DNA of 64,000 bases, from the NCBI RefSeq assembly GCF_003762835.1, contig NZ_RJWA01000009.1:124001-188000 (forward strand). Reading direction: 5' to 3'. The translations under genes were made by a program, and so were the position numbers. Below, one piece after another: positions 1 to 64,000 of this stretch. This DNA comes from Micromonospora sp. HM5-17 (GTDB lineage Bacteria; Actinomycetota; Actinomycetes; Mycobacteriales; Micromonosporaceae). Every line of letters begins with the position of its first letter. The first letter of the stretch is position 1. The notes under the pieces were generated by a model that worked only from the letters and a program-made list of their open reading frames with translations, searched no databases and was not told the DNA's origin.

Positions 1-7
1 GCGCGGG

Positions 8-1132
8 TCACTGGTCGGCGGTGAACGGGGCGCCCCTGGCCTGCATGAACGGTACCGGGTCGATCGCCCCCCGGCTGCTGCGGTCCCGGTTGAGGTGCAC
101 CTCGAAGTGCAGGTGCGGTCCGGAGGAGTTGCCGCTGGACCCGACGTAGCCGATCACCTCGCCGGCCCGTACCGTGTCGTTCTTCCTCACCAGCGGCTTC
201 CGCACCATGTGGCAGTATCGGGTGATCACGTCGTCCGCGTGCAGGATGTCGACGAACCAGCCGCAGCCGCCCTTGCCCGGGTAGCCGTCGACGTTGCAGC
301 TCAGCCGTCCCCGGTTGTCGGGATCGCACCGCGAGACGATCACCTTGCCGGCCGCCGCCGCCCGGATCGGGGTTTCCTTCTTCGCTCCGATGTCGACGCC
401 GTTGTGCGACGGCCGGCTGGCGGTCCGGAAGCCGGAGCCGACGGCCCCCGGGATCGGCGCGGTCCAGCCGGAGGCGGCGATGTCGGCACCGTCCGCGCAG
501 GACAGGTCGACGCTGGCGCCGTCCGCCCGGCCCGCCCCGCCGGTCAACGCGCTGACGATCGCCTCCGCCTCCGGCTCGTGCTCGGCGTACGCGTCGGGGT
601 AGGCGCTGACCTGCACCGCCTGGGCCGCCACGGTGAGCGGCCGGTTCTGCCAGTCCGGCACCGTGAGCAGCTTCTCGTAGAACTTCGTCGACGCGTAGAC
701 CGGATCCTGCACCTGTTGCGGGGTTCCCCAGCCCATGCTCGGGCGCTGCTGGAACAGGCCGAGCGAGTCGTGGTCGTTGGCCGTGCCCAGGTGACCCAGG
801 TTGCGCAGCGTCGACTCCTGGATCGCCGTCGCCACCGCGATCACCCAGCCCCGGGGCGGGACGTCCAACTCGATCCCCACGTTGATGATGATCGCGGCGT
901 TCCGCATCTGGTGGGCGTCGTACGGAGGGACCAGCGGGAGGTCGCCGTCGACGTCGATCCGCCCCTCCGTGCCGCAGCCGAGGGTGAGCGCGTACGCGTT
1001 GTCCTCCTCGACGGCGTACATGGTCATCACGAACGCCGTCGCGCCGCCGGCGCAGCAGAGCAGCGCGAGCACGGCGGTCAGCCCGAGCGCCAGGGTGGCC
1101 CGCCGGACCGGCCGTCGGCGGGGAAAAACCAT
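8..1132 (-). CDS. Cell-wall hydrolase with lysozyme-like and M23 peptidase regions (T4SS-associated)
   Basis: Predicted membrane-anchored or secreted peptidoglycan hydrolase of 374 residues. One hydrophobic segment (about 13-38) follows an arginine-rich N terminus. Residues 75-195 resemble the transglycosylase-like region of actinobacterial conjugation proteins (DSLGLFQQRPSMGWGTP). Residues 230-350 form an M23 endopeptidase domain with the zinc ligands HNGVD (His243, Asp247) and HLHFEV (340-345). The ATG is preceded by GGAGGTGGG on the minus strand. It is the last visible gene of a six-gene minus-strand set with a VirB4-type ATPase, so I infer a VirB1-like role opening the wall for the secretion channel. 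The M23 assignment is firm; the secretion role is from context. Confidence 0.85.
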   Translation of the reverse strand: MVFPRRRPVRRATLALGLTAVLALLCCAGGATAFVMTMYAVEEDNAYALTLGCGTEGRIDVDGDLPLVPPYDAHQMRNAAIIINVGIELDVPPRGWVIAVATAIQESTLRNLGHLGTANDHDSLGLFQQRPSMGWGTPQQVQDPVYASTKFYEKLLTVPDWQNRPLTVAAQAVQVSAYPDAYAEHEPEAEAIVSALTGGAGRADGASVDLSCADGADIAASGWTAPIPGAVGSGFRTASRPSHNGVDIGAKKETPIRAAAAGKVIVSRCDPDNRGRLSCNVDGYPGKGGCGWFVDILHADDVITRYCHMVRKPLVRKNDTVRAGEVIGYVGSSGNSSGPHLHFEVHLNRDRSSRGAIDPVPFMQARGAPFTADQ

Positions 1133-1154
1133 CTCCTACCCACCTCCCCGATCG

Positions 1155-1700
1155 TCAGCCCCGCTGCCAGTTCACCGTGTCGACCCGCCACCGGCCCTCC
1201 TCGGCCTCCAAGCCGAGCCGCAGCTCACCGGTGTCGACCGGGAGCACCACCTCGACCAGGCTGTCGGTGACCGGCACGGTGCGCGGCTCCCCGGTGATCC
1301 GCTCCGCCGGTATGCCGGCCGGGTCGACCCCGGCGAGCTTGTCGAGCAACTCCTCGGTGGCGTACGGCCGCAGCCCGTCGTGCCACTGCGCGGCCGTGAC
1401 CCCGGCGCGCCGGAGCCAGGCGTCGGCGAAGGCGCGGGCCACCTCGGCCGGCTCCGGGGCGCCCGGGCTGGTCCACGGGCTCGGCTCCTCGACCACGGTC
1501 AGCCCGTCGTCGCCCGCCTCGGCGTCGCTGGTGCTGATCGGCGGCACGGCCCCGCCGGGCAGTGGCGGCCGGGCGTCCGTGGGGCCGGCGACCAGCCGGG
1601 CGGCACCGACGATCCCGAGCACCAGTACGGCGATGCCGAGCGCCAGCCCCAGCCGGGAGCGCAGCACCCGGGTGACGAGGTACTCGACGACGCGGCGCAT
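1155..1700 (-). CDS. Single-pass membrane protein, TcpC/VirB8-like position in T4SS-like operon
   Basis: A 181-residue protein with a short basic N terminus, one membrane segment (about 16-38), a proline-rich linker and a C-terminal extracellular domain of about 110 residues (from PAEVARAFADAW). The topology, and the NTF2-like look of the start of the soluble domain, recall the TcpC/conjugal transfer family, but no diagnostic motif is visible and the domain is shorter than typical TcpC. GAGG precedes the ATG by 6 nt. It lies 3 bp after the polytopic membrane protein and 22 bp before the wall hydrolase, so it is almost certainly cotranscribed with them. Function is inferred from position only. 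Confidence 0.7.
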   Translation of the reverse strand: MRRVVEYLVTRVLRSRLGLALGIAVLVLGIVGAARLVAGPTDARPPLPGGAVPPISTSDAEAGDDGLTVVEEPSPWTSPGAPEPAEVARAFADAWLRRAGVTAAQWHDGLRPYATEELLDKLAGVDPAGIPAERITGEPRTVPVTDSLVEVVLPVDTGELRLGLEAEEGRWRVDTVNWQRG

Positions 1701-1703
1701 CTG

Positions 1704-3719
1704 TCACCTCGCCTCGGATCGGACCCTCGGCGCCCGGGCCGGCGCCGGTGTCGGGTCCGCCGACGGCGTGGAGTCGGGCCGGTAGATGACGTACGACGGG
1801 TTCTCGGCCGGCACGTCCGGCTCGGTCCACTCCGTCGGGCGGCGCCGGACCGGCCGACTCCGGGTCCCCGTGCCGACCTCGGGCTCCGACTCGCCGGAGC
1901 GGGTGGTGGTCTCGATCTCCGCCTCGGTCCGTTCTCGGCGGGAGTCGACGGTGGGCACCGGCTCCTCCCGTCGGGCCTCCGGTCGGGTCGTGATGGTGGT
2001 GTAGGTGCGGTTGTCGTTCTTGACCTGGATGACGACGTCGCCGTCCTCGTCGCCGAGCCGACCGCCGGACCGGATGTCGCGCAGGAACCGGCGGTGCCAG
2101 GAGCCCGGCGAGGCGATCACCGCGGCGCTGTCCTTGCCGCCGAGCTGGGTGATCCGGCGGTACGGCCGCAGCAGCAGCCAGCCCACCACGCCACAGAGCC
2201 AGACCAGCACCACCTGGAGCCAGCCGGGCAGGGTCGGGGTGCTCATCACCAGGTCGACGGCGAAGAGGTAGACCGCGGCGCCGGTGCCGAAGATGGCGAT
2301 GTTGAAGACGGCAGCCACCACCGCGTTGCCGAGCCGGCGCAGCCCGGCGCTGGCCGGGCGCATCAGTCCGATCGTGCCCAGGATCGGGGCGGCGATCACC
2401 GCCCACCGGAAGAGCAGGAACCCGAGGAGCACCAGCACCGAGGCGGTGATGTCGAAGAGCGCGAAGAGCACCGCGGCGAGGATCGCGATCAGTCCGGCGC
2501 CGACCCGGTCGGAGTCCCGTGCCCCGCGCAGGTACTCGTACGCCTCGGGGTCCTCGACCCGGATCTGCTCGGCGACCTTGCGCCACTGGTTCTGCTTCGC
2601 CTTCACGGTGGCCGCCCGCGTGTCCGGGTTGTTCCGGACCCGCTCGGCCTCCTCCCAGGTCAGCGACTTGGCGTCGTAGAGCGCCCGACCGTACTTGCGA
2701 GCCGTCTCGCTGTCGGCGGAGCCGAGGACCCCGCGCAGCCAGTTGCGGTACAGCATCGTCTCGGTGACCGTGTCGCTGGCCCGCAGCGCCGGCGGCCGGT
2801 TGTCGGCGCAGGTGCCGCCGGTCGGCGCGGCGCACTCCTCCGGCGGGATCGCCTTCGGACGCGGCCCGACCGCCTCGTGGACGACGTTCAGGGTGGTGAC
2901 CAGGCTCTGGTCGGCGAGGTTCGCCGAGCTGACCGGCCACCTGGCGATCGCGGTCACCACCACCATCACCAGGATGGCCCAGCCGGCCGTGGTGATCGCG
3001 TTGCTCATGTCGGACTGCCGGGATCGCCAGAGCAGGTAGAGGCCGACCACGCAGAGGGTGATCAGGCCGAAGACGCTGAAGACCCGGTCGTAGACGGCTC
3101 GGGTCGCCTGCTCGACCAGCGGGTCGGCCCAGTCCCACATGCTGCCCGGGTCCCAGGCCCGCTCGCGCAGCGCGTTCGAGGCGCCGATGATGCCACCGGC
3201 GAACCGGATCTCGAAGTCGGCGAGCTTGTTGACGACCTTGCTGCCGGGGTCGATCACGTCGGAGGCGCAGCCGCCGCTGTCGTCGTACGTCTCGTAGCTG
3301 TAGCCGGCGTGGCCGTACTCGGTGTAGAGGCCCTTCAGACCCGGCTTCCTGCTGGCCTCGTGCCGGGTGGCGAAGAAGCCGGCGACGCCGGAGTCGGGCT
3401 CGCTCGGCACCGGCGCGTTCAGGCAGTGCAGGTTGGCCTCGCTGACGTCGGCGAGCCGGTCGACGCAGCTCCGGAAGTCCGCCTCCCACTCGGCGGTGGT
3501 GCACAGGCCCGCCGGGGCCCGGGTCGGGACCGGGGCGGCGGCCGCCGGAGCGGGGGTGCCGAGCACCGGCCAGACCAGCGTGGCGACGGCGAGCACCCCG
3601 ATGACGAGGAGCAGGGCGGCGACGCGCGCCCGACGCTCCGCCGGTGAACCCTTCGCAACCTGGACGACGCGGCGCGGGCCGGCGTGACGAGCCGCACGTG
3701 GAGGTTGACCAGGGTTCAT
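1704..3719 (-). CDS. Polytopic membrane protein, VirB6/TrbL-like channel component
   Basis: A 671-residue protein with a basic N terminus and hydrophobic signal-like segment (about 33-60), an extracellular loop region with several cysteines (residues 90-175), at least six further membrane segments between about 205 and 520, and a charged, proline-rich cytoplasmic tail. This layout matches the VirB6/TrbL-type inner-membrane channel proteins found beside VirB4 ATPases in actinobacterial conjugative systems. GGAGGA lies 7 nt before the ATG, inside the end of the ATPase gene, from which it is separated by 3 bp. Exact family cannot be fixed by eye. The long coiled and proline-rich ends are typical of the actinobacterial versions. 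Confidence 0.75.
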   Translation of the reverse strand: MNPGQPPRAARHAGPRRVVQVAKGSPAERRARVAALLLVIGVLAVATLVWPVLGTPAPAAAAPVPTRAPAGLCTTAEWEADFRSCVDRLADVSEANLHCLNAPVPSEPDSGVAGFFATRHEASRKPGLKGLYTEYGHAGYSYETYDDSGGCASDVIDPGSKVVNKLADFEIRFAGGIIGASNALRERAWDPGSMWDWADPLVEQATRAVYDRVFSVFGLITLCVVGLYLLWRSRQSDMSNAITTAGWAILVMVVVTAIARWPVSSANLADQSLVTTLNVVHEAVGPRPKAIPPEECAAPTGGTCADNRPPALRASDTVTETMLYRNWLRGVLGSADSETARKYGRALYDAKSLTWEEAERVRNNPDTRAATVKAKQNQWRKVAEQIRVEDPEAYEYLRGARDSDRVGAGLIAILAAVLFALFDITASVLVLLGFLLFRWAVIAAPILGTIGLMRPASAGLRRLGNAVVAAVFNIAIFGTGAAVYLFAVDLVMSTPTLPGWLQVVLVWLCGVVGWLLLRPYRRITQLGGKDSAAVIASPGSWHRRFLRDIRSGGRLGDEDGDVVIQVKNDNRTYTTITTRPEARREEPVPTVDSRRERTEAEIETTTRSGESEPEVGTGTRSRPVRRRPTEWTEPDVPAENPSYVIYRPDSTPSADPTPAPARAPRVRSEAR

Positions 3720-3722
3720 CGC

Positions 3723-6700
3723 TCAGTCCTCCAGGTCCGCGGCGGGGGAGGGGGCGTTCGGGGTGGCGGCCTTGACCGCTACCGGGGTGGTGTCGAGGTG
3801 CTCGAGCAGGCCCGGCACGTAGGAGACGTCGACCCGGACCTTCTGCACCCGACCGTCGACGTCGCGCATCACGAACTCGCGGAAGCCGAGCCGGTCGGCG
3901 GAGCTGGTGTCGACGGCGGAGAGCGAGGCGAGGGTCGCCTCGTACCCGTCGTTGACCGGCACCCGGAGCAGCCGCAACGCCTCGGAGGCGATCTCCTCGT
4001 CCTCGGCGATCCGGCCGACGAAGACCGTGGAGACCAGGTTCTGCACGTCCAGCCCGAGGATGTCCTTCGGGTTCTGCGAGGAGACCAGCGCGGCGAGGTT
4101 CCACTTACGGGAGTCCCGGGCGAGCCGCACCAGGAACGACCGACCGGAGCGCCACCCTTCCATGAAGTGGGCCTCGTCGAGGCCGACCAGCTTGCGCTGC
4201 GACATCGAACCGCCGTAGCAGCGCCGGACCGCGAGCCGGTGCGCGGTGTGCAGCATCGGCAGCGCGAGCGCCTCCTCGGCCGACCAGTACTCCCGCTCGA
4301 TCTTCAGGTCCGGCAGCCGCAACCCGGCCATGGTGATCACGGTGAGGGTGGCGTCGCCGCCGACCATCTCCTGCGGCGGCCGGCCGAAGAAGAGCAGCGC
4401 CAGCGGCATCTCCGCGGTGTCGAGCAGGAGGTTGGCCAGTTCCCGGCCCTCCTCCTCCTGGCCGTTCAGGCAGGCCACCACGTCGTCCAGAGTGGAGCTC
4501 TCCTCGGCCGGCACCTGTCGGACCGCGTGTCGCAGCAGGGTCGCGGTGGAGGCCTCCCGGGCCACCTGAGGCGGCACCAGCATCATGCAGATGTCCTGGA
4601 CCAGCATCCGGCGCTCGGCCCGGGCGTTCGAGACCGCGATCTGGTACTCCCGGTCGCCGGCGGACCCCTCCGGGAACTCGCTGCGTCGCGGGGTGGGGAT
4701 CAACGCGTACGGCGCCAGCGTCCCCTGCTCGGAGCCGGTCAGGTTCACCACCCGCGAGTACGGCCGCAACTCGGGCATCTGGGCCAGCCGGGCCAGCGGA
4801 CCCGAGGGGTCGAGCAGGGTCACCTGGACCCCGCGCCGGGCCGCCAGGTAGCCGAGCGCGCCGAGCAGCGTCGACTTGCCACCGCCCGGTTCGGCGACGA
4901 AGACGGCGAGGCCGGAGCGTTCCCGAACCTCCATCGGGAAGTGCAGGTCGAGGAAAACCGGCCGGCGGCAGGTGCCGGCGGTCCGACCGATCAGGTCGCC
5001 GCGCCGGTCGCCGACGGTGGAGGCGGCCTGCGGCAGCGCGGCGGCGAGCAGGTTGACCGGCATCCGCCGCAGGTAGCCGGTGTTGGCGACCGGCTCGCCG
5101 GGAATGAACTCCCGGGCCAGCCAGTCCTGGTTCTTCGGGTGTTGCAGCGAGATCCGCAGCTCCCGGGAGTAGAGCTGGATGAGCCGCCGGGCCCGTTCCA
5201 GGCACTCTTCCCGGGTACGACCGCCGACCGCGATCCGGTGCCAGCCGTGCGCCCGGGCGGAGTCGACCGGCAGGCCGGTGGTCATCTCGTCGCCGATGAT
5301 CAGCGCCCGCTTGGCGAGCCGTTCCAGCTCGGGTGGGGCGTCGATGCCGTGCTCGGCGTAGTCGAGCTGCTGGGACCGGATCATCCGGAGCCGGTGCTCC
5401 AGGTTCCGGAACGAGTCCCCGGGGCCGAGGATGTCGACCCGGGTGGAGAGCTCCATCGGCCAGGGCAGCCGCTCGTGGAAGTGCAGCCAGGGCTCGTGGC
5501 GTTCCGGGATCTCCAGGGGCTCCATCCGCCCGACGGTGAGGACGGCGACGTGTCGCTCCTCGCCGGTCATCCGGTTGACCAGCTTGACCGTGGAGCCGTA
5601 CGGGGTGCGGTAGCGCTCGATCTGCTCGGTCAGGGCCAGCAGGTCGCCGCGTTCCCACCGCCCGTTGGTGACCGGCGAGAGGGCGCTGGGCGGCGCCATG
5701 CAGAGCGCGACCGAGCGGTAGAGCAGCCACTCCAGCTCGTCGGGCGTGACCTGCCGCCCCCGCATGCCGAACGCGCCGAGCACCTCGTCGAACTGTCCCA
5801 CGGTGCGGCCCAGCTTGCGGCGTTCTCCGTCGGCCACGCCCCGACCGAAGACCCGGAGAATCCGTTCGACCAGGTTGTTCCCGAGTGACCGGCGGGCGAA
5901 GGTGACCCCGAGGTAGGTCTGCCCCTCGGCGTGGTTGACCGAGAGCAGGTGACGCTGGGCCGCGACCAGGTGGTCCGACCAGCTCGGGGCGCCAGGGACC
6001 GGGGGCAGCGGCGCCGGGGTGTGCGCGTCGATGGTGCGGGCCCACTCGTCGGCCGGGAACGGCCGGGTGGTTCGCCGCAGGTGGAGCCGGAACCCGGCGA
6101 GGCCGGCGTACTGCTCGGAGATGGCCCGCAGCAGCGCCTCGCGCTCGGCGTCCGGCCGGAAGGCCCAGCGCACCTCCGGCAGCCAGTACCAGGCGGTGAC
6201 GGTGTTCGGGGTGAAGGTGAGGTGGCCGGCGATCTCGGTGATCGCGAGTTCGACGGCGGGGTCCCGGTCGCGGAACCGCACCTTCGGGGGGCGGATCGGC
6301 TTCGGTTTCGTGAGTGGGGCGGGCCGCGATCGGGCGGGCTTCGCCTCCCCACCCCGGCCGGCCTTCTTCGCCGTACGCTGCTTCGGCGGCACCACCGGCT
6401 CCGTGCCGCGGTCCGGGGCCCCGCTCCGGGACCGCGCCGACGGCCCGCCGGGGTCGTCGGGCTCCCGGACCGGCGGAAGCGGCCCGGAGCGCTCGGGTTC
6501 GCGCTGGTGCGGCGCGGGTACGGGGGCGGGGCGGGCGGCCTCCGGCACGGGCGGGACGGCCTCCGGTGCGACGCCGGGTGCCGGTCCCGGCTCCGGACCC
6601 CATCCGGCGGGACGGCGGGGGGCCGGCGGCGTGTGCGGGGGCCCGGCCGCTACGGGCACGGCCGGGACCGGCACCGTCGCGGCGGGGGGCGGCGCGACGG

Positions 6701-7061
6701 CGGTCGGGGGTGGCGTCGGCACGCCGCTCGGGGCGACCACCGGCGGCGGGGGCGGGACCGGGCCGGTGCCGAAGAGGTCGAGGAAGGGCGAGTCGATGTC
6801 CGGGTGCTCGATCGGCACCGGCCGGGCCGGCTGGGACCGCGTCGGTTGTGGAGTGGGCCGGGGGCGCTTCCGGGCCGGCGGCTGGGGGGCCTGGAAGACG
6901 GCGACGCCGCCGTGCCCGGTGTTGCTGAGCAGCGCCGGGTCGTACTCGGTTTCGTCCACATTGTCCGACGTCAGGTAGTCGGAGTGCTGCGTACCGTGAC
7001 CATGGCTGTCGGCCCGCCGGCCGGCCGGGTACGGCGAACCCGGCGGAGAGGGGCGCGTCAT
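3723..7061 (-). CDS. VirB4/TraC-type secretion ATPase
   Basis: Large ATP-binding protein expected to energise the type IV secretion-like complex. From the chosen ATG it has 1112 residues: a proline-rich disordered N-terminal third (to about 270), a central VirB4-like region, and a C-terminal RecA-like ATPase domain with Walker A PGGGKST (near 725) and Walker B VGLDEAH (near 960). I chose the ATG at 7061 because GAGG precedes it by 7 nt. An upstream ATG at 7139 lies inside a repetitive palindromic element and would add 26 residues rich in Arg and Glu that look like translated repeat. Neighbours on both sides are T4SS-like membrane proteins. No relaxase or coupling protein is in view. Confidence 0.85.
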   Translation of the reverse strand: MTRPSPPGSPYPAGRRADSHGHGTQHSDYLTSDNVDETEYDPALLSNTGHGGVAVFQAPQPPARKRPRPTPQPTRSQPARPVPIEHPDIDSPFLDLFGTGPVPPPPPVVAPSGVPTPPPTAVAPPPAATVPVPAVPVAAGPPHTPPAPRRPAGWGPEPGPAPGVAPEAVPPVPEAARPAPVPAPHQREPERSGPLPPVREPDDPGGPSARSRSGAPDRGTEPVVPPKQRTAKKAGRGGEAKPARSRPAPLTKPKPIRPPKVRFRDRDPAVELAITEIAGHLTFTPNTVTAWYWLPEVRWAFRPDAEREALLRAISEQYAGLAGFRLHLRRTTRPFPADEWARTIDAHTPAPLPPVPGAPSWSDHLVAAQRHLLSVNHAEGQTYLGVTFARRSLGNNLVERILRVFGRGVADGERRKLGRTVGQFDEVLGAFGMRGRQVTPDELEWLLYRSVALCMAPPSALSPVTNGRWERGDLLALTEQIERYRTPYGSTVKLVNRMTGEERHVAVLTVGRMEPLEIPERHEPWLHFHERLPWPMELSTRVDILGPGDSFRNLEHRLRMIRSQQLDYAEHGIDAPPELERLAKRALIIGDEMTTGLPVDSARAHGWHRIAVGGRTREECLERARRLIQLYSRELRISLQHPKNQDWLAREFIPGEPVANTGYLRRMPVNLLAAALPQAASTVGDRRGDLIGRTAGTCRRPVFLDLHFPMEVRERSGLAVFVAEPGGGKSTLLGALGYLAARRGVQVTLLDPSGPLARLAQMPELRPYSRVVNLTGSEQGTLAPYALIPTPRRSEFPEGSAGDREYQIAVSNARAERRMLVQDICMMLVPPQVAREASTATLLRHAVRQVPAEESSTLDDVVACLNGQEEEGRELANLLLDTAEMPLALLFFGRPPQEMVGGDATLTVITMAGLRLPDLKIEREYWSAEEALALPMLHTAHRLAVRRCYGGSMSQRKLVGLDEAHFMEGWRSGRSFLVRLARDSRKWNLAALVSSQNPKDILGLDVQNLVSTVFVGRIAEDEEIASEALRLLRVPVNDGYEATLASLSAVDTSSADRLGFREFVMRDVDGRVQKVRVDVSYVPGLLEHLDTTPVAVKAATPNAPSPAADLED

Positions 7062-7174
7062 ACCCGTGCCTCGCCGCGGTGGGTCACCATCTCGCTCCGC
7101 TCGCTCATGACGTCTCCTCGCTCCGTTCATCGTCGTCATGAGCAGGACGAATGAGTCGACTCATTCCGCTCATG
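7062..7174. repeat. REP-like palindromic element between two T4SS genes
   Basis: A short repetitive element between the PrgI-like gene and the VirB4-like ATPase. It holds an 18-bp perfect palindrome, GAATGAGTCGACTCATTC (7149-7166), flanked by the inverted arms CATGAGC (7137-7143) and GCTCATG (7168-7174), and two copies of the motif CGGAGCGAG on the minus strand (in 7091-7126). Similar GAGCGAGCGGAGCGAG strings are, to my knowledge, common before genes in Micromonosporaceae and generate artificial MSERSE-type N termini. It overlaps the stop codon of the upstream gene and could attenuate or process the transcript before the ATPase. Confidence 0.6.
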
Positions 7175-7532
7175 TCACCTGCTCCCGGATCCTGATGCGG
7201 GACGCGACCAGCCGGGGGTCGCGTTGCTCCTTCGCCGGCTCGCGGGTACGCCGCCAGTCGGTCAAGGCGGTGCGGATGACCATCCGGGCGGGCCGGTCGG
7301 GATCGACGTGCCGAAAGATGAATGAGGTGGTGACGATGGCGAGCGCGATCTCCCAGGCGGGGATCAGCTCGACCTTGAACGTGAAGAGCCAGTGGATGAA
7401 CATGTAGAGCGGCACCAGCACCATGAACAACCCGTACTGCGCGTAGGGCAGGTGCACGGGCAGGGTGTAACCGGGCGGCCCGAGGTAGACCAGGCGGGCC
7501 CGATAGATGTCGTCGTCGGTGCGCAGCCGCAT
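7170..7532 (-). CDS. PrgI-like small membrane protein of T4SS-like operon
   Basis: A 120-residue protein with two adjacent membrane segments (about 30-50 and 58-78) in the central part and a basic C-terminal tail. The order and size fit the PrgI/TcpD or VirB3-like proteins that precede VirB4 ATPases in Gram-positive type IV secretion loci. There the small protein helps anchor the ATPase in the membrane. The start is the ATG at 7532, 15 bp downstream of the preceding gene. Its stop codon lies inside the palindromic element. Assignment rests on size, topology and position rather than a catalytic motif. Confidence 0.65.
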   Translation of the reverse strand: MRLRTDDDIYRARLVYLGPPGYTLPVHLPYAQYGLFMVLVPLYMFIHWLFTFKVELIPAWEIALAIVTTSFIFRHVDPDRPARMVIRTALTDWRRTREPAKEQRDPRLVASRIRIREQVT

Positions 7533-7546
7533 CTGTGGTCCGGTGG

Positions 7547-7861
7547 CTACTCGAAGATCAGGTTGATCAGGTAGTCGCCGACGAAGAACAGGGTCGCCGC
7601 GCCGGCGATGAACGCGAGGCCGAGGATCGCGATCGCCGAGCTGGTCAGCACCTTCGAGATCTCGCCGCGGCTGGCCCGCCCGATGAAGATCACCCCGAGC
7701 GCGGCGAGCAGGATCGGTGCGATGTTGGTGGCGAAGAAGTTGACGACGCCATCGGTGTTGATGCCTGCGGGCCCCGGATCCTCCCCGGCCACGATCATGA
7801 TCGAGTGGAGCGCGTGCGTGGCAGTCGGCGACGCCGTCTCCAGCAGCTCCATGGCGAACAT
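7547..7861 (-). CDS. Small multi-pass membrane protein, VirB2-like position, first gene of T4SS-like operon
   Basis: A 104-residue protein (MFAMELLETASP...) with two to three hydrophobic segments (about 20-30, 48-66 and 75-97), resembling the pilin-like or TrbC/VirB2-like first genes of actinobacterial secretion loci. The ATG at 7861 is preceded by an excellent ribosome binding site, GGGGAGGA, 5 nt away. The open frame extends 35 codons further upstream without such a site and with atypical residues, so I trimmed it. It heads the minus-strand operon, and an inverted repeat 60-90 bp upstream (7923-7950) is a candidate operator. Function is inferred from topology and position. Confidence 0.65.
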   Translation of the reverse strand: MFAMELLETASPTATHALHSIMIVAGEDPGPAGINTDGVVNFFATNIAPILLAALGVIFIGRASRGEISKVLTSSAIAILGLAFIAGAATLFFVGDYLINLIFE

Positions 7862-7922
7862 CAGAATCCTCCCCGGTGCGGCGGCGGTCGCCCCCGCACA
7901 GTTGTGTCGTGCCCGGTCAACC

Positions 7923-7950
7923 GGGTCGATCGTGGGGTGTTGATCGACCC
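7923..7950. repeat. 9-10-9 inverted repeat, candidate operator
   Basis: GGGTCGATC and GATCGACCC are exact reverse complements separated by 10 bp. The repeat lies 62-89 bp upstream of the first gene of the T4SS-like operon, a distance that suits an operator or activator site. Confidence 0.4.
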
Positions 7951-7994
7951 TGCGTTTCGCAATCACCGCGTACGGTGACGGTTTCTGGGCGTCT

Positions 7995-8023
7995 TTGTCC
8001 TGTTTCGGCCCGTCTCTTAGGCT
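7995..8023 (+). promoter_or_regulatory. Sigma-70-like promoter upstream of folP
   Basis: TTGTCC and TAGGCT are separated by exactly 17 bp on the plus strand. This would start a transcript near 8030, about 140 nt before folP, in addition to the leaderless start at folP itself. Confidence 0.45.
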
Positions 8024-8159
8024 TCGGCATCTGGCTGATGCGAGCGTACGGCCCGGGTGTGTTCAGAACAAGCGGCGCCGAGTGACACCAATCCGTCCCG
8101 ACCATCCGTTTTGCCGAGGCTGGTCGGGGTGGGCCGGACGGGCTACCAGGGACGGCCGG

Positions 8160-8165
8160 TAACGT
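8160..8165 (+). promoter_or_regulatory. -10 box of leaderless folP transcript
   Basis: TAACGT lies exactly 6 nt before the GTG of folP. This is the spacing expected when transcription starts on the first base of the start codon, and no ribosome binding site is visible. Confidence 0.5.
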
Positions 8166-8171
8166 CGACCC

Positions 8172-9128
8172 GTGACCGAGTCAGCGCAGCGCCCAACCGC
8201 GCCCGGCGGCGGCCGATCCACCGCGATCGCCGACCTCCTCCGTACCCCCGGACCGGTGGTGATGGGCGTACTCAACGTCACCCCCGACTCCTTCTCCGAC
8301 GGCGGGCGCTACACCGACCTCGACGCCGCCGTCCGGCACGGTGTACAGATGCACCAGGACGGCGCGCACCTGGTGGACGTCGGCGGGGAGTCCACCCGGC
8401 CCGGCGCCGACCGGGTCGACGCCGAGACCGAGGCTCGCCGGGTGCTGCCGGTCATCCGGGAACTCGCCGCCGAGGGCGTGCCGATGAGCATCGACACGTA
8501 CCGGGCCGGCGTCGCCGCCGCCGCGTTGGAGGCGGGCGCCACCGTCGTCAACGACGTCTCCGGCGGCCTCGCCGACCCGGACATGGCCAAGGTGGTCGTC
8601 GAGGCCAACTGCCCCTGGATCCTGATGCACTGGCGGGGGCACTCCAAGCGGATGCAGGAACTCGCCCACTACACCGACGTGGTCGCCGACGTGCGGGCCG
8701 AGCTGGCCCAGCGGGTCGCCGACGCGCTGGCCGCCGGCGTCGCCGCCGACCGTATCGTGATCGACCCCGGGCTCGGCTTCGCCAAGACGGCCGCCCACAA
8801 CTGGCAGCTCAGCGCCCGCCTCCCGGAACTGGTCTCCCTCGGCTATCCACTGCTCTTCGCCTCCAGCCGCAAGTCGTACCTGGGCGCGCTGCTGGCATCG
8901 CCGGACGGCACGCCCCGGCCGACCGGAGAACGCACCGCGGCCACCGTCGCCACCAGCGTGCTGGCGGTCGCGGCCGGCGCCTGGGGGGTACGGGTGCACG
9001 ACGTCCGCGAGACCGTGGACGCGCTGGCGGTCTGGGAGGCCACGGGGCGGCCCCGGGTGGTCGGCGCCGCGCCGGACCAGACGACGACGCCGGTCCCGGG
9101 ACCGGCCGGCGGGAGGGAGCCGCGGTGA
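8172..9128 (+). CDS. folP: Dihydropteroate synthase
   Basis: Joins 6-hydroxymethyl-7,8-dihydropterin diphosphate to p-aminobenzoate to give dihydropteroate, in folate synthesis in the cytoplasm; it is the sulfonamide target family. The 318-residue protein shows the pterin-binding signatures GVLNVTPDSFSDGGR (33-47) and VDVGGESTRPGA, then SIDTYRA, NDVSGG, DPGLGFAK and a C-terminal GVRVHDV. Length is normal for the family with a short extra C-terminal tail. The GTG start has no ribosome binding site but a TAACGT box 6 nt upstream, so it is probably leaderless. The stop overlaps the folB start by 4 bp (GTGA), so folB and folK are translationally coupled to it. Confidence 0.97.
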   Translation: MTESAQRPTAPGGGRSTAIADLLRTPGPVVMGVLNVTPDSFSDGGRYTDLDAAVRHGVQMHQDGAHLVDVGGESTRPGADRVDAETEARRVLPVIRELAAEGVPMSIDTYRAGVAAAALEAGATVVNDVSGGLADPDMAKVVVEANCPWILMHWRGHSKRMQELAHYTDVVADVRAELAQRVADALAAGVAADRIVIDPGLGFAKTAAHNWQLSARLPELVSLGYPLLFASSRKSYLGALLASPDGTPRPTGERTAATVATSVLAVAAGAWGVRVHDVRETVDALAVWEATGRPRVVGAAPDQTTTPVPGPAGGREPR

Positions 9129-9490
9129 CCGACCGGATCGTCCTGACCGGACTGCGGGCGCACGGCCGGCACGGCGTCTACGACGTCGAGCGCGCCCAGG
9201 GCCAGGACTTCGTCGTCGACGTGGTGCTGGAGCTGGATCTCGCCCCCGCCGGCCGCTCCGACGACGTCGCCGACACCGTGCACTACGGCGAACTCGCCGA
9301 CCGGCTCGTCGCGATCGTGACCGGCGAACCGGTGAACCTGATCGAGACGCTCGCCGAACGGCTCGCGGCGGCCTGCCTCGCCGACCCCCGGGTCCGCGCC
9401 GCGACGGTCACCGTGCACAAGCCACAGGCGCCGATCCCGCACGAGTTCGCCGACGTGGCGGTCACCCTCACCCGGCGGAGGGAGGCGTGA
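9125..9490 (+). CDS. folB: Dihydroneopterin aldolase
   Basis: Converts 7,8-dihydroneopterin to 6-hydroxymethyl-7,8-dihydropterin plus glycolaldehyde, the step before FolK. The 121-residue protein begins VTDRIVLTGLRAHGRHGVYD and shows the family pattern of GVYDVER, DDVADTVHYGEL and NLIETLAERLA, with the C-terminal KPQAPIPHEFADVAV. Normal length for an FolB tunnel-fold subunit. The GTG start is fixed by the 4-bp overlap with the folP stop and by alignment with the family start; the open frame continues far upstream inside folP and is not real there. The stop overlaps folK by 4 bp. Confidence 0.95.
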   Translation: MTDRIVLTGLRAHGRHGVYDVERAQGQDFVVDVVLELDLAPAGRSDDVADTVHYGELADRLVAIVTGEPVNLIETLAERLAAACLADPRVRAATVTVHKPQAPIPHEFADVAVTLTRRREA

Positions 9491-10041
9491 CCCGCGCCCT
9501 GCTCTCCATCGGCAGCAACCTCGGGGACCGGCTCGACCACCTGCGGATCGCCGTCGACCGGCTGCGTGACGTACTGCTGGTGGCGTCCGGGGTCTACGAG
9601 ACCCCGCCGTGGGGGGATCCGGACCAGCCGACGTACCTCAACGCGGTGCTGCTGGTCGGCGCGCCCGAGCTGGGGCCGTACGACTGGCTGGCCCGGGCGC
9701 GGGCCGCGGAGGAGGCCGCCGGCCGGGTCCGCGACCCGGGACGGCGCTTCGGCCCGCGCACCCTCGACGTCGACGTGATCGCGGTCTGGACCGAGGAGGG
9801 CGAGCCGGTGCACAGCGACGACCCGGAGCTGGTCCTGCCACACCCCCGGGCCCACCAGCGGGCGTTCGTGCTCCGGCCGTGGATCGACATCCAGCCGTAC
9901 GGGCGGCTGCCCGGCCACGGCTGGCTCACCGACCTGCTTGCCGCTGAGCCGGTCGCCAGCGACGTGCTGGACCTGCGCCCTCGGCCGGATCTGCGGCTAG
10001 AGTCGGAAACCGAACGAGACACAGGGGGCGAGCCGGCGTAA
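9487..10041 (+). CDS. folK: 2-amino-4-hydroxy-6-hydroxymethyldihydropteridine diphosphokinase
   Basis: Transfers pyrophosphate from ATP to 6-hydroxymethyl-7,8-dihydropterin, giving the substrate of FolP. The 184-residue protein has the HPPK signatures SIGSNLGDR (7-15), VYETPPWGDPDQPTYLNAV, the magnesium-binding RFGPRTLDVDVI (about 87-98) and LPHPRAHQRAFVLRPW. The C-terminal 30 residues beyond the domain are charged and probably disordered. Its GTG start overlaps the folB stop. The order folP-folB-folK is the usual actinobacterial one, but folE and ftsH, which often sit just upstream, are replaced here by the divergent T4SS-like operon. Confidence 0.96.
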   Translation: MTRALLSIGSNLGDRLDHLRIAVDRLRDVLLVASGVYETPPWGDPDQPTYLNAVLLVGAPELGPYDWLARARAAEEAAGRVRDPGRRFGPRTLDVDVIAVWTEEGEPVHSDDPELVLPHPRAHQRAFVLRPWIDIQPYGRLPGHGWLTDLLAAEPVASDVLDLRPRPDLRLESETERDTGGEPA

Positions 10042-10075
10042 CCGGTCGGCCGCACGGAGTGACGGAGGTGGGGCG

Positions 10076-10606
10076 GTGACCGACCGGCGGTCCTCGCCGC
10101 GTGGGCCGGCGCCCGACCGGGACCGGATGGGTCCGACCAGGCCCGCCACCCTGGTGGTGGCCGGTCTGGCCGCCGCGGCGCTGGCCTGGCTGCTGGTCTC
10201 CAGCTTCTACAGCCGGATTCCGCCCCTGCCCTGGCTGCCGACCGCGACCCTGCTCGGCCTCGCCGTCCTGGAGGCGTACGCCGCGGTCAACACCCGCGCC
10301 CGGATCGAGCGCAAGCCGGGCCGCGACCCCGTCGACCCGCTGGTCGTGGCCCGGTTCGTCGTGTTGGCCAAGGCGTCGGCGCTGGCCGGGTCGATCTTCG
10401 CCGGCTTCTACGCCGGGCTCGACGCCTGGCTGCTCGTCGAGCGGACCCGGGCCGCCTCGAACGACGTCCCGGCAGCCAGCGCCGGCCTCGCCGCGTCCCT
10501 GGCTCTGGTCGGGGCGGCGCTCTGGCTCGAGCGGTCCTGCCGGGTCCCCGAGCGTCCGGACCGGGACGCCGCGGACGCCGACCGGGAGCGGCGCGAGCAG
10601 CGCTGA
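10076..10606 (+). CDS. DUF3180 membrane protein
   Basis: A 176-residue membrane protein of the DUF3180 family, which in actinobacteria almost always follows folK. It has four predicted membrane segments (about 24-42, 53-70, 100-122 and 134-152), a conserved TRARIERKPGRDPVDPL loop between segments 2 and 3, and a charged C-terminal tail. The GTG start is preceded by GGAGG with 7-nt spacing and lies 34 bp after folK, so it is probably in the same operon. The role is unknown; conserved linkage to folate genes suggests but does not prove a link with folate or cell envelope metabolism. Confidence 0.85.
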   Translation: MTDRRSSPRGPAPDRDRMGPTRPATLVVAGLAAAALAWLLVSSFYSRIPPLPWLPTATLLGLAVLEAYAAVNTRARIERKPGRDPVDPLVVARFVVLAKASALAGSIFAGFYAGLDAWLLVERTRAASNDVPAASAGLAASLALVGAALWLERSCRVPERPDRDAADADRERREQR

Positions 10607-10837
10607 GGAGTCCGCTCGACGTCCCGGGCGATGCCCGCCTGACCGCCGACTCGTCGCACATGGGGGGTTACGTCGAGCGGTGGAGCCGAGTACGGTGCCG
10701 ACCGGGCCATCCATCGGATCAGCGCGATGGGGACCGGTTCCGCCGGATCGGCCCGATGTTCGACCGCTCCGCACCGCCAGGCCGTCCGGGGTGCGGGGGC
10801 CCGTACGGGGCGGACGGGACCAGGAGGCGCGGGCGAG

Positions 10838-12205
10838 ATGGCGTACGACGATTCGATCTACCGGCGGCGGGAGGCCGGTGGCGGGGATCCGGTCGGTGCC
10901 CGGGAGGAGTCCTGGTACGGCGGCGACGCCGGCTACCGGGACGGCGGCGAGGCACGCGCCGGCTCCACCCACGTCCGGGGCCGGTTCATGGAGAACGCCG
11001 CGCCCGACGTACCGGGCGATCCGGAGCCGGCCGAGCCGGCGCGGCGCCGGGGCGTCTCGCCCACCGGGCCGGAGGACGCCTTCGACGACCCGGAGCACGG
11101 CGAGCCGGGGCGGGACCGGATGGGCGTGCACCTGCTCTGGGAGCTGGTCCTGCTGGTCGTGGTGGCGGTGCTCGTCTATCTCTGCAACCGGGACTACCCG
11201 GGGCTGCTGCGCGGCGATCGGCTCTCCAGCCTGCTGGTCTTTGGCACGGCACTCGGCCTGCTCACCCTCGCCGCCGCCCTGACCCTCCGGATCGGCGCCC
11301 CCAACCTCGCCATCGGTCCGGTCGGGGTCGCCGCCGCGCTGCACTTCGCCGAGAACTCCGACCACGGCGTGGTCGCGGTGCTGATCCCGGCGACGCTGAT
11401 CGCGCTGGTCGGCGGGCTGGTGGTCGCGCTGCTGGTGGCGGGCTTCCACGTACCCGGCTGGGCGGCCAGCCTCGCCGCCGCGCTGGCGGTGGTCGTCTTC
11501 ATCCAGCAACGGACCGGCCCGGTCGAGGTCCAGGGCGACTACGACCCGCGGCGGCACGCCCTCTACCTGTTCGGCGGGTTCGCGGCGGTCTCCGTCATCG
11601 CCGGGCTCTTCGGCAGCGTCACGACCGTACGCCGGCTGGTCGGCCGGTTTCGCCCGGTCGCCGACCCCGCGCTGCGGCGCGGCGCGGCCGCCGGGGTGAT
11701 CGTCGTGTTCGGCACCGTGCTGTCGATGGTTCTCGCGGTGCTGGCCGGGGTGCTGCTCGCCGCCGGTGGCAGCGGGCGGGTCGCCCCGACGACCGGGTTC
11801 GAGTGGACCGGACTGGCGCTCGGGGCCGCGCTGCTCGGCGGGGCCAGCGCCTTCGGCCGGCGGGGCGGGATCGCCGGCGGGCTCCTCGCCGCCACCGCGC
11901 TCACCCTCTTCATCTCGTACGCCGACGAGCGGAACCTCGACATCGCGCCGGCGGCGGTCGCCGCGGTCGTGGTGGCGGCCGGGCTGGTGGTGACCCGGCT
12001 CGTCGAGACGTACGGCCGGCCCGGCTCGTCCGACGGTGAGGCCGAACCGGAGTGGGAGCCCGAGCCGGCGGGGGTGGCCCGTTCCGGATGGGGCGGCACC
12101 CGGAGCGACCCGGTGCCGGAGCCCTGGGGAGTCTCCCCGTCGAGCCACCCGGGTGAGAGCCGGGACCGCTGGGGTGGCGACCGCTGGGGTGTCCCGGAGC
12201 GCTGA
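10838..12205 (+). CDS. Putative ABC transporter permease-like membrane protein (BPD_transp_2 type)
   Basis: A 455-residue protein with an 80-residue hydrophilic charged N terminus, about nine membrane segments between residues 90 and 390, and a disordered Pro/Glu/Trp-rich C-terminal tail of about 65 residues. The segment LTLAAALTLRIGAPNLAIGP resembles the start of the RbsC/LivH-type permease domain, which supports the family call. No ATP-binding or binding-protein partner is adjacent, and both hydrophilic tails are unusual for a simple permease. AGGAGG lies 10 nt before the ATG at 10838; the open frame extends 37 codons upstream with no site. Substrate unknown, and a non-transport role is possible. 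Confidence 0.7.
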   Translation: MAYDDSIYRRREAGGGDPVGAREESWYGGDAGYRDGGEARAGSTHVRGRFMENAAPDVPGDPEPAEPARRRGVSPTGPEDAFDDPEHGEPGRDRMGVHLLWELVLLVVVAVLVYLCNRDYPGLLRGDRLSSLLVFGTALGLLTLAAALTLRIGAPNLAIGPVGVAAALHFAENSDHGVVAVLIPATLIALVGGLVVALLVAGFHVPGWAASLAAALAVVVFIQQRTGPVEVQGDYDPRRHALYLFGGFAAVSVIAGLFGSVTTVRRLVGRFRPVADPALRRGAAAGVIVVFGTVLSMVLAVLAGVLLAAGGSGRVAPTTGFEWTGLALGAALLGGASAFGRRGGIAGGLLAATALTLFISYADERNLDIAPAAVAAVVVAAGLVVTRLVETYGRPGSSDGEAEPEWEPEPAGVARSGWGGTRSDPVPEPWGVSPSSHPGESRDRWGGDRWGVPER

Positions 12206-12231
12206 CCAGGGCGGACGGCAGTGCGGGCGGC

Positions 12232-12237
12232 TAGGCT
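12232..12237 (+). promoter_or_regulatory. -10 box of a leaderless transcript
   Basis: TAGGCT is followed by exactly 6 nt and the ATG of the 101-residue gene. No ribosome binding site is present. Confidence 0.5.
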
Positions 12238-12243
12238 CGGCGT

Positions 12244-12549
12244 ATGACCGAGTCAGGCTCCGGGCACCGGCCGCCGAGCTTCGCCGAGCTGGACGCGCTC
12301 TCCACGGAGGAACTGCGGGAGCGGGCCTTCGCGCTGGCCCGTCGGCGCCGCGATCTCGGGTTCTTCTGGTCGGTGTTCCGGCACCTGCCGAACGCCGACG
12401 AGGCGGCGATCCTGGACGGCTCGCCGAACGCCGCCGGCCCCACCGTGGACGAGGCGGTCGCGCTCTGGCGGGAGTTCACCGGGCACGGCTACGAGGAAAC
12501 CGCGCCGCTGCTGCGGGCCGCCTTCATCGACTACCTGCGGCGGGCCTGA
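12244..12549 (+). CDS. Conserved small actinobacterial protein of unknown function
   Basis: A 101-residue soluble, mainly helical acidic protein. I do not recognise a named domain. The N-terminal half (FAELDALSTEELRERAFALA) looks like a helical hairpin; the middle holds RRRRDLGFFWSVFRHLP and the C-terminal half two more helices ending in DYLRRA. There is no signal peptide, membrane segment or cysteine. The ATG lies 6 nt after a TAGGCT box, so it is probably translated from a leaderless mRNA. It stands alone between the membrane protein and the convergent osmoprotectant ATPase gene. Codon use matches its neighbours, supporting a real gene. Confidence 0.7.
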   Translation: MTESGSGHRPPSFAELDALSTEELRERAFALARRRRDLGFFWSVFRHLPNADEAAILDGSPNAAGPTVDEAVALWREFTGHGYEETAPLLRAAFIDYLRRA

Positions 12550-12672
12550 GCCACGACCCGAGGCGTCCGGGTTCTCTTCCTGCTCCCCGGCTCCCAGCCG
12601 GCCCGGGCCCGGGTACGCGGTGGCCGGCGGGGCCGCACCTGACGACCGGCCGGTCCGCCGGTTCCGAGCCGG

Positions 12673-13683
12673 CTAGGGACCGAGGACGCGCTGCCGGCTC
12701 AACAGCCCCACCGGCTCCCCGCCCTCGCCGGTCACCCGCGCGCAGTCGGCGCCGGTGCCGAGCAGCAGGGCCAGGGCGTCGTAGAGCGACGAGCCGAGGG
12801 GCACGGTCGGCAGCTCCTCCGCGGCCCCGTTCGGCGGGAGCGGGGCCAGCAGGTCGGCGGTGACCGGGGTCACGGCCAGCCGGCGGATGGCCCGGTCGGC
12901 ACCGACGAACTCGCGGACGAACGGGGTGGCCGGTTCGCCGAGCAGGACGGCCGGGTCCGCGTACTGCTCCAGCCTGCCGCCCTGGGAGAGGACCACGATG
13001 CGGTCGCCGAGCCGGACCGCCTCGTCCAGGTCGTGCGTGACCAGCACAATCGTCTTGCGTACCTCGGCCTGTAGCCGCAGGAACTCCTCCTGGAGTCGGG
13101 CCCGGGCGATGGGGTCGACGGCCGAGAAGGGCTCGTCCATCAGCAGCACGACGGGATCCGCCGCCAGCGCCCGGGCCACCCCGACCCGCTGTCGTTGCCC
13201 GCCGGAGAGTTCGTGCGGGTAGCGCCGGCCGAAGACCGCCGGATCGAGCCCGACCAGGTCGAGCAGCTCGGCGGAGCGGTTCCGGATCCGGGACCGGGAC
13301 CAGCCGAGCAGCCGGGGCACGGTGCCGACGTTCGCCAGCACGGTCTGGTGGGGGAAGAGGCCGACGTTCTGGATGACGTACCCGATCCGGCGCCGGAGCT
13401 CCACCGGGTCGGCGCGGGTCACGTCCTCGTCGCCGAGGAGGATTCGCCCCGAGGTCGGCTCGATCATCCGGTTGATCATGCGCAGCACGGTGGACTTGCC
13501 GCAGCCCGAGGGACCGATGAGCACCACCAGCTCGCCGGTACCGACCGTCAGGCTCAACTCTCCGACCGCCACCGTCTCGTCCGAGTACCGCTTGTGCACC
13601 CGGTCGAGGGTGATCGCGGCGGTGTCGGGCGTTCCGGGGCTGCCGGCGGCACCGGCGACGCGGGCCTCCGGGGTAACGTCCAC
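12673..13683 (-). CDS. Osmoprotectant (glycine betaine/choline-type) ABC importer ATPase
   Basis: ATP-binding subunit of a ProV/OpuCA-type importer. The 336-residue protein has Walker A GPSGCGKST (57-65), the Q-loop YVIQNVGLFPHQT, signature LSGGQRQRVGVARAL, Walker B VVLLMDEPFSAVDP and switch VTHDLDEAVRLGDR. After the nucleotide-binding domain there is about 75 residues with one CBS-like segment (VTGEGGEPVGLLSRQRVL) rather than a full CBS pair, so the regulatory part is short. The GTG start is supported by GGAAGGA 5 nt upstream. It is transcribed away from its two permease genes, and the start codons are only 2 bp apart, which is unusual for a transporter normally encoded as one operon. Confidence 0.93.
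   Translation of the reverse strand: MDVTPEARVAGAAGSPGTPDTAAITLDRVHKRYSDETVAVGELSLTVGTGELVVLIGPSGCGKSTVLRMINRMIEPTSGRILLGDEDVTRADPVELRRRIGYVIQNVGLFPHQTVLANVGTVPRLLGWSRSRIRNRSAELLDLVGLDPAVFGRRYPHELSGGQRQRVGVARALAADPVVLLMDEPFSAVDPIARARLQEEFLRLQAEVRKTIVLVTHDLDEAVRLGDRIVVLSQGGRLEQYADPAVLLGEPATPFVREFVGADRAIRRLAVTPVTADLLAPLPPNGAAEELPTVPLGSSLYDALALLLGTGADCARVTGEGGEPVGLLSRQRVLGP
13674..13679 (+). promoter_or_regulatory. -10 box of leaderless permease transcript inside the ATPase gene
   Basis: TAACGT ends 6 nt before the permease ATG at 13686 and lies within the first codons of the divergent ATPase gene. The permease therefore probably has a leaderless mRNA and needs no intergenic space. Confidence 0.5.
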
Positions 13684-13685
13684 GT

Positions 13686-14378
13686 ATGTCCTTCCGCATG
13701 ATCGCCCAGGAGCGTCCGGGTAACCCGTGGTTCTCCTGGGACTACGTGCAGGGCAACTCCGACACGATCCTCGCCGCGCTGCGGGAGCACGCCGCGCTGA
13801 CCGCCCAGGCGGTGCTGATCGCCACGGTGGTGGCGATCCCGCTTGCCGTGCTGGCGTACTGGGTCCGGCCGCTCACCGGGCCGATTCTCGCACTCTCCGG
13901 GGCGCTCTACACAATCCCGTCGCTGGCGCTGTTCGCCTTCATCGCGCCGTACCTCGGCACCGGCACCTCGACCGTGCTGGTCGGGCTCGTCGTCTACGCC
14001 CTGCTGCTGATCATCCGGAACACCCTCGCCGGGCTCAACCAGGTTCCGCCCGAGGTGCGGGACGCGGCCCGGGGCATGGGGTACGGCCGCCTCGCCCAGC
14101 TGCTCCGGATCGAGCTGCCGCTCGCGCTGCCCGGCATCCTCACCGGCGTACGGCTCGCCACCGTCTCGACGGTGGCGTTGACGACGGTCGGCGTCCTGGT
14201 GGGGCACGGTGGCCTCGGGCAGCTGATCCTCGGCGGGTTCCGCAACAACTTCTTCCGGGCGGAGATCATGACCGGCACCCTGCTCTGCGTGCTGCTGGCC
14301 CTGGTCCTGGACCTGCTTCTGGCGGGGGCGGAACGGCTCCTCACCCCCTGGTCCCGTCGGCGGGCGGAGGCCGGGTGA
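13686..14378 (+). CDS. Osmoprotectant ABC importer permease 1
   Basis: A 230-residue permease of the ProW/OpuCB family with about six membrane segments. The conserved coupling loop is visible as LAGLNQVPPEVRDAARGMGYGRLAQLLRIELPLALPGILTG (positions 116-156; only part of it is the EAA motif). Later segments include TTVGVLVGHGGLGQLILGG, typical of betaine permeases. It starts 2 bp from the divergent ATPase start; a TAACGT box 6 nt upstream and no ribosome binding site indicate a leaderless mRNA. It overlaps the second permease by 4 bp. Together the genes encode a heterodimeric betaine/choline-type importer for osmotic stress; the substrate is inferred. Confidence 0.92.
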   Translation: MSFRMIAQERPGNPWFSWDYVQGNSDTILAALREHAALTAQAVLIATVVAIPLAVLAYWVRPLTGPILALSGALYTIPSLALFAFIAPYLGTGTSTVLVGLVVYALLLIIRNTLAGLNQVPPEVRDAARGMGYGRLAQLLRIELPLALPGILTGVRLATVSTVALTTVGVLVGHGGLGQLILGGFRNNFFRAEIMTGTLLCVLLALVLDLLLAGAERLLTPWSRRRAEAG

Positions 14379-15109
14379 ACCCGATCGACCAGGCGGTGCG
14401 CTGGCTCAACGACCCGCTGAACTGGACCAATCCCGGGGGGATCCTCGACCGGCTGGTCGAGCACCTGGGGATCTCGGCGGCGGCGGTCGCGCTCGGCTGC
14501 CTCGTCGCCTGGCCGCTCGGGCTCTGGCTCGGCCACATCGGCCGGGGCGGCGGCCTGGTGGTGCTGGTCTCCAACGTCACCCTCGCCATCCCGACCATCG
14601 CGTTGCTGACGATCCTGCCGCTGACCCCGATCGGGTTCGGCAAGCCTCCGGTGATTCTCGCGTTGGCGGTCTTCGCCGTGCCGCCGCTGCTGGCGAACGC
14701 CTACACCGGGATCCGGCAGGTCGACCCGGAGGTACGGGAGGCGGCACGCGGGATGGGCCTGTCCGGCGGGCAGTTGCTGCGTCGGGTGGAGCTTCCGCTG
14801 GCGGTGCCGTACCTGGCCGCCGGGTTCCGGACCGCCGCGGTGCAGGTGGTGGCGACCGCCGCGCTCGCCTCGTTCGTGAACGGGGGCGGACTGGGCCAGA
14901 TCGTGGCGGCCGGGTTCGGCCTCGGCATCTCGGTCGGCGGGGGCCAGATCCTGGCCGGCGGTCTCCTCGTCGCCCTGCTCGCGCTCCTGGTCGAACTGGT
15001 CCTTGCGCTGGTCGAGCGGCTGGTGACGCCCCGACCGCTGCGTCGGGCGGTGCGTCGTACCCGCCGTCGGGCCGATCAGCGGGCCACCGCGGCGATCACC
15101 GGGTCCTGA
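14375..15109 (+). CDS. Osmoprotectant ABC importer permease 2
   Basis: A 244-residue ProW/OpuC-type permease, paralogous to the preceding gene. It starts VNPIDQAVRWLNDPLNW, has five to six membrane segments, and carries the EAA loop IRQVDPEVREAARGMGLSGG (near 115-134) followed by the FVNGGGLGQIVAAGFGLG motif typical of betaine permeases. The GTG start overlaps the stop of permease 1 (GTGA), which fixes it despite the longer open frame. The tail is arginine-rich (RRAVRRTRRRADQRA). The binding lipoprotein gene follows after 271 bp, so it may be expressed from its own promoter. Confidence 0.92.
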   Translation: MNPIDQAVRWLNDPLNWTNPGGILDRLVEHLGISAAAVALGCLVAWPLGLWLGHIGRGGGLVVLVSNVTLAIPTIALLTILPLTPIGFGKPPVILALAVFAVPPLLANAYTGIRQVDPEVREAARGMGLSGGQLLRRVELPLAVPYLAAGFRTAAVQVVATAALASFVNGGGLGQIVAAGFGLGISVGGGQILAGGLLVALLALLVELVLALVERLVTPRPLRRAVRRTRRRADQRATAAITGS

Positions 15110-15380
15110 CCGCTCCGGCCGGTACGGACCCAGCCGTCACGGTCCTGACCGGTCTGGCAGCGGTGCGGACCGGCAATCGCACCTAGGTTTCGTCCCGTTC
15201 ATGACGGATGCGAGCGGTTGTCCTGAAACCTTTTGTGACGATTCCATGACAAGGCTCGCCGCGACATTGTCGGCTCGAACCAGAGGATGTTTCGTAGACG
15301 GCACGGGCGACCGCATGTCGCTCGTCGGACACGCGGCCGGCCCACCCGGGTCGTGCCGGGACACAGGAGGCGGGCGTTTC

Positions 15381-16397
15381 ATGCGGTTACAGACGCGTCT
15401 GGCGATCGGCGCCCTCGGCGCCGTGACGGTGGCCGGGATACTCGGCGGTTGCGGGGAGGCCGGTTCCTCGGGCACCCAGGCCCCGGCGACCGGGGCGCAG
15501 GGTGCTGGCTGCGCGCCGGTGGCCGGCAGCACGCTCCTCGTCCTCGACGACGACAAGAAGCTCCAGAACAGCGACAACATCATCCCGGCGATCAACAGCC
15601 GCGCGGCCCAACCGCCGTTGGTCGCCGCGCTCGACAAGGTCTCGGACAGCCTCGACACCGCGACGCTGATAAAGCTGAACCGGGCTGTTGACGTCGACCG
15701 GAAGTCCTCGAAGGTGGCCGCCGAGGAGTTCGCCGCCGCCCACAACCTGACCGCCGGGATCCCCACCGGCGGTAGCGGTTCGATCGTGATCGGGGCGGCG
15801 AACTTCAGCGAGAGCCAGACCCTCGGCGAGCTGTACCGGATCGCCCTCACCGCGGCCGGTTACCAGGCCCGGGTCCAGCAGATCGGCAACCGCGAGCTGT
15901 ACGAGCCCGCCCTGGAGAAGGGCGAGATCCAGGTGGTTCCGGAGTACGCCGCCACCCTGGCCGACTTTCTCAACAACAAGCTCAACCGGCAGCCGGGCGG
16001 GGCCACCCCGCCACCGGTCTCCTCACCGGACCTCAACCAGACGCTGAACGCGCTGAAGGCGCTCGGCGAGAAGGTTGGACTCACCTTCGGCAAGGCTTCC
16101 GCCGCGCAGAACCAGAACGCCTTCGCGGTCACCCGCGAGTTCGCCGACAGGTACGGCGTCCGGACCCTCAGCCAGCTCGCCGAGAAGTGCTCCGGGACGG
16201 CGACCGTCCTCGCCGGACCGCCCGAGTGCCCGCAGCGGCCGAAGTGCCAGGTGGGGCTGGTACAGGTCTACAACTTCCAGGCGGGTCGGTTCAGCTCCTT
16301 CGACGCCGGCGGTCCGTTGACCAAGTCCGCGTTGACCCGAGGCGAGGCCAGCGTGGGCCTGGTCTTCTCCTCCGACGGGGAACTCGCCACCGGCTGA
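15381..16397 (+). CDS. Osmoprotectant-binding lipoprotein with circularly permuted ProX-like domain
   Basis: Extracytoplasmic binding lipoprotein of the importer, 338 residues. A signal peptide ends in the lipobox LGGC (Cys24). The domain order is unusual. Residues 50-124 (TLLVLDDDKKLQNSDNIIPA... to AAEEFAAAHNL) correspond to the C-terminal end of ordinary ProX/OsmF/OpuAC type 2 proteins, where they follow the DG-x-I-x-x-N-G-L stretch. Residues 134-338 begin with the normal N terminus (IVIGAANFSESQTLGELY) and stop at VFSSDGELATG, exactly where the moved segment would join. Interior landmarks are intact: GEIQVVPEYAATL, PPECPQRPKC and FDAGGPLT. AGGAGG lies 10 nt before the ATG. I see a clean permutation, not a truncation. 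Confidence 0.88.
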   Translation: MRLQTRLAIGALGAVTVAGILGGCGEAGSSGTQAPATGAQGAGCAPVAGSTLLVLDDDKKLQNSDNIIPAINSRAAQPPLVAALDKVSDSLDTATLIKLNRAVDVDRKSSKVAAEEFAAAHNLTAGIPTGGSGSIVIGAANFSESQTLGELYRIALTAAGYQARVQQIGNRELYEPALEKGEIQVVPEYAATLADFLNNKLNRQPGGATPPPVSSPDLNQTLNALKALGEKVGLTFGKASAAQNQNAFAVTREFADRYGVRTLSQLAEKCSGTATVLAGPPECPQRPKCQVGLVQVYNFQAGRFSSFDAGGPLTKSALTRGEASVGLVFSSDGELATG

Positions 16398-16565
16398 GGC
16401 GGCGCGACCGCGGCAGGGCGGTGGCAGCGCGGTGGCCGGCCCGTGGAGCCCCCAGGCCCGGTCGCCGCTTCGGTGCCGGCCCAGGGCCGACTCGCCGACG
16501 CGTGACCGGCGTCGGGCGCTGTCCACCGGACCCGCACCGGCCTCCCGTTCGTTCGCGACTGTGGG

Positions 16566-16571
16566 TAGGCT
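16566..16571 (+). promoter_or_regulatory. -10 box of a (near-)leaderless transcript
   Basis: TAGGCT lies 8 nt before the ATG at 16580, with no ribosome binding site between. Confidence 0.4.
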
Positions 16572-16579
16572 CCACTGCC

Positions 16580-18520
16580 ATGTCGGCCCGCGAGACCTCC
16601 GACGAGTCACGCCGCAAGCCACTGCTGACCGTACTCTTCTGGTCGGGGGTCGGACTCGCACCGATGGCGGCCCTGCTGCTCCTGGTCGGTGACGGTAACG
16701 GGCCGCTACGGATCGCCGCGGTCCTCGCCGTACTCGCGGTTGTCCTGATCGGACTGTCGATTGCGCTGCGTGGTGACGCCGACAGCGTTCGGGTGGAGCT
16801 GGAGGAAACCCTCCTGGAGGAACTCGACGACCTGCGCGGCGAACTCCGGGGCGAGATCGCCACCGCCGCCCGGAACACGCACAGGACCCTCGGTGAGCGA
16901 CTGGACGAGGTGCAGGGCAGCGTCGAGGCGCTGCGGGGCCAGCTCGAGGCCGTCCGGTCCGGCCAGGATCCGGGCCGGGTGAGTGCGGGTGCGGCCGTAC
17001 CCGTGGCGGCCGGCGCGGCGGCACCGGCGGCCCGGGACGCGAACGACTCCGCGCCGACCGGCCGTGCGTCGGCCAGGCATGCGCAGGGCAGCGCCGGTCC
17101 GGATCGTTCCGACGTGGCCGAGGGCGGTCGGGGTCGTGCGGCCGTGACCTGGGCGGACAGCCCGCGCGAGGAGGCCGTGCCGGCGGGGTCGGCGGGACGC
17201 CGCGGCGGCGCGGCCCGGGGCGCGGAGTACGGCTCGCCGCGCGGCGCGGAGTACGGCTCCGGACGGGACGACGACCGGTACCCCGACGACCCGAGGTCCC
17301 CCTACGACGAGGACGACCACCCCGACGGCCGTCGGCGCGGCCGGGGCAGGGGCCGGTACGAGCGGCCCGACGGGCCGGCCGCCCCGGGGCCCGGCACGTA
17401 CGGGCATTCCGGCGGCGGACCGGAGGCATACTCCGGCGGCGCGCAGTGGCCGCCGCCCGGCGGTGCCCAACACGGGGCGACGGGCAGCCTGCCCCGGCTC
17501 GGCCCCGGCGTCGTCCAGCACACCGAGACCGTCCAGGTGACCACCCGGCACACCATCGTCGGCGCCGCCGACGAGGACTTCCACCCCGGCACCGTCTACG
17601 GCGGCGGCACCTACGGCACCGTCTACGGCGGTGGCCGGTCCGGCGGCACCTACGGCGGCGGGGTGTACGGCGGTCGGGGCGATCGGCCCGACGACCGGGA
17701 CGTCGACTTCCCCGACGATCGCGCCGAGGAACCGGAGGAACGGCCGCGCCGGGGTCGCCGGGGCGGTGAACCGGACGAGGGTGGCTCCGGTGGCCGGCGC
17801 TTCGCCGGCGTGCGCCTCGGCGACTTCGGCCTCGGCGAGATGCCGTGGCGGAACCGGTCGGCGGAGCCCGACCCCGACCTGGTGACCGGCGATCCCGCCG
17901 ACGACTCCTACTGGTCCGAGCTGCGCTCGGACGACCGGTGGCCCGCAGCCAGGGACGATGACCAGGGTCAGGAGCTCCGGATGGGCCAGCGGCGGGCCTC
18001 GGTCCGCGCCGACGAGTCCGGAGTGGAGATGCGGGTCGAGGACCGCTGGGCCGAGGTCCGCCACGGCGACGAGCGCGGTCGGAGTCGCCGCTGGTCCGAC
18101 GCCGACGACGAGCGTCGCCCGGGCCGCCGCTGGTCCGACGCCGACGACGAACCTGGCGGCCCGACCGATCGGTCTGGGGCGGGACGCTGGGGCGGAGACA
18201 GGGACGACCGGCGGCCCGATCCGCGGGCCGGCCGGGGGCGGAGCTCCTGGGACGACCCGGATGTCGGTCGCGGTTCGGGCCGGCGGGGCGCGTCCGCGCC
18301 CGCGCTGCCGGCCGGAGGTGTCGACCCGGTCAGCGCCTGGGCGCCGTCCGGCGCCGAGTGGGGGCCACGACGGTCACCTGAGCCCGAGCCGGTGTCGCGG
18401 GGGCGGCGGCACCGGGACGACGAGGAGTACGGCTACCCGCCGGACGACGAGGCACCCCGGGCCGGCGGGACCCGGCGGAGCGCCGACTACGGATACGGCG
18501 CCGACTACGGCTACCGCTGA
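16580..18520 (+). CDS. Membrane protein with coiled coil and long disordered low-complexity tail
   Basis: A 646-residue protein: a short polar N terminus, two membrane segments (about 16-36 and 43-64), a predicted coiled coil (about 66-125, LEETLLEELDDLRGELRGE), then some 500 disordered residues rich in Gly, Arg, Asp, Tyr and Pro. The tail has repeats: Gly/Tyr repeats near 335-365 (VYGGGTYGTVYGGG), a duplicated RRWSDADDE with a 26-bp identical DNA repeat at 18086-18111 and 18125-18150, and ADYGYGADYGYR at the end. The ATG follows a TAGGCT box by 8 nt. No catalytic domain. I do not know its role; such architecture would suit a membrane-linked scaffold. Confidence 0.75.
   Translation: MSARETSDESRRKPLLTVLFWSGVGLAPMAALLLLVGDGNGPLRIAAVLAVLAVVLIGLSIALRGDADSVRVELEETLLEELDDLRGELRGEIATAARNTHRTLGERLDEVQGSVEALRGQLEAVRSGQDPGRVSAGAAVPVAAGAAAPAARDANDSAPTGRASARHAQGSAGPDRSDVAEGGRGRAAVTWADSPREEAVPAGSAGRRGGAARGAEYGSPRGAEYGSGRDDDRYPDDPRSPYDEDDHPDGRRRGRGRGRYERPDGPAAPGPGTYGHSGGGPEAYSGGAQWPPPGGAQHGATGSLPRLGPGVVQHTETVQVTTRHTIVGAADEDFHPGTVYGGGTYGTVYGGGRSGGTYGGGVYGGRGDRPDDRDVDFPDDRAEEPEERPRRGRRGGEPDEGGSGGRRFAGVRLGDFGLGEMPWRNRSAEPDPDLVTGDPADDSYWSELRSDDRWPAARDDDQGQELRMGQRRASVRADESGVEMRVEDRWAEVRHGDERGRSRRWSDADDERRPGRRWSDADDEPGGPTDRSGAGRWGGDRDDRRPDPRAGRGRSSWDDPDVGRGSGRRGASAPALPAGGVDPVSAWAPSGAEWGPRRSPEPEPVSRGRRHRDDEEYGYPPDDEAPRAGGTRRSADYGYGADYGYR
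18086..18150 (+). repeat. Direct repeat of 26 bp, 39-bp period, in the disordered protein gene
   Basis: Positions 18086-18111 and 18125-18150 are identical and encode RRWSDADDE twice, 13 codons apart. The repeat is in frame, so copy number change would keep the gene open. Confidence 0.7.
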
Positions 18521-18569
18521 CCGGTGCGGTGTCGTCCCCGCTCCCGTCGCACGCGTACCGCCGATCGGC

Positions 18570-19733
18570 TCACTTGTCGATGTCGCCGACGACGAAGAAC
18601 ATCGATCCGAGGATCGCGATCAGGTCCGGCACCAGGCAGCCGGGCAGCAGCGTGGTCAGGGCCTGCACGTTGGCGTACGAGGCGGTGCGCAGCTTCATCC
18701 GCCATGGCGTCTTCTCGCCCCGCGACACGAGGTAGTAGCCGTTGATCCCGAGGGGGTTCTCGGTCCACGCGTACGTGTGCCCTTCCGGGGCCTTGACGAC
18801 CTTCGGCAGCCGGACGTTCACCGGCCCGCGGATCCGGTCGACCTGCTCCAGGCACCGCTCGGCGAGGTCGAGGGAGACGTACACCTGGTCGAGCAGCACC
18901 TCGAACCGGGCGTGGCAGTCCCCGGCGGTCCGGGTCACGACCGGCACCTCCAGCGACCCGTACGCCAGGTAGGGCTCGTCACGGCGCAGGTCGAAGTCGA
19001 GCCCGGAGGCGCGGGCCACCGGTCCGGAGGCACCGTACGCGGCGGCGTCGGCGGCGGAGAGCACCCCGATCCCGACCGTACGGGCGAGGAAGATGTCGTT
19101 GTGCCGGATCAGCCTGTCCAGGTCGGGCAGGCGACGCCGGACCTCGCCGATCGCCGCCCGGGCCCGGCGGGTCCAGCCGGCCGGCACCTCCTCCTTGAGC
19201 CCGCCGATCCGGTTGAACATGTAGTGGATCCGGCCGCCGGAGACCTCCTCCAGCACCGCCTGCAGGGTCTCCCGCTCGCGGAACGCGTAGAACATCGGCG
19301 TGATCGCGCCGATCTCCAGGGGGTACGAGCCGAGAAACATCAGGTGGTTCAGCACCCGGTTGAGTTCGGCGAGCGCGGTACGCAGCCAGACCGCCCGCTC
19401 GGGGACCTCGATCCCCATCAGCCGCTCGACCGCGAGGACCACGCCCAGCTCGTTGGAGAACGCGGACAGCCAGTCGTGCCGGTTCGCCAGGACGATGATC
19501 TGCCGGTAGTCGCGGACCTCGAAGAGCTTCTCCGCACCCCGGTGCATGTAGCCGACGATCGGTTCACAGGAGACCACCCGTTCGCCGTCGAGCACCAGCC
19601 TGAGCCGGAGTACGCCGTGCGTCGACGGGTGCTGCGGCCCGATGTTGAGCACCATGTCGGCGGTGTCGAGGCCCGTGCCGGTGCCGACGGTCAGCTCCCG
19701 CAGTGCCCCGGTGTCGGCTGTCATGTCGGACAT
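18570..19733 (-). CDS. nuoD: Solitary NADH-quinone oxidoreductase subunit D (49 kDa) paralogue
   Basis: A 387-residue homologue of the NuoD/NDUFS2 subunit, which in complex I forms part of the quinone site. Visible signatures: [16 protein letters not shown] (about 28-43), [13 protein letters not shown], a [14 protein letters not shown] stretch in place of the usual RxDYLSxxxNE, and the C-terminal [13 protein letters not shown] with a terminal lysine where arginine is usual. No other nuo subunit is in the window. I chose ATG 19733; ATG 19724 is an alternative, and neither has a strong ribosome binding site. A MidA-type methyltransferase, whose mitochondrial relative methylates this very subunit, is encoded 1.9 kb away. 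It could belong to a second complex I encoded elsewhere. Confidence 0.85.
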
Positions 19734-19768
19734 CGTGCCACGCCACGAAGTCCATCGCCGTCGTCCGG

Positions 19769-21037
19769 TCAGGCCCTCCCGCCGTGCGGCTCTCCGGCCG
19801 GGGCGTCGCCGACCGGCTCGAGGGTGGGTCCGACGTCCGGCTCGGGGTTCGCGCCGCCGGCGGTTTCGGCGGCGGTGATGAGCCGGTGGCCGGAGGCGAG
19901 TACGGCGATGGCCAGTATGAAGGCGAATCCGCCCAGGTAGAACGGGATGCTCAGGTCTGTCGCGTCGGCGAGCTTGCCCGCGGCGTACGGGGCGAGGCCG
20001 CCGCCGATGAACCGGACGAACCCGTACGCGGACGAGGCGACCGGCCGTTCGACCGGCGAGACCAGCATGACGGCCTGGGTGGTCAGGGTGTTGTTGATGC
20101 CGATGAACGCGCCGCTGAGGATGACCGCGACGATGACGGCGGCCGGGGTCTCCACGCCGAGCCCGATGACCGCCATGACGACGCCGAGGCCGATCAGGTT
20201 GACGTAGAGGACGGGCGCGGTGCCGAAGTGTGCCTGCAGGCGCGGCGCGACGAGGACGCTGAAGATCGCGACCAGCAGACCCCAGCAGGTGAAGACGAGG
20301 CCGAGCTGGTGGGCGTTCAGTTCCATCGGGTACGGCGCGTACCCGAGCATGGTGAAGAAGCCCCAGTTGTAGCAGAGGGCCATGACCGCCATGATCAGCA
20401 GTCCCCGGTGCCGCAGCGCCTTCAGCGGCGCCGCCAGCGACGTACGCCGGGCTGGCCGGGGCAGGGCCGGGACGGTGACGAGCGTGGCGGCCAGGGCGAT
20501 GAACATCAGCGCCGCCACCCCGAAGAACGGCCCCCGCCAGCTGATGCTGCCGAGTTCGCCGCCGAGGAGCGGGCCGACCGCGATGCCGAGCCCCAGCGCG
20601 GTCTCGTAGAGGATGATCGCGCCGGCGAAACCGCCACTGGCGGATGACACGATGACCGCGAGGCTGGTGGCGATGAACAGGGCGTTGCCCAGCCCCCAGC
20701 CGGCGCGGAACCCGACGATTCCCCCGATCGAGTCCGACGTTCCGGCGAGCGCGGCGAAGATGACGATCAGGGCGAGACCGATCACCAGGGTACGTTTGCC
20801 GCCCAGGCGGCTGGACACCCAGCCGACCACCAGCATCGCCACGGCGGTGACGACCAGGTAGCTGGTGAACAGCAGGGACACCTGGCTCGGTGTCGCCTTC
20901 AGGTTGGCCGCGAGCGCCGGCAGGATCGGGTCGACGAGCCCGATGCCCATGAACGAGATGACGCACGCGAACGCCACGGCCCAGACGGCTCGGGGCTGTC
21001 GGAACGGGTTCGCGGCCTTGTCGGGTGGTGCGGTCAT
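19769..21037 (-). CDS. MFS drug/metabolite efflux transporter
   Basis: A 422-residue major facilitator of the DHA1 (12-segment) type with 12 predicted membrane helices. It has the N-terminal [13 protein letters not shown] stretch, the loop 2-3 motif [16 protein letters not shown] (motif A-like) and a helix 5 motif [15 protein letters not shown] (antiporter motif C, GxxxGPxxGG). The ATG overlaps the stop of the upstream marR gene by 4 bp (ATGA), so the pair is one translationally coupled operon. A regulator-pump pair of this kind usually responds to the exported compound. The substrate cannot be read from the sequence. It ends 36 bp before the nuoD paralogue start. Confidence 0.92.
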
Positions 21038-21519
21038 GCGGGTTTTCCTCGCTGGTCGTCCTGGTTTCGCTGCGGTTCGCCGGTGGGTGTGTCGGCGAGC
21101 TGGGTGTCGACGAGCCGGGCGAGCGCGGGCAGCGCCGCGACGATCGCCGCCCGGTCCGCGGGGTCGAGCTGGCCGAGCAGGTGCGACAGCGCCTCGGCGC
21201 GCTGGGCCCGGCGGCGGTGGAGCAGCTCGACGCCGGCCTCGGTCGCCTCGACCAGCACGCCCCGCCGGTCGGTACTGGTGGCGGTGCGGCGTACCAGGCC
21301 CTCGCGTTCGAGCCGGCTGACGAGCTGGGTCATCCCCGGCTGCGAGACACGCTCGGCGTCGGCCAGCTCGGTGAGCCGCCGTGGGCCCTCCCGAACCAGC
21401 CTGGCCAGCAGCGAGGCGGCGGCCATGCTCAGGTCGCCGAGGGTGGTGAGTTGCCGGACGAAGCGGACGAGCCGTTCGAACACGGCGGCCAACTCGGCTC
21501 CCTCGCCGACATGATTCAT
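21034..21519 (-). CDS. MarR-family transcriptional regulator
   Basis: A 161-residue winged-helix regulator of the MarR family, beginning [24 protein letters not shown]. The DNA-binding part is visible as [30 protein letters not shown] followed by the wing [18 protein letters not shown] (roughly 48-95), with helices at both ends for dimerisation. The ATG at 21519 lies inside a 7-5-7 inverted repeat and 6 nt after a CATAAT box, so I infer a leaderless mRNA and autorepression; an ATG at 21555 would place the operator inside the coding region. Directly coupled to the MFS gene, whose expression it probably controls. Confidence 0.9.
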
Positions 21520-21533
21520 AACGTCATTATGAA
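21515..21533. promoter_or_regulatory. MarR operator overlapping leaderless promoter
   Basis: TTCATAA and TTATGAA are perfect inverted repeats separated by 5 bp. On the minus strand the site contains CATAAT followed by 6 nt and the marR ATG, so the operator covers the -10 box and the transcription start. Confidence 0.65.
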
Positions 21534-21663
21534 CATTGCCGCTTCCGGGCCGCACCGTGAGCTGGCTGACGCCGTCCGCGCCGTCGGGTCGCCGACCGGT
21601 CGTTCAGCGAGAACACGGTCGGCAAGGAACGTGGTCAGCGAGGAACGCGGATCACCGGCCCGG

Positions 21664-22740
21664 TCACCGAGCCTGCGGCGGCGCCTCCGCTGGCGCCTCC
21701 GCCGGCCAGGGCGGCAGGACCGCCGCCGGGGCGATCCCGACCGGCTGGAACAGCCACCAGTGGCCGCCGAGCCCGGCCGGGTCGGTCAGCTCGGCCGCCG
21801 TCGACGCGGCGGCGAGGGCGCGGACGTAGCCGGCGGGATCGGTCGAGGCGAGAGCGAGCGGTGGGCGGGCGCCGTCGACGCCGAGGGCCCGCAGGGCGGC
21901 GCGCTGGCGCACCAGGGCGTACGGCAGCCCGGCCACCGCCGACCCGGCCGCCGCGACCGAGTCGATCGCGACGTGGGCGGTCAGGTCACAGCGCCCGTCC
22001 GGCACCGGCGGCACCTGGCGGCCGTCCCGGAACCCGGTGAGGGTGCCGTACGGCGGTCGGGCCTGGCGCAGGTGCCCGTAGTCGACGGCGAGGGCCAGCC
22101 CCCGGTCCAGCGCCGCCACGGCGGCGGCCCAGGCGTCGTCGCGGGGCAGACCGATCTCGGCCCGTTCCGGAGCCTCGGCCGGGGCCGCTGCCCCGGACCA
22201 CCCGGGCGCCGGCTCCGGGGCCGGCCACCACCGGGCGAGCCAGTCCGCCTCGGCGCCGTCGACCGGCCCGCCGGCCGACTCGACGCCGGTGGCGGGCTCG
22301 ACCAGCACCCGGCGCCACCCGGTCGGCCCGGACTCCACCACCTCCAGCGGCACGTTGTCCAGCCACTCCGTGCCGAGGAGCAGCCCGACGACCCGCTCCG
22401 GCAGGTCGGCCCGCCAGTCGATCGCCGGGGCCAGCTCCGGTGGACGCGGGGCGAGTTCGACGGCGGTGAGCCGGAGCCGGTCGGCGAGGCCGGAAGGGGC
22501 GAGCCGGGCCAGGGTGGTCAGCAGTTCGCCCCGGCCGGCGCCGACGTCGACCACGTCCAGCCGGTCCGGCCGACCGAGCGCGGCGTCGAGACGGTCCAGC
22601 AGCCGTACCAGCGCGGTGCCGAGCACCGGCACGACGTGCGCGCTGGTCCGGAAGTGCGCCGCCGGCCCGGCCCCGGCGACGAAGAAGCCGCCCTCGCCGT
22701 ACAGCGCGGCCGACATCGCCGCCGCCCAGCCGATCGCCAC
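21664..22740 (-). CDS. MidA/NDUFAF7-type (DUF185) SAM-dependent methyltransferase
   Basis: A 358-residue class I methyltransferase resembling the DUF185/MidA family. It has [21 protein letters not shown] in the N-terminal part (family: GDFVTSPEISQ-like), the SAM-binding [16 protein letters not shown] (63-78), [16 protein letters not shown] (about 120-135), and the later [23 protein letters not shown] (near 215-237; DYG is a family mark). The eukaryotic member NDUFAF7 dimethylates an arginine of NDUFS2, the NuoD orthologue, so the nearby nuoD paralogue is a candidate partner. The GTG start is 6 nt after a TAGCCT box, suggesting a leaderless mRNA. The family call is good, the substrate is an inference. 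Confidence 0.8.
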
Positions 22741-22746
22741 CGATCC

Positions 22747-22752
22747 AGGCTA
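22747..22752 (-). promoter_or_regulatory. -10 box of leaderless midA-type gene
   Basis: On the minus strand TAGCCT is followed by GGATCG and the GTG start at 22740. Confidence 0.5.
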
Positions 22753-22974
22753 TGCGTCGCCGCGCATCCCGGTTCCTCCGCCGTACCGCGGCCCACACCG
22801 CTGCCGCCCGGCCACGCGGCATTCCCGTACCCCGCCGGTCCGGCCCGGCCGTCGTGGGTCGCGGCGGGGGCACCGGCGGCGGTGAAGGTGTTCACAACCA
22901 CGTGGTCGAGATCGGGCCCGACGGCGCATACTTGCGATCGACCGGTACCACTTGTCGAGGACTGGATCATCATC

Positions 22975-24072
22975 ATGAGCGCATCGCCGCGCCCGGGCTC
23001 CGCCACGCCCGGAGGGCTGGCTCCGCCGTCCGGCGTCGAGCCGGCGACCACGGCTCCGCAGAGCCACGCCGGGCCCACCGGCACCGGGCCGGCCGTCCCT
23101 GGCGCGCCCGACGCCACCGTTCCCACCACCCCGCCGCGCCGGCTCACCGTCGGGATCGTCGGTGCCGGACGGGTCGGGCCCGTGCTCGGCGCCGCCCTGG
23201 CCCGGGCCGGCCATCGGGTGGTCGCCATCACCGGCGTCTCGACCGCCGCCCGGGAGCGGATCGCCCGGCTGCTTCCCACCGCCGCCGTCCGGCCCGCCGA
23301 CGAGGTGGCCCGAGCCGCCACCGACCTGCTGCTGATCGCCGTACCGGACGATGCGCTCGCCGGGGTCGTGACCGGGCTCGCCCGGACCGGCGCGCTGCGC
23401 CCCGGGCAGGTGGTCGCACACACCTCGGGGGCGCACGGCACCGGCGTGCTGGGGCCGGTCCGGGCGGTCGGCGCCCTGCCGCTCGCCCTGCACCCCGCGA
23501 TGACCTTCACCGGCACCGCCGACGACCTCACCCGGCTCCCCGGCATCTCGTACGGCGTCACCGCCCCGGTGCCGCTGCGCGCGTACGTGGCACGACTCGT
23601 CGCCGACCTGGGCGGCGTACCGGAGTGGATCTCCGAGTCGGACCGGCCGCTCTACCACGCGGCGCTCGCGCACGGCGCCAACCACCTGGTCACCCTCGTC
23701 AACGAGGCGGCCGACCGGCTCCGCGACGCCGGGGTCGGCGACCCGGCGAAGGTGCTCGGGCCGCTGCTGACGGCCGCCCTGGAGAACGCGTTGCGGCTCG
23801 GCGACGCGGCGCTGACCGGGCCGGTGTCCCGGGGCGACGCCGGAACCGTCGCCCGGCACCTGGACCGGCTCGCCGTGGCCGCACCCGACTCGGTGCCCAG
23901 CTACCTCGCGCTGGCCCGCCGCACCGCCGACCGGGCGATCGCCGCCGGCCGGCTCCGGCCGGTCGACGCCGAGTCGCTGCTCGGCGTGCTCGCGGACCGG
24001 GATCGGGAGGTCGCCCGCGACCGGGTGGACGCGCCCGGCCGCCGGGCCGGAACGACGGGTGGGGCCCGATGA
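22975..24072 (+). CDS. Rossmann-fold DUF2520 oxidoreductase-like protein
   Basis: A 365-residue protein: a disordered Pro/Thr-rich N terminus of about 55 residues, then a dinucleotide-binding fold with [20 protein letters not shown] (60-79), the strand [15 protein letters not shown], and the motifs [12 protein letters not shown] and ALHPAMTF. The DUF2520 helical domain follows, with [17 protein letters not shown]. The architecture is that of 6-phosphogluconate or ketopantoate reductases. The gene directly precedes panC with a 4-bp overlap (ATGA), as does the DUF2520 gene Rv3603c in Mycobacterium tuberculosis. A reductase role in pantothenate synthesis is plausible but unproven. The ATG at 22975 is the last in-frame start before the domain; GAGGA lies 14 nt upstream. 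Confidence 0.85.
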
Positions 24073-25052
24073 CCGAGGTGCTCCGGACCAGGGCCGAACT
24101 CGCCTCCGCACTGGCCTCCCGCTCGGGAACGCTGGCGGTGGTGATGACCATGGGCGCCCTGCACTCGGGCCACGAGGCGCTGCTGCGCGCGGCCCGGGAG
24201 CGGGCGGACGACGTCCTCGCGACGATCTTCGTCAACCCGCTCCAGTTCGGGCCGAACGAGGACTTCGACCGCTATCCCCGGACCTTCGACGCCGACCTGG
24301 CGGTCTGCGCGGCCGCCGGGGTCCGGTACGTCTTCGCGCCGTCCCGGGAGGAGATGTACCCGGACGGCGAGCCGATGGTCCGGGTCAACCCGGGCGGCCT
24401 CGGCGAGGAGCTGGAGGGGGCGAGTCGGCCGGGCTTCTTCACCGGTGTCCTGACCGTGGTGCTGAAGCTGCTGAACCTGATCCGCCCGGACGTCGCGTTC
24501 TTCGGCGAGAAGGACTACCAGCAGCTCGTCCTGGTCCGGCGGATGGTCCGGGACCTGGCGTTGGACGTGGAGATCGTCGGGGTGCCGACGGTACGGGAGC
24601 CGGACGGGCTCGCCCTCTCCAGCCGGAACCGGTACCTCTCCGCCGCGGAGCGGACCGCCGCGCTGAGCCTCTCGGCCGCGCTGCGGGCCGGGGCGGAGGC
24701 CGCCGCTGCGGGCCGGGGCGCCGACGGCGCGCTCGCCGCCGCCTTCCGGGCCTTCGGTGCGGGCGCCGGTGGCGGTACGCCCGACGCGGTCACCGGCCCG
24801 GCCACCGGCTCCGCTGCCCCGACCACCGCCGGTGAGTCCGGTGCCGGCGCGCCCGCCGGCTCGCCGGCCGCGGGTGGGTCGGACGGCGCCGCCCCGGCGG
24901 CCCGGCTCGACTACCTGGTGCTGACCGATCCCGAACTCGGGCCGCCGCCGGCGACCGGTCCGGCCCGGATGCTGATCGCCGCCTGGGTCGGCACCACCCG
25001 ATTGATCGACAACATGCCGGTGGAACTGGCGCCGGTCACCCCGGAGGGATAA
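24069..25052 (+). CDS. panC: Pantothenate synthetase
   Basis: Condenses pantoate and beta-alanine with ATP to give pantothenate. The 327-residue protein shows [10 protein letters not shown] (27-36), [18 protein letters not shown], the active-site [32 protein letters not shown] and SSRNRYLS (184-191). It is about 40 residues longer than most PanC proteins because of an Ala/Gly/Pro/Ser-rich insertion at roughly 231-277, before the final [12 protein letters not shown] strand; catalytic motifs are not affected. ATG overlaps the preceding stop, and panD follows 4 bp later, so the three genes are one operon. Confidence 0.96.
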
Positions 25053-25056
25053 CCCG

Positions 25057-25482
25057 ATGCTCCGTACCATGCTCAAGTCGAAGATCCACCGGGCCACGGT
25101 GACCCAGGCCGACCTGCACTACGTCGGGTCGGTCACCGTCGACGCCGACCTCCTCGACGCCGCCGACCTCCTCCCCGGCGAGCAGGTCGCGATCGTGGAC
25201 GTGACCAACGGGGCGCGACTGGAGACGTACGTGATCCCGGGCGAGCGGGGCAGCGGGGTGCTCGGCATCAACGGCGCCGCCGCCCACCTGGTCCACCCCG
25301 GCGACCTGGTCATCCTGATCTCGTACGCCCAGCTCGACGACGCCACCGCCCGGACGTACCAGCCGCGGATCGTCCACGTTGACGCGCGGAACCGGATCAT
25401 CGAGCTGGGCGCCGATCCGGCCGCGGCGGTGCCGGGGATGGTCGGCGACCCGGTCCGGGGAGACGCGCTCGCCGCACATTGA
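25057..25482 (+). CDS. panD: Aspartate 1-decarboxylase proenzyme
   Basis: Makes beta-alanine from aspartate, the second substrate of PanC. The 141-residue precursor has the conserved [21 protein letters not shown], with the Gly24-Ser25 bond that self-cleaves to form the pyruvoyl group. Further marks are [32 protein letters not shown] and [23 protein letters not shown]. Length is normal for actinobacterial PanD. It starts 4 bp after panC with the ribosome binding sequence GGAGGGATAACCC overlapping the panC stop. PanC, PanD and the DUF2520 protein are thus made together; CoaX, the next enzyme, is encoded 4 kb downstream. Confidence 0.97.
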
Positions 25483-25514
25483 TCTTCCTGTTCGGGTGAC
25501 CGCTCCGGTTACCG

Positions 25515-25520
25515 TAAGGT
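25515..25520 (+). promoter_or_regulatory. Possible -10 box upstream of Septum_form-type lipoprotein gene
   Basis: TACCGT and TAAGGT overlap at 25510-25520. Either would place the transcription start about 25 nt before the ATG, leaving room for the GGGGAGGGA ribosome binding site. No clear -35 box. Confidence 0.3.
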
Positions 25521-25552
25521 GCAACCGGACGGTGGCCCGTGGGGAGGGACGC

Positions 25553-26455
25553 ATGCGGCGATGGATGACGGCCCTGGCGCTGGCCGGGGTTGTTGGCCTG
25601 GTCCTCGGCGGCTGCGGAGCTCCGGGCGGTGCCGACGGCAACCTCGTCGACGACTGGGCCGCGATCGGCGAGCCGAAGATGTTCGTCCCGACGCCCGAGA
25701 CGTGCCATCCGGCCGACTTCGTCGAGACGGTGTACCTGTCGTCGTACTTCCCCGTCGACTGCTCCGTCAGCCACCGGGTCGAGACCGTCCACGTGGGAAC
25801 CTTCACCGGCGCGCTCGACAGTGCCGCACCGCCGGCCAGGGGCTCGGCGCCGCGCCGCGCCGCGTACGCGGAATGTGACCGGCAGGCGCGGGGCTTTCTC
25901 GGCGCGGACTGGCGGGTGGCCCGGCTCTGGCTCGGGGTGGCGATCCCGTCGGAACGAGCCTGGCTCGCCGGCGCCCGCTGGTTCCGCTGCGACCTCGTGG
26001 AAATGATCGAGGTCGAGGAGAACAACATCTCGACCACCCGAACCGGCAGCCTCAAGGGAGCGCTGCGCAGCCCCGGGCCGCTGCACCTCACCTGCTACCA
26101 CACCACGCTCGACCGCAACGACCAGATTGACCGGATGCCCGCCGTCGACTGCGACGAGCGGCACAACAGCGAGTTCGCCGGGGTGTGGCGGGCGCCGGAA
26201 GACCTGGGGTACCCGGACGCGGAACGGGACTGGCAGGACTTCTACGACGGCTGTTACCGCGTCGTCGCCCGGTACGTCGAGGTGCCGCAGAGCAGTGTCC
26301 GGTTCCGTACCGGGATCGTGGCGCTGCCGGGCCGGCCGGACGACTGGGAGGCCGGTGACCGGGGCGTGCGCTGCTACCTCTGGATCTCGGACGGCCGGTT
26401 CACCCGCTCGCTCAAGGGCGCGGGCCCGGCAGGACTGCCGATCCGGACCGGGTGA
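25553..26455 (+). CDS. Septum_form-type lipoprotein
   Basis: A 300-residue predicted lipoprotein: signal peptide with lipobox LGGC (Cys21) and a mature part with ten or so cysteines arranged in two halves. Segments such as CSVSHRVETVHVGTF and CDERHNSEFAGVW fit the septum formation (Septum_form) family of actinobacteria, in which a C-x-x-x-H-x-x-E-x-x pattern is repeated. The two halves (residues about 50-140 and 190-285) look like an internal duplication. The ribosome binding site GGGGAGGGA is 3 nt from the ATG. Role: extracytoplasmic, perhaps cell-division linked by family name only. A hairpin terminator follows at 26538-26560. Confidence 0.75.
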   Translation: MRRWMTALALAGVVGLVLGGCGAPGGADGNLVDDWAAIGEPKMFVPTPETCHPADFVETVYLSSYFPVDCSVSHRVETVHVGTFTGALDSAAPPARGSAPRRAAYAECDRQARGFLGADWRVARLWLGVAIPSERAWLAGARWFRCDLVEMIEVEENNISTTRTGSLKGALRSPGPLHLTCYHTTLDRNDQIDRMPAVDCDERHNSEFAGVWRAPEDLGYPDAERDWQDFYDGCYRVVARYVEVPQSSVRFRTGIVALPGRPDDWEAGDRGVRCYLWISDGRFTRSLKGAGPAGLPIRTG

Positions 26456-26537
26456 CGCCCGCGTCGGCCCGGCCGGGGTCGCACGCCCGGGACGCCGTAC
26501 CGGCTCGGCGCCGGCGTTCCCGGCCAGCCGTGCCCGC

Positions 26538-26560
26538 CCGGGCCTGGCTCGAAGGCCCGG
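26538..26560 (+). terminator. Hairpin after Septum_form-type gene
   Basis: CCGGGCCT and AGGCCCGG form a perfect 8-bp stem with a 7-nt loop, 80 bp after the stop codon. There is no T tract, as is common in actinobacteria. Confidence 0.45.
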
Positions 26561-26684
26561 CTGACCAGTCGGGTCGACCCGGCGCCAGCCGCCGACCGGG
26601 GGTGGTACGCCACCGGGCCGAGAGCGTCGCCACTTTCTCCGCCCCCGGCCCACCGGACGAATCCGTTTCGGGTTGACTGGAGGG

Positions 26685-28385
26685 ATGCGCCTTCCGACCC
26701 TCGACCTGCCGGTGCTGCCCCGGTTGCTGACCGCGCCGCCGCCCGGCTGGGTGGAGACCACCGACGTGGTGGTGGTCGGGTCGGGCATCGCCGGGCTCAC
26801 CGCCGCGCTGCACCTGCGGGAGGCGGGGCTGCACGTCACCGTCGTCACCAAGGTCAATATCGACGACGGCTCGACCCGGTGGGCCCAGGGCGGCATCGCG
26901 GCCGTACTCGACCCGCTGGACACCCCCGCGGCGCACGCCGCGGACACCGAGGTGGCCGGGGTCGGGCTCTGCGATCCGGACGCGGTCCGGGTCCTGGTCG
27001 AGGAGGGGCCGACCCGGTTGCGCGAGCTGATCCGGGTGGGCGCCGAGTTCGACCGCAATCCGGACGGCTCGCTGATGCTGACCCGCGAGGGTGGCCACCA
27101 CGCCAACCGGATCGTGCACGCCGGTGGTGACGCGACCGGTGCCGAGGTCCAGCGGGCCCTGCACGCGGCGGTGGGACGGGACCCCTGGATCCGGCTCGTC
27201 GAGCACGCGCTCGTCCTGGATCTGCTCCGGGCTCCCGGCGACGGGCCGGACGGGCTCGGCCGGGCCTGCGGGGTCACCCTGCACGTGCTCGGCGAGGGGA
27301 CCGAGGACGGCGTGGGTGCGATCCTGGCCCGGGCGGTGGTGCTGGCCACCGGCGGGATGGGCCAGATCTTCGCCGCCACCACCAACCCGGCGGTCTCCAC
27401 CGGCGACGGGGTGGCGCTCGCCCTGCGGGCCGGTGCGGCCGTGACCGACCTGGAGTTCGTCCAGTTCCATCCCACCGCGCTGATCCGGCCGCCCGGGCCG
27501 GACGCCCCGACCGCTGCCGCGCAGCAGCCCCTGGTGTCGGAGGCGCTGCGGGGCGAGGGAGCGTACCTGGTCGACGCCGACGGAAAGCGGTTCATGGTCG
27601 GCCAGCACGAACTCGCCGAGCTGGCGCCCCGGGACGTGGTCGCGAAGGGCATCCACCGGGTGCTGCTGGCCACCGGTGCCGACCACGTCTACCTGGACGC
27701 CCGGCACCTCGGCCGAGACTTCCTGCACCGGCGGTTCCCCACCATCGTCGCCTCCTGCCTGGCGGCCGGGATCGACCCCGCGGTCGACCCGATCCCGGTC
27801 GCGCCGGCCGCCCACTACGCCTCCGGCGGGGTCCGGACCGACCTGTACGGGCGGACCAGCATCCCCGGCCTGTACGCCTGCGGCGAGGTGGCCTGCACCG
27901 GGGTGCACGGCGCCAACCGGCTGGCCAGCAACTCGTTGCTGGAGGGGCTGGTCTTCGCCCGCCGGATCGCCGAGCACCTCAGCCGGGAGCTGCCGGAACC
28001 GGCCGAGCCGGCGCCCACCGGCGCGTGGCGCGGCGCGGCGGGCTGGGTGGTCGACCCGGGGATCCGGCCGGCGCTGGCCCGGGCGATGAGTCGGGGGGCC
28101 GGTGTGCTCCGGTCGGCGGAGACGCTGCGCGCCACCGCCGCCGAACTGGTGACCCTCGGCGCCACCCGGGGCACGCCCCGGACCGCGAGCTGGGAGGCGA
28201 CGAACCTGATCACGGTCGCCGCGGCCCTGGTCAACGCGGCCTACGCCCGGGAGGAGACCCGCGGCTGCCACTGGCGGGAGGATCACCCGGGGACCCGGGA
28301 CGAGTGGCTCGGACACCTGGTCGGGTCGATCGACCCCGCCGGCAGGCTGGCCCAGCGCTGGGAGGCGCTGGACCGACCGGCGTGA
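26685..28385 (+). CDS. nadB: L-aspartate oxidase
   Basis: FAD enzyme oxidising aspartate to iminoaspartate in de novo NAD synthesis. The 566-residue protein has the FAD-binding VVVVGSGIAGLTAALHLREA, the succinate dehydrogenase family block STRWAQGGIAAV, the active-site HHANRIVHAGGDATGAEVQRAL region, TGGMGQIFAATTNPAVSTGDGVA and the C-terminal YACGEVACTGVHGANRLASNSLLEGL. The start at ATG 26685 puts GGAGGG almost touching the codon; TTG 26673 is a possible alternative adding four residues. nadC follows after 145 bp. nadA, which makes quinolinate from the product and usually precedes nadB, is not in this window. Confidence 0.95.
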   Translation: MRLPTLDLPVLPRLLTAPPPGWVETTDVVVVGSGIAGLTAALHLREAGLHVTVVTKVNIDDGSTRWAQGGIAAVLDPLDTPAAHAADTEVAGVGLCDPDAVRVLVEEGPTRLRELIRVGAEFDRNPDGSLMLTREGGHHANRIVHAGGDATGAEVQRALHAAVGRDPWIRLVEHALVLDLLRAPGDGPDGLGRACGVTLHVLGEGTEDGVGAILARAVVLATGGMGQIFAATTNPAVSTGDGVALALRAGAAVTDLEFVQFHPTALIRPPGPDAPTAAAQQPLVSEALRGEGAYLVDADGKRFMVGQHELAELAPRDVVAKGIHRVLLATGADHVYLDARHLGRDFLHRRFPTIVASCLAAGIDPAVDPIPVAPAAHYASGGVRTDLYGRTSIPGLYACGEVACTGVHGANRLASNSLLEGLVFARRIAEHLSRELPEPAEPAPTGAWRGAAGWVVDPGIRPALARAMSRGAGVLRSAETLRATAAELVTLGATRGTPRTASWEATNLITVAAALVNAAYAREETRGCHWREDHPGTRDEWLGHLVGSIDPAGRLAQRWEALDRPA

Positions 28386-28530
28386 CCGGAGGTGGGAGGG
28401 CGCGGAAAGCCGGGCGGCGTGACGGGACGGGCGTGACGGATCCCGGTGGTCCGGCCCGGCGACGGGTGACCGACCCGTGCCCGGCTGGGACGGAGTGCGA
28501 GGCGGCGTACGGGAGGACGAGGGAGGCGGG

Positions 28531-29415
28531 ATGGTGACGGACCCGACGGGGCGGGCGCTGCGGGCCGCCGGGCTGGACCCCGCGGAGGTGGAACGGATCG
28601 TCCAGAACGCGCTGGACGAGGACCTGGGACCCGAGCGCCGCGACGTGACCAGCATGGCGACGATCCCGGCCGACCAGGTCGACACCGCCGACCTGGTGGC
28701 TCGGGCGGACGGCGTGGTCGCCGGCCTCGCCGTGGCCGCGGCCGTCTTCGACGTCACCGGCGCGGGTGCGGTCCGGTTCGCGGCGGTGGCGGCGGACGGC
28801 GACCGGGTACGCCGAGGCGACGTGCTGGCGACGGTGACCGGGCCGACGCGGGCGCTGCTGACCGCCGAGCGGACCGCGCTGAACCTGCTCTGCCGGATGT
28901 CCGGGGTGGCGACGCACACCCGGGCCTGGGTCGAGGCGCTGGCCGGCAGCAAGGCGACCGTGCTGGACACCCGGAAGACCACCCCGGGCCTGCGGACGCT
29001 GGAGAAGTACGCGGTCCGGGCCGGTGGCGGCGCCAACAAGCGGATGGGCCTGTACGACGTCGCCATGATCAAGGACAACCACAAGCTGGCGGCCGGCGGC
29101 ATCGCCGCGGCGTACCGGCGGGTGCGGGAGGCGTTCCCGGAGGTGCCTATCCAGGTCGAGGTGACCACGGTGGCCGAGGCCATCGAGGCGGTGGAGGCCG
29201 GGGCCGACTTCCTGCTCTGCGACAACATGACGCCGGCGGGACTCGCCGAGGTGGTGGCCGCCGTGGGCGACCGGGCCGAACTGGAGGCGACCGGGGGACT
29301 GACTCTGGCCACCGCCGCCGAGTACGCCGCCACCGGCGTCGACTACCTCTCGGTTGGGGCGCTCACCCACTCCTCCCCTATCGTGGACATCGCGATGGAC
29401 CTCCGGCCGCGTTGA
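28531..29415 (+). CDS. nadC: Nicotinate-nucleotide diphosphorylase (quinolinate phosphoribosyltransferase)
   Basis: Converts quinolinate and PRPP to nicotinate mononucleotide. The 294-residue protein contains the diagnostic ERTALNLLCRMSGVATHTR, LDTRKTTPGLRTLEKYAVRA, GGANKRMGLYDVAMIKDNH, IQVEVTTVAEA and LLCDNMTP, then EATGGLTL near the C terminus. The ATG at 28531 is chosen because GGGAGG lies 4 nt upstream and the residues before it are atypical. It works directly after NadB and the absent NadA. The gap of 145 bp from nadB shows no obvious terminator, so cotranscription is likely. Confidence 0.96.
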   Translation: MVTDPTGRALRAAGLDPAEVERIVQNALDEDLGPERRDVTSMATIPADQVDTADLVARADGVVAGLAVAAAVFDVTGAGAVRFAAVAADGDRVRRGDVLATVTGPTRALLTAERTALNLLCRMSGVATHTRAWVEALAGSKATVLDTRKTTPGLRTLEKYAVRAGGGANKRMGLYDVAMIKDNHKLAAGGIAAAYRRVREAFPEVPIQVEVTTVAEAIEAVEAGADFLLCDNMTPAGLAEVVAAVGDRAELEATGGLTLATAAEYAATGVDYLSVGALTHSSPIVDIAMDLRPR

Positions 29416-29495
29416 CGTGGGCCGGTGCGGGACGAACCTCTCCGGCCGGACGGTGTGGGCCGGCCGGCACGACCTCGGGGCTTCGGGGCTGACGA

Positions 29496-30254
29496 ATGCT
29501 GCTGTGTATCGACATCGGTAACACCAACACGGTCCTGGCGACCTTCGAGGGCGACAAGCTGGTCCACTCCTGGCGGATCAAGACCGACGCCCGCTCGACC
29601 GCGGACGAGCTGGGGCTGAAGTTCCGGGGCCTGCTCGCGGGCGACGCGGTCGAGATCACCGGCGTCGCCGCCTGCTCGACCGTGCCGGCCGCGCTGCGCT
29701 CGCTGCGGACGATGCTGGCGCGGTACTACACGGACGTCCCGAACGTGATCGTCGAGCCCGGAGTGCGCACCGGCGTGCAACTGGCGATCGACAATCCGAA
29801 GGAGGTCGGTGCGGACCGGGTGGTGAACACCCTGGCCGCGTACAGTCTCTACGGCGGGCCGTCGATCGTTGTCGACTTCGGCACCACCACCAACTTCGAC
29901 GTGATCAGCGGGCGGGGGGAGTTCCTCGGCGGGGCGTTCGCGCCCGGGATCGAGATCTCGTTCGACGCGCTCGCCGCGCGCGCGGCCCAGCTGCGAAAGG
30001 TTGAGCCGGCGGCACCCCGCTCGGTGATCGGCAAGAACACCGTGGAGTGCCTCCAGGCCGGGATGTACTTCGGCTTCGCCGGCCAGGTGGACCGGATCGT
30101 CGAGCGGATGATCGAGGAGCTGGGCGAGGCGCGAGCGGTGATCGCCACGGGCGGGCTGGCGCCGCTGGTGATCGGTGAGTGTCGGACCATCACCCACCAC
30201 GAGCCGATGATCACGCTGATCGGACTTCGGATGGTCTACGAGCGCAACCGCTGA
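29496..30254 (+). CDS. coaX: Type III pantothenate kinase
   Basis: Phosphorylates pantothenate, the first committed step to coenzyme A, using the CoaX fold that is not feedback inhibited by CoA. The 252-residue protein has the phosphate-binding [14 protein letters not shown] at its N terminus, [12 protein letters not shown], the [13 protein letters not shown] strand (122-134) and [25 protein letters not shown], all family marks. The ATG has no obvious ribosome binding site, and the stretch before it is GC-rich. The order nadB-nadC-coaX-lysS is common in actinobacteria and links NAD and CoA synthesis in one region. Confidence 0.96.
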
Positions 30255-30319
30255 GCCGCCCACCCTCGGAACGGGCGCGCGGCGGTGCGCCGTCCGGGCC
30301 GGCCCGGGGGCCCCTACGG

Positions 30320-30374
30320 CCCGGCCGACCGCCGGTCCGGGCACCCCGACCGCCCGGCCGACCGCCGGTCCGGG
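30320..30374 (+). repeat. 22-bp direct repeat, 33-bp period, before lysS
   Basis: Positions 30320-30341 and 30353-30374 are identical (beginning CCCGGCCGACC), separated by 11 bp, in the GC-rich spacer between coaX and lysS. Confidence 0.7.
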
Positions 30375-30535
30375 GTTGGGCCGGCCGGTACGGTCGCCCG
30401 CGCCCGTGGCCCGGCCGAACGAGCGGGTGCGGGTGTGTGATCGACCATGGCATCGCGGTTATCCCGCTGCCTGTCCGGCCGGCCCTTGAGTACGCTCGGG
30501 GCCGAACTCCGCCGACAATTCCCGAGGAAGCATCC

Positions 30536-32044
30536 GTGAGCCAGCAGATTCCCCAGCCCGCCGACCCTGCCGACGACCTTCCCGAGCAGATGCGGGTGCG
30601 CCGGGAGAAGCGGGAGCGCATGCTCGCCGACGGCGTCGAGCCGTATCGCCTGGGATATCCGCGTACCGCCACCCTGGCCGAGATCCGGGCCCGATACGCG
30701 GATCTCCCGACCGACACCGCCACCGGCGACACCGCCGCGGTCACCGGTCGGGTGATCTTCGTCCGGAATACCGGGAAGCTCTGCTTCGCCACGCTTCGGG
30801 ACGGGGACGGCACCGAATTGCAGGCCATGCTCTCGCTGGACCGGGTCGGCCCGGAACGGCTCGAAGAGTGGAAGCGGCTGGTGGACATCGGCGACCACGT
30901 CGGCGTGACGGGCGAGGTCATTACCAGCCGTCGGGGCGAGCTTTCCGTACTCGCCGATTCCTGGTCGATGACCTCCAAGGCGCTCCGGCCGCTGCCCGTG
31001 GCACACAAGCCGTTGAGCGAGGAGGCGCGGGTCCGGCAGCGTTACGTGGATCTGATCGTCCGGCCGCAGGCCCGCCAGATGGTGCGGACCAGGGCGGCGG
31101 CCGTGCGCAGTCTGCGCGATTCGCTGCATGCCCGGAGTTTCATCGAAGTGGAAACCCCGATGCTCCAGACGCTCCCGGGCGGGGCCACCGCGCGGCCATT
31201 CGTGACGCACAGCAATGCACTGGATACCGATCTGTATCTGCGAATCGCGCCGGAGCTTTATCTCAAGCGGGCGGTGGTTGGCGGCATCGACCGGGTCTTC
31301 GAGATCAACCGGAACTTCCGCAATGAGGGTGTCGACTCCTCGCACTCGCCGGAGTTCGCGATGTTGGAGGCGTACCAGGCGTACGGCGACTACGACACCG
31401 TGGCCGAGCTGGTCCGTGACCTGGTGCAGGAGGCCGCGCTCGCGACGGCCGGGTCGCACGTCGTGACGCACGCGGACGGCACCGAGCTCGACCTGGGCGG
31501 CCGGTGGCGGTCGGTGACCCTCTACGGGTCGCTCTCCGCCGCGCTGGGCGAGGAGGTGACAATCCGGACGCCCATGGCCGACCTGCTGCGCTACGCGGAG
31601 AAGGTGGGACTGGCCGTCGACCCCACGTGGGGCCCGGGCAAGCTCGCGGAGGAGCTTTTCGAGGAACTCGTGGTGCCGGGTCTGCGCGAGCCCACGTTCG
31701 TCCGGGACTACCCGGAGGAGACCAGTCCACTGGTCCGCCAGCACCGGGCCGAGCCGGGGCTCACCGAGAAATGGGATCTCTACGTGCTGGGATTCGAGCT
31801 GGCTACGGGCTACTCGGAGCTCGTCGATCCCGTGGTACAGCGGCAGCGGCTGGTGGCCCAGGCGCAGCAGGGGGCCCGGGGAGACGACGAGGCGATGCGG
31901 CTCGACGAGGACTTCCTGCGCGCGTTGGAGTACGGAATGCCACCGACCGGGGGCTTGGGAATGGGAATCGATCGGCTGCTGATGACCCTCACCGGCCTGG
32001 GAATTCGGGAAACCATCCTGTTCCCGATGGTCCGCCCGGAGTAG
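30536..32044 (+). CDS. lysS: Lysyl-tRNA synthetase, class II
   Basis: Charges tRNA-Lys. The 502-residue protein has an OB-fold anticodon-binding domain (about 50-160) and a class II catalytic domain with motif 1 [16 protein letters not shown], motif 2 [22 protein letters not shown] and motif 3 [11 protein letters not shown] near the C terminus. The GTG start is preceded by GAGGAAG with 5-nt spacing; the open frame upstream is GC-rich junk. The first half of the gene uses many codons ending in A or T (GAT, AAT, ATT, TAT, GAA), clearly more than its neighbours, which may mark a different history. Length is normal. Confidence 0.96.
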
Positions 32045-32059
32045 TAGTCCTTCCCGTAC

Positions 32060-32075
32060 ACCGAGCGACTTCGGT
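32060..32075 (+). terminator. Small hairpin after lysS
   Basis: ACCGA and TCGGT form a short stem 16 bp after the lysS stop, with no T tract. A weak terminator candidate. Confidence 0.3.
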
Positions 32076-32151
32076 CCTGGCTTGTCCCCGAGTTAGGCAG
32101 GGTGAGGCGGCGCAGTTCGGTCACGGCTCGTCGCGTGGTTTCGCCCTGCTA

Positions 32152-32182
32152 TTGACGGAGCAAGCATCTCGCGAGCTATTGT
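32152..32182 (+). promoter_or_regulatory. lsr2 promoter
   Basis: TTGACG (32152-32157) and TATTGT (32177-32182) are 19 bp apart on the plus strand, about 40 nt before the lsr2 start. The region is more AT-rich than its surroundings, which suits autoregulation by Lsr2. Confidence 0.5.
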
Positions 32183-32223
32183 GCTCTTGTTTGCGGAGAA
32201 CCTGCTCGAAAGGATAGCGACGC

Positions 32224-32574
32224 GTGGCCAAGCAGATCATTCACAAGCTGGTCGATGACCTGGACGGCGGAGACGCGGACGAGACCGTCAAGTTCTCGCT
32301 CGACGGCGTGCAGTACGAGATCGACCTGTCGAGTAAGAACGCCAGCAAATTGCGGGAGCTATTCGCCCCGTACGTCGCTGCCGGGACCAAGGTCGGCCGG
32401 GGCGGAGTGGTCGTCGGTGGTCGTGCCGCCCGAGGCCGTGGCGGTGCTACCGCCGACCGGGAGCAGAACAAGGCGATCCGGGCCTGGGCCAAGAAGGAAG
32501 GCAAGGAGATCTCCGACCGTGGGCGTATCCCTCAGGAGATCGTGGACGAGTACCACGCCAAGGCCGGTCGCTAG
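32224..32574 (+). CDS. lsr2: Lsr2 nucleoid-associated protein
   Basis: H-NS-like DNA-bridging protein that silences AT-rich DNA. The 116-residue protein has the N-terminal dimerisation part (KQIIHKLVDDLDGGDADETVKFSLDGVQYEIDLS) and a C-terminal DNA-binding domain with IRAWAKKEGKEISDRGRIP, where the RGR turn is the AT-hook-like minor groove contact. The linker (55-78) is Gly/Arg-rich. The GTG start follows GAAAGGA by 9 nt. A good promoter lies upstream and a hairpin with a T run follows, so it is a single-gene unit, as in most actinobacteria. Confidence 0.97.
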   Translation: MAKQIIHKLVDDLDGGDADETVKFSLDGVQYEIDLSSKNASKLRELFAPYVAAGTKVGRGGVVVGGRAARGRGGATADREQNKAIRAWAKKEGKEISDRGRIPQEIVDEYHAKAGR

Positions 32575-32590
32575 CCGAAGCCACCGCCGG

Positions 32591-32642
32591 ATGCGGGGTG
32601 GTTGCGGGCTTTCGCCCCACCCGCCCCGCATTCGACATTTTT
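32591..32642 (+). terminator. Intrinsic terminator of lsr2
   Basis: ATGCGGGG (32591-32598) pairs with CCCCGCAT (32624-32631), with further GC pairing inside the loop, followed by ATTTTTAG (T run 32638-32642). A classical terminator 17 bp after the stop. Confidence 0.7.
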
Positions 32643-32754
32643 AGGGAGTATTGGCATCTCCGCCCTGGATGCCTGAAAAATCCCTCGTGCTCTCCGCCGC
32701 CGTGCTGCGCTGCGGAGACGTACCCGGGCTCCGGCCGATCCGTCGGCAGCCACC

Positions 32755-32780
32755 GGGAACATCCTGGCGTCCCCGGCGTT
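32755..32780 (+). promoter_or_regulatory. SigH/SigR-like promoter upstream of clpC
   Basis: GGGAAC (32755-32760) and CGTT (32777-32780) are separated by 16 bp, matching the consensus of thiol-stress ECF sigma factors of the SigR/SigH group. It lies about 305 bp upstream of clpC. Confidence 0.5.
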
Positions 32781-32820
32781 GTCCACAACCGGTGGACGAT
32801 GTTGTCCACAGCCTGTGGAT
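32779..32820. promoter_or_regulatory. Cluster of DnaA-box-like sequences
   Basis: Two exact TTGTCCACA 9-mers (32779-32787, 32802-32810) and a reversed TGTGGAT (32814-32820) occur within 42 bp. TCCACA-gcc-TGTGGA is a perfect inverted repeat, as is GTCCAC-aaccg-GTGGAC. Confidence 0.55.
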
Positions 32821-33086
32821 GGCGCGGGGCCGCGCCGTCCCGTCGGAGGGCGTGAATTTCGCTCTGCGCGTACAGCCCATGGCTCGGGAAGCATCGCTGA
32901 GCGTGGGCGTTGGGGAAAAACGTCGCGTACGTGGCTCATTGCAGCAACGCACGACCTCAGGAGAGTCGGCTCGCGGCGATAGAGTAAGGGAGCACGGTCG
33001 TCCGCCCCGGACGTCCGAGTGGTGGCCCCGCCACGATGCTTGACCACCAAGATCGAGTGCGCACGGCACGTGAGGAGCACGAGGGC

Positions 33087-35618
33087 ATGTTCGAGCGGTT
33101 CACCGACCGAGCGCGGCGGGTTGTCGTCCTGGCTCAGGAAGAAGCCCGGATGCTCAACCACAACTACATCGGTACGGAGCACATCCTGCTGGGTCTCATC
33201 CACGAGGGTGAGGGCGTGGCGGCGAAGGCCCTGGAGAGCCTGGGTATCTCTCTGGAGGGCGTCCGCCAGCAGGTGGAGGAGATCATCGGCCAGGGTCAGC
33301 AGGCGCCGAGCGGGCATATCCCGTTCACCCCGCGGGCCAAGAAGGTGCTGGAGCTGTCCCTGCGGGAGGCGCTCCAGCTGGGCCACAACTACATCGGTAC
33401 GGAGCACATCCTGCTCGGCCTCATCCGGGAGGGCGAGGGCGTCGCGGCCCAGGTGCTGGTGAAGCTCGGCGCGGACCTCAACCGGGTCCGTCAGCAGGTG
33501 ATCCAGCTGCTCTCGGGCTACCAGGGCAAGGAGCCGGCGGCCGCCGGTACCGCGTCGGGCGAGTCCGCCCCGTCGACCAGCCTGGTGCTCGACCAGTTCG
33601 GTCGGAACCTGACCCAGGCGGCCCGGGAGGGCAAGCTCGACCCGGTCATCGGGCGCGAGAAGGAGATCGAGCGGGTGATGCAGGTGCTCTCCCGCCGGAC
33701 GAAGAACAACCCGGTCCTGATCGGCGAGCCCGGCGTCGGCAAGACCGCCGTCGTCGAGGGCCTCTCCCAGAAGATCATCAAGGGTGAGGTTCCGGAGACG
33801 CTCAAGGACAAGCAGCTCTACACGCTTGACCTGGGCGCCCTGGTCGCCGGCTCGCGGTACCGCGGTGACTTCGAGGAACGCCTGAAGAAGGTGCTCAAGG
33901 AGATTCGGACCCGGGGCGACATCATCCTGTTCATCGACGAGATCCACACCCTGGTCGGCGCGGGTGCCGCCGAGGGTGCGATCGACGCGGCGAGCATCCT
34001 CAAGCCGATGCTGGCCCGCGGCGAGCTGCAGACCATCGGCGCGACCACCCTCGACGAGTACCGCAAGTACCTGGAGAAGGACGCCGCCCTGGAGCGGCGG
34101 TTCCAGCCGATCCAGGTGGGTGAGCCGTCGCTGGCCCACACCATCGAGATCCTGAAGGGCCTGCGGGACCGTTACGAGGCGCACCACCGGGTGAGCATCA
34201 CCGACGCCGCGCTGGTGGCGGCGGCGACGCTGGCCGACCGGTACATCTCGGACCGGTTCCTGCCGGACAAGGCGATCGACCTGATCGACGAGGCCGGCGC
34301 CCGGATGCGGATCCGCCGGATGACCGCGCCGCCAGACCTGCGCGACTTCGACGAGCGGATCGCCCAGGTGCGTCGCGACAAGGAGTCCGCGATCGACGCG
34401 CAGGACTTCGAGCGCGCCGCCCAGCTGCGGGACAAGGAGAAGCAGCTCCTCGGCCAGAAGGCGCAGCGGGAGAAGGAGTGGAAGGCCGGTGACCTGGACG
34501 TCGTCAGCGAGGTCGACGACGAGCAGATCGCCGAGGTCCTCGCCAACTGGACCGGCATCCCGGTCTACAAGCTGACCGAGGAGGAGACCTCCCGGCTGCT
34601 CCGGATGGAGGACGAACTGCACAAGCGGGTCGTCGGCCAGGAGGACGCGGTCAAGGCGGTCTCGAAGGCCATCCGGCGTACCCGGGCGGGCCTGAAGGAC
34701 CCGAAGCGCCCGTCGGGCTCGTTCATCTTCGCCGGTCCCTCCGGCGTCGGTAAGACCGAGCTCTCCAAGGCGCTCGCGGAGTTCCTGTTCGGCAGCGAGG
34801 ACGCGCTGATCCAGCTCGACATGTCGGAGTTCCACGACCGGTACACGGTGTCCCGGCTCGTCGGCGCGCCTCCCGGCTACGTCGGCTACGACGAGGGTGG
34901 CCAGCTGACCGAGAAGGTGCGGCGCCGGCCGTTCTCCGTGGTCCTCTTCGACGAGATCGAGAAGGCCCACCCGGACGTGTTCAACACCCTGCTCCAGATC
35001 CTGGAGGACGGGCGGCTCACGGACGGCCAGGGTCGGATCGTCGACTTCAAGAACACGGTCATCATCCTGACCACCAACCTGGGTACCAGGGACGTGGCCA
35101 AGGCGGTGTCCATGGGCTTCCAGGCGTCGGAGGACAACGAGTCCAACTACGACCGGATGAAGCAGAAGGTCAACGACGAGCTGAGGCAGCACTTCCGGCC
35201 GGAGTTCCTGAACCGGATCGACGACACGATCGTGTTCCACCAGCTCAGCCAGGCCGAGATCCTGTCGATCGTGGACATCATGATCCAGCGGATCGAGACC
35301 CAGCTCAAGAACAAGGACATGGGCCTCGAGCTGACCGACAACGCCAAGAAGTACCTGGCGAAGAAGGGCTTCGACCCCGTGCTGGGCGCCCGGCCGCTGC
35401 GCCGGACCATCCAGCGCGACATCGAGGACAGTCTGTCGGAGCGGATCCTGTTCAACGAGTTGACCCCGGGCCAGATCGTGGTCGTGGACTGCGAGGGCGA
35501 CCCGGACAACATCGACAAGTCCCGCCTGGTGTTCCGCGGTGCGGACAAGCCGGTCGCGGTACCGGACGCGGTGCCGGCCGACCTCGGCGACACCGCCGCC
35601 GCGGGCGCGGACGAGTAG
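33087..35618 (+). CDS. clpC: ClpC-type AAA+ unfoldase (ATP-dependent protease subunit)
   Basis: Hexameric unfoldase that feeds substrates to ClpP. The 843-residue protein has two N-terminal repeats (beginning [19 protein letters not shown] and [19 protein letters not shown], each followed by [14 protein letters not shown]), AAA1 with Walker A GEPGVGKT (near 213) and Walker [10 protein letters not shown], a UVR segment (about 435-455, [15 protein letters not shown]), and AAA2 with GPSGVGKT (near 550) and [11 protein letters not shown]. The ATG at 33087 is chosen for GAGG just upstream and the family start [11 protein letters not shown]; an earlier ATG would add 17 odd residues. A long leader with a stress-type promoter precedes it. 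A strong palindrome follows. Confidence 0.97.
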
Positions 35619-35633
35619 GAGGCAGGACGACCG

Positions 35634-35667
35634 GCGAGGCCCGGCGGCACGTGCCGCCGGGCCTCGC
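35634..35667. terminator. 34-bp perfect palindrome between convergent clpC and mutY
   Basis: GCGAGGCCCGGCGGCAC is followed at once by its exact reverse complement. It lies 16 bp after the clpC stop and 52 bp before the mutY stop, so it probably ends transcription from both sides. There is no T tract. Confidence 0.6.
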
Positions 35668-35718
35668 TGTGTCTGGGCCGTGGGGGGACCACCGTTCCCG
35701 CGCCGCGGCCGGGGACGG

Positions 35719-36636
35719 CTACAGCCGCAGGACGGGGCCGGTCCGGTCGCCGGCCAGCGCGTAGACATCGGCGGCGACGACCTGCACCAGACCGTCCTCG
35801 ACCAGGCCGGCCAGTGCCCGGGCCCGCTGCACGTCGTCCGCCCAGACCAGGTCCAGCCGTTCCCGCGGTACCGGGCCGGTGGCCTCGCGCAGCACCGCCA
35901 GCAGTCGACCCCGGACCTGCCGGTCCGTGCCGGCGTACCGCTGGGGCCGCCGGGTCGGCCCGGTCGGCGCCGGCCGGCCCGAGGCGCGCCAGGCACAGCG
36001 GTCGACCAGTGGGCAGTCGAGGCAACGCGGTGACCGGGCCGTGCAGACGAGCGCGCCGAGCTCCATGAAGGCGGCGCTGACCCGGGCCGCGACGGCGGGT
36101 TCCGCCGGAAGCAGTGCCTCGGTCGCCGCCAGGTCTGCCGGGCGGGTTGCCGGGCCCGCGTCGGGCTCACCCGCGACCGCCCGGGCCACCAGCCGGCGGA
36201 CGTTCGTGTCCACCACCGGGTGACGTTGCCCGAACGCGAACGCCGCCACCGCCCGCGCGGTGTAGCTGCCCACGCCGGGCAGCGCCAGCAACTGCTCCAG
36301 GTCGGCCGGGACCTCGCCGCCGTGCCGCTCCACCAGCGCCACCGCGCACTCGTGCAGCCGCAGCGCCCGCCGTGGATAGCCGAGCCGGCCCCACATCCGG
36401 ATCGCCTCCGCCGGGGCGTCGGCGGCCAGCGCGGCCGGCTCCGGCCAGCGGTCGAGCCAGGCCCGCCAGGCCGGGAGCACCCGGACCACCGGGGTCTGTT
36501 GCAGCATGACCTCGCTGACCAGGATCGGCCACGCCCCGATACCGGGCTCCCGCCACGGCAGGTCGCGGGCGTTCTCGTCGTACCACCGGAGGGCCAGGGC
36601 GGCGAGTTCGGTCTCTGACACGGCGTCCTCTGACAT
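35719..36636 (-). CDS. mutY: A/G-specific adenine DNA glycosylase
   Basis: Removes adenine paired with 8-oxoguanine. The 305-residue protein has the helix-hairpin-helix region LLALPGVGSYTARAVAAFAFGQRHPVVDTNVRRL (catalytic Asp in VVDTNV), VMLQQTPVVRVLPAW in the N-terminal half, and the iron-sulfur motif C-x6-C-x2-C-x5-C (CTARSPRCLDCPLVDRC). The C-terminal MutT-like domain of larger MutY proteins is reduced to a short basic tail, as in other actinobacteria. Start uncertain: ATG 36636, or GTG 36621 with GAGGA 4 nt upstream. Convergent with clpC. Confidence 0.95.
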   Translation of the reverse strand: MSEDAVSETELAALALRWYDENARDLPWREPGIGAWPILVSEVMLQQTPVVRVLPAWRAWLDRWPEPAALAADAPAEAIRMWGRLGYPRRALRLHECAVALVERHGGEVPADLEQLLALPGVGSYTARAVAAFAFGQRHPVVDTNVRRLVARAVAGEPDAGPATRPADLAATEALLPAEPAVAARVSAAFMELGALVCTARSPRCLDCPLVDRCAWRASGRPAPTGPTRRPQRYAGTDRQVRGRLLAVLREATGPVPRERLDLVWADDVQRARALAGLVEDGLVQVVAADVYALAGDRTGPVLRL

Positions 36637-36783
36637 GGCGTTGTCGATCCTGTCATGCCGGCATCCACCCGGTGCGGTCCGGCCCGCTGCCGAGCCGGTT
36701 CCAGGGCGGCGTCCGGCGGGTGCCGGTGTCCCGCAGCGTGGGCGGGGTGTCGGGTCGGGCCGAGGGGGCTGGCCCGGATCAGG

Positions 36784-36789
36784 CAGACT
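36784..36789 (+). promoter_or_regulatory. -10-like box of leaderless ACT-domain gene
   Basis: CAGACT is followed by GCCCGG and the ATG at 36796, the 6-nt spacing seen for other leaderless genes here. Confidence 0.35.
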
Positions 36790-36795
36790 GCCCGG

Positions 36796-37308
36796 ATGAA
36801 CGAGCTGGCGATCACCGTCATCGGCCCGGACCGTCCCGGCATCGTGGCCGACGTCGCGGAGGCACTCGCCCGGGTCGGTGCCAACCTCACGGACTCGACC
36901 ATGACCCGGCTCCGCGGCCACTTCGCGATGACCCTGATCTGCGCCGGACCGTCCGCCGACCAGGCGGAGGCGGCGCTCGCGCCGGTCGTCGCCGACGGCC
37001 CCCTCGTGGCGACCGTACGGCAGGTCGGGGCGGAGGCGGTGCGGACGTCGGTCGGCGAGCCGTACCTGATGGCCGTGCACGGCGCGGACCGGCTCGGCAT
37101 CGTCGCCGCCCTGACCCGGGTTCTGGCCGAGGCGGGCGGCAACATCACCGACCTGAGCACCCGGCTCACCGGACAGCTCTACGTGCTGCTGGCCGAGGTG
37201 GAGCTGCCGCCGGGTGCCGCCGACGGGCTGGCCGAGCGGCTCAGTGCGGTGGCCGCCAGCCTTGACGTCGAGGTCAGCCTGCGCCGAGCCGAGTCGGATC
37301 TGCTTTGA
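36796..37308 (+). CDS. Double ACT-domain protein (GcvR-like)
   Basis: A 170-residue protein with two ACT domains in tandem: the first begins MNELAITVIGPDRPGIVADVAEALARVGAN, the second PYLMAVHGADRLGIVAALTRVLAEAGGNITDLSTRL (from about 91). This matches the glycine cleavage repressor-like (GcvR) family, small regulators that bind amino acids. There is no DNA-binding domain, so it probably acts through a partner or as a sensor. The stop overlaps the def start by 1 bp (TGATG), so it is cotranscribed with def. What it senses cannot be read from sequence. Confidence 0.85.
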   Translation: MNELAITVIGPDRPGIVADVAEALARVGANLTDSTMTRLRGHFAMTLICAGPSADQAEAALAPVVADGPLVATVRQVGAEAVRTSVGEPYLMAVHGADRLGIVAALTRVLAEAGGNITDLSTRLTGQLYVLLAEVELPPGAADGLAERLSAVAASLDVEVSLRRAESDLL

Positions 37309-37886
37309 TGGCGGACGAGTCTGACATGGCGGTCGAGGTCTCCGGTCTGGGCGACTGGACACCGGAGGTGCTGGGCGAGCCTGGCCGGGTACGCCCCGTG
37401 GTCACCGCGCCGGCCACCGTGCTGAGCCGTCCCGGCGAGACCGTCGACCCGCTCGCCCCCGACGTCGTACGCCTCGCCGCCGACCTGATCGCGACCATGC
37501 GGGTCTCGCCCGGTTGCGTCGGGCTGGCCGCGCCGCAGATCGGTGTCGGGGCCCGAGTCTTCGCGGTCGACGTGACCGGGCATCCGAAGACCGTCACCTC
37601 ACACGGCACCTTCGTGCTCTGCAACGCGGAGGTCGTCGAGGCGAGCCGGTGGCGGTTGGGCCGGGAGGGGTGCATGTCGGTGCCGGACCTCACGGGGGAC
37701 GTCAAGCGGGCCGGCCGGGTCGTCGTCCGCGGAACGCTGCCGGGGACCGGCGCCGAGGTGCGGTTGACGACCGACGCCTTCGAGGCCCGGGCGCTGCAAC
37801 ACGAGATCGACCACTGCGCCGGCCTGCTCTTCCTCGACCGGGTGGCCGGGGCACACGCCGTCTACCCGCGCAAGGTCTATCTCTGA
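37308..37886 (+). CDS. def: Peptide deformylase
   Basis: Removes the formyl group from the N-terminal methionine of new proteins. The 192-residue metalloenzyme shows motif 1 GLAAPQIG (near 71), motif 2 EGCMSVP (metal-binding Cys; the usual form is EGCLS) and motif 3 QHEIDHCAGLLF (two His and catalytic Glu). The ATG overlaps the preceding stop by 1 bp; the ACT gene and def are one unit. An N-terminal extension of about 30 residues precedes the conserved core. Length and motifs are those of an active type I/III actinobacterial deformylase. Confidence 0.95.
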   Translation: MADESDMAVEVSGLGDWTPEVLGEPGRVRPVVTAPATVLSRPGETVDPLAPDVVRLAADLIATMRVSPGCVGLAAPQIGVGARVFAVDVTGHPKTVTSHGTFVLCNAEVVEASRWRLGREGCMSVPDLTGDVKRAGRVVVRGTLPGTGAEVRLTTDAFEARALQHEIDHCAGLLFLDRVAGAHAVYPRKVYL

Positions 37887-37937
37887 CGAGCGGCGGGTCC
37901 GGTCACCGGGCGGCGGCCCGCGGTGCCCGTCGGCCGG

Positions 37938-38036
37938 TCGGTGCCAGGGGCGCCGTGCTTGGTCGGCGGGTCAGTTTCCGGGCACTCCGTGGTTCGTTGG
38001 CGGTCGGTTTCAGGGCGCTCGTGGTTCGTCGGCGCG
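37938..38036 (+). repeat. Three imperfect 33-bp tandem repeats
   Basis: Units at 37938-37970, 37971-38003 and 38004-38036. Units 2 and 3 share CGTGGTTCGT-type cores and all three begin TC[AG]GT and end GGCGG/GGCGCG. They fill the spacer between def and the next gene. Confidence 0.55.
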
Positions 38037-38079
38037 TCGCGGGGATCGACGGTGCGGCGACCGATACGGTGAGGACATT

Positions 38080-38814
38080 ATGCGTCTGACGGTTGGCCCC
38101 CTACCGCCCGCCGTGTACTGGCGGCGGCGTGCCGTCGTGCTCGGTGTCGTGCTGCTGTTCGTGGTCGTGTTGATCTATTCCTGCACGGGTCCGGGCGAGA
38201 CGGACGAGACCGGCCGAGGCGCGGGTGATCCGACCCCGGGTTCGACCCTGCTGACCCCGGAGTCGGGCGCGCCGGCCACGGGCGTACCCGAGTCAGGCGC
38301 ACCGACGCCGGAACCGTCCGACCCCGCGGCCGGTGACGAGGCGGCGCCCCCGGTCGCACCTGTCGGCGGGTCGACCGGCGGTGGGCAGCAACTGCCGGAG
38401 CCGCCGCCACCGGTCGAGAACGAGTGCACCGACGAGGAGATGTCGGTGATTCCGGTGCCCTCGCAGACCTCGGCGCAGCGGGGCGAGCCGATCGTGCTAC
38501 GGCTGCGGATCAGGAACGTGTCGGACCGGACGTGCAACCGGGACGTCGGCGCCGACCTCCAGGAGCTGTACATCAAGTCCGGGGCCAACAAGGTCTGGTC
38601 CTCGGACTCCTGCAGCACGATCCGAAACAACAACGTCAAGCCCTTCCCGCCGAACCACGAGGAGGAGTACACGGTCTCCTGGAACGGCCGGAAGAGTTCC
38701 CGGTGCACCAACGGCGTGGCCGCCGGTCCCTTCCCGGACCCCGGCACCTACCAGCTCTTCGGCCGGCTCGGCAACAAACACAGCGACCCGGTGCGGATCA
38801 CCATCACCAACTGA
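38080..38814 (+). CDS. Secreted or lipid-anchored protein of unknown function
   Basis: A 244-residue protein: basic N terminus, hydrophobic segment (about 18-34) ending in IYSC (a possible lipobox with Cys35), a Pro/Gly/Glu/Ser-rich linker (38-115) and a C-terminal extracellular domain of about 125 residues with six cysteines, looking like an immunoglobulin-like beta sandwich (IVLRLRIRNVSDRTC... PVRITITN). GAGGA lies 4 nt before the ATG. I recognise a general actinobacterial secreted-domain type but no named family. It follows def after 193 bp containing the tandem repeats, and is convergent with disA. Confidence 0.7.
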   Translation: MRLTVGPLPPAVYWRRRAVVLGVVLLFVVVLIYSCTGPGETDETGRGAGDPTPGSTLLTPESGAPATGVPESGAPTPEPSDPAAGDEAAPPVAPVGGSTGGGQQLPEPPPPVENECTDEEMSVIPVPSQTSAQRGEPIVLRLRIRNVSDRTCNRDVGADLQELYIKSGANKVWSSDSCSTIRNNNVKPFPPNHEEEYTVSWNGRKSSRCTNGVAAGPFPDPGTYQLFGRLGNKHSDPVRITITN

Positions 38815-38965
38815 GCATCCACTGATCTCGGCCCGACGCTGACGCTAACCGCCGGGACTCGATCCCGGACCGTCGAGGACGTCCGGCGGCCGCGTGTTGG
38901 TCCCGGAGGTCCGGAAACCGGCCCGGCGGCCGACGCGGTGGGCGCCGGGCCGACGCCCGGAGGGG

Positions 38966-40150
38966 TCAGACGTACCGCTCCAGGATGGACGCCTCGGCGA
39001 GTCGGGAGAGGCCCTCACGGACGCTCCGGGCCCGGGTGTCGCCGACGCCCTCCACGGCCTGAAGATCCTCGACGGTGGCGCCGAGCAGCCGCTGGAGGCT
39101 GCCGAAGTGGTCGACCAGCCGGTCGATGACCAGGCCGGGGAGGCGAGGGACCTTGGCGAGCAGCCGGAACCCCCGCGGGCTCACCGCGGCGTCGAGCGCG
39201 TCGGAGGCGCCCGGGTAGCCGATCGCCTTGGCGACGGCGACCAGGTCGATCAGCTCGGTCGCGGAGAGGAGGTCCAGTTCGACCAGGGCCTCGTCGAGGG
39301 TACGGGCCTTCCGGCCACTCGGCAGGTAGTCCCGGATCACCAGCGTGCGGTCGGCGTCCACCCCGGCCATCAGCTCGTCGAGCTGGAGCGCGAGGAGCCG
39401 GCCGTCGGTGCCGAGCTCCACCACGTACCCGGCGATCTCGTCGGCTATCCGGCGGACCATCTCCAACCGCTGCACCACGGCCACGGCGTCCCGGACCGTG
39501 ACCAGGTCCTCGATCTCCAGGGCGGAGAGCGTGCCGGACACCTCGTCCAACCGGAGCTTGTAACGCTCGAGCGTGGCCAGCGCCTGGTTGGCGCGGGAGA
39601 GGATCGCGGCCGAGTCGTCCAGCACGTGGCGCTGGCCGTTGACGTAGAGACTGATGATCCGCATGGACTGGCTGACCGAGATCACCGGGAAGCCGGTCTG
39701 CCGGGCGACCCGCTCGGCCGTCCGGTGCCGGGTGCCGGACTCCTCGGTGGGGATCGACGGGTCAGGCATCAGGTGCACGGCGGCACGGACGATCCGGGTG
39801 CCGTCGCTGGAGAGCACCACCGCGCCGTCCATCTTGCACAGTTCGCGGATCCGGGTCGCGGAGAACTCGACGTCGAGGGGGAACCCACCGGTGCAGATGC
39901 TCTCGACGGTCTTGTCGTAGCCGAGCACGATCAGGGCGCCGGTCCGGCCCCGTAGGATCCGTTCGAGCCCGTCGCGGAGCGCCGTACCCGGCGCCATCAG
40001 CGCGAGGTTGGCCCGCAACGGATCTCCGGTCGGTCCTCCGCCGCTCATGCTCACGCCGGCGCTGACGGTACGCGCCGCGGAGCCGACAGTGCTGCTGCGG
40101 GCAGGCGAAGCCGCGCTAGCGGTTCGGTTCGCGTCGCGGTCGATCGGCAC
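38966..40150 (-). CDS. disA: DNA integrity scanning diadenylate cyclase
   Basis: Octameric enzyme that makes cyclic di-AMP from ATP and stops on branched DNA. The 394-residue protein has the catalytic DAC motifs [10 protein letters not shown] and [15 protein letters not shown] (near 107-150), a helical spine (about 180-300) and a C-terminal helix-hairpin-helix ([19 protein letters not shown]). The N-terminal 35 residues before the domain are Ala/Ser-rich and extra. The GTG start lies 6 nt after TAGAAT on the minus strand, so it is probably leaderless. It lies directly downstream of radA, the usual partner. Confidence 0.97.
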
Positions 40151-40156
40151 TCGGAC

Positions 40157-40162
40157 ATTCTA
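40157..40162 (-). promoter_or_regulatory. -10 box of leaderless disA
   Basis: On the minus strand TAGAAT is followed by GTCCGA and the GTG start at 40150. Confidence 0.55.
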
Positions 40163-40386
40163 CGGACCGCCCTGCGTTGGGTGCTGTCGCGGTTACTGTG
40201 ACGTGCCACTGTGCCGGCATCCTCCCGTTGCGGTACGCCCTCGGCGGCTCGTGTGAGCTCGGCGGGATGTGTCCAGTCTGTACTTGATCGCGGGTCTTGC
40301 CGGGGCTTGTGCCCCGCTGGGGCCGGGACCGTGTGCGGCGTGTGCATGGTACGACGGGCAGTCGTGCACCTGAAGTGACTGTACGG

Positions 40387-41829
40387 CTACTCAGCAGATA
40401 CCCGGGCCACGCACTGCAGCGCCGATCGTACGTCGGTGACTTCCATCACTCGCATGTTTTCCGGCGTCACCCCGCTGCTTTCGGGGCCGCAACCGGCCGG
40501 GACCAGCGCGTACCGGAAGCCGAGCCGGGCCGCCTCCGCGAGACGCCGGGGCACCGCGGACACCCGGCGTACCTCGCCGGTGAGCCCCACCTCGCCGATC
40601 GCCACCAGGTCGGGGGCGATGGCCAGATTCAGCCCGCCGGAGGCCACCGCGAGCGCCATCGCCAGGTCGGCGGCCGGCTCGACCACCCGGATCCCGCCGA
40701 CGGTGGCCGCGAAGACCTCCCGGTCGTGCAGGGTCAGGCGCTCGGTCCGCCGCTGCAGCACGGCGAGGACCATCGCCAACCGGGCGCTGTCGAGCCCGGA
40801 GACGGTCCGTCGGGGCGAGCCGGCGACGGTGGCGCCGATCAGCGCCTGCACCTCGGTGACCAGCGCCCGCCGCCCCTCCATCGCCACCGTGACGCACGTC
40901 CCGGGGACCGGGTCGGCGGACCGGGTCAGGAAGAGCCCGGACGGGTCCGCGAGGCTGGTGATCCCGCCCTCGTGCATCTCGAAGCAGCCGACCTCGTCAG
41001 CGGTGCCGAACCGGTTCTTCACGCCCCGGACCATCCGCAACGACGAGTGCTTGTCGCCCTCGAAGTGAAGTACCACGTCGACCAGGTGCTCCAGCACCCG
41101 CGGACCGGCGACCTGGCCGTCCTTGGTGACGTGTCCCACCAGCACCGTCGCGATGCCCCGTTCCTTGGCGACCGAGACCAGCGCCGCGGTGACCGCCCGA
41201 ACCTGGGTGACCCCGCCGGGCACCCCCTCGGCGCCGGCGATGGAGACCGTCTGCACGGAGTCGAGCACCAGCAGGCCCGGCTTGACCGCGTCCAGGTGGC
41301 CGAGGACGGCACCAAGATCGTTCTCGGCGGCCAGGTAGAGCCGCTCGTGCAGGGTTCCCATCCGCTCGGCCCGGAGCCGGACCTGGCTCACCGACTCCTC
41401 GCCGCTGACCACGAGCGACGGGGAGCCGGCATTGGCGGCCCACTGCTGGGCGACGTCGAGGAGCAGGGTGGACTTGCCGACCCCCGGCTCCCCGGCGAGC
41501 AGCACCACCGCGCCGGGGACCAGGCCCCCGCCAAGCACCCGGTCCAGCTCGGGAACGCCGGTCGGCCGGGCCCGGGCCGGAGCGGCGCTGATCGTGGCGA
41601 TCGGGCGGGCCGGCTCGGCCGGGGTGCGGGAACTCACCACCCGGCCAGAGACGGTCGGACCGGTCAGGGTGGACTCGACGACGGAGCCCCACTCACCGCA
41701 CTCCGGGCAGCGTCCCACCCATTTCGGCGGCTGGTGGCCGCAGGCGTCGCACTCGTAGCTGGGCCGCGGGTCGCGGGCGGTGGTCCGGCCGCGCCCGACG
41801 GCGGCACGGGAGGTCGCTCGGCTGGTCAC
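40387..41829 (-). CDS. radA: DNA repair protein RadA
   Basis: RecA-like ATPase that drives branch migration in recombination. The 480-residue protein has the N-terminal C4 zinc finger (Cys27, 30, 41, 44), Walker A GEPGVGKST (113-121), the RadA-specific KNRFG motif (RGVKNRFGTADEVG) and a C-terminal Lon-like domain (from about 300). The GTG start lies 6 nt after TAGCGT on the minus strand, so it is probably leaderless. disA follows 236 bp downstream with its own promoter. RadA restrains DisA activity in Bacillus, so the linkage is meaningful. Confidence 0.97.
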   Translation of the reverse strand: MTSRATSRAAVGRGRTTARDPRPSYECDACGHQPPKWVGRCPECGEWGSVVESTLTGPTVSGRVVSSRTPAEPARPIATISAAPARARPTGVPELDRVLGGGLVPGAVVLLAGEPGVGKSTLLLDVAQQWAANAGSPSLVVSGEESVSQVRLRAERMGTLHERLYLAAENDLGAVLGHLDAVKPGLLVLDSVQTVSIAGAEGVPGGVTQVRAVTAALVSVAKERGIATVLVGHVTKDGQVAGPRVLEHLVDVVLHFEGDKHSSLRMVRGVKNRFGTADEVGCFEMHEGGITSLADPSGLFLTRSADPVPGTCVTVAMEGRRALVTEVQALIGATVAGSPRRTVSGLDSARLAMVLAVLQRRTERLTLHDREVFAATVGGIRVVEPAADLAMALAVASGGLNLAIAPDLVAIGEVGLTGEVRRVSAVPRRLAEAARLGFRYALVPAGCGPESSGVTPENMRVMEVTDVRSALQCVARVSAE

Positions 41830-41835
41830 CCCAGC

Positions 41836-41841
41836 ACGCTA
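41836..41841 (-). promoter_or_regulatory. -10 box of leaderless radA
   Basis: On the minus strand TAGCGT is followed by GCTGGG and the GTG start at 41829. Confidence 0.5.
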
Positions 41842-41909
41842 ACGAACCCGTACGACGGAACGCGCCCTGCCCCGGGGGCCGGGACAGGGCGCCACGGATC
41901 GGGCCCGGG

Positions 41910-42638
41910 TCACTCGTGGGCGGCGCCGCCCTCCTCCTCGACCACCGGGGTCGCGACCGGGGCCGGCGACAGCGGCACCGCGACCGGGGCCGGGGTGTCG
42001 ACCCGGGTGCCACCGAAGTCGAAGGTCATCGGCACCGACTCGCCCGGAGGCAGTGCGGCGGCGAGACCGTTGAGCTGAAGCCAGGTGCCGGTCGCCCTGC
42101 TCAGGACGACGAAGCCTCGCGCCGGGATCTGGATCTCCGCCGGCACCTCGGGCGCCGCGGTCGGGGACGGCGCCGCCGACGGCGAGCCGCCCGAGGACGG
42201 GCTGCCGGCGGCCTCGGGCGGGGTGGCCGACGGCGAGCCGCCCAGGCTCGGGCTCTCCACCCCGGTGGGGGTCGGCGTCGGGCCGGCCGTGGTCGGCGAG
42301 GGGCTGGCCGCGGCGGCGTTGGTCAGCACGACGATGCGGGCGGCGCTGCTGCTGACCCGGACCGTCACCGCCCGGTCGGAGTCGTTGTAGAGGGCGACGC
42401 TCAGCGGGGCGTTGCCGCCTGCCGGGTAGCCGGTGGTGTCCAGGTAGTCGATCGAGAGATTCCGGATCTTGAAGGAGCCGTCCGCCGAATCCGCGTTGAC
42501 CCCCACGCTGGTGGGGATCCGCAGGCTGGTCTCGGCGTAATGGCCGGCGCCGCATCCGGAGAGCAGCAGGGTGGTGACGGCCGCCGTACCGGCCAGCACC
42601 GCCGTGGCGCGCCAAGCCCTCCTGATCGACCCCGTCAC
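41910..42638 (-). CDS. Lipoprotein of unknown function (Pro/Ser/Thr-rich insertion)
   Basis: A 242-residue predicted lipoprotein: signal peptide with lipobox LSGC (Cys29), a beta-rich domain (about 35-95, TSLRIPTSVGVNADSADGSF...), a Pro/Ser/Thr/Ala-rich linker (about 100-160) and a second beta-rich segment before a final Pro/Glu-rich tail. The fold suggests a relative of the copper chaperone-like DUF461 lipoproteins, but the metal-binding Met/His residues are absent, so I do not assign that role. GAGGAGGA lies 3 nt before the GTG at 42638; the frame extends upstream without a site. It precedes radA on the same strand. Confidence 0.75.
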   Translation of the reverse strand: MTGSIRRAWRATAVLAGTAAVTTLLLSGCGAGHYAETSLRIPTSVGVNADSADGSFKIRNLSIDYLDTTGYPAGGNAPLSVALYNDSDRAVTVRVSSSAARIVVLTNAAAASPSPTTAGPTPTPTGVESPSLGGSPSATPPEAAGSPSSGGSPSAAPSPTAAPEVPAEIQIPARGFVVLSRATGTWLQLNGLAAALPPGESVPMTFDFGGTRVDTPAPVAVPLSPAPVATPVVEEEGGAAHE

Positions 42639-42793
42639 TGCTCCTCCTCGTTGCGCTCTGGTCGCGTGTCGCGGTCGCCGGCGGCGACGCGTCCTCGGCA
42701 CGCGTTCGACACCTGCCCGGACAGGCTCCAGGGTAGTGGGCGGTGATCGGCTGCCGTACGCGGACCCGGTATCCCGGTCCGCCACGGCACCGG

Positions 42794-43633
42794 TCACACG
42801 AGCCGGCCGCTCGCCACGAGCAGGACGACGTCGAGGAGGGCCACCAGCATCACGGCTCGGAAGATCGCGACCGGGCGCTCGCCCCGGAGGCTGGCGGCTC
42901 GGCCGGCGTACCAGACGGCGGGCGGGACCACGGCGGCGACCGCGATCGCCGCGAGCCCGGCCCAGGACGGCGGGCCGGGCGGCCCGAGGGCCAGCGTCGC
43001 GGTCGCGGCGAGGAGCAGTCCGACCGCCGCCGCCCGGGAGCCGCTCGGCCCGAGCCGGTGCGGCAGGCCCCGGACCCCGGTCCGGGTGTCGTCGGCCAGG
43101 TCCGGCAGAACGTTCGCGAAGTGCGCTCCGGCCCCGAGCAGTGCGCCCGCCGCGACCAGCCAGGCGGGCGGGGTCGGGGAGCCGGGTAGCGCGAGGACGA
43201 CGAACGCCGGCAACGCCCCGAACGAGACCGCGTACGGCAGCACAGAGGCCGGGGTCGACTTCAGCGGCCAGTTGTAGAGCAGCGCGGAGACCAGCGCGAC
43301 CGTCGCCCAGAGTGCGGCGGCCGGATGGAGGGCGAACGCCGGTAGCGGCGTGACGACGGCGGCCAGTACCCCGGCGACCGTGACCGTACGGCGTCGAAGC
43401 CGGCCGTTGGCGACCGGCTTGTCCCGGCGGCCGACCGCGGCGTCGCGGTCGGCGTCGAGACGGTCGTTGACCCAGCCGATGGCGAGCTGGCTGGCGAGCA
43501 CGGTGAGAGCGACCGCGGCGATCCCGGCGGGCGGGTGTCCGACACCCCAGGCGAGCAGGGCGGCGACGGTGGTCACCGCCGCCGCCGGCTCCGGGTGGCT
43601 TGCCCGGACCAGCCCTAACACCACCTGCGACAT
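42794..43633 (-). CDS. UbiA-family prenyltransferase
   Basis: Integral membrane prenyltransferase of 279 residues with about eight helices. The two aspartate-rich motifs are present: NDRLDADRDAAVGRRDKPVA (about 54-73) and the second, LPDLADDTRTGVRGLP. It should attach an isoprenoid, from a prenyl diphosphate, to an aromatic acceptor. The ATG at 43633 follows CAGACT by 6 nt, so I took it over the ATG at 43681. It is divergent from the UbiG-like methyltransferase, with an inverted repeat between, and lies in a locus with a type III PKS. I infer that it prenylates the polyketide-derived aromatic; quinone synthesis is the alternative. Confidence 0.9.
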   Translation of the reverse strand: MSQVVLGLVRASHPEPAAAVTTVAALLAWGVGHPPAGIAAVALTVLASQLAIGWVNDRLDADRDAAVGRRDKPVANGRLRRRTVTVAGVLAAVVTPLPAFALHPAAALWATVALVSALLYNWPLKSTPASVLPYAVSFGALPAFVVLALPGSPTPPAWLVAAGALLGAGAHFANVLPDLADDTRTGVRGLPHRLGPSGSRAAAVGLLLAATATLALGPPGPPSWAGLAAIAVAAVVPPAVWYAGRAASLRGERPVAIFRAVMLVALLDVVLLVASGRLV

Positions 43634-43639
43634 ATGGGA

Positions 43640-43645
43640 AGTCTG
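43640..43645 (-). promoter_or_regulatory. -10-like box of leaderless UbiA gene
   Basis: On the minus strand CAGACT is followed by TCCCAT and the ATG at 43633. Confidence 0.4.
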
Positions 43646-43657
43646 GTGGTTACCACC
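43645..43657. promoter_or_regulatory. Inverted repeat between divergent UbiA and methyltransferase genes
   Basis: GGTGGT-T-ACCACC is a perfect 6-1-6 repeat adjoining the -10 box of the prenyltransferase gene and 22 nt upstream of the methyltransferase start. Candidate operator for the locus. Confidence 0.4.
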
Positions 43658-43666
43658 CGGTCGTGC

Positions 43667-43672
43667 CAGGCT
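43667..43672 (+). promoter_or_regulatory. -10-like box of methyltransferase gene
   Basis: CAGGCT is followed by 7 nt and the ATG at 43680. No ribosome binding site. Confidence 0.35.
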
Positions 43673-43679
43673 CGATGAC

Positions 43680-44570
43680 ATGCGCGACGACCAGGCCGGG
43701 GCGGTGCCGGAGCCCGGGTCGCCGACCGCCCGGGCCGCGGCTGCCGGAGTCCACCCGCGACCCGGCCGGGTGCTGCCGCGTAACGACCCCCGGCAGTACG
43801 ACGACCTGGCCGACCAGTGGTGGGACCCGGATGGCGCGTTCGCGATGTTGCACTGGCTGGCCGAGGCGCGGGCGGCGCTGGTCCCGCCGGCCCGGCGGCC
43901 CGGTGCGGTCCTGGTCGACCTCGGCTGCGGCGCCGGCCTGCTCGCCCCGCGGGTGGCCGGCCGGGGCTACCGGCACGTCGGGGTCGATCTTGTCCGGTCC
44001 GCCCTCGTCCAGGCCGCCGCGCACGGGGTCCGGCCGGTCAACGCCGATGTCGGCGCCGTGCCGCTGGCGGACGGCTGCGCCGACGTGGTCGCCGCCGGCG
44101 AGGTTCTGGAACACGTACCCGACTGGTCCCGGGTGGTGGCCGAGGCGGCCCGGATACTCCGCCCCGGCGGTCTGCTGGTGCTCGACACGCTGAACGCGAC
44201 CGCGCTGAGCCGCCTGGTGGCGGTCCGGTTGGCCGAGCACCTGCCGGGGGTGCCCCGAGGTATCCACGACCCGCGTCTCTTCGTCGACGCCCGGGCGTTG
44301 GTCCGGGAGTGTGGCCGGCACGGCATCAGCCTGCGGGTCCGGGGCGTCCGGCCGGAGGCCTGGGGGCTGGTCCGCTGGCTGGTCCGTCGGGCGGTGCGTC
44401 GCGCGGCGCGGGCGGGTGCCGGGACCCGGGCGGCGGCGGGCGGCCCGCCGGTCCGGACGGAGTCGGGGGCGTCCGTGGCGCGTGCCGACGTGGTCGGGGA
44501 CGCGCCACGGATCGTGCCGACCTGGTCGGCGGCGGTGCTCTACCAGGGGTGGGGAACCAAGGAGCGGTAG
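43680..44570 (+). CDS. UbiG-like SAM-dependent methyltransferase
   Basis: A 296-residue class I methyltransferase similar to the UbiG O-methyltransferases: YDDLADQWWDPDGAFAMLHWLAEAR (about 41-65), SAM-binding VDLGCGAGLLAPRVAGRG, VNADVGAVPLADGCADVV and GEVLEHVPDWSRVVAEAARILRPGGLLVLDTLN. The C-terminal part (from about 230) is basic and less conserved, ending with WSAAVLYQGWGTKER. In this locus it would methylate a hydroxyl of the prenylated polyketide aromatic or quinol. The ATG at 43680 is likely leaderless. The acyl-CoA dehydrogenase starts 49 bp downstream and is probably in the same operon. Confidence 0.88.
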   Translation: MRDDQAGAVPEPGSPTARAAAAGVHPRPGRVLPRNDPRQYDDLADQWWDPDGAFAMLHWLAEARAALVPPARRPGAVLVDLGCGAGLLAPRVAGRGYRHVGVDLVRSALVQAAAHGVRPVNADVGAVPLADGCADVVAAGEVLEHVPDWSRVVAEAARILRPGGLLVLDTLNATALSRLVAVRLAEHLPGVPRGIHDPRLFVDARALVRECGRHGISLRVRGVRPEAWGLVRWLVRRAVRRAARAGAGTRAAAGGPPVRTESGASVARADVVGDAPRIVPTWSAAVLYQGWGTKER

Positions 44571-44619
44571 TTCGGCGGCAGCGGCGGGGCGATCTGCCCG
44601 GTGCGGAGAGGGGGCACGG

Positions 44620-45789
44620 ATGACGGTGGACGCGCTGGCGGCGGCGCGCCGGTTGGCGCCGCGACTGGCGGCCCGGGCGGCCGGTTACGACCGGGACGGA
44701 AGCTTTCCGGTCGAGGACTTCGCCGACCTGCGGGACGCCGGGCTTTTTGGCCTGATGGTCCCGCCGGAACTGGGCGGGCTCGGCGTCAGCTTCGCCGGGT
44801 ACGCCGCGGTCGCCACCGAGCTGGCTCGGGGCAACGGGGCGACGGCGCTGGTGTTCAACATGCACGCCTCGGTGACCGGTGCGCTCGGCGCGCTCACCAA
44901 GGAGCTGGCGGAGGCGCTCGGCGTACCGGACGAGGCGCTGGCGGCCCGGGACCGGCTGCTCGCCGAGGCGGCGGCCGGGGCCTGGTACGCCGTGGCGATG
45001 AGCGAGCGGGGTGTCGGCTCCCGGCTGTCGAGGTTGACCACGACGTACGAGCCGGTGGACGGGGGCTACCACATCCGGGGAGTGAAGACCTTCTGCTCCG
45101 GTGCGGGTCACGCGGACGCGTACCTGGTCGCCGCCCGCAGCGTCGCGGATCAGACGGTGGTCTCGCAGTTCCTGGTACCGGCCACTCCGGACGGGCTGCG
45201 GGTGGAGCCGACCTGGGATTCCCTCGGTATGCGGGCCACCGCCTCACACGACCTGCACCTGGACGTGGTGGTGCCGGCCGACCGGCTGCTCGGCGGGGTG
45301 GAGGGGCTGGCGCTGGTGGTCGCCCAGCTGATGCCGCACTGGCTGGTGGCGAGCTACGCCGCCGTCTACGTCGGAGTGGCCCGGGCGGCGATCGACGCCG
45401 CGGTCGAGCACCTGACCGCCCGCGGACTGGACACGTTGCCGGCGGTCCGGGCGCGGGTGGGACGGGCGGACGCGGCCGTGGCCGCCGCCGAGCTGGCGGT
45501 GGCCGAGGCGGCCCGCCGGGTCGACGAGGCGCCGGGCGACCCGGAGACGAACCGTTGGGTGTGGCGGGCCAAGCTGCTCGCCGGTACGACCGCGGCGGAG
45601 GTGGCGGCGTCGATGGTGGAGGCCGCCGGCACCTCGGCGACCCGCCGGGGGCATCCGCTGGAGCGGCTCTACCGAGACGCCCGGTGCGGCTCGCTGCACC
45701 CGGCCACCTCGGACGTCTGTGCGGACTGGTTGGGCGTGGCGGCGCTCGGCGGTGACCCGGACCGGGATGGCACGACGCCGCGTTGGTGA
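44620..45789 (+). CDS. Acyl-CoA dehydrogenase family flavoprotein
   Basis: A 389-residue member of the acyl-CoA dehydrogenase superfamily: N-terminal helical domain (FPVEDFADLRDAGLFGLMVPPELGGLG), a middle beta domain with YAVAMSERGVGSRLSRLTTTYEPVDGGYHIRG, and a C-terminal helical domain. The usual substrate-activating glutamate is not obvious by eye; the superfamily also contains monooxygenase-type members. GAGAGGGGG precedes the ATG. In the locus it may modify the alkyl chain or supply the hydroxylation that other such clusters do with a flavoprotein monooxygenase. It is followed by a 294-bp gap before the PKS gene. Confidence 0.85.
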   Translation: MTVDALAAARRLAPRLAARAAGYDRDGSFPVEDFADLRDAGLFGLMVPPELGGLGVSFAGYAAVATELARGNGATALVFNMHASVTGALGALTKELAEALGVPDEALAARDRLLAEAAAGAWYAVAMSERGVGSRLSRLTTTYEPVDGGYHIRGVKTFCSGAGHADAYLVAARSVADQTVVSQFLVPATPDGLRVEPTWDSLGMRATASHDLHLDVVVPADRLLGGVEGLALVVAQLMPHWLVASYAAVYVGVARAAIDAAVEHLTARGLDTLPAVRARVGRADAAVAAAELAVAEAARRVDEAPGDPETNRWVWRAKLLAGTTAAEVAASMVEAAGTSATRRGHPLERLYRDARCGSLHPATSDVCADWLGVAALGGDPDRDGTTPRW

Positions 45790-46083
45790 GCGCGCGCCAC
45801 GCTGGTTTCGGGGTGCCACCCTGGGAGACGTGGCGCCGCCATCGGGCGGCCGGGATGCCTCCCGGTGGGCCGCGCGGCGGCGACGCCCGGGCAGCCGGCA
45901 CCCGGCCCACCGGCCGGCGGCGCGCTCACCCAGCCGGGCAGGGCGGTACGGCGTCGCGGGTCCGGCCGAGCCGATCCGCGGGGCACCGGCGGGTACGTTC
46001 CCGCGTCCCCCGGTCGCGCTCCGGGGTTGGGCTCGGTGAGCGCGTGGTACGCGAGCTGGCGCGGGTCGCGATCGGAGGGCGGT
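45790..46083 (+). other. 294-bp spacer before type III PKS gene
   Basis: GC-rich, with several short open frames on both strands that have no ribosome binding site. I see no RNA gene or strong hairpin. The end holds the ribosome binding site of the PKS gene, GGAGGG. Confidence 0.5.
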
Positions 46084-47178
46084 ATGGGTAGCGGGAGCAG
46101 CGGATACGGGCCCGGGGTGATCGCCGGGGTGGGGGTGTCCCTGCCCCCGGCGTCCGGTCAGGACGAGTTGTGGGAGGGCTTCTTCGCCCGGCACTTCTCC
46201 GGGACGACCCGGACGCTCGCCGAGCGGATCTTCGCGAACTCCGGGGTGAGCCGGCGGCAGGCGGCGGTGAATCCGCTGCTGGAGGACGTCTCGGAGTGGC
46301 CAACCGAGCGACGGATGCGTCGGTACCAGATCGAGGCGCTGCCGCTGGGTAAGGAGGCGGTGGACCGGGCGCTGACCGACGCGGGCCTGCGGGCCGGGGA
46401 CGTCGGCCTCTTCGTGGTCTGCTCGTGCACCGGCTACGCGACCCCGGGCCTGGACATCCTGCTGGCCCGGGACATGGGTATGGCCCCGGACACCCAGCGG
46501 ATGTTCGTGGGACACATGGGGTGTTACGCCGCGCTCCCCGGGCTCGGCGCCGCGAACGACTTCGTGACGGCCCGGGGCCGTCCGGCGCTGCTCCTCTGCG
46601 CGGAACTGACCAGTCTGCACCTCCAGCCCGCGTCGGCCCGGATGGACACCCAGCAGATCATCTCGCACGCGCTCTTCTCCGACGCCGCCGTCGCGGTCGT
46701 GGTCGTGCCCGGCGACCGCCCCGGATACGCCATCCGCGAGGTGACCGCCGTGACGGATACCTCGACGGCGGACCACATGACCTGGGAGCTGACCGACACC
46801 GGTTTCCGAATGGGGTTGTCGCCGAAGGTGCCGCAGGTCCTGGCGCTCTACGTGGCGGAGCTGGTCACCGGCCTGCTGGCCCGGAACGGTCGGCGGATCT
46901 CCGAGGTGGACGGCTGGGCGGTGCACCCGGGCGGCCCCCGGATCCTGAACGTGGTGGAGGAGAAGCTGGGTCTGCCCCCGGAGGCGCTGGCCGCGTCCCG
47001 GGCGATTCTCGACGAGCACGGGAACTGTTCCTCGCCGACGTCGCTGCTGATCCTCGACCGGCTCCGGCGGTCCGCCGCCGTGCCCCGTACCGTGGTGATG
47101 CTCGCCTTCGGCCCGGGCCTGACCCTCTACGCGGCGCTGCTGGACCGGCTTCCCGGCACGGGGCGGGCCGGGTTCTAG
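46084..47178 (+). CDS. Type III polyketide synthase
   Basis: A 364-residue chalcone synthase-type enzyme. The catalytic triad is complete: Cys147 in FVGHMGCYAALP, His281 in WAVHPGGPRIL and Asn314 in EHGNCSSPTS. The GFGPG-like loop appears as LAFGPGLTLYAALL near the C terminus. Length is normal. It should extend an acyl-CoA starter with malonyl-CoA units and cyclise the product, probably an alkylresorcinol-type aromatic. The ribosome binding site is GGAGGG 4 nt from the ATG. With the UbiA and UbiG homologues it recalls the alkyl-O-dihydrogeranyl-methoxyhydroquinone cluster of Actinoplanes missouriensis. The product here is inferred. Confidence 0.93.
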   Translation: MGSGSSGYGPGVIAGVGVSLPPASGQDELWEGFFARHFSGTTRTLAERIFANSGVSRRQAAVNPLLEDVSEWPTERRMRRYQIEALPLGKEAVDRALTDAGLRAGDVGLFVVCSCTGYATPGLDILLARDMGMAPDTQRMFVGHMGCYAALPGLGAANDFVTARGRPALLLCAELTSLHLQPASARMDTQQIISHALFSDAAVAVVVVPGDRPGYAIREVTAVTDTSTADHMTWELTDTGFRMGLSPKVPQVLALYVAELVTGLLARNGRRISEVDGWAVHPGGPRILNVVEEKLGLPPEALAASRAILDEHGNCSSPTSLLILDRLRRSAAVPRTVVMLAFGPGLTLYAALLDRLPGTGRAGF

Positions 47179-47366
47179 CTGGACGGCCGGATGGGCCGGC
47201 CGGTGTGGACGCGGGGGAAGCGGATTGCGCCGGCTCGCGCTGCCGAGGGACACCGTGCTGACCCCGGGAGCGAGGGCTGGTGGCGGGTGGCCCGCCGGGC
47301 GGTCGGAGGTGGCGCCGACGGCGAATCGCCGGTTCGCGGCGGAGGGGACCCGGCGGCGACCGGGGC

Positions 47367-48113
47367 TCATCCCGCCGAGGACAGTCGCGCGAGGTCGGCC
47401 TGGTACTCCGCGCTCGTGGTGAGCTCCGGCACGGTGCGGATGATCTCACCGGATCGGGTCACCACCAGGGCGCTCGCGGTGCCCGGCGGTGCGGTCAGGT
47501 GCAGCGAGGTACGCAGTTCGGAGGCGGGGTCGGTGAGGAACCGGAGGGCCGGGCCATCCCCTGGTGTGGTCGCGGGTCGGGCGCCGGGTGTGGTCTGGCG
47601 GGTGCGGACCACCACCACGTTCACCCCGGGCGGCGCGGCGCGGCGGGCCGCGTCGAGTTCCTCGGCGCACGGGCAGCCGTCGGCGATGATGATCATCGCG
47701 GGGAGCAGGCTGCGCAGGGGGACGAGACCGCCGTCCTCGCCGAGCAGGTCCAGGGCGGGCAGGGTGTGGTCGGGTTGATTGCCCGGGGATGTCCGGACGG
47801 TGGCCGTGGGGCGCTGCCCGGGCCAGGCGAAGGCGAAGAGGCTGATCAGGGTCGCGATGATGGCGACCGACATGATCACCAGCGCGAGTCGTAGCGGCGC
47901 CGGACCGGTGGTGGCGGAGGCCAGCCCGAGGCGGCGACGCCAGGCGTCCCGGCGGGCGCGGCGGCGGAGTTCGCGGCGTACCTGGGCGGCCTCCGCGGCC
48001 AGCTCGGCGGGATCGTCGGGGATCACTATCGAACCCCAGTCGGCGGGCAGGTCAGGCAGGTCGTCGAAGCCGCCGTTGTCCGGCCGTCCGTCGCCGTCGG
48101 CAGACGTGCTCAT
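47367..48113 (-). CDS. Membrane-anchored thioredoxin-like protein with CPC motif
   Basis: A 248-residue protein: 55 mostly acidic, then basic, residues, one membrane segment (about 75-97), and an extracellular domain that begins GNQPDHTLPALDLLGEDGGLVPLRSLLPAMIIIADGCPCAEEL. The layout is that of a thioredoxin or peroxiredoxin fold, with the active-site motif reduced to C-P-C (near 147) instead of C-x-x-C. Residues 160-245 complete the fold (NVVVVRT... SALVVTRSGEIIRTVPEL). ATG at 48113. Convergent with the PKS gene and divergent from carD. The redox role is unproven. Confidence 0.75.
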   Translation of the reverse strand: MSTSADGDGRPDNGGFDDLPDLPADWGSIVIPDDPAELAAEAAQVRRELRRRARRDAWRRRLGLASATTGPAPLRLALVIMSVAIIATLISLFAFAWPGQRPTATVRTSPGNQPDHTLPALDLLGEDGGLVPLRSLLPAMIIIADGCPCAEELDAARRAAPPGVNVVVVRTRQTTPGARPATTPGDGPALRFLTDPASELRTSLHLTAPPGTASALVVTRSGEIIRTVPELTTSAEYQADLARLSSAG

Positions 48114-48163
48114 AGCGCGCCCCCTGACCGCTCAGCTGAGGAGTGGTTCGGTGTGGTACCAGG

Positions 48164-48198
48164 GTCCCCCACCGGCGGGCGTATCGCCAGTGGGGGAC
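48164..48198. repeat. Inverted repeat, 9-bp arms
   Basis: GTCCCCCAC (48164-48172) and GTGGGGGAC (48190-48198) are exact reverse complements with a 17-nt loop, 50 bp upstream of the membrane protein gene on the minus strand. Confidence 0.45.
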
Positions 48199-48385
48199 GG
48201 CGGCTGTCCCGAAGAGATACCCTTGGAGGGCCGCAACTCCGTAGATCCGATTTTTCCGACCCGTCTTGCCGACCCGTGATCCGTACGTCACGCAGCGTGT
48301 TGAAATCCACGGATCGGTGTGCTGTCAAGCCGAAGAAAGACCTCTCACAGGGCCTCTGAGCTGCGCTAACGGTCAGGACTGCGGT

Positions 48386-48414
48386 GGGACATCGGTGCCT
48401 GAGCGTGTTACCCT
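48386..48414 (+). promoter_or_regulatory. carD promoter
   Basis: GGGACA and TACCCT are 17 bp apart, 28 nt before the carD ATG. The transcript start near 48421 leaves room for the ribosome binding site AAAGGGG. Confidence 0.4.
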
Positions 48415-48441
48415 AGACACAGCGAAAGGGGTTTCGAACCT

Positions 48442-48927
48442 ATGGTTTTCAGTGTCGGCGAGACCGTTGTTTACCCCCACCACGGGGCCGCACTCATCGA
48501 GGCGATCGAGACTCGGATCATCAAGGGCGAGCCCAAGCAGTACCTCGTCCTCAGGGTCGCTCAGGGTGATCTGACGGTCCGGGTGCCCGCCGAGAACGCC
48601 GAGATCGTGGGCGTGCGCGAGGTGGTTGGCGAAGAGGGCCTGGGCAAGGTCTTCGATGTCCTTCGTGCCCCGCACACCGAGGAGCCGACCAACTGGTCGC
48701 GGCGTTACAAGGCAAACCTGGAAAAGCTGGCTTCCGGTAACCCCCTCAAGGTGGCCGAGGTCGTTCGGGACCTTTGGCGCCGCGAGCGGGAGCGGGGCCT
48801 TTCGGCGGGCGAGAAGCGGATGCTCGCCAAGGCCCGCGACATTCTGGTCGGTGAGGTCGCGCTCGCCGAAAAGAGCACCAAGGACGAGGCCGAAGTCCTG
48901 CTCGACAAGGTGCTCGCCGAGGCATAG
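48442..48927 (+). CDS. carD: CarD-family RNA polymerase-binding regulator
   Basis: Stabilises open promoter complexes by binding the RNA polymerase beta subunit. The 161-residue protein has the N-terminal Tudor-like interaction domain ([23 protein letters not shown]; about 1-55) and a helical C-terminal DNA-binding domain that includes the conserved tryptophan in [18 protein letters not shown]. Length matches the mycobacterial CarD (about 162). AAAGGGG lies upstream of the ATG. It is followed by ispD and ispF, the usual actinobacterial order, so isoprenoid precursor synthesis may be read from the carD promoter. Confidence 0.96.
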
Positions 48928-48992
48928 GTCTCAGACCGGCACGATCCGGCCGTGTCGGTGTCGTACCCGAGAAAGCAGACGAGGACCGCGAC

Positions 48993-49703
48993 GTGACCGC
49001 GCAGCTCAATCCGCGCGGTGACGTCGCGGTCCTCGTTCCTGCCGCCGGGGCCGGGGTACGGCTCGGTCCCGGCGCCCCCAAGGCGCTGCGCCGGCTCGGT
49101 GGCGAGCCCCTGCTGACCCACGCGGTACGCCGGGTCGCCGCGGCCCCCTCGGTGCACAGCATCGTGGTCGCGGCCCCGGCCACCGAGGTCGCGGCGGTCC
49201 GGGAACTGCTCGCCCCGGTCGCCGAGGTGACGGTGGTGCCGGGCGGGGCCACCCGGCAGGCGTCCGTCGCCGCCGCCCTGGCCGCGGTCCCGGCCGGGCC
49301 GGAGATCATCCTGGTGCACGACGCGGCCCGGGCGCTGACCCCGGCCGCGCTGGTGGAGTCGGTCGCCGCGGCGGTGCGCGCCGGCGCCGAGGCCGTGATC
49401 CCGGTGCTCCCGGTCGTCGACACGATCAAGGAGGTCTCGGCCGACGAGGTGGTGCTCGGCACCGTCGATCGGGCGGCGCTTCGGGCCGTGCAGACCCCCC
49501 AGGGGTTCCGGCGCGCGGTGCTCACGGCGGCGCACGCCGCCGCCGTCGACCCGCTCACCGACGACGCGGGCCTGGTCGAGAAGCAGGGCGTCCGGGTCGT
49601 CTGCGTCCCCGGCTCCGAGTACGCCCTGAAGATCACCCGCCCCTTCGACCTGGCCCTGGCCGAGTACCTGTTGGGGAGCGCGCCGGTCGCCGGGCAATCC
49701 TGA
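48993..49703 (+). CDS. ispD: 2-C-methyl-D-erythritol 4-phosphate cytidylyltransferase
   Basis: MEP pathway enzyme that couples CTP to methylerythritol phosphate. The 236-residue protein has the nucleotide-binding VPAAGAGVRLGPGAPKALRRLGG (15-37), EIILVHDAARALTP, LPVVDTIKE and AVQTPQGFRRAVLTAAH, and ends with GSEYALKITRPFDLALAEYLL. The GTG start is preceded by GAGGA. It lies 65 bp after carD and 18 bp before ispF; the two MEP genes work two steps apart. Normal length. Confidence 0.95.
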   Translation: MTAQLNPRGDVAVLVPAAGAGVRLGPGAPKALRRLGGEPLLTHAVRRVAAAPSVHSIVVAAPATEVAAVRELLAPVAEVTVVPGGATRQASVAAALAAVPAGPEIILVHDAARALTPAALVESVAAAVRAGAEAVIPVLPVVDTIKEVSADEVVLGTVDRAALRAVQTPQGFRRAVLTAAHAAAVDPLTDDAGLVEKQGVRVVCVPGSEYALKITRPFDLALAEYLLGSAPVAGQS

Positions 49704-49707
49704 TCAC

Positions 49708-49713
49708 TACGCT
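49708..49713 (+). promoter_or_regulatory. -10 box of (near-)leaderless ispF
   Basis: TACGCT lies 8 nt before the ATG at 49722, just after the ispD stop. It could give ispF its own leaderless transcript. Confidence 0.35.
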
Positions 49714-49721
49714 TGGCGGAC

Positions 49722-50201
49722 ATGACCGTTCCTGTCGTCGGCATCGGGACCGACGTGCACGCCTTCGAGGCGGGGCGCGAGTGCTGGGTGGCGGGCCTGT
49801 ACTGGCCCGGCGTGACCGGGTTGGCCGGGCACTCCGACGGCGACGTCGCCGCGCACGCGGCGTGCGACGCGCTGCTCTCCGCGGCCGGTCTGGGCGATCT
49901 CGGCAGCAACTTCGGGGTCGCCGAGCCGGAGTGGGCCGGTGCCGCCGGGGTGACCCTGCTCGCCGAGACGGCCCGGCGGGTTCGGGCCGCCGGTTTCGAG
50001 ATCGGCAACGTCTCGATCCAGGTGATCGGCGTCCGTCCCAAGATCGGGCCGCGTCGGGCCGAGGCCCAGGCGGCGCTGACCGAGGCGGTCGGCGCCCCGG
50101 TCACCGTCTCCGGTACGACGACCGACGGGCTGGGCCTGACCGGGCGGGGAGAGGGTCTGGCCGGCCTCGCGGTGGCCCTGATCCACCGCCGGTCCGGCTG
50201 A
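49722..50201 (+). CDS. ispF: 2-C-methyl-D-erythritol 2,4-cyclodiphosphate synthase
   Basis: Forms the cyclic diphosphate in the MEP pathway. The 159-residue trimeric enzyme has the metal-binding [10 protein letters not shown] (Asp and His), [28 protein letters not shown] and the C-terminal [21 protein letters not shown], all family signatures. The ATG at 49722 is chosen; a TTG 9 nt upstream is less likely. It may be cotranscribed with ispD, or expressed from the TACGCT box between them. Convergent with the next gene, with only 13 bp between stops. Confidence 0.96.
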
Positions 50202-50214
50202 GCGGCCGATCCGT

Positions 50215-51063
50215 TCAGGAGGAATTCCGGGCCGGCGTGGTGGATCGGAGCGGCGAGCCCAGGAACAGCGCGAACGCCAACAGCAGCGTGCCCCACATCA
50301 CCGTGGACAACCCGTTGCCCGTCTGCCAGGCCTCGATCGCGACGGTCGGACCGGAGTCGGGGAACCGGATGTCGCTGCCGAAGCCACCGGCGAACGCCGT
50401 CAGCCCCACCACGGCGAACATCAGGAGGTCGCCCCGTTCCCTGCCGGTCAGGTGGTACGCCAGCACCACGGCGAGCGTGCCAGCGGTCGCCACCAGTGCG
50501 AGGAGCAGCGCGACCCCGTCGAGGTACGCCTCGTGCCATCCGCCGAGCTCGGCACCGAGGCCACGCAGCAGGTCCGCATAGTCGAGGTAACCGACCTGGA
50601 CCCACCCCGTCCCGTAGTTGATCCTCGCCCAGGGAGAGACGAAGAACCCCACCCCCTGCACGCCGGCCGCGACCGCGATGACGGCCAGTCGGAACACGAG
50701 GCCGTATCGGGTCGGCCCCCGCCCGGTCCTGCCCGGCCGCTGCGTCCGGCCGGCCGGGATGCCCGGCGGCGGGGAGGGAGTGCCCAGGGTTGGCGTTCCG
50801 ACCGTGGTCGGAGCGGGTGGGGTCGCGGGAGCGGGGGCGTCCGGCGGGAGGGCGGTTCCGGGGACGGCGTCCGTGGAGCCGGCTGCCACCGGCGGTGGGG
50901 GAGTCGGCGCGGGTGGTCGGGGCGTCGAGGCCGCGACGGCGGCATCAAGCGGATCGACCAGCGGGCGCTGCCAACCGTCCAGCACCTGCGGAGTCCACTG
51001 TTGGCCGTCGTGCCAGCGCAACGGGTGGCGCCCCGACGGGTCCGGATACCAGCCGGGTTGCAT
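50215..51063 (-). CDS. DUF2510 membrane protein
   Basis: A 282-residue protein with an N-terminal DUF2510 motif ([24 protein letters not shown]), a Pro/Thr/Ala-rich linker (about 45-115) and four membrane segments between about 125 and 275. The ATG at 51063 is preceded by GGAGG with 5-nt spacing; an in-frame ATG at 51081 has none. DUF2510 is a short tryptophan-rich motif found at the N terminus of many actinobacterial membrane proteins; its function is unknown. The membrane part resembles no named family that I can recognise. Divergent from the methyltransferase gene. Confidence 0.85.
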   Translation of the reverse strand: MQPGWYPDPSGRHPLRWHDGQQWTPQVLDGWQRPLVDPLDAAVAASTPRPPAPTPPPPVAAGSTDAVPGTALPPDAPAPATPPAPTTVGTPTLGTPSPPPGIPAGRTQRPGRTGRGPTRYGLVFRLAVIAVAAGVQGVGFFVSPWARINYGTGWVQVGYLDYADLLRGLGAELGGWHEAYLDGVALLLALVATAGTLAVVLAYHLTGRERGDLLMFAVVGLTAFAGGFGSDIRFPDSGPTVAIEAWQTGNGLSTVMWGTLLLAFALFLGSPLRSTTPARNSS

Positions 51064-51272
51064 CTGGACCTCCATCCGCATGCAGGCCGGATCGGAGTCT
51101 ACCGCCCGGCGGCGACGTCATGATCCGGTAACGGTCGCGCGGCCCCGCGAGCCTCCGCTGCGGGGATCACGCGTACTGGCGCCGGTGGTCGGCCACTGTG
51201 GACGGCCGCTGCGGGCTCCTGCCGATCGCGACTCCTGGGCGCGGTACCGCGTCGCTTTCCTAATGGGCGAGT

Positions 51273-51288
51273 GCCCACTAAAGTGGGC
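51273..51288. promoter_or_regulatory. Operator-like inverted repeat over leaderless promoter
   Basis: GCCCACT-AA-AGTGGGC is a perfect 7-2-7 repeat. It contains TAAAGT (51279-51284), followed by 6 nt and the ATG at 51291. A third half-site, TGGGC, lies at 51264-51268. Confidence 0.55.
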
Positions 51289-51290
51289 GC

Positions 51291-52118
51291 ATGGTCACTT
51301 CGGCACAGGAGCAACCAGGCTGGTCCCCGGCGGAGCTGCACCGCAAGCGGCGGGTGGCCGAGTCGTTCGGCGCCGACGCGCAACGCTACGACCGGATCCG
51401 ACCCGGCTACCCCGATGCCCTGGTGGCGCGGATCGTCTCCAGCAGTCCCGGCCCGGACGTGCTCGACGTGGGATGTGGGACCGGCATCGCGGCCCGCCAG
51501 TTCCGGACCGCCGGCTGCACGGTGCTCGGGGTCGAACCGGATGCGCGGATGGCCGATGTCGCGCGGTCCCACGGCCTGCGCGTCGAGGTGGCGACCTTCG
51601 AAGCCTGGGCACCGGCCGGCCGGACGTTCGACGCGGTGATCGCCGCCCAGTCGTGGCACTGGATCGATCCGGTCGCCGGCGCGGTCAAGGCGGCCCAGGT
51701 ACTGCGCCCGAACGGGCTGCTGGCGATCTTCGGGCACGTGTTCGAGCCGCCCGTCGAGGTGGCCGAGGCGCTCGCCGACGCCGTCCGGCGGCTGGTGCCG
51801 GACTCGCCGTTCGGCACGCTGCCGGCCCGTCGGCCGCTGGAGATGTACCAGGCGGGGTACGCGAAGATCGCCGGCACGATTCGCGAGACGGGACGGTTCC
51901 ACGAACCCGAACAGTGGCGGTTCGACTGGGAGCGGTCGTACACGCGCGACCAGTGGCTGGCCCTGCTCCCCACCACCGGTGTCCTCACCCACCTACCACC
52001 CGACACGACAGCCGGCATCCTGCGCGCCGTCGGGGCCGCGGTCGACGCGCTGGGCGGGCACTTCACGGCCCGGCACACCACCCTGGCGACCGCCGCCGTA
52101 CGGGTCGACACCGCCTGA
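51291..52118 (+). CDS. Class I SAM-dependent methyltransferase (unknown substrate)
   Basis: A 275-residue methyltransferase: an N-terminal RKRRVAESFGADAQRYDRIRPGYP typical of the UbiE/Methyltransf_11 group, SAM-binding VLDVGCGTGIAARQF (about 57-71), VEPDARM, FDAVIAAQSWHWIDP and a later LRPNGLLAIFGHVFEP. The C-terminal 100 residues form the substrate part. The ATG lies 6 nt after a TAAAGT box inside an inverted repeat, so expression is probably leaderless and controlled by a repressor not encoded next to it. A long hairpin terminator follows at 52170. Substrate cannot be guessed. Confidence 0.88.
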   Translation: MVTSAQEQPGWSPAELHRKRRVAESFGADAQRYDRIRPGYPDALVARIVSSSPGPDVLDVGCGTGIAARQFRTAGCTVLGVEPDARMADVARSHGLRVEVATFEAWAPAGRTFDAVIAAQSWHWIDPVAGAVKAAQVLRPNGLLAIFGHVFEPPVEVAEALADAVRRLVPDSPFGTLPARRPLEMYQAGYAKIAGTIRETGRFHEPEQWRFDWERSYTRDQWLALLPTTGVLTHLPPDTTAGILRAVGAAVDALGGHFTARHTTLATAAVRVDTA

Positions 52119-52169
52119 CCGTCGCCACGGCACCGACCCCGGAAGCGTGGGCTGGCTGGGGGGAGACAA

Positions 52170-52211
52170 GGACCAAGCCTGACGCCACGGGGGGAGCGCC
52201 AGGCTTGGTCC
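52170..52211 (+). terminator. Strong hairpin, 12-bp perfect stem
   Basis: GGACCAAGCCTG (52170-52181) pairs exactly with CAGGCTTGGTCC (52200-52211); 18-nt loop. It lies 51 bp after the methyltransferase stop, without a T tract. Confidence 0.6.
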
Positions 52212-52459
52212 GTCCACGGTATCGCTGATTGCCGCCGATGGGGAGTGGCGTTTCGGCGGGTCGCGCGGACAGATGCGGCGTGTCGCCACCAGGGCTTCGG
52301 CATGCCGCCAGCGGCGGGCCGGTCGGGCGCCACCGGTCGTCCAGCCAACCGCCGCCCACCGTGGGCCCGAGGAGTGCCGGCGCCGGTCGGGCAGGCGGCC
52401 ACCGCCCGCCGGACCGTGGCCGCGGTGGGCGGCGGACGATCCGACGAGACACACCCGGA

Positions 52460-52465
52460 TACGCT
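52460..52465 (+). promoter_or_regulatory. -10 box of leaderless TPR gene
   Basis: TACGCT is followed by 7 nt and the GTG start at 52473. Confidence 0.45.
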
Positions 52466-52472
52466 TCGGCAC

Positions 52473-53519
52473 GTGTCCAGTGACGCCGAATCCGACCAGT
52501 CCGCCACCGCCGACAGCTACGTCCAGCGGGCCGAACTCCTCGCCGAACTGGGCCGGTACGACGAGGCCGCCGCCGAGGTCGGGTTCGCCATCGCGCTCGA
52601 ACCCGACCACCTGCCGGCGCTGCTGCTCCTGGCCCGCATCCGGCTCGCCGCCGGCGATCCGGCCCGGGCACTGGAGGCCGCCGACGCGGCGATCGCCGTC
52701 GCCCCGACCCTGTTCCACCCGCTGGTGCTCCGCGGCCACGCCCTCGTCGATCTGCGCCGGTTCAAGGAGGCGGCGGCCGTCGCCGACGAGATCCTGGCGC
52801 TCGGCCCGGACGACGCGTACGCGCAGCGCAGCGCCGCCGCGATCCTCGGCGAGGCGCGCAACGGCCAGCAGGCCCTCAACGCCGCGTGGCGCGCGGTCGA
52901 GCTGGATCCGGAGGAACCGCAGGCGCACCTGGTGCTGGGCCTCGTGGCCGCGCGGATGGAGCTCTTCGACCTGGCCGAGCGCGCGTACCGGGAGGCGCTC
53001 CGGCTCGACCCGGAGCTGGCCGAGGCGCAGCACGACATCGGGGTGATCCGGCTGGAGCAGCGGCGCTACGCCGAGGCCCTGGAACACCTGGCCGACGCCG
53101 CCGCGCTCGCCCCCGGCCGGGTGGACAGCGGGGCCACCATCGCCCAGGGACTGCGCCGGATCGTGATGTACGCCCTCGGCTACACCATCGTGGCGGCGGT
53201 GCTGGTCGCCTGCATGGCCGGGCTGAACCCGACCCCTGGCCGGGTCTGGGCCGGGATCGCCTCGCTGGTCGGCGGAATCCTGCTGTGGCGGCTGGCCCGC
53301 CGGGTGCCGAACCTGGGCCGGGGTCGGCTGCCCGAGCTGATCCGGGGTGACCGGATGCTCGCCGTCGCGGTGTACGCGGCCGCGGCCGGTCCGGTGCTGA
53401 TCCTGCTCTACGCGCTGGTCGGCATCCCCTGGCTGCTCGTTCTGGCGATCGTCGCCGCCACCGCGGCCGAACTCGCGGTGATCTTCGCCTGGGATCCGGA
53501 GAGCGAGCAGAAGCAGTGA
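52473..53519 (+). CDS. TPR-repeat membrane protein
   Basis: A 348-residue protein with an N-terminal domain of five to six tetratricopeptide repeats (about 15-210; e.g. AELLAELGRYDEAAAEVGFAI and AYREALRLDPELAEAQHDIG), then about four membrane segments in the C-terminal 120 residues. It is likely a membrane-bound adaptor with its TPR domain in the cytoplasm. The GTG at 52473 is chosen from the TACGCT box 7 nt upstream; the open frame continues about 75 codons further but in arginine-rich non-coding-like sequence. Convergent with hmgA. Partner unknown. Confidence 0.8.
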   Translation: MSSDAESDQSATADSYVQRAELLAELGRYDEAAAEVGFAIALEPDHLPALLLLARIRLAAGDPARALEAADAAIAVAPTLFHPLVLRGHALVDLRRFKEAAAVADEILALGPDDAYAQRSAAAILGEARNGQQALNAAWRAVELDPEEPQAHLVLGLVAARMELFDLAERAYREALRLDPELAEAQHDIGVIRLEQRRYAEALEHLADAAALAPGRVDSGATIAQGLRRIVMYALGYTIVAAVLVACMAGLNPTPGRVWAGIASLVGGILLWRLARRVPNLGRGRLPELIRGDRMLAVAVYAAAAGPVLILLYALVGIPWLLVLAIVAATAAELAVIFAWDPESEQKQ

Positions 53520-53632
53520 TCGACGCCGAGCCGAGCGGCGGGCACGTGGTCGTTGGACCAGGCCCTGCCGATCGGCAACGGAACCCTGACCGGGCCGGCA
53601 CCGCGCGCAGGCCGAGATACGGCTCGAGGCCG

Positions 53633-53667
53633 ACCGGCGCGCATCAGGTCACCGGCACGCATCAGGT
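53633..53667 (+). repeat. 17-bp imperfect tandem repeat at the 3' end of hmgA
   Basis: ACCGGCGCGCATCAGGT (53633-53649) and ACCGGCACGCATCAGGT (53651-53667) differ at one base. The second copy reaches the hmgA stop codon. Confidence 0.6.
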
Positions 53668-54834
53668 GGGGGCGGGGCGGGACCAGGTCCAGGCATACTC
53701 GCCGTCCTCACAGGCCAGGGCCGGTTCGCAGAGGTCGAGTGGGCGGAACGTGTCGACCATGACCGCCAGCTCGTCGAAGCGCTCGGCGCCGATGGACCGC
53801 TCCGGCGCACCGGGCTGCGGGCCGTGGGTGAAGCCGGCCGGGTGTAGCGAGATCGAGCCCTGCTCGATGCCGGAGCCGCGCCGCGCCTCGTAGTTGCCGC
53901 CGGTGTAGAAGAGCACCTCGTCGGAGTCGGTGTTGTGGTGGTTGTACGGCACCGGAATCGCCAGCGGGTGATAGTCGACCTTGCGCGGGACGAAGGAGCA
54001 GATGACGAAGTTCGGGCCCTGGAACGTCTGGTGCACCGGCGGCGGCTGGTGGATCCGGCCGGTGATCGGCTCGAAGTCGTGGATGGAGAAGGCCCACGGG
54101 TAGAGGTGTCCGTCCCAGCCGACGACGTCGAACGGGTGGTGGGCGTAGACGTGCCGGGTCCAGCCGCGACGGTGCTGGACGTACACCTCGACGTCGGTCC
54201 CCTCGACGAGCAGCGGCGACTCCGGCCCCCGGATGTCGCGCTCGCAGTACGGCGAGTGCTCCAGGAACTGGCCCCGGACCGAGAGGTAGCGCTTGGGTGG
54301 GCCGATGTGCCCGGACGCCTCGATGGTGAGCATCCGGAGCGGGTCCGGGGCGACCGGTACGACCCGGTAGATCACCGAGGTCGGGATGATGACGTAGTCG
54401 CCGGCGGTCACGCCGAGGACGCCGAAGGTCGACTCGATGCGGGCGGCGCCGGACTCGACGTACAGGCACTCGTCGCCGACGGCGTTGCGGTAGAGCGGGG
54501 AGGGGCGGTCGGCGACGACGTACGAGATCCGGACATCGTCATTGACCAGCAGGTGCTGCCGGCCGAGCACCGCGTCGGCCCCGGAGGAGTCGAGCTTGTG
54601 GGTACGCAGGTGGCGCGGCTTGAGCGGCCGGTTCGGCACCCGCGCCCAGGTCGGTGGGGTGAACTCCTCGGCCGCGACGATCGCGGTCGGCAGGTGGCGG
54701 TGGTAGAGCAGCGACGAGTCCGACGAGAAGCCCTCCTGCCCCATCAACTCCTCGGCGTAGAGGCTGCCGTCGGGTTGCCGGAACTGGGTGTGGCGCTTGC
54801 GGGGTACCTCGCCGACCCTGCGGTAGTACGGCAT
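53662..54834 (-). CDS. hmgA: Homogentisate 1,2-dioxygenase
   Basis: Iron enzyme opening the ring of homogentisate to maleylacetoacetate in tyrosine and phenylalanine breakdown. The 390-residue protein carries the iron-ligand regions YNHHNTDSDEVLFY (His and Glu) and LHPAGFTHGPQPG (His), with HVYAHHPFDVVGWDGHLYPW and FVPRKVDYHP upstream. The ATG at 54834 is preceded by GGGAGG, 5 nt; an earlier ATG at 54867 has none. It is slightly shorter than eukaryotic members, as in other actinobacteria. Divergent from the unknown 285-residue protein gene, with a 17-bp palindrome between them that probably binds the regulator. Confidence 0.95.
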   Translation of the reverse strand: MPYYRRVGEVPRKRHTQFRQPDGSLYAEELMGQEGFSSDSSLLYHRHLPTAIVAAEEFTPPTWARVPNRPLKPRHLRTHKLDSSGADAVLGRQHLLVNDDVRISYVVADRPSPLYRNAVGDECLYVESGAARIESTFGVLGVTAGDYVIIPTSVIYRVVPVAPDPLRMLTIEASGHIGPPKRYLSVRGQFLEHSPYCERDIRGPESPLLVEGTDVEVYVQHRRGWTRHVYAHHPFDVVGWDGHLYPWAFSIHDFEPITGRIHQPPPVHQTFQGPNFVICSFVPRKVDYHPLAIPVPYNHHNTDSDEVLFYTGGNYEARRGSGIEQGSISLHPAGFTHGPQPGAPERSIGAERFDELAVMVDTFRPLDLCEPALACEDGEYAWTWSRPAPT

Positions 54835-54870
54835 TGTCGCCTCCCTTTTGTCCCAGTCAGCGGCCAAGAA

Positions 54871-54887
54871 CGTCCGATAATCGGACG
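54871..54887. promoter_or_regulatory. 17-bp palindromic operator between hmgA and the divergent unit
   Basis: CGTCCGAT-A-ATCGGACG is a perfect 8-1-8 inverted repeat, 37 bp upstream of hmgA and 41 bp upstream of the divergent GTG. It is suitable for a GntR- or TetR-type dimer controlling both directions. Confidence 0.6.
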
Positions 54888-54914
54888 CTGTTGTCCGCTA
54901 GTCGTAGCGTCCCG

Positions 54915-54920
54915 TAAGTT
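54915..54920 (+). promoter_or_regulatory. -10 box of (near-)leaderless gene
   Basis: TAAGTT lies 8 nt before the GTG at 54929, with no ribosome binding site. Confidence 0.4.
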
Positions 54921-54928
54921 TTCTGTTC

Positions 54929-55786
54929 GTGTCAACGCAGGTCCCCCGGCTCTTCACCGGGCTGGTCGACGACGCCGCCGTCTTTCCGCCCGGCAGCGCG
55001 ACCCTGCCCGAGGCGGTCGCCGCCCACCGTCGACACCGGGCGGCCTGGTACGCCGACCTGGTCGGCCCGCTGCTCCTCCCCGCCTCGGCCCTGCCGGAGC
55101 TGCCGGCGCTGCTCGGCCCCGACGAGCAGCTCGAGATCGGCGTCGTCGGCGACGTGCCGATCGCCCGGCTGTACCAGCTCCGTGACCAGGTCGACTCGCG
55201 GATCCGGATCCGCCAGGTCGAGGCGGCGGTGGCCAAGCGCGGCGAGGACCCGCAGCCCGGCCTCGCCGAACTCGTCGGCCTCCCCGCCCACCTCGACGAT
55301 GCCGACGTCTATGCCGAAATCCCGCTGACGTGGGGCCTGCTCGGCGCGCTCGACCGGCTCGCCGCCGAGCGGGCCGCCGGGAAGCGGATCGCGGCGAAGT
55401 TCCGCACCGGCGGGCTCGCCGCCGAACTCTTCCCCACCCCGGTCGAGCTGGCGGCCGTGATCGGCGCCTGCCGGGACCGGAAGCTGCCGTTCAAGCTCAC
55501 CGCCGGGCTGCACCACGCGATCCGGCACATCGACCCGGAGACGGGCTTCACCCACCACGGGTTCGTCAACATCCTGGCCGCCACCGCCGCCGGGGACGCC
55601 GGAGCCGAGGTGACGGAGATGGCCGAACTGCTGGCCGCGACCGACCCGGTGCCGCTGGTCGAGGCCGCGCGGTCCCGACGGGACCAGAATCGTCCACTCT
55701 GGATCGGCTTTGGCTCGTGCAGCGTCATGGAGCCGCTCATCGACCTGGTTCGGCTCGGGCTGGTGAACGGAGGGTACGAGGAATGA
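54929..55786 (+). CDS. Unrecognised conserved protein linked to homogentisate catabolism
   Basis: A 285-residue soluble protein that I do not recognise. Strong-looking motifs: DDAAVFPPG (14-22), AKFRTGG (156-162), PFKLTAGLHHAIRH (187-200), HHGFVNIL (209-216) and GFGSCSVMEP (260-269). The alternation of strands and helices suggests a TIM-barrel-like enzyme with His and Lys residues at strand ends. It is divergent from hmgA under a shared palindrome and ends 26 bp before fahA, joined to it by a 10-codon overlapping frame. The isomerase for maleylacetoacetate, the step between HmgA and FahA, is not otherwise found here; a role at or near that step is a hypothesis only. Confidence 0.75.
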   Translation: MSTQVPRLFTGLVDDAAVFPPGSATLPEAVAAHRRHRAAWYADLVGPLLLPASALPELPALLGPDEQLEIGVVGDVPIARLYQLRDQVDSRIRIRQVEAAVAKRGEDPQPGLAELVGLPAHLDDADVYAEIPLTWGLLGALDRLAAERAAGKRIAAKFRTGGLAAELFPTPVELAAVIGACRDRKLPFKLTAGLHHAIRHIDPETGFTHHGFVNILAATAAGDAGAEVTEMAELLAATDPVPLVEAARSRRDQNRPLWIGFGSCSVMEPLIDLVRLGLVNGGYEE

Positions 55787-55815
55787 CCACGCGGAGCGGA
55801 GGGTACGGGGCGTGA
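55783..55815 (+). CDS. Possible 10-codon coupling frame before fahA
   Basis: ATG at 55783 overlaps the stop of the 285-residue gene (ATGA), encodes MTTRSGGYGA and ends with a TGA that overlaps the GTG of fahA. The string GGAGGGTACG occurs just before both starts. It may be a remnant or a device for translational coupling; it may also be chance. Confidence 0.3.
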   Translation: MTTRSGGYGA

Positions 55816-57017
55816 CCTGGGTGACGGGGGCGGCCGATTCCCCGTACGGGGTGCACAACCTGCCGTACGGAGTCTTCGTCGAGGGGGGCCGGGCGCCCCG
55901 GATCGGCGTACGGATCGGCGACGCCGTGCTCGACCTCGACGGTGCGGAGGCGGCCGGGCTGGTCCTGGCGGGTGGCGCGCTGCGCCAGCCGAGCCTCAAC
56001 GCCTTCATGGCGCTCGGGCGTGGCCAGTGGACCACGGTACGCCGCCGGATCGTCGAGCTGCTCACCGCCGAGGAACACCGCGCCGCCGTGGCGCCACTGC
56101 TCCGTCCGCTCGACGAGGTCGAGCTGGTCCTCCCCTTCGCGGTCGGCGACTACGTCGACTTCTACTCCTCCGAACACCACGCGGCGAACGTCGGGCAGAT
56201 CTTCCGGCCCGGCCAGCCCCCGCTGCTGCCGAACTGGCGGCACCTGCCGGTCGGCTACCACGGCCGGGCCGGCACGGTGGTGGTCTCCGGTACGCCGATC
56301 GTCCGTCCGACCGGGCAGCGGGCCACCCCGGAGGGGCCGGTCGTCGGGCCGTCCACCCGGCTCGACATCGAGGCGGAGGTCGGGTTCGTGGTCGGGGTGC
56401 CGTCGCCGCTCGGCCAGCGGGTCGGCGTCGCCGACCTCGCCACGTACGTCTTCGGGGTGGTGCTGGTCAACGACTGGTCGGCCCGGGACATCCAGGCCTG
56501 GGAGTACCAGCCGCTCGGCCCGTTCCTCGGCAAGTCCTTCGCCACCTCGATCTCGCCCTGGGTGGTGCCGTTGGAGGCGCTGGAGCACGCCTGGGTCCCG
56601 GCTCCGGCGCAGGACCCGCCGGTGCTGGAGTACCTTCGGGACGTCCCACACCGGGGGCTGGACCTGCGGCTGGCCGTCGACTGGAACGGTCACCGGGTCA
56701 GCGAACCGCCGTTCGCGTCGATGTACTGGACACCGGCCCAGCAACTCGCCCACCTGACCGTCAACGGCGCGGCCCTGCGGACCGGCGACCTGTACGCCTC
56801 CGGCACGGTCTCCGGGCCCCGGCGCGACCAGACCGGCTCGTTCCTGGAGCTGACCTGGGGCGGCGCCGAGCCGGTCCGGTTGCCGGACGGATCGACCCGG
56901 ACCTTCCTCGCCGACGGGGACACGGTCACGATCAGCGGGACCGCGCCGGGCCCGGACGGCGCCCTCGTCGGCCTCGGCGAGGTCACCGGCACGATCGTCC
57001 CCGCCCGACCGGTCTGA
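55812..57017 (+). CDS. fahA: Fumarylacetoacetase
   Basis: Splits fumarylacetoacetate into fumarate and acetoacetate, the last step of tyrosine degradation. The 401-residue protein has the N-terminal SH3-like part (to about 110), FYSSEHHAANVG with the active-site region, LPVGYHGRAGTVVVSGTPI, the metal-binding EAEVGFVVG and LVNDWSARDIQAWEYQPLGPFLGKSFATSISPWVV, all family signatures. The GTG at 55812 is preceded by GGAGGG about 9 nt away. Upstream partner genes are hmgA and the unknown protein; hppD lies 5 kb downstream. Length is normal. Confidence 0.95.
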   Translation: MTWVTGAADSPYGVHNLPYGVFVEGGRAPRIGVRIGDAVLDLDGAEAAGLVLAGGALRQPSLNAFMALGRGQWTTVRRRIVELLTAEEHRAAVAPLLRPLDEVELVLPFAVGDYVDFYSSEHHAANVGQIFRPGQPPLLPNWRHLPVGYHGRAGTVVVSGTPIVRPTGQRATPEGPVVGPSTRLDIEAEVGFVVGVPSPLGQRVGVADLATYVFGVVLVNDWSARDIQAWEYQPLGPFLGKSFATSISPWVVPLEALEHAWVPAPAQDPPVLEYLRDVPHRGLDLRLAVDWNGHRVSEPPFASMYWTPAQQLAHLTVNGAALRTGDLYASGTVSGPRRDQTGSFLELTWGGAEPVRLPDGSTRTFLADGDTVTISGTAPGPDGALVGLGEVTGTIVPARPV

Positions 57018-57164
57018 CGCCGCCGGGATCCGGCGACCCGCGCGGTCGCACTCGGCGTGCGATCGGTTCATCGCGTCGAGTAACAGGAACACCGATGCCG
57101 CGTTGAGTATCTCGGCGGACGAGTTTCGCCCATATGGTGCTTAACTGGCTGAAAGGGTTCGACA

Positions 57165-57362
57165 ATGCTTGACCGTGCGCGTGCGGTGTGGCGCAAGAGC
57201 AGCCGCTCCAACGACCAGGGCCTCTGCATCGAGGTCGCGGACAACCTCCCCGGGATCGTCGGCGTGCGTGACTCCAAGGACCCCGGTCCGGTGCTGGAGT
57301 TCACCCCCGCCACCTGGGCGGCGTTCGTGGCGGCGGCCCGATCCGGGCGGTTCCGCGGCTGA
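57165..57362 (+). CDS. DUF397 protein (orphan)
   Basis: A 65-residue DUF397 protein: WRKSSRSNDQGLCIEVADNLPGIVGVRDSKDPGPVLEFTPATWAAFV covers the whole family domain (positions 9-55). DUF397 proteins normally follow a helix-turn-helix regulator gene and take part in developmental regulation in Streptomyces (BldB-like/whiJ-like systems). No such regulator is adjacent. AAAGGG lies 10 nt before the ATG. It stands alone between fahA and the next secreted protein gene. Confidence 0.88.
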   Translation: MLDRARAVWRKSSRSNDQGLCIEVADNLPGIVGVRDSKDPGPVLEFTPATWAAFVAAARSGRFRG

Positions 57363-57456
57363 GCGGGGCCTCGGCGGGGTTCCGTGACCGAGCCGGACGC
57401 CGGCGCCGGCCCAGGACTGCCGTACACCTGCCAGGATGAGGTCCGGTCCTGATCGG

Positions 57457-57462
57457 TAGGGT
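57457..57462 (+). promoter_or_regulatory. Possible -10 box
   Basis: TAGGGT lies 20 nt before the ATG at 57482, leaving room for the ribosome binding site GGAGG. Confidence 0.35.
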
Positions 57463-57481
57463 GCCCGGCGGAGGTGCGGGC

Positions 57482-58981
57482 ATGGCGACGCCGAACGGTT
57501 CCGGGAGACCGACCGGTTCGAGGCTGAGGCGACGGATCCCCCTCGCCGTCGCCACGGCCGTACTGGTCCTGTCCGCCTCCGTCGCGGTCGGCTACCGGGT
57601 GCTCGCCCCCGCCGAGGTGGTCATCCCGGCCCGGGTGGGCCTTCCGGTCGTCCCGGACCCGGCCCCCGGGGTGATCGGCACCCTGAACGCGGCCCCGCTG
57701 ATCGTCGACGGCCGGCTGCGGGTCTACGCCACCACCCGGACGGTCTGGGCCGACCACCCGATCGACGCGCGGACCCGGCGGACACCGTACTGGTCGTACC
57801 GACGGTGGCCGGCACAGCTCGCCGGTGTGGTGGCGGCCGGCACCACGGTGGTGACCCGCTGGTCCGACGGGGAGCTGGTCGCCCTCGACGCCCGCACCGG
57901 CCAGCCCCGCTGGCGCGCCGTCGGGCCACGGCCCGGACACGGGTACGTCGGACGGCGCACCGGGGCCGCGACCGTCTACGCCCCGACCGGCCTCTTCACC
58001 GCCGTCGCCGCGGACGGGACCCGGGTGCTGGTGATTGCCGGTTCGACCGAGCGCCGGGGCATGGACCTCGACTCCGGCCGCCTGCTGTGGCGGTCGGACG
58101 TCGACCGCGGCTGCCGGGCCGGGGATCCGGAGGCGGGGTTGACCACCGGCAGCGGAGAGCTCGTCCTTCCCGAGACCTGTGCCGGCGCCGCGCTCCTCGG
58201 CTTCTACGACGTCGCCACCGGGCGGCTCGTGACCCGGTGGCATCCGACGGGTCCCGGTGCGGCCGGACCGGGATCGGACCGCCCCGGTCTGGCCGGACCC
58301 GCCCCGACCGGCCGCGCAACGACCGGCCCCGGCCCGGTCGGTCCCCGGGGCGCCGGCTCCAGCCCGCTCGCTCCCCGGGACGTCGCTCCTGAACCGGCCG
58401 GCGCGCCCGGCGGTGCACCGGCGGCGGAGCCGGGTGTCGAGAAGGCGGCCACGGGCGACCTCCGGGTCGTCCCGCTGGGCTGCCCGACCGGCCGCTCGGG
58501 CTGCCGGGCGATCCGGACCGAGTACGCCGGCGTCACCCGGGGCTGGCTGCTCGACCAGGGCGCGCCGGTCGCCGCCCCCACCTTGGACTGGCCGGAAACC
58601 GTGCTCGTCGACGACGTGGCGGTGGCACCCGACGAGACCGGGCTGGTGGCGCGCGCGGTGCGGTCCGGTGCCCGGCGCTGGCGGTGGACGGGCGGCCGGG
58701 CCCGGGTGCTCGCCGTCCAGCCGGGCCGGGTGCACCTGCGGACCGAGGCGGCGCCGGGTGGCGGGGCGGGGGACCTGGTCACGCTGGAGACGGCGACCGG
58801 GGCGGAGCGCTCCCGCTTCCCGTTCACGTACGGCCGGGACTCCACCACCTGGGCACCCGGGTTCGCGTACGCGGCCAGCGGGTTCGTCGCGGTGGAGCGG
58901 TTGGCCGAACCGGTCGACCCGACCGACGACGACCGCGGCTACTACCTGGGGGACCAGCCGGTCATCCTTGCCGCCACCTGA
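57482..58981 (+). CDS. Membrane-anchored PQQ-like beta-propeller protein
   Basis: A 499-residue protein: a basic N terminus with one membrane segment (about 20-42), then repeated beta-propeller blades of the PQQ-like type (LVALDARTGQPRWRAVG, GMDLDSGRLLWRSD, LVTLETATGAERSRFPF). A Gly/Pro/Ala-rich insertion (about 255-315) interrupts the propeller. Four cysteines near 205-235 and 335-348 may form disulfides. No dehydrogenase catalytic residues are evident, so a structural or sensor role is more likely. GGAGG lies 7 nt before the ATG; a GTG 21 nt upstream is less likely. Convergent with the aminotransferase gene. Confidence 0.8.
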   Translation: MATPNGSGRPTGSRLRRRIPLAVATAVLVLSASVAVGYRVLAPAEVVIPARVGLPVVPDPAPGVIGTLNAAPLIVDGRLRVYATTRTVWADHPIDARTRRTPYWSYRRWPAQLAGVVAAGTTVVTRWSDGELVALDARTGQPRWRAVGPRPGHGYVGRRTGAATVYAPTGLFTAVAADGTRVLVIAGSTERRGMDLDSGRLLWRSDVDRGCRAGDPEAGLTTGSGELVLPETCAGAALLGFYDVATGRLVTRWHPTGPGAAGPGSDRPGLAGPAPTGRATTGPGPVGPRGAGSSPLAPRDVAPEPAGAPGGAPAAEPGVEKAATGDLRVVPLGCPTGRSGCRAIRTEYAGVTRGWLLDQGAPVAAPTLDWPETVLVDDVAVAPDETGLVARAVRSGARRWRWTGGRARVLAVQPGRVHLRTEAAPGGGAGDLVTLETATGAERSRFPFTYGRDSTTWAPGFAYAASGFVAVERLAEPVDPTDDDRGYYLGDQPVILAAT

Positions 58982-59003
58982 GCGCGCCGTACCGCCCGCC
59001 CGA

Positions 59004-60122
59004 TCAGAGGGCGGTCTCGGCCGCGGCGAGGAAGGCGTCGTTCTCGGCCGGGGTGCCGATGGTGACCCGAACCCCGTCGCCGGCGAAGGGCCGCACGATG
59101 ACCCCGCGCGCCTCACAGGCCTGGGCGAACGGCACCGCCCGGTCGCCGAGCGGCAGCCAGACGAAGTTCGCCTGGCTCTCCGGAACGGTCACGCCGGCCG
59201 GTAGCCGCTTGCGCAGCGTCTCGGTCACCCGCTCCCGCTCGGCGATCACCAGGGCGCACCGGCGGCGTACCTCGTCGGCCTGTCGGAGCGCGGCCATCGC
59301 CCCGGCCTGGGCGGCCAGGCTGGTGGAGAACGGGGTGATCACCTTGCGTACGGCACCGACCACCTCGGGACTGCCGACCAGGAAGCCGACCCGCAGCCCG
59401 GCCAGCCCCCACGCCTTGGAGAGGGTACGCAGCACGACCACGTTGGGCCGGTCCCCGTACGTCGTCAGCCCGTCCGGTACCTCGGGGTCGGTGACGAACT
59501 CCCGGTACGCCTCGTCGAGCACCACCAGCACGTCGTCGGGGACGGCGGCGAGGAACCGGTCCAACTCGGCCCGGCGTAGCGCGGTCCCGGTCGGGTTGTT
59601 CGGGTTGCAGACGAAGACCAGCCTCGTCCGGTCGGTCACCGCCGCCGCCATCGCCGCCAGGTCGTGCCCGTGGCCGGCGTCGTTCGGCACCCGTACGCTG
59701 GAGGCGCCGCTGGTCGCCACGATGATCGGGTACGCCTCGAAGGAGCGCCACGAGTAGAGGACCTCGTCCCCGGGCAGGCAGGTCGCCCGGACCAGGTGTT
59801 CGGCGAGCGCCACCGACCCGCAGCCGGTGGCGATCCGGTCCGGGCTGACCCCGTACCGCTCGGCCAGCACGTCCCGGAGCGCCACCACGCCCATGTCCGG
59901 ATAGCGGTGCGTCCCCGCCACCGCCTCGGCGACCGCCTCGACGACCCCCGGAAGCGGACCGTACGGCACCTCGTTGCTGGCCAACTTGATCGCCTCGGGC
60001 AACCCCAGCTCACGGGCGAGGTCCGCGGGGTTGCGTCCGGGCACGTAGCTCGGCAGTGCGTCGAGGTCGGCCCGGGTCAGCCGGGTGGTGCGGGGGGTCC
60101 GGTCGGGGGTCGGGCTGGTCAT
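59004..60122 (-). CDS. HisC-like PLP-dependent aminotransferase (aromatic or histidinol-phosphate)
   Basis: A 372-residue fold type I aminotransferase of the HisC family: [20 protein letters not shown] (45-64), [31 protein letters not shown] (Asn-binding motif), [10 protein letters not shown], and the PLP lysine in [16 protein letters not shown]. The NEVPYGPLP segment resembles actinobacterial aromatic/phenylalanine aminotransferases (Pat, hisC2) as much as true HisC. Because it lies between the fahA and hppD genes, a role in making 4-hydroxyphenylpyruvate from tyrosine is attractive. The ATG overlaps the stop of the RDD gene by 4 bp, so it is coupled to it. Confidence 0.88.
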
Positions 60123-61159
60123 GACTCGGTGCCTCCAGAGCGGTCGGTGGGGGAGCCGGTGGGGCCGGCGGGCGAGGAGGGGGATGCCGGTGGGGCGGCC
60201 GGTGGGGGCGCCGTGCGGGCAAGCTGGACCACGACGGTCTGGGCGCGCTTGTCGTGCAGCGCCTGCCGAAGCGGCCGGTCGATCGCCGGGAGCCCGCAGT
60301 CGAGCAGTTGGATCAGGAAGCCGATCCCGCAGCAGCTCCAGAGAAAGACCGGCAGGCCGAGCATGTTCCAGCGCCGGAACGAGCGGCCGAAGCTCACCCG
60401 CTCCGTCTCCGACACCGGCACGACCTTGATGCCCATCACGCGCTTGCCGAAGGTCTGCCCGGTGTTGGCCACCGACGGCACCTCGTAGGCGAACCAGAGC
60501 GCGACCGCGATGAGCAGGATCACCACCTGTAGCCAGTCGGCCTGCCGGCTGGCCTGCGGCACCGTGAGCGGACCCGTCCCGCCGGACGCGAGCCACCGGT
60601 TGATCTCCCGGGAGATCGGCTCGATCTCCTGGACGAACCGCCAGACGAACCAGCCGTTGACCAGGACGTTGAGCAGGAACACGATGCTGATGTCGATCAG
60701 CCGGGCGACGAGCCGGGCGCCGAGCGGCGCCAGTTCCAGCCCGTGCGGCCGGGGTGGCGGTCCCGCCCAGGCGGGGTACCGGCTCGGCGGCCAGCCCGGC
60801 GGTGGGGCGCTGCCCGGGGGCCAACCCGACGGTGGGCCGGGCGGGCCACCGTACGGCGGGAGGCCGGGTCCGTACGACGGCGGGACGCCGGGGCCGGAGA
60901 TTCCGGGCGGAGCCGGCGGGGCGGGCGAGCCAAGGGCCGAGGGTGGGGCGCCGGGGGTGCCGGGCGCGGGGCTCGCCGGGGAGCCCGGGGCTCCGCCCCC
61001 GACGGGTGGCGCGGAGGCCGGGGCCGGCTCGGCCGGCGGCGGACCGGGGGGTGGGGTGGCGTCGACGGGCAGCGGCGCGCCGATCCAGCCCTCGCCGTCC
61101 CAGTACCGCTGCGTGGTCGGGTCGGCGGGGTCGGGGTACCAACCCGGCTGCACCGTCAC
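60119..61159 (-). CDS. DUF2510-RDD family membrane protein
   Basis: A 346-residue protein with an N-terminal DUF2510 motif ([25 protein letters not shown]), a long Pro/Gly/Ala-rich linker (30-140), and an RDD domain (about 145-310) with three to four membrane segments. Conserved marks are [19 protein letters not shown] (Arg and Asp of the RDD name), [12 protein letters not shown] and the cysteine-containing [17 protein letters not shown] proteins are small membrane proteins of uncertain function. The ATG is at 61159; it overlaps the aminotransferase gene by 4 bp, so the pair is probably cotranscribed. Confidence 0.85.
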
Positions 61160-61187
61160 CGCGACGACCTCGGTTCAGTCCTGACGT

Positions 61188-61964
61188 TCACGCTGGAACC
61201 TTAACCACCACGGTCCGGGCGAACTTGTCGTGGAGGCACTGCTGGTACGGCTTGTCCCAGAGCTGCCAGAGGCCGTCGACGTAACTCATCCCCGGAACCA
61301 GGCCGCAGCCGAGCTGGGCGAGGAAGCGGCGGGCGAGGACGCCCCGGGTCAGCGACCCGGTCGGGTCGAGGGGCGCGATGCGGATCTTCATCACCCGCTT
61401 GCCGACGGTCTGCCCGGTACGTCGTGACATCTCGACGGAGTAGACGTACTGCACGACGAGCATCACCGCGAACAGGGCCGCCTCCATCAGGAGCAACGGC
61501 ACGATGATGGCGGCGAGGTCCGGCGTGGCGACGGTGCCGTCCGGTTGGTACTCGACGGCGGTGAGCTCCGGCCCGACGGCGACGAAGAAGATGATCACCG
61601 CGGGGATCGCGCAGACCAGGCCGATCCCGCCGAGGATGGCGCCGTCGATCAACACGGCGAGGAGCCGGTCCGTGAACGAGGCGAGCGGCTGCCCGCCCGG
61701 GCTGGTCGGCGGCGGGCCCGGCACCGGGTGGCCGGGCCGGGCGCCGTAACCGGGTGGCGTGCCGTATCCCGGCGGGGCGCCGGGGGCGGCGTACCCGGGC
61801 GTGACCGGCTGGCCCGGCGGGGCGCCGGGGGCGGGGTGTCCGGGCTGGCCGCCGGGGACGGGCTGATCCGCCGGCCGGGGCTGCGGTACGGGCGTGGTGG
61901 CGGACGGGCCGGCCGGTGGCCGGCCCTCGCCGGACGACGTCGACGGGGGAACCTGCTCGGTCAC
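61188..61964 (-). CDS. RDD family membrane protein
   Basis: A 258-residue RDD protein: a Pro/Gly-rich N-terminal 95 residues (with PGYGTPPGYGARPG repeats) and an RDD domain with three to four membrane segments (ASFTDRLLAVLIDGAILGGIGL; TVGKRVMKIRIAPLDPTGSL; GCGLVPGMSYVDGLWQLWD). It is 28 bp upstream of a second RDD gene on the same strand, so the two proteins may form a heteromer. The paralogues share the [19 protein letters not shown] terminus. No ligand can be inferred. Confidence 0.82.
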   Translation of the reverse strand: MTEQVPPSTSSGEGRPPAGPSATTPVPQPRPADQPVPGGQPGHPAPGAPPGQPVTPGYAAPGAPPGYGTPPGYGARPGHPVPGPPPTSPGGQPLASFTDRLLAVLIDGAILGGIGLVCAIPAVIIFFVAVGPELTAVEYQPDGTVATPDLAAIIVPLLLMEAALFAVMLVVQYVYSVEMSRRTGQTVGKRVMKIRIAPLDPTGSLTRGVLARRFLAQLGCGLVPGMSYVDGLWQLWDKPYQQCLHDKFARTVVVKVPA

Positions 61965-61975
61965 GTCGGACAGTG

Positions 61976-64000
<2,025 letters not shown>

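Follow-up and report, generated by a model that had tools for sequence, protein, structure and literature searches.

Circular permutation is already known as a kind of change among binding proteins of this sort, as excerpts of two published reports show. Permutation relations link betaine-binding, molybdate-binding and CysB structures at less than 24% identity (PMC2395249), and Treponema Tp0684 (MglB-2) is a lipid-anchored ABC binding protein that carries a natural circular permutation and has kept its function; Brautigam et al. suggested that this permutation might adapt the protein to anchoring (PMC4990184). Excerpts of a paper on L. lactis OpuA (PMC2861598) held no text on permutation. In many cases natural permutations are known only from comparisons of very distant proteins, which makes their origin and cost hard to test.

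We analyzed a stretch of 64,000 nucleotides from Micromonospora sp. HM5-17, referred to here as the window, which encodes a binding protein that a preliminary description, made from the sequence, had proposed to be circularly permuted. The protein shares fold and family with A. fulgidus ProX (1sw1), OpuBC/OpuCC, EgtUC and OsmF/YehZ, all of which have the standard order, unlike the window protein. B. subtilis OpuAC (2b4l) has the same fold and is itself a natural circular permutant, but with another cut and with no sequence match to the window protein at E 0.01 or 1. Tp0684 differs in having a type I sugar-binding fold and no family relation. The features of the locus are collected in Table 1; a GGAGG motif lies upstream of the start codon of the gene, and the stop codon directly follows SSDGELATG.

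Table 1. Positions in the window of the binding protein gene, its parts and the adjacent importer genes
Feature	Positions	Strand	Basis
Divergent ABC ATPase, ProV/OpuCA type	12673-13683	-	PF00005; NCBIfam proV 296.8 bits, below cut-off of 326.6
Permease 1	13686-14378	+	PF00528, 66.1 bits; synteny
Permease 2, GTG start, overlaps permease 1	14375-15109	+	PF00528, 85.2 bits; synteny
Binding protein, 338 aa	15381-16397	+	ATG start, TGA stop, open frame
Lipoprotein signal peptide, residues 1-23	15381-15449	+	Sequence
Lipobox LGGC, residues 21-24	15441-15452	+	Sequence
Cys24 (lipidation site) and tether linker, residues 24-49, with GSSGT and GAGCAPVAG	15450-15527	+	Conservation, model pLDDT
Cys44, permutation-linked, adjoining new N-terminus	15510-15512	+	Cys at most 12 residues before relocated segment in 72/72 distinct permuted proteins
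Relocated segment, residues 50-124, found at the C-terminus in standard proteins; three helices and the hinge strand, predicted in lobe I	15528-15752	+	Pfam model 188-256
New junction linker, residues 125-131, between the former C- and N-termini	15753-15773	+	Single alignment spans junction in 62/87 loci (some genomes twice)
Main body, residues 132-338, old N-terminus to new C-terminus SSDGELATG	15774-16394	+	Pfam model 2-183
Cys270, permutation-linked, predicted in lobe II; would pair with Cys44	16188-16190	+	72/72 permuted, 0/42 standard
Ancestral pair Cys283 (16227-16229) and Cys289 (16245-16247), with Arg286 between	16227-16247	+	Each Cys in 72/72 permuted, 41/42 standard

Order of the parts in the window protein

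The window protein scored well over the cut-off of the Pfam OpuAC model (PF04069, 257 positions) as a whole (126.6 bits against 21.2), and it matched the model in two reversed pieces, with model positions 188-256 lying upstream of positions 2-183. A phmmer comparison with archaeal ProX (1sw1) placed query residues 132-302 on chain residues 5-165 and query residues 52-119 on chain residues 201-269, and a profile search against solved ProX gave the same two-piece picture; the shorter piece (residues 52-119) was weak alone, with i-Evalues of 0.042 and 0.081.

The duplicated-concatemer alignment suggested in the preliminary description was run with four standard-order relatives. Residues 32-338 aligned to single copies of all four as two separate pieces, and each of the four, once doubled, aligned to the window protein in one piece with a score above that of either separate piece. 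With the doubled relative L127, residues 47-336 aligned in one piece of 310 columns at 47% identity, scoring 244 bits compared to 207 and 57 bits. Since one piece against a doubled copy and two pieces against a single copy are the definition of a circular permutation, the window protein, judged from its sequence, is a true circular permutant.

The old N-terminus lies at about residue 132 and the old C-terminal segment at about residues 50-124. The Pfam pieces and the concatemer alignment agree that the segment ending in EEFAAAHNL has moved ahead of the old N-terminus, as first described. The description of the chain end was equally sound: standard relatives run on past the point matching SSDGELATG (VFSSDGGVAAFNLVVLTDDKKLQ in L127), where the moved segment would normally continue. 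The lipobox and both junctions are intact, and the permutation is a clean one, as had been claimed. The suggestion that residues 50-124 complete the second lobe has to be revised, as solved structures would instead place this segment in lobe I, together with the old N-terminus.

The standard-order Actinomycete relatives (L127/L100, which are one locus, and L067-L082 and L084-L087, the latter two sets being Streptomyces throughout except for L077, Streptosporangium) resemble the window protein in operon order and in most ligand-site columns. They differ from it in keeping the old order, in having mostly the ancestral cysteine pair only and in a tether that would enter at lobe I. Identity to these relatives is about 42-53% over the main body (53% with L100/L127), and the relocated segment is 33-56% identical to their C-termini. 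The GC3 of tail (0.95) and core (0.93) is alike, so a foreign origin of the tail is not indicated.

Structure prediction with AF2 gave five models of the window protein, with pLDDT from 80 down to 65. The pLDDT was below 50 up to residue 32, and averaged 57 for residues 31-40 and 91 for residues 41-50, which have no helix or strand in the model despite this high mean. The model with a pLDDT of 80 gave partial matches to ProX and OpuAC, as expected, because Foldseek aligns sequentially; B. subtilis OpuAC (2b4l) was the best sequential structural match. A standard Streptomyces relative modeled as a control reached a pLDDT of 45 and was set aside. If the chain folds as drawn, the window protein would retain the two-lobed fold along with most residues of the ligand site.

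Single origin, spread and operon of the window-type permutation

We compared 63 named related loci, found by sequence, of which 43 had the permuted order (one of them frameshifted) and 20 the standard order. The permuted loci belong to Plantactinospora, Micromonospora, Salinispora, Asanoa, Allorhizocola, Rhizocola, Verrucosispora and, with the frameshift, Fodinicola. A survey of how far the permuted form extends in actinobacteria, also suggested earlier, found a colinear permuted copy in 20 of the 25 genomes of the same family as the window genome (own included), no match in five of the 25, and permuted copies in six further families. The preliminary framing of the permutation as a matter of the Micromonosporaceae was thus too narrow, with colinear permuted matches in families f5, f7, f16, f23, f39 and f49 and in Fodinicola (L066, frameshifted); in family f14, G037 had the first part only, at a contig end. 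The class survey covered 296 genomes (limit E 1e-20, matches listed down to about 103 bits), and among the matches listed, 12 genomes had colinear permuted matches of at least 394 bits (f1, f23, f39 and f49). All remaining matches listed began at query residue 89 or later and scored at most 252 bits. Some genomes of f23 and f39 (G097, G110 and G063) had standard-type matches only, among the matches listed, and the G097 protein (L117) falls on a separate, Streptomyces-type branch of the tree.

Two side observations concern individual copies. One same-family genome carries two permuted copies (G015:C3:528937-529887 and 2034151-2035131), both 63% identical to the window protein. In Fodinicola feengrottensis (L066, about 4743-5997, +), the window-type copy is split over two reading frames.

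Matches to core and tail together occurred in 122 open frames; these yielded 114 distinct proteins (72 permuted and 42 standard), which were set in a common order. Five frames were excluded: that of L120, which has just the tail and lies at a contig end, the two frames of L066, the frame of L118 (whose core splits) and the second frame of L125. The tree comprised 60 representatives of less than 85% identity and L118, added by hand, giving 61 rows. The window-type permutation has a single origin: the 35 permuted representatives form one side of one branch (100/98), which all 200 bootstrap trees recovered. The standard-order protein nearest to the window protein (L127) is 51% identical to it, and the furthest permuted protein (L122, on a long branch) is 48% identical, suggesting a recent event compared with the age of the family. 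Matches to Rhizobium plasmids that apparently ran across the junction (query 79-332) were set aside, as the two that were read (L128 and L129) have the standard order. L103 is a standard-order relative with a 546-residue open frame and no recognizable lipobox; it may be membrane-anchored or fused.

The gene order ATPase (-), permease 1 (+), permease 2 (+) and binding protein (+) was found in 42 of the 43 permuted and 19 of the 20 standard named loci; some of the four genes were absent from the stretch examined in the two loci without the full order (L056 and L086), and the ATPase was at the equivalent place in 61 of the 63. The nearest standard locus (L127) and the permuted loci L121 (f7) and L123 (f16) have an identical four-gene arrangement. 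With identical neighbors around both forms, the gene was permuted in place and never left its operon. The signal peptide and lipobox, together with the adjacent ATPase and permeases, identify the protein as a lipid-anchored binding protein of a type I ABC importer. The ATPase and permease 1 have called starts that nearly touch, only a few bases apart (window positions 13681-13686); probably one of the two genes really begins deeper inside its frame, which leaves the promoter region that they share unsettled.

A second cut occurs in the same broad family. The protein L118:1223-2197 (-) of genome G040 starts with SKLIMGGPPEF after its linker and ends with TTIADLAKPAS, which puts the cut after the IADL helix and before the KLIMGG strand. 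Its profile matched the solved relative 7s7w with residues 192-318 on 14-147 and residues 44-185 on 147-288, a clean single cut, and its neighbor in the tree, L119, is 57% identical and has the standard order. From these alignments, we take the L118 type to be a second permutation, independent of the window type. It was found in 7 of the 24 genomes of the family of G040 and in 3 of the 296 in the class sample; its members, L118, L134-L140 and L154-L156, come from other Actinomycetes, of families f2, f30, f37 and f59. Like the window protein, the L118 type is permuted and has a lipobox, with an N-terminus that would now lie in lobe II, but it has another cut and lacks the extra cysteines, the lipobox Cys being the sole cysteine in 10 of 10 members. 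Its cut matches the end of OpuAC, and it therefore appears to repeat the OpuAC order. A protein annotated as a glycine betaine binding protein on a Mycobacterium ulcerans plasmid (L130:3405-4163, +) is short and has the L118-type order; both the signal peptide and the beginning of lobe II are missing from it.

Cysteines, ligand site and alternative explanations

Exactly four cysteines follow the lipobox Cys in all 72 distinct permuted proteins, and in 30 non-redundant permuted proteins they are found at positions 44, 270, 283 and 289 (window numbering). Cys24 itself was invariant in 30 of 30 permuted proteins (a set kept below 92% identity). Among the 42 standard proteins, 35 have two cysteines after the lipobox, five have four and one has none; one without a recognizable lipobox was excluded from this count. 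Column 270 is Cys in every permuted protein and in no standard one (gap in 33, Ser in 7 and Thr in 2). The number of cysteines was even in 113 of 113 proteins with a lipobox found, and a count that is never odd is consistent with disulfides. We propose that Cys44 and Cys270 probably form a disulfide, by which the new N-terminus would be held on lobe II. Another extra pair occurs in five standard proteins (L105, L106, L108, L109 and L114), with one cysteine in the N-terminal linker and the other in helix 1 of lobe I (KACGY-type), and suggests that stapling at the tethered terminus may recur.

There is an appreciable though minority chance that the permutation is real and the two extra cysteines have nothing to do with it, having arisen by chance on the same stem branch or pairing with Cys283 and Cys289. 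Because all permuted proteins form one clade, the link between cysteines and permutation counts as one event, however many sequences display it, and the different pair gained by the five standard proteins also allows for such a coincidence. The placement of Cys44 at the new N-terminus, the position of residue 270 near the loop cut by the second permutation and the even count argue instead for a Cys44-Cys270 pair linked to the permutation. Less credible is the view that the window protein belongs to the known permuted class of B. subtilis OpuAC, a slim prospect even with OpuAC as the best structural match and permutation among betaine-binding proteins published (excerpts of PMC2395249). The last residue of OpuAC pairs with residue 268, whereas the window protein runs to 338 (from aligned ranges only, and so approximate), which indicates that the cuts differ; an inherited OpuAC-type permutation was dropped on this ground. 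OpuAC was also absent from the sequence matches at either E limit, and outside the clade the closest proteins come from Actinomycetes, have the standard order and are about 51% identical. A misjoining of pieces of one or two genes, of which a rearranged order is the classic sign and which the preliminary description had named as a possible refutation, is practically negligible: the permuted order is shared by the 43 named loci from independent assemblies, and by single-contig genomes (G001, G007 and G009), so it is not an assembly error and this reading was dropped.

The function of the window protein is read from its sequence, and the Fodinicola copy is frameshifted, which leaves a very small chance that the protein is a degenerate, non-functional by-product of rearrangement. 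Against this, many site residues and all four cysteines are invariant across the clade (Arg286 is kept in 114 of 114 proteins, 72 permuted and 42 standard), and the signal and operon are intact. The window genome has two other PF04069 matches, which look like SsuA- and ModA-type proteins; at that threshold, no standard copy covers for the window protein.

We take the betaine-binding residues of AfProX to be K13, Y63, T66, Y111, R149, Y190 and Y214, with the tyrosines at 63, 111, 190 and 214 presumably forming the aromatic cage. Of these positions, Y63, T66 and R149 have kept equivalents in the window protein (Y189, T192 and R286), whereas K13, Y111 and Y214 align to A140, N246 and S64; Y190 aligns to F329 or S330, with some uncertainty. 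At least two of the four cage tyrosines are thus lost. The NCBIfam OsmF equivalog NF049931 scored 58 bits in two stretches, compared to a cut-off of 400. The earlier label of osmoprotectant-binding protein therefore holds for family membership and is weakened, as to ligand, by the OsmF score and the cage positions; the ligand may be some polar or zwitterionic solute and need not be betaine. Permuted and standard proteins agree at most ligand-site columns; they differ at positions 329-331, often Thr in standard ones, and we saw no sign in the aligned residues that the permutation altered specificity.

Proposed history and meaning of the permutation

Our main reading, to which we give a probability of roughly 0.8, is that the window protein is a working lipid-anchored binding protein, belonging to a type I ABC importer with a ProV/ProW-like ATPase and two permeases, that was permuted once in an Actinomycetes ancestor and has been kept since. 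The starting point would have been a standard-order binding protein in the same operon; some 75 residues would have disappeared from its C-terminal end and been inserted ahead of the old N-terminus, behind the lipobox linker. Duplication or fusion may have been the route; no intermediate was seen, and with no duplicated core or tail among the 114 distinct proteins, the duplication route is without a direct witness. The cut would lie in lobe II, directly before the strand that returns to lobe I, so that the membrane tether would now enter at lobe II and the hinge and not at lobe I. Cys44 and Cys270 would have arisen with the permutation, their disulfide replacing the broken chain connection and fixing the side of the tether. 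The predicted importer genes suggest that the protein functions in transport.

In both permuted classes, the order of the pieces suggests that the lipid-anchored N-terminus shifted from lobe I to lobe II. We offer, as a speculation that we doubt more than we trust, that at least two independent permutations in Actinomycetes (with OpuAC as a third) each re-sited the anchor from lobe I to lobe II, that the Cys44-Cys270 pair repaired the break in the window lineage, and that this repeated re-siting of the tether relative to the permeases was not a neutral accident.

The preliminary description was not aware of such a permutation in this family in the Micromonosporaceae. For the family at large this has to be qualified, as excerpts of PMC2395249 report permutation among glycine-betaine-binding proteins between distant structures. 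The literature matches listed, a coverage that mostly excludes subscription journals, contained no recent in-place permutation accompanied by a linked pair of cysteines. As far as the literature was searched, we count as new where the chain is cut, a recent permutation that took place inside an orthologous operon, the two cysteines linked to it and the existence of a second, independent class.

The finding carries a warning for annotation, in that linear models score permuted proteins as two fragments. It also provides permuted and unpermuted proteins that are up to 51% identical, reside in one operon and are a single event and a linked cysteine pair apart, so that, using ordinary proteins from harmless environmental bacteria, the cost of the cut, the compensating role of a disulfide and the move of the lipid anchor become directly testable.
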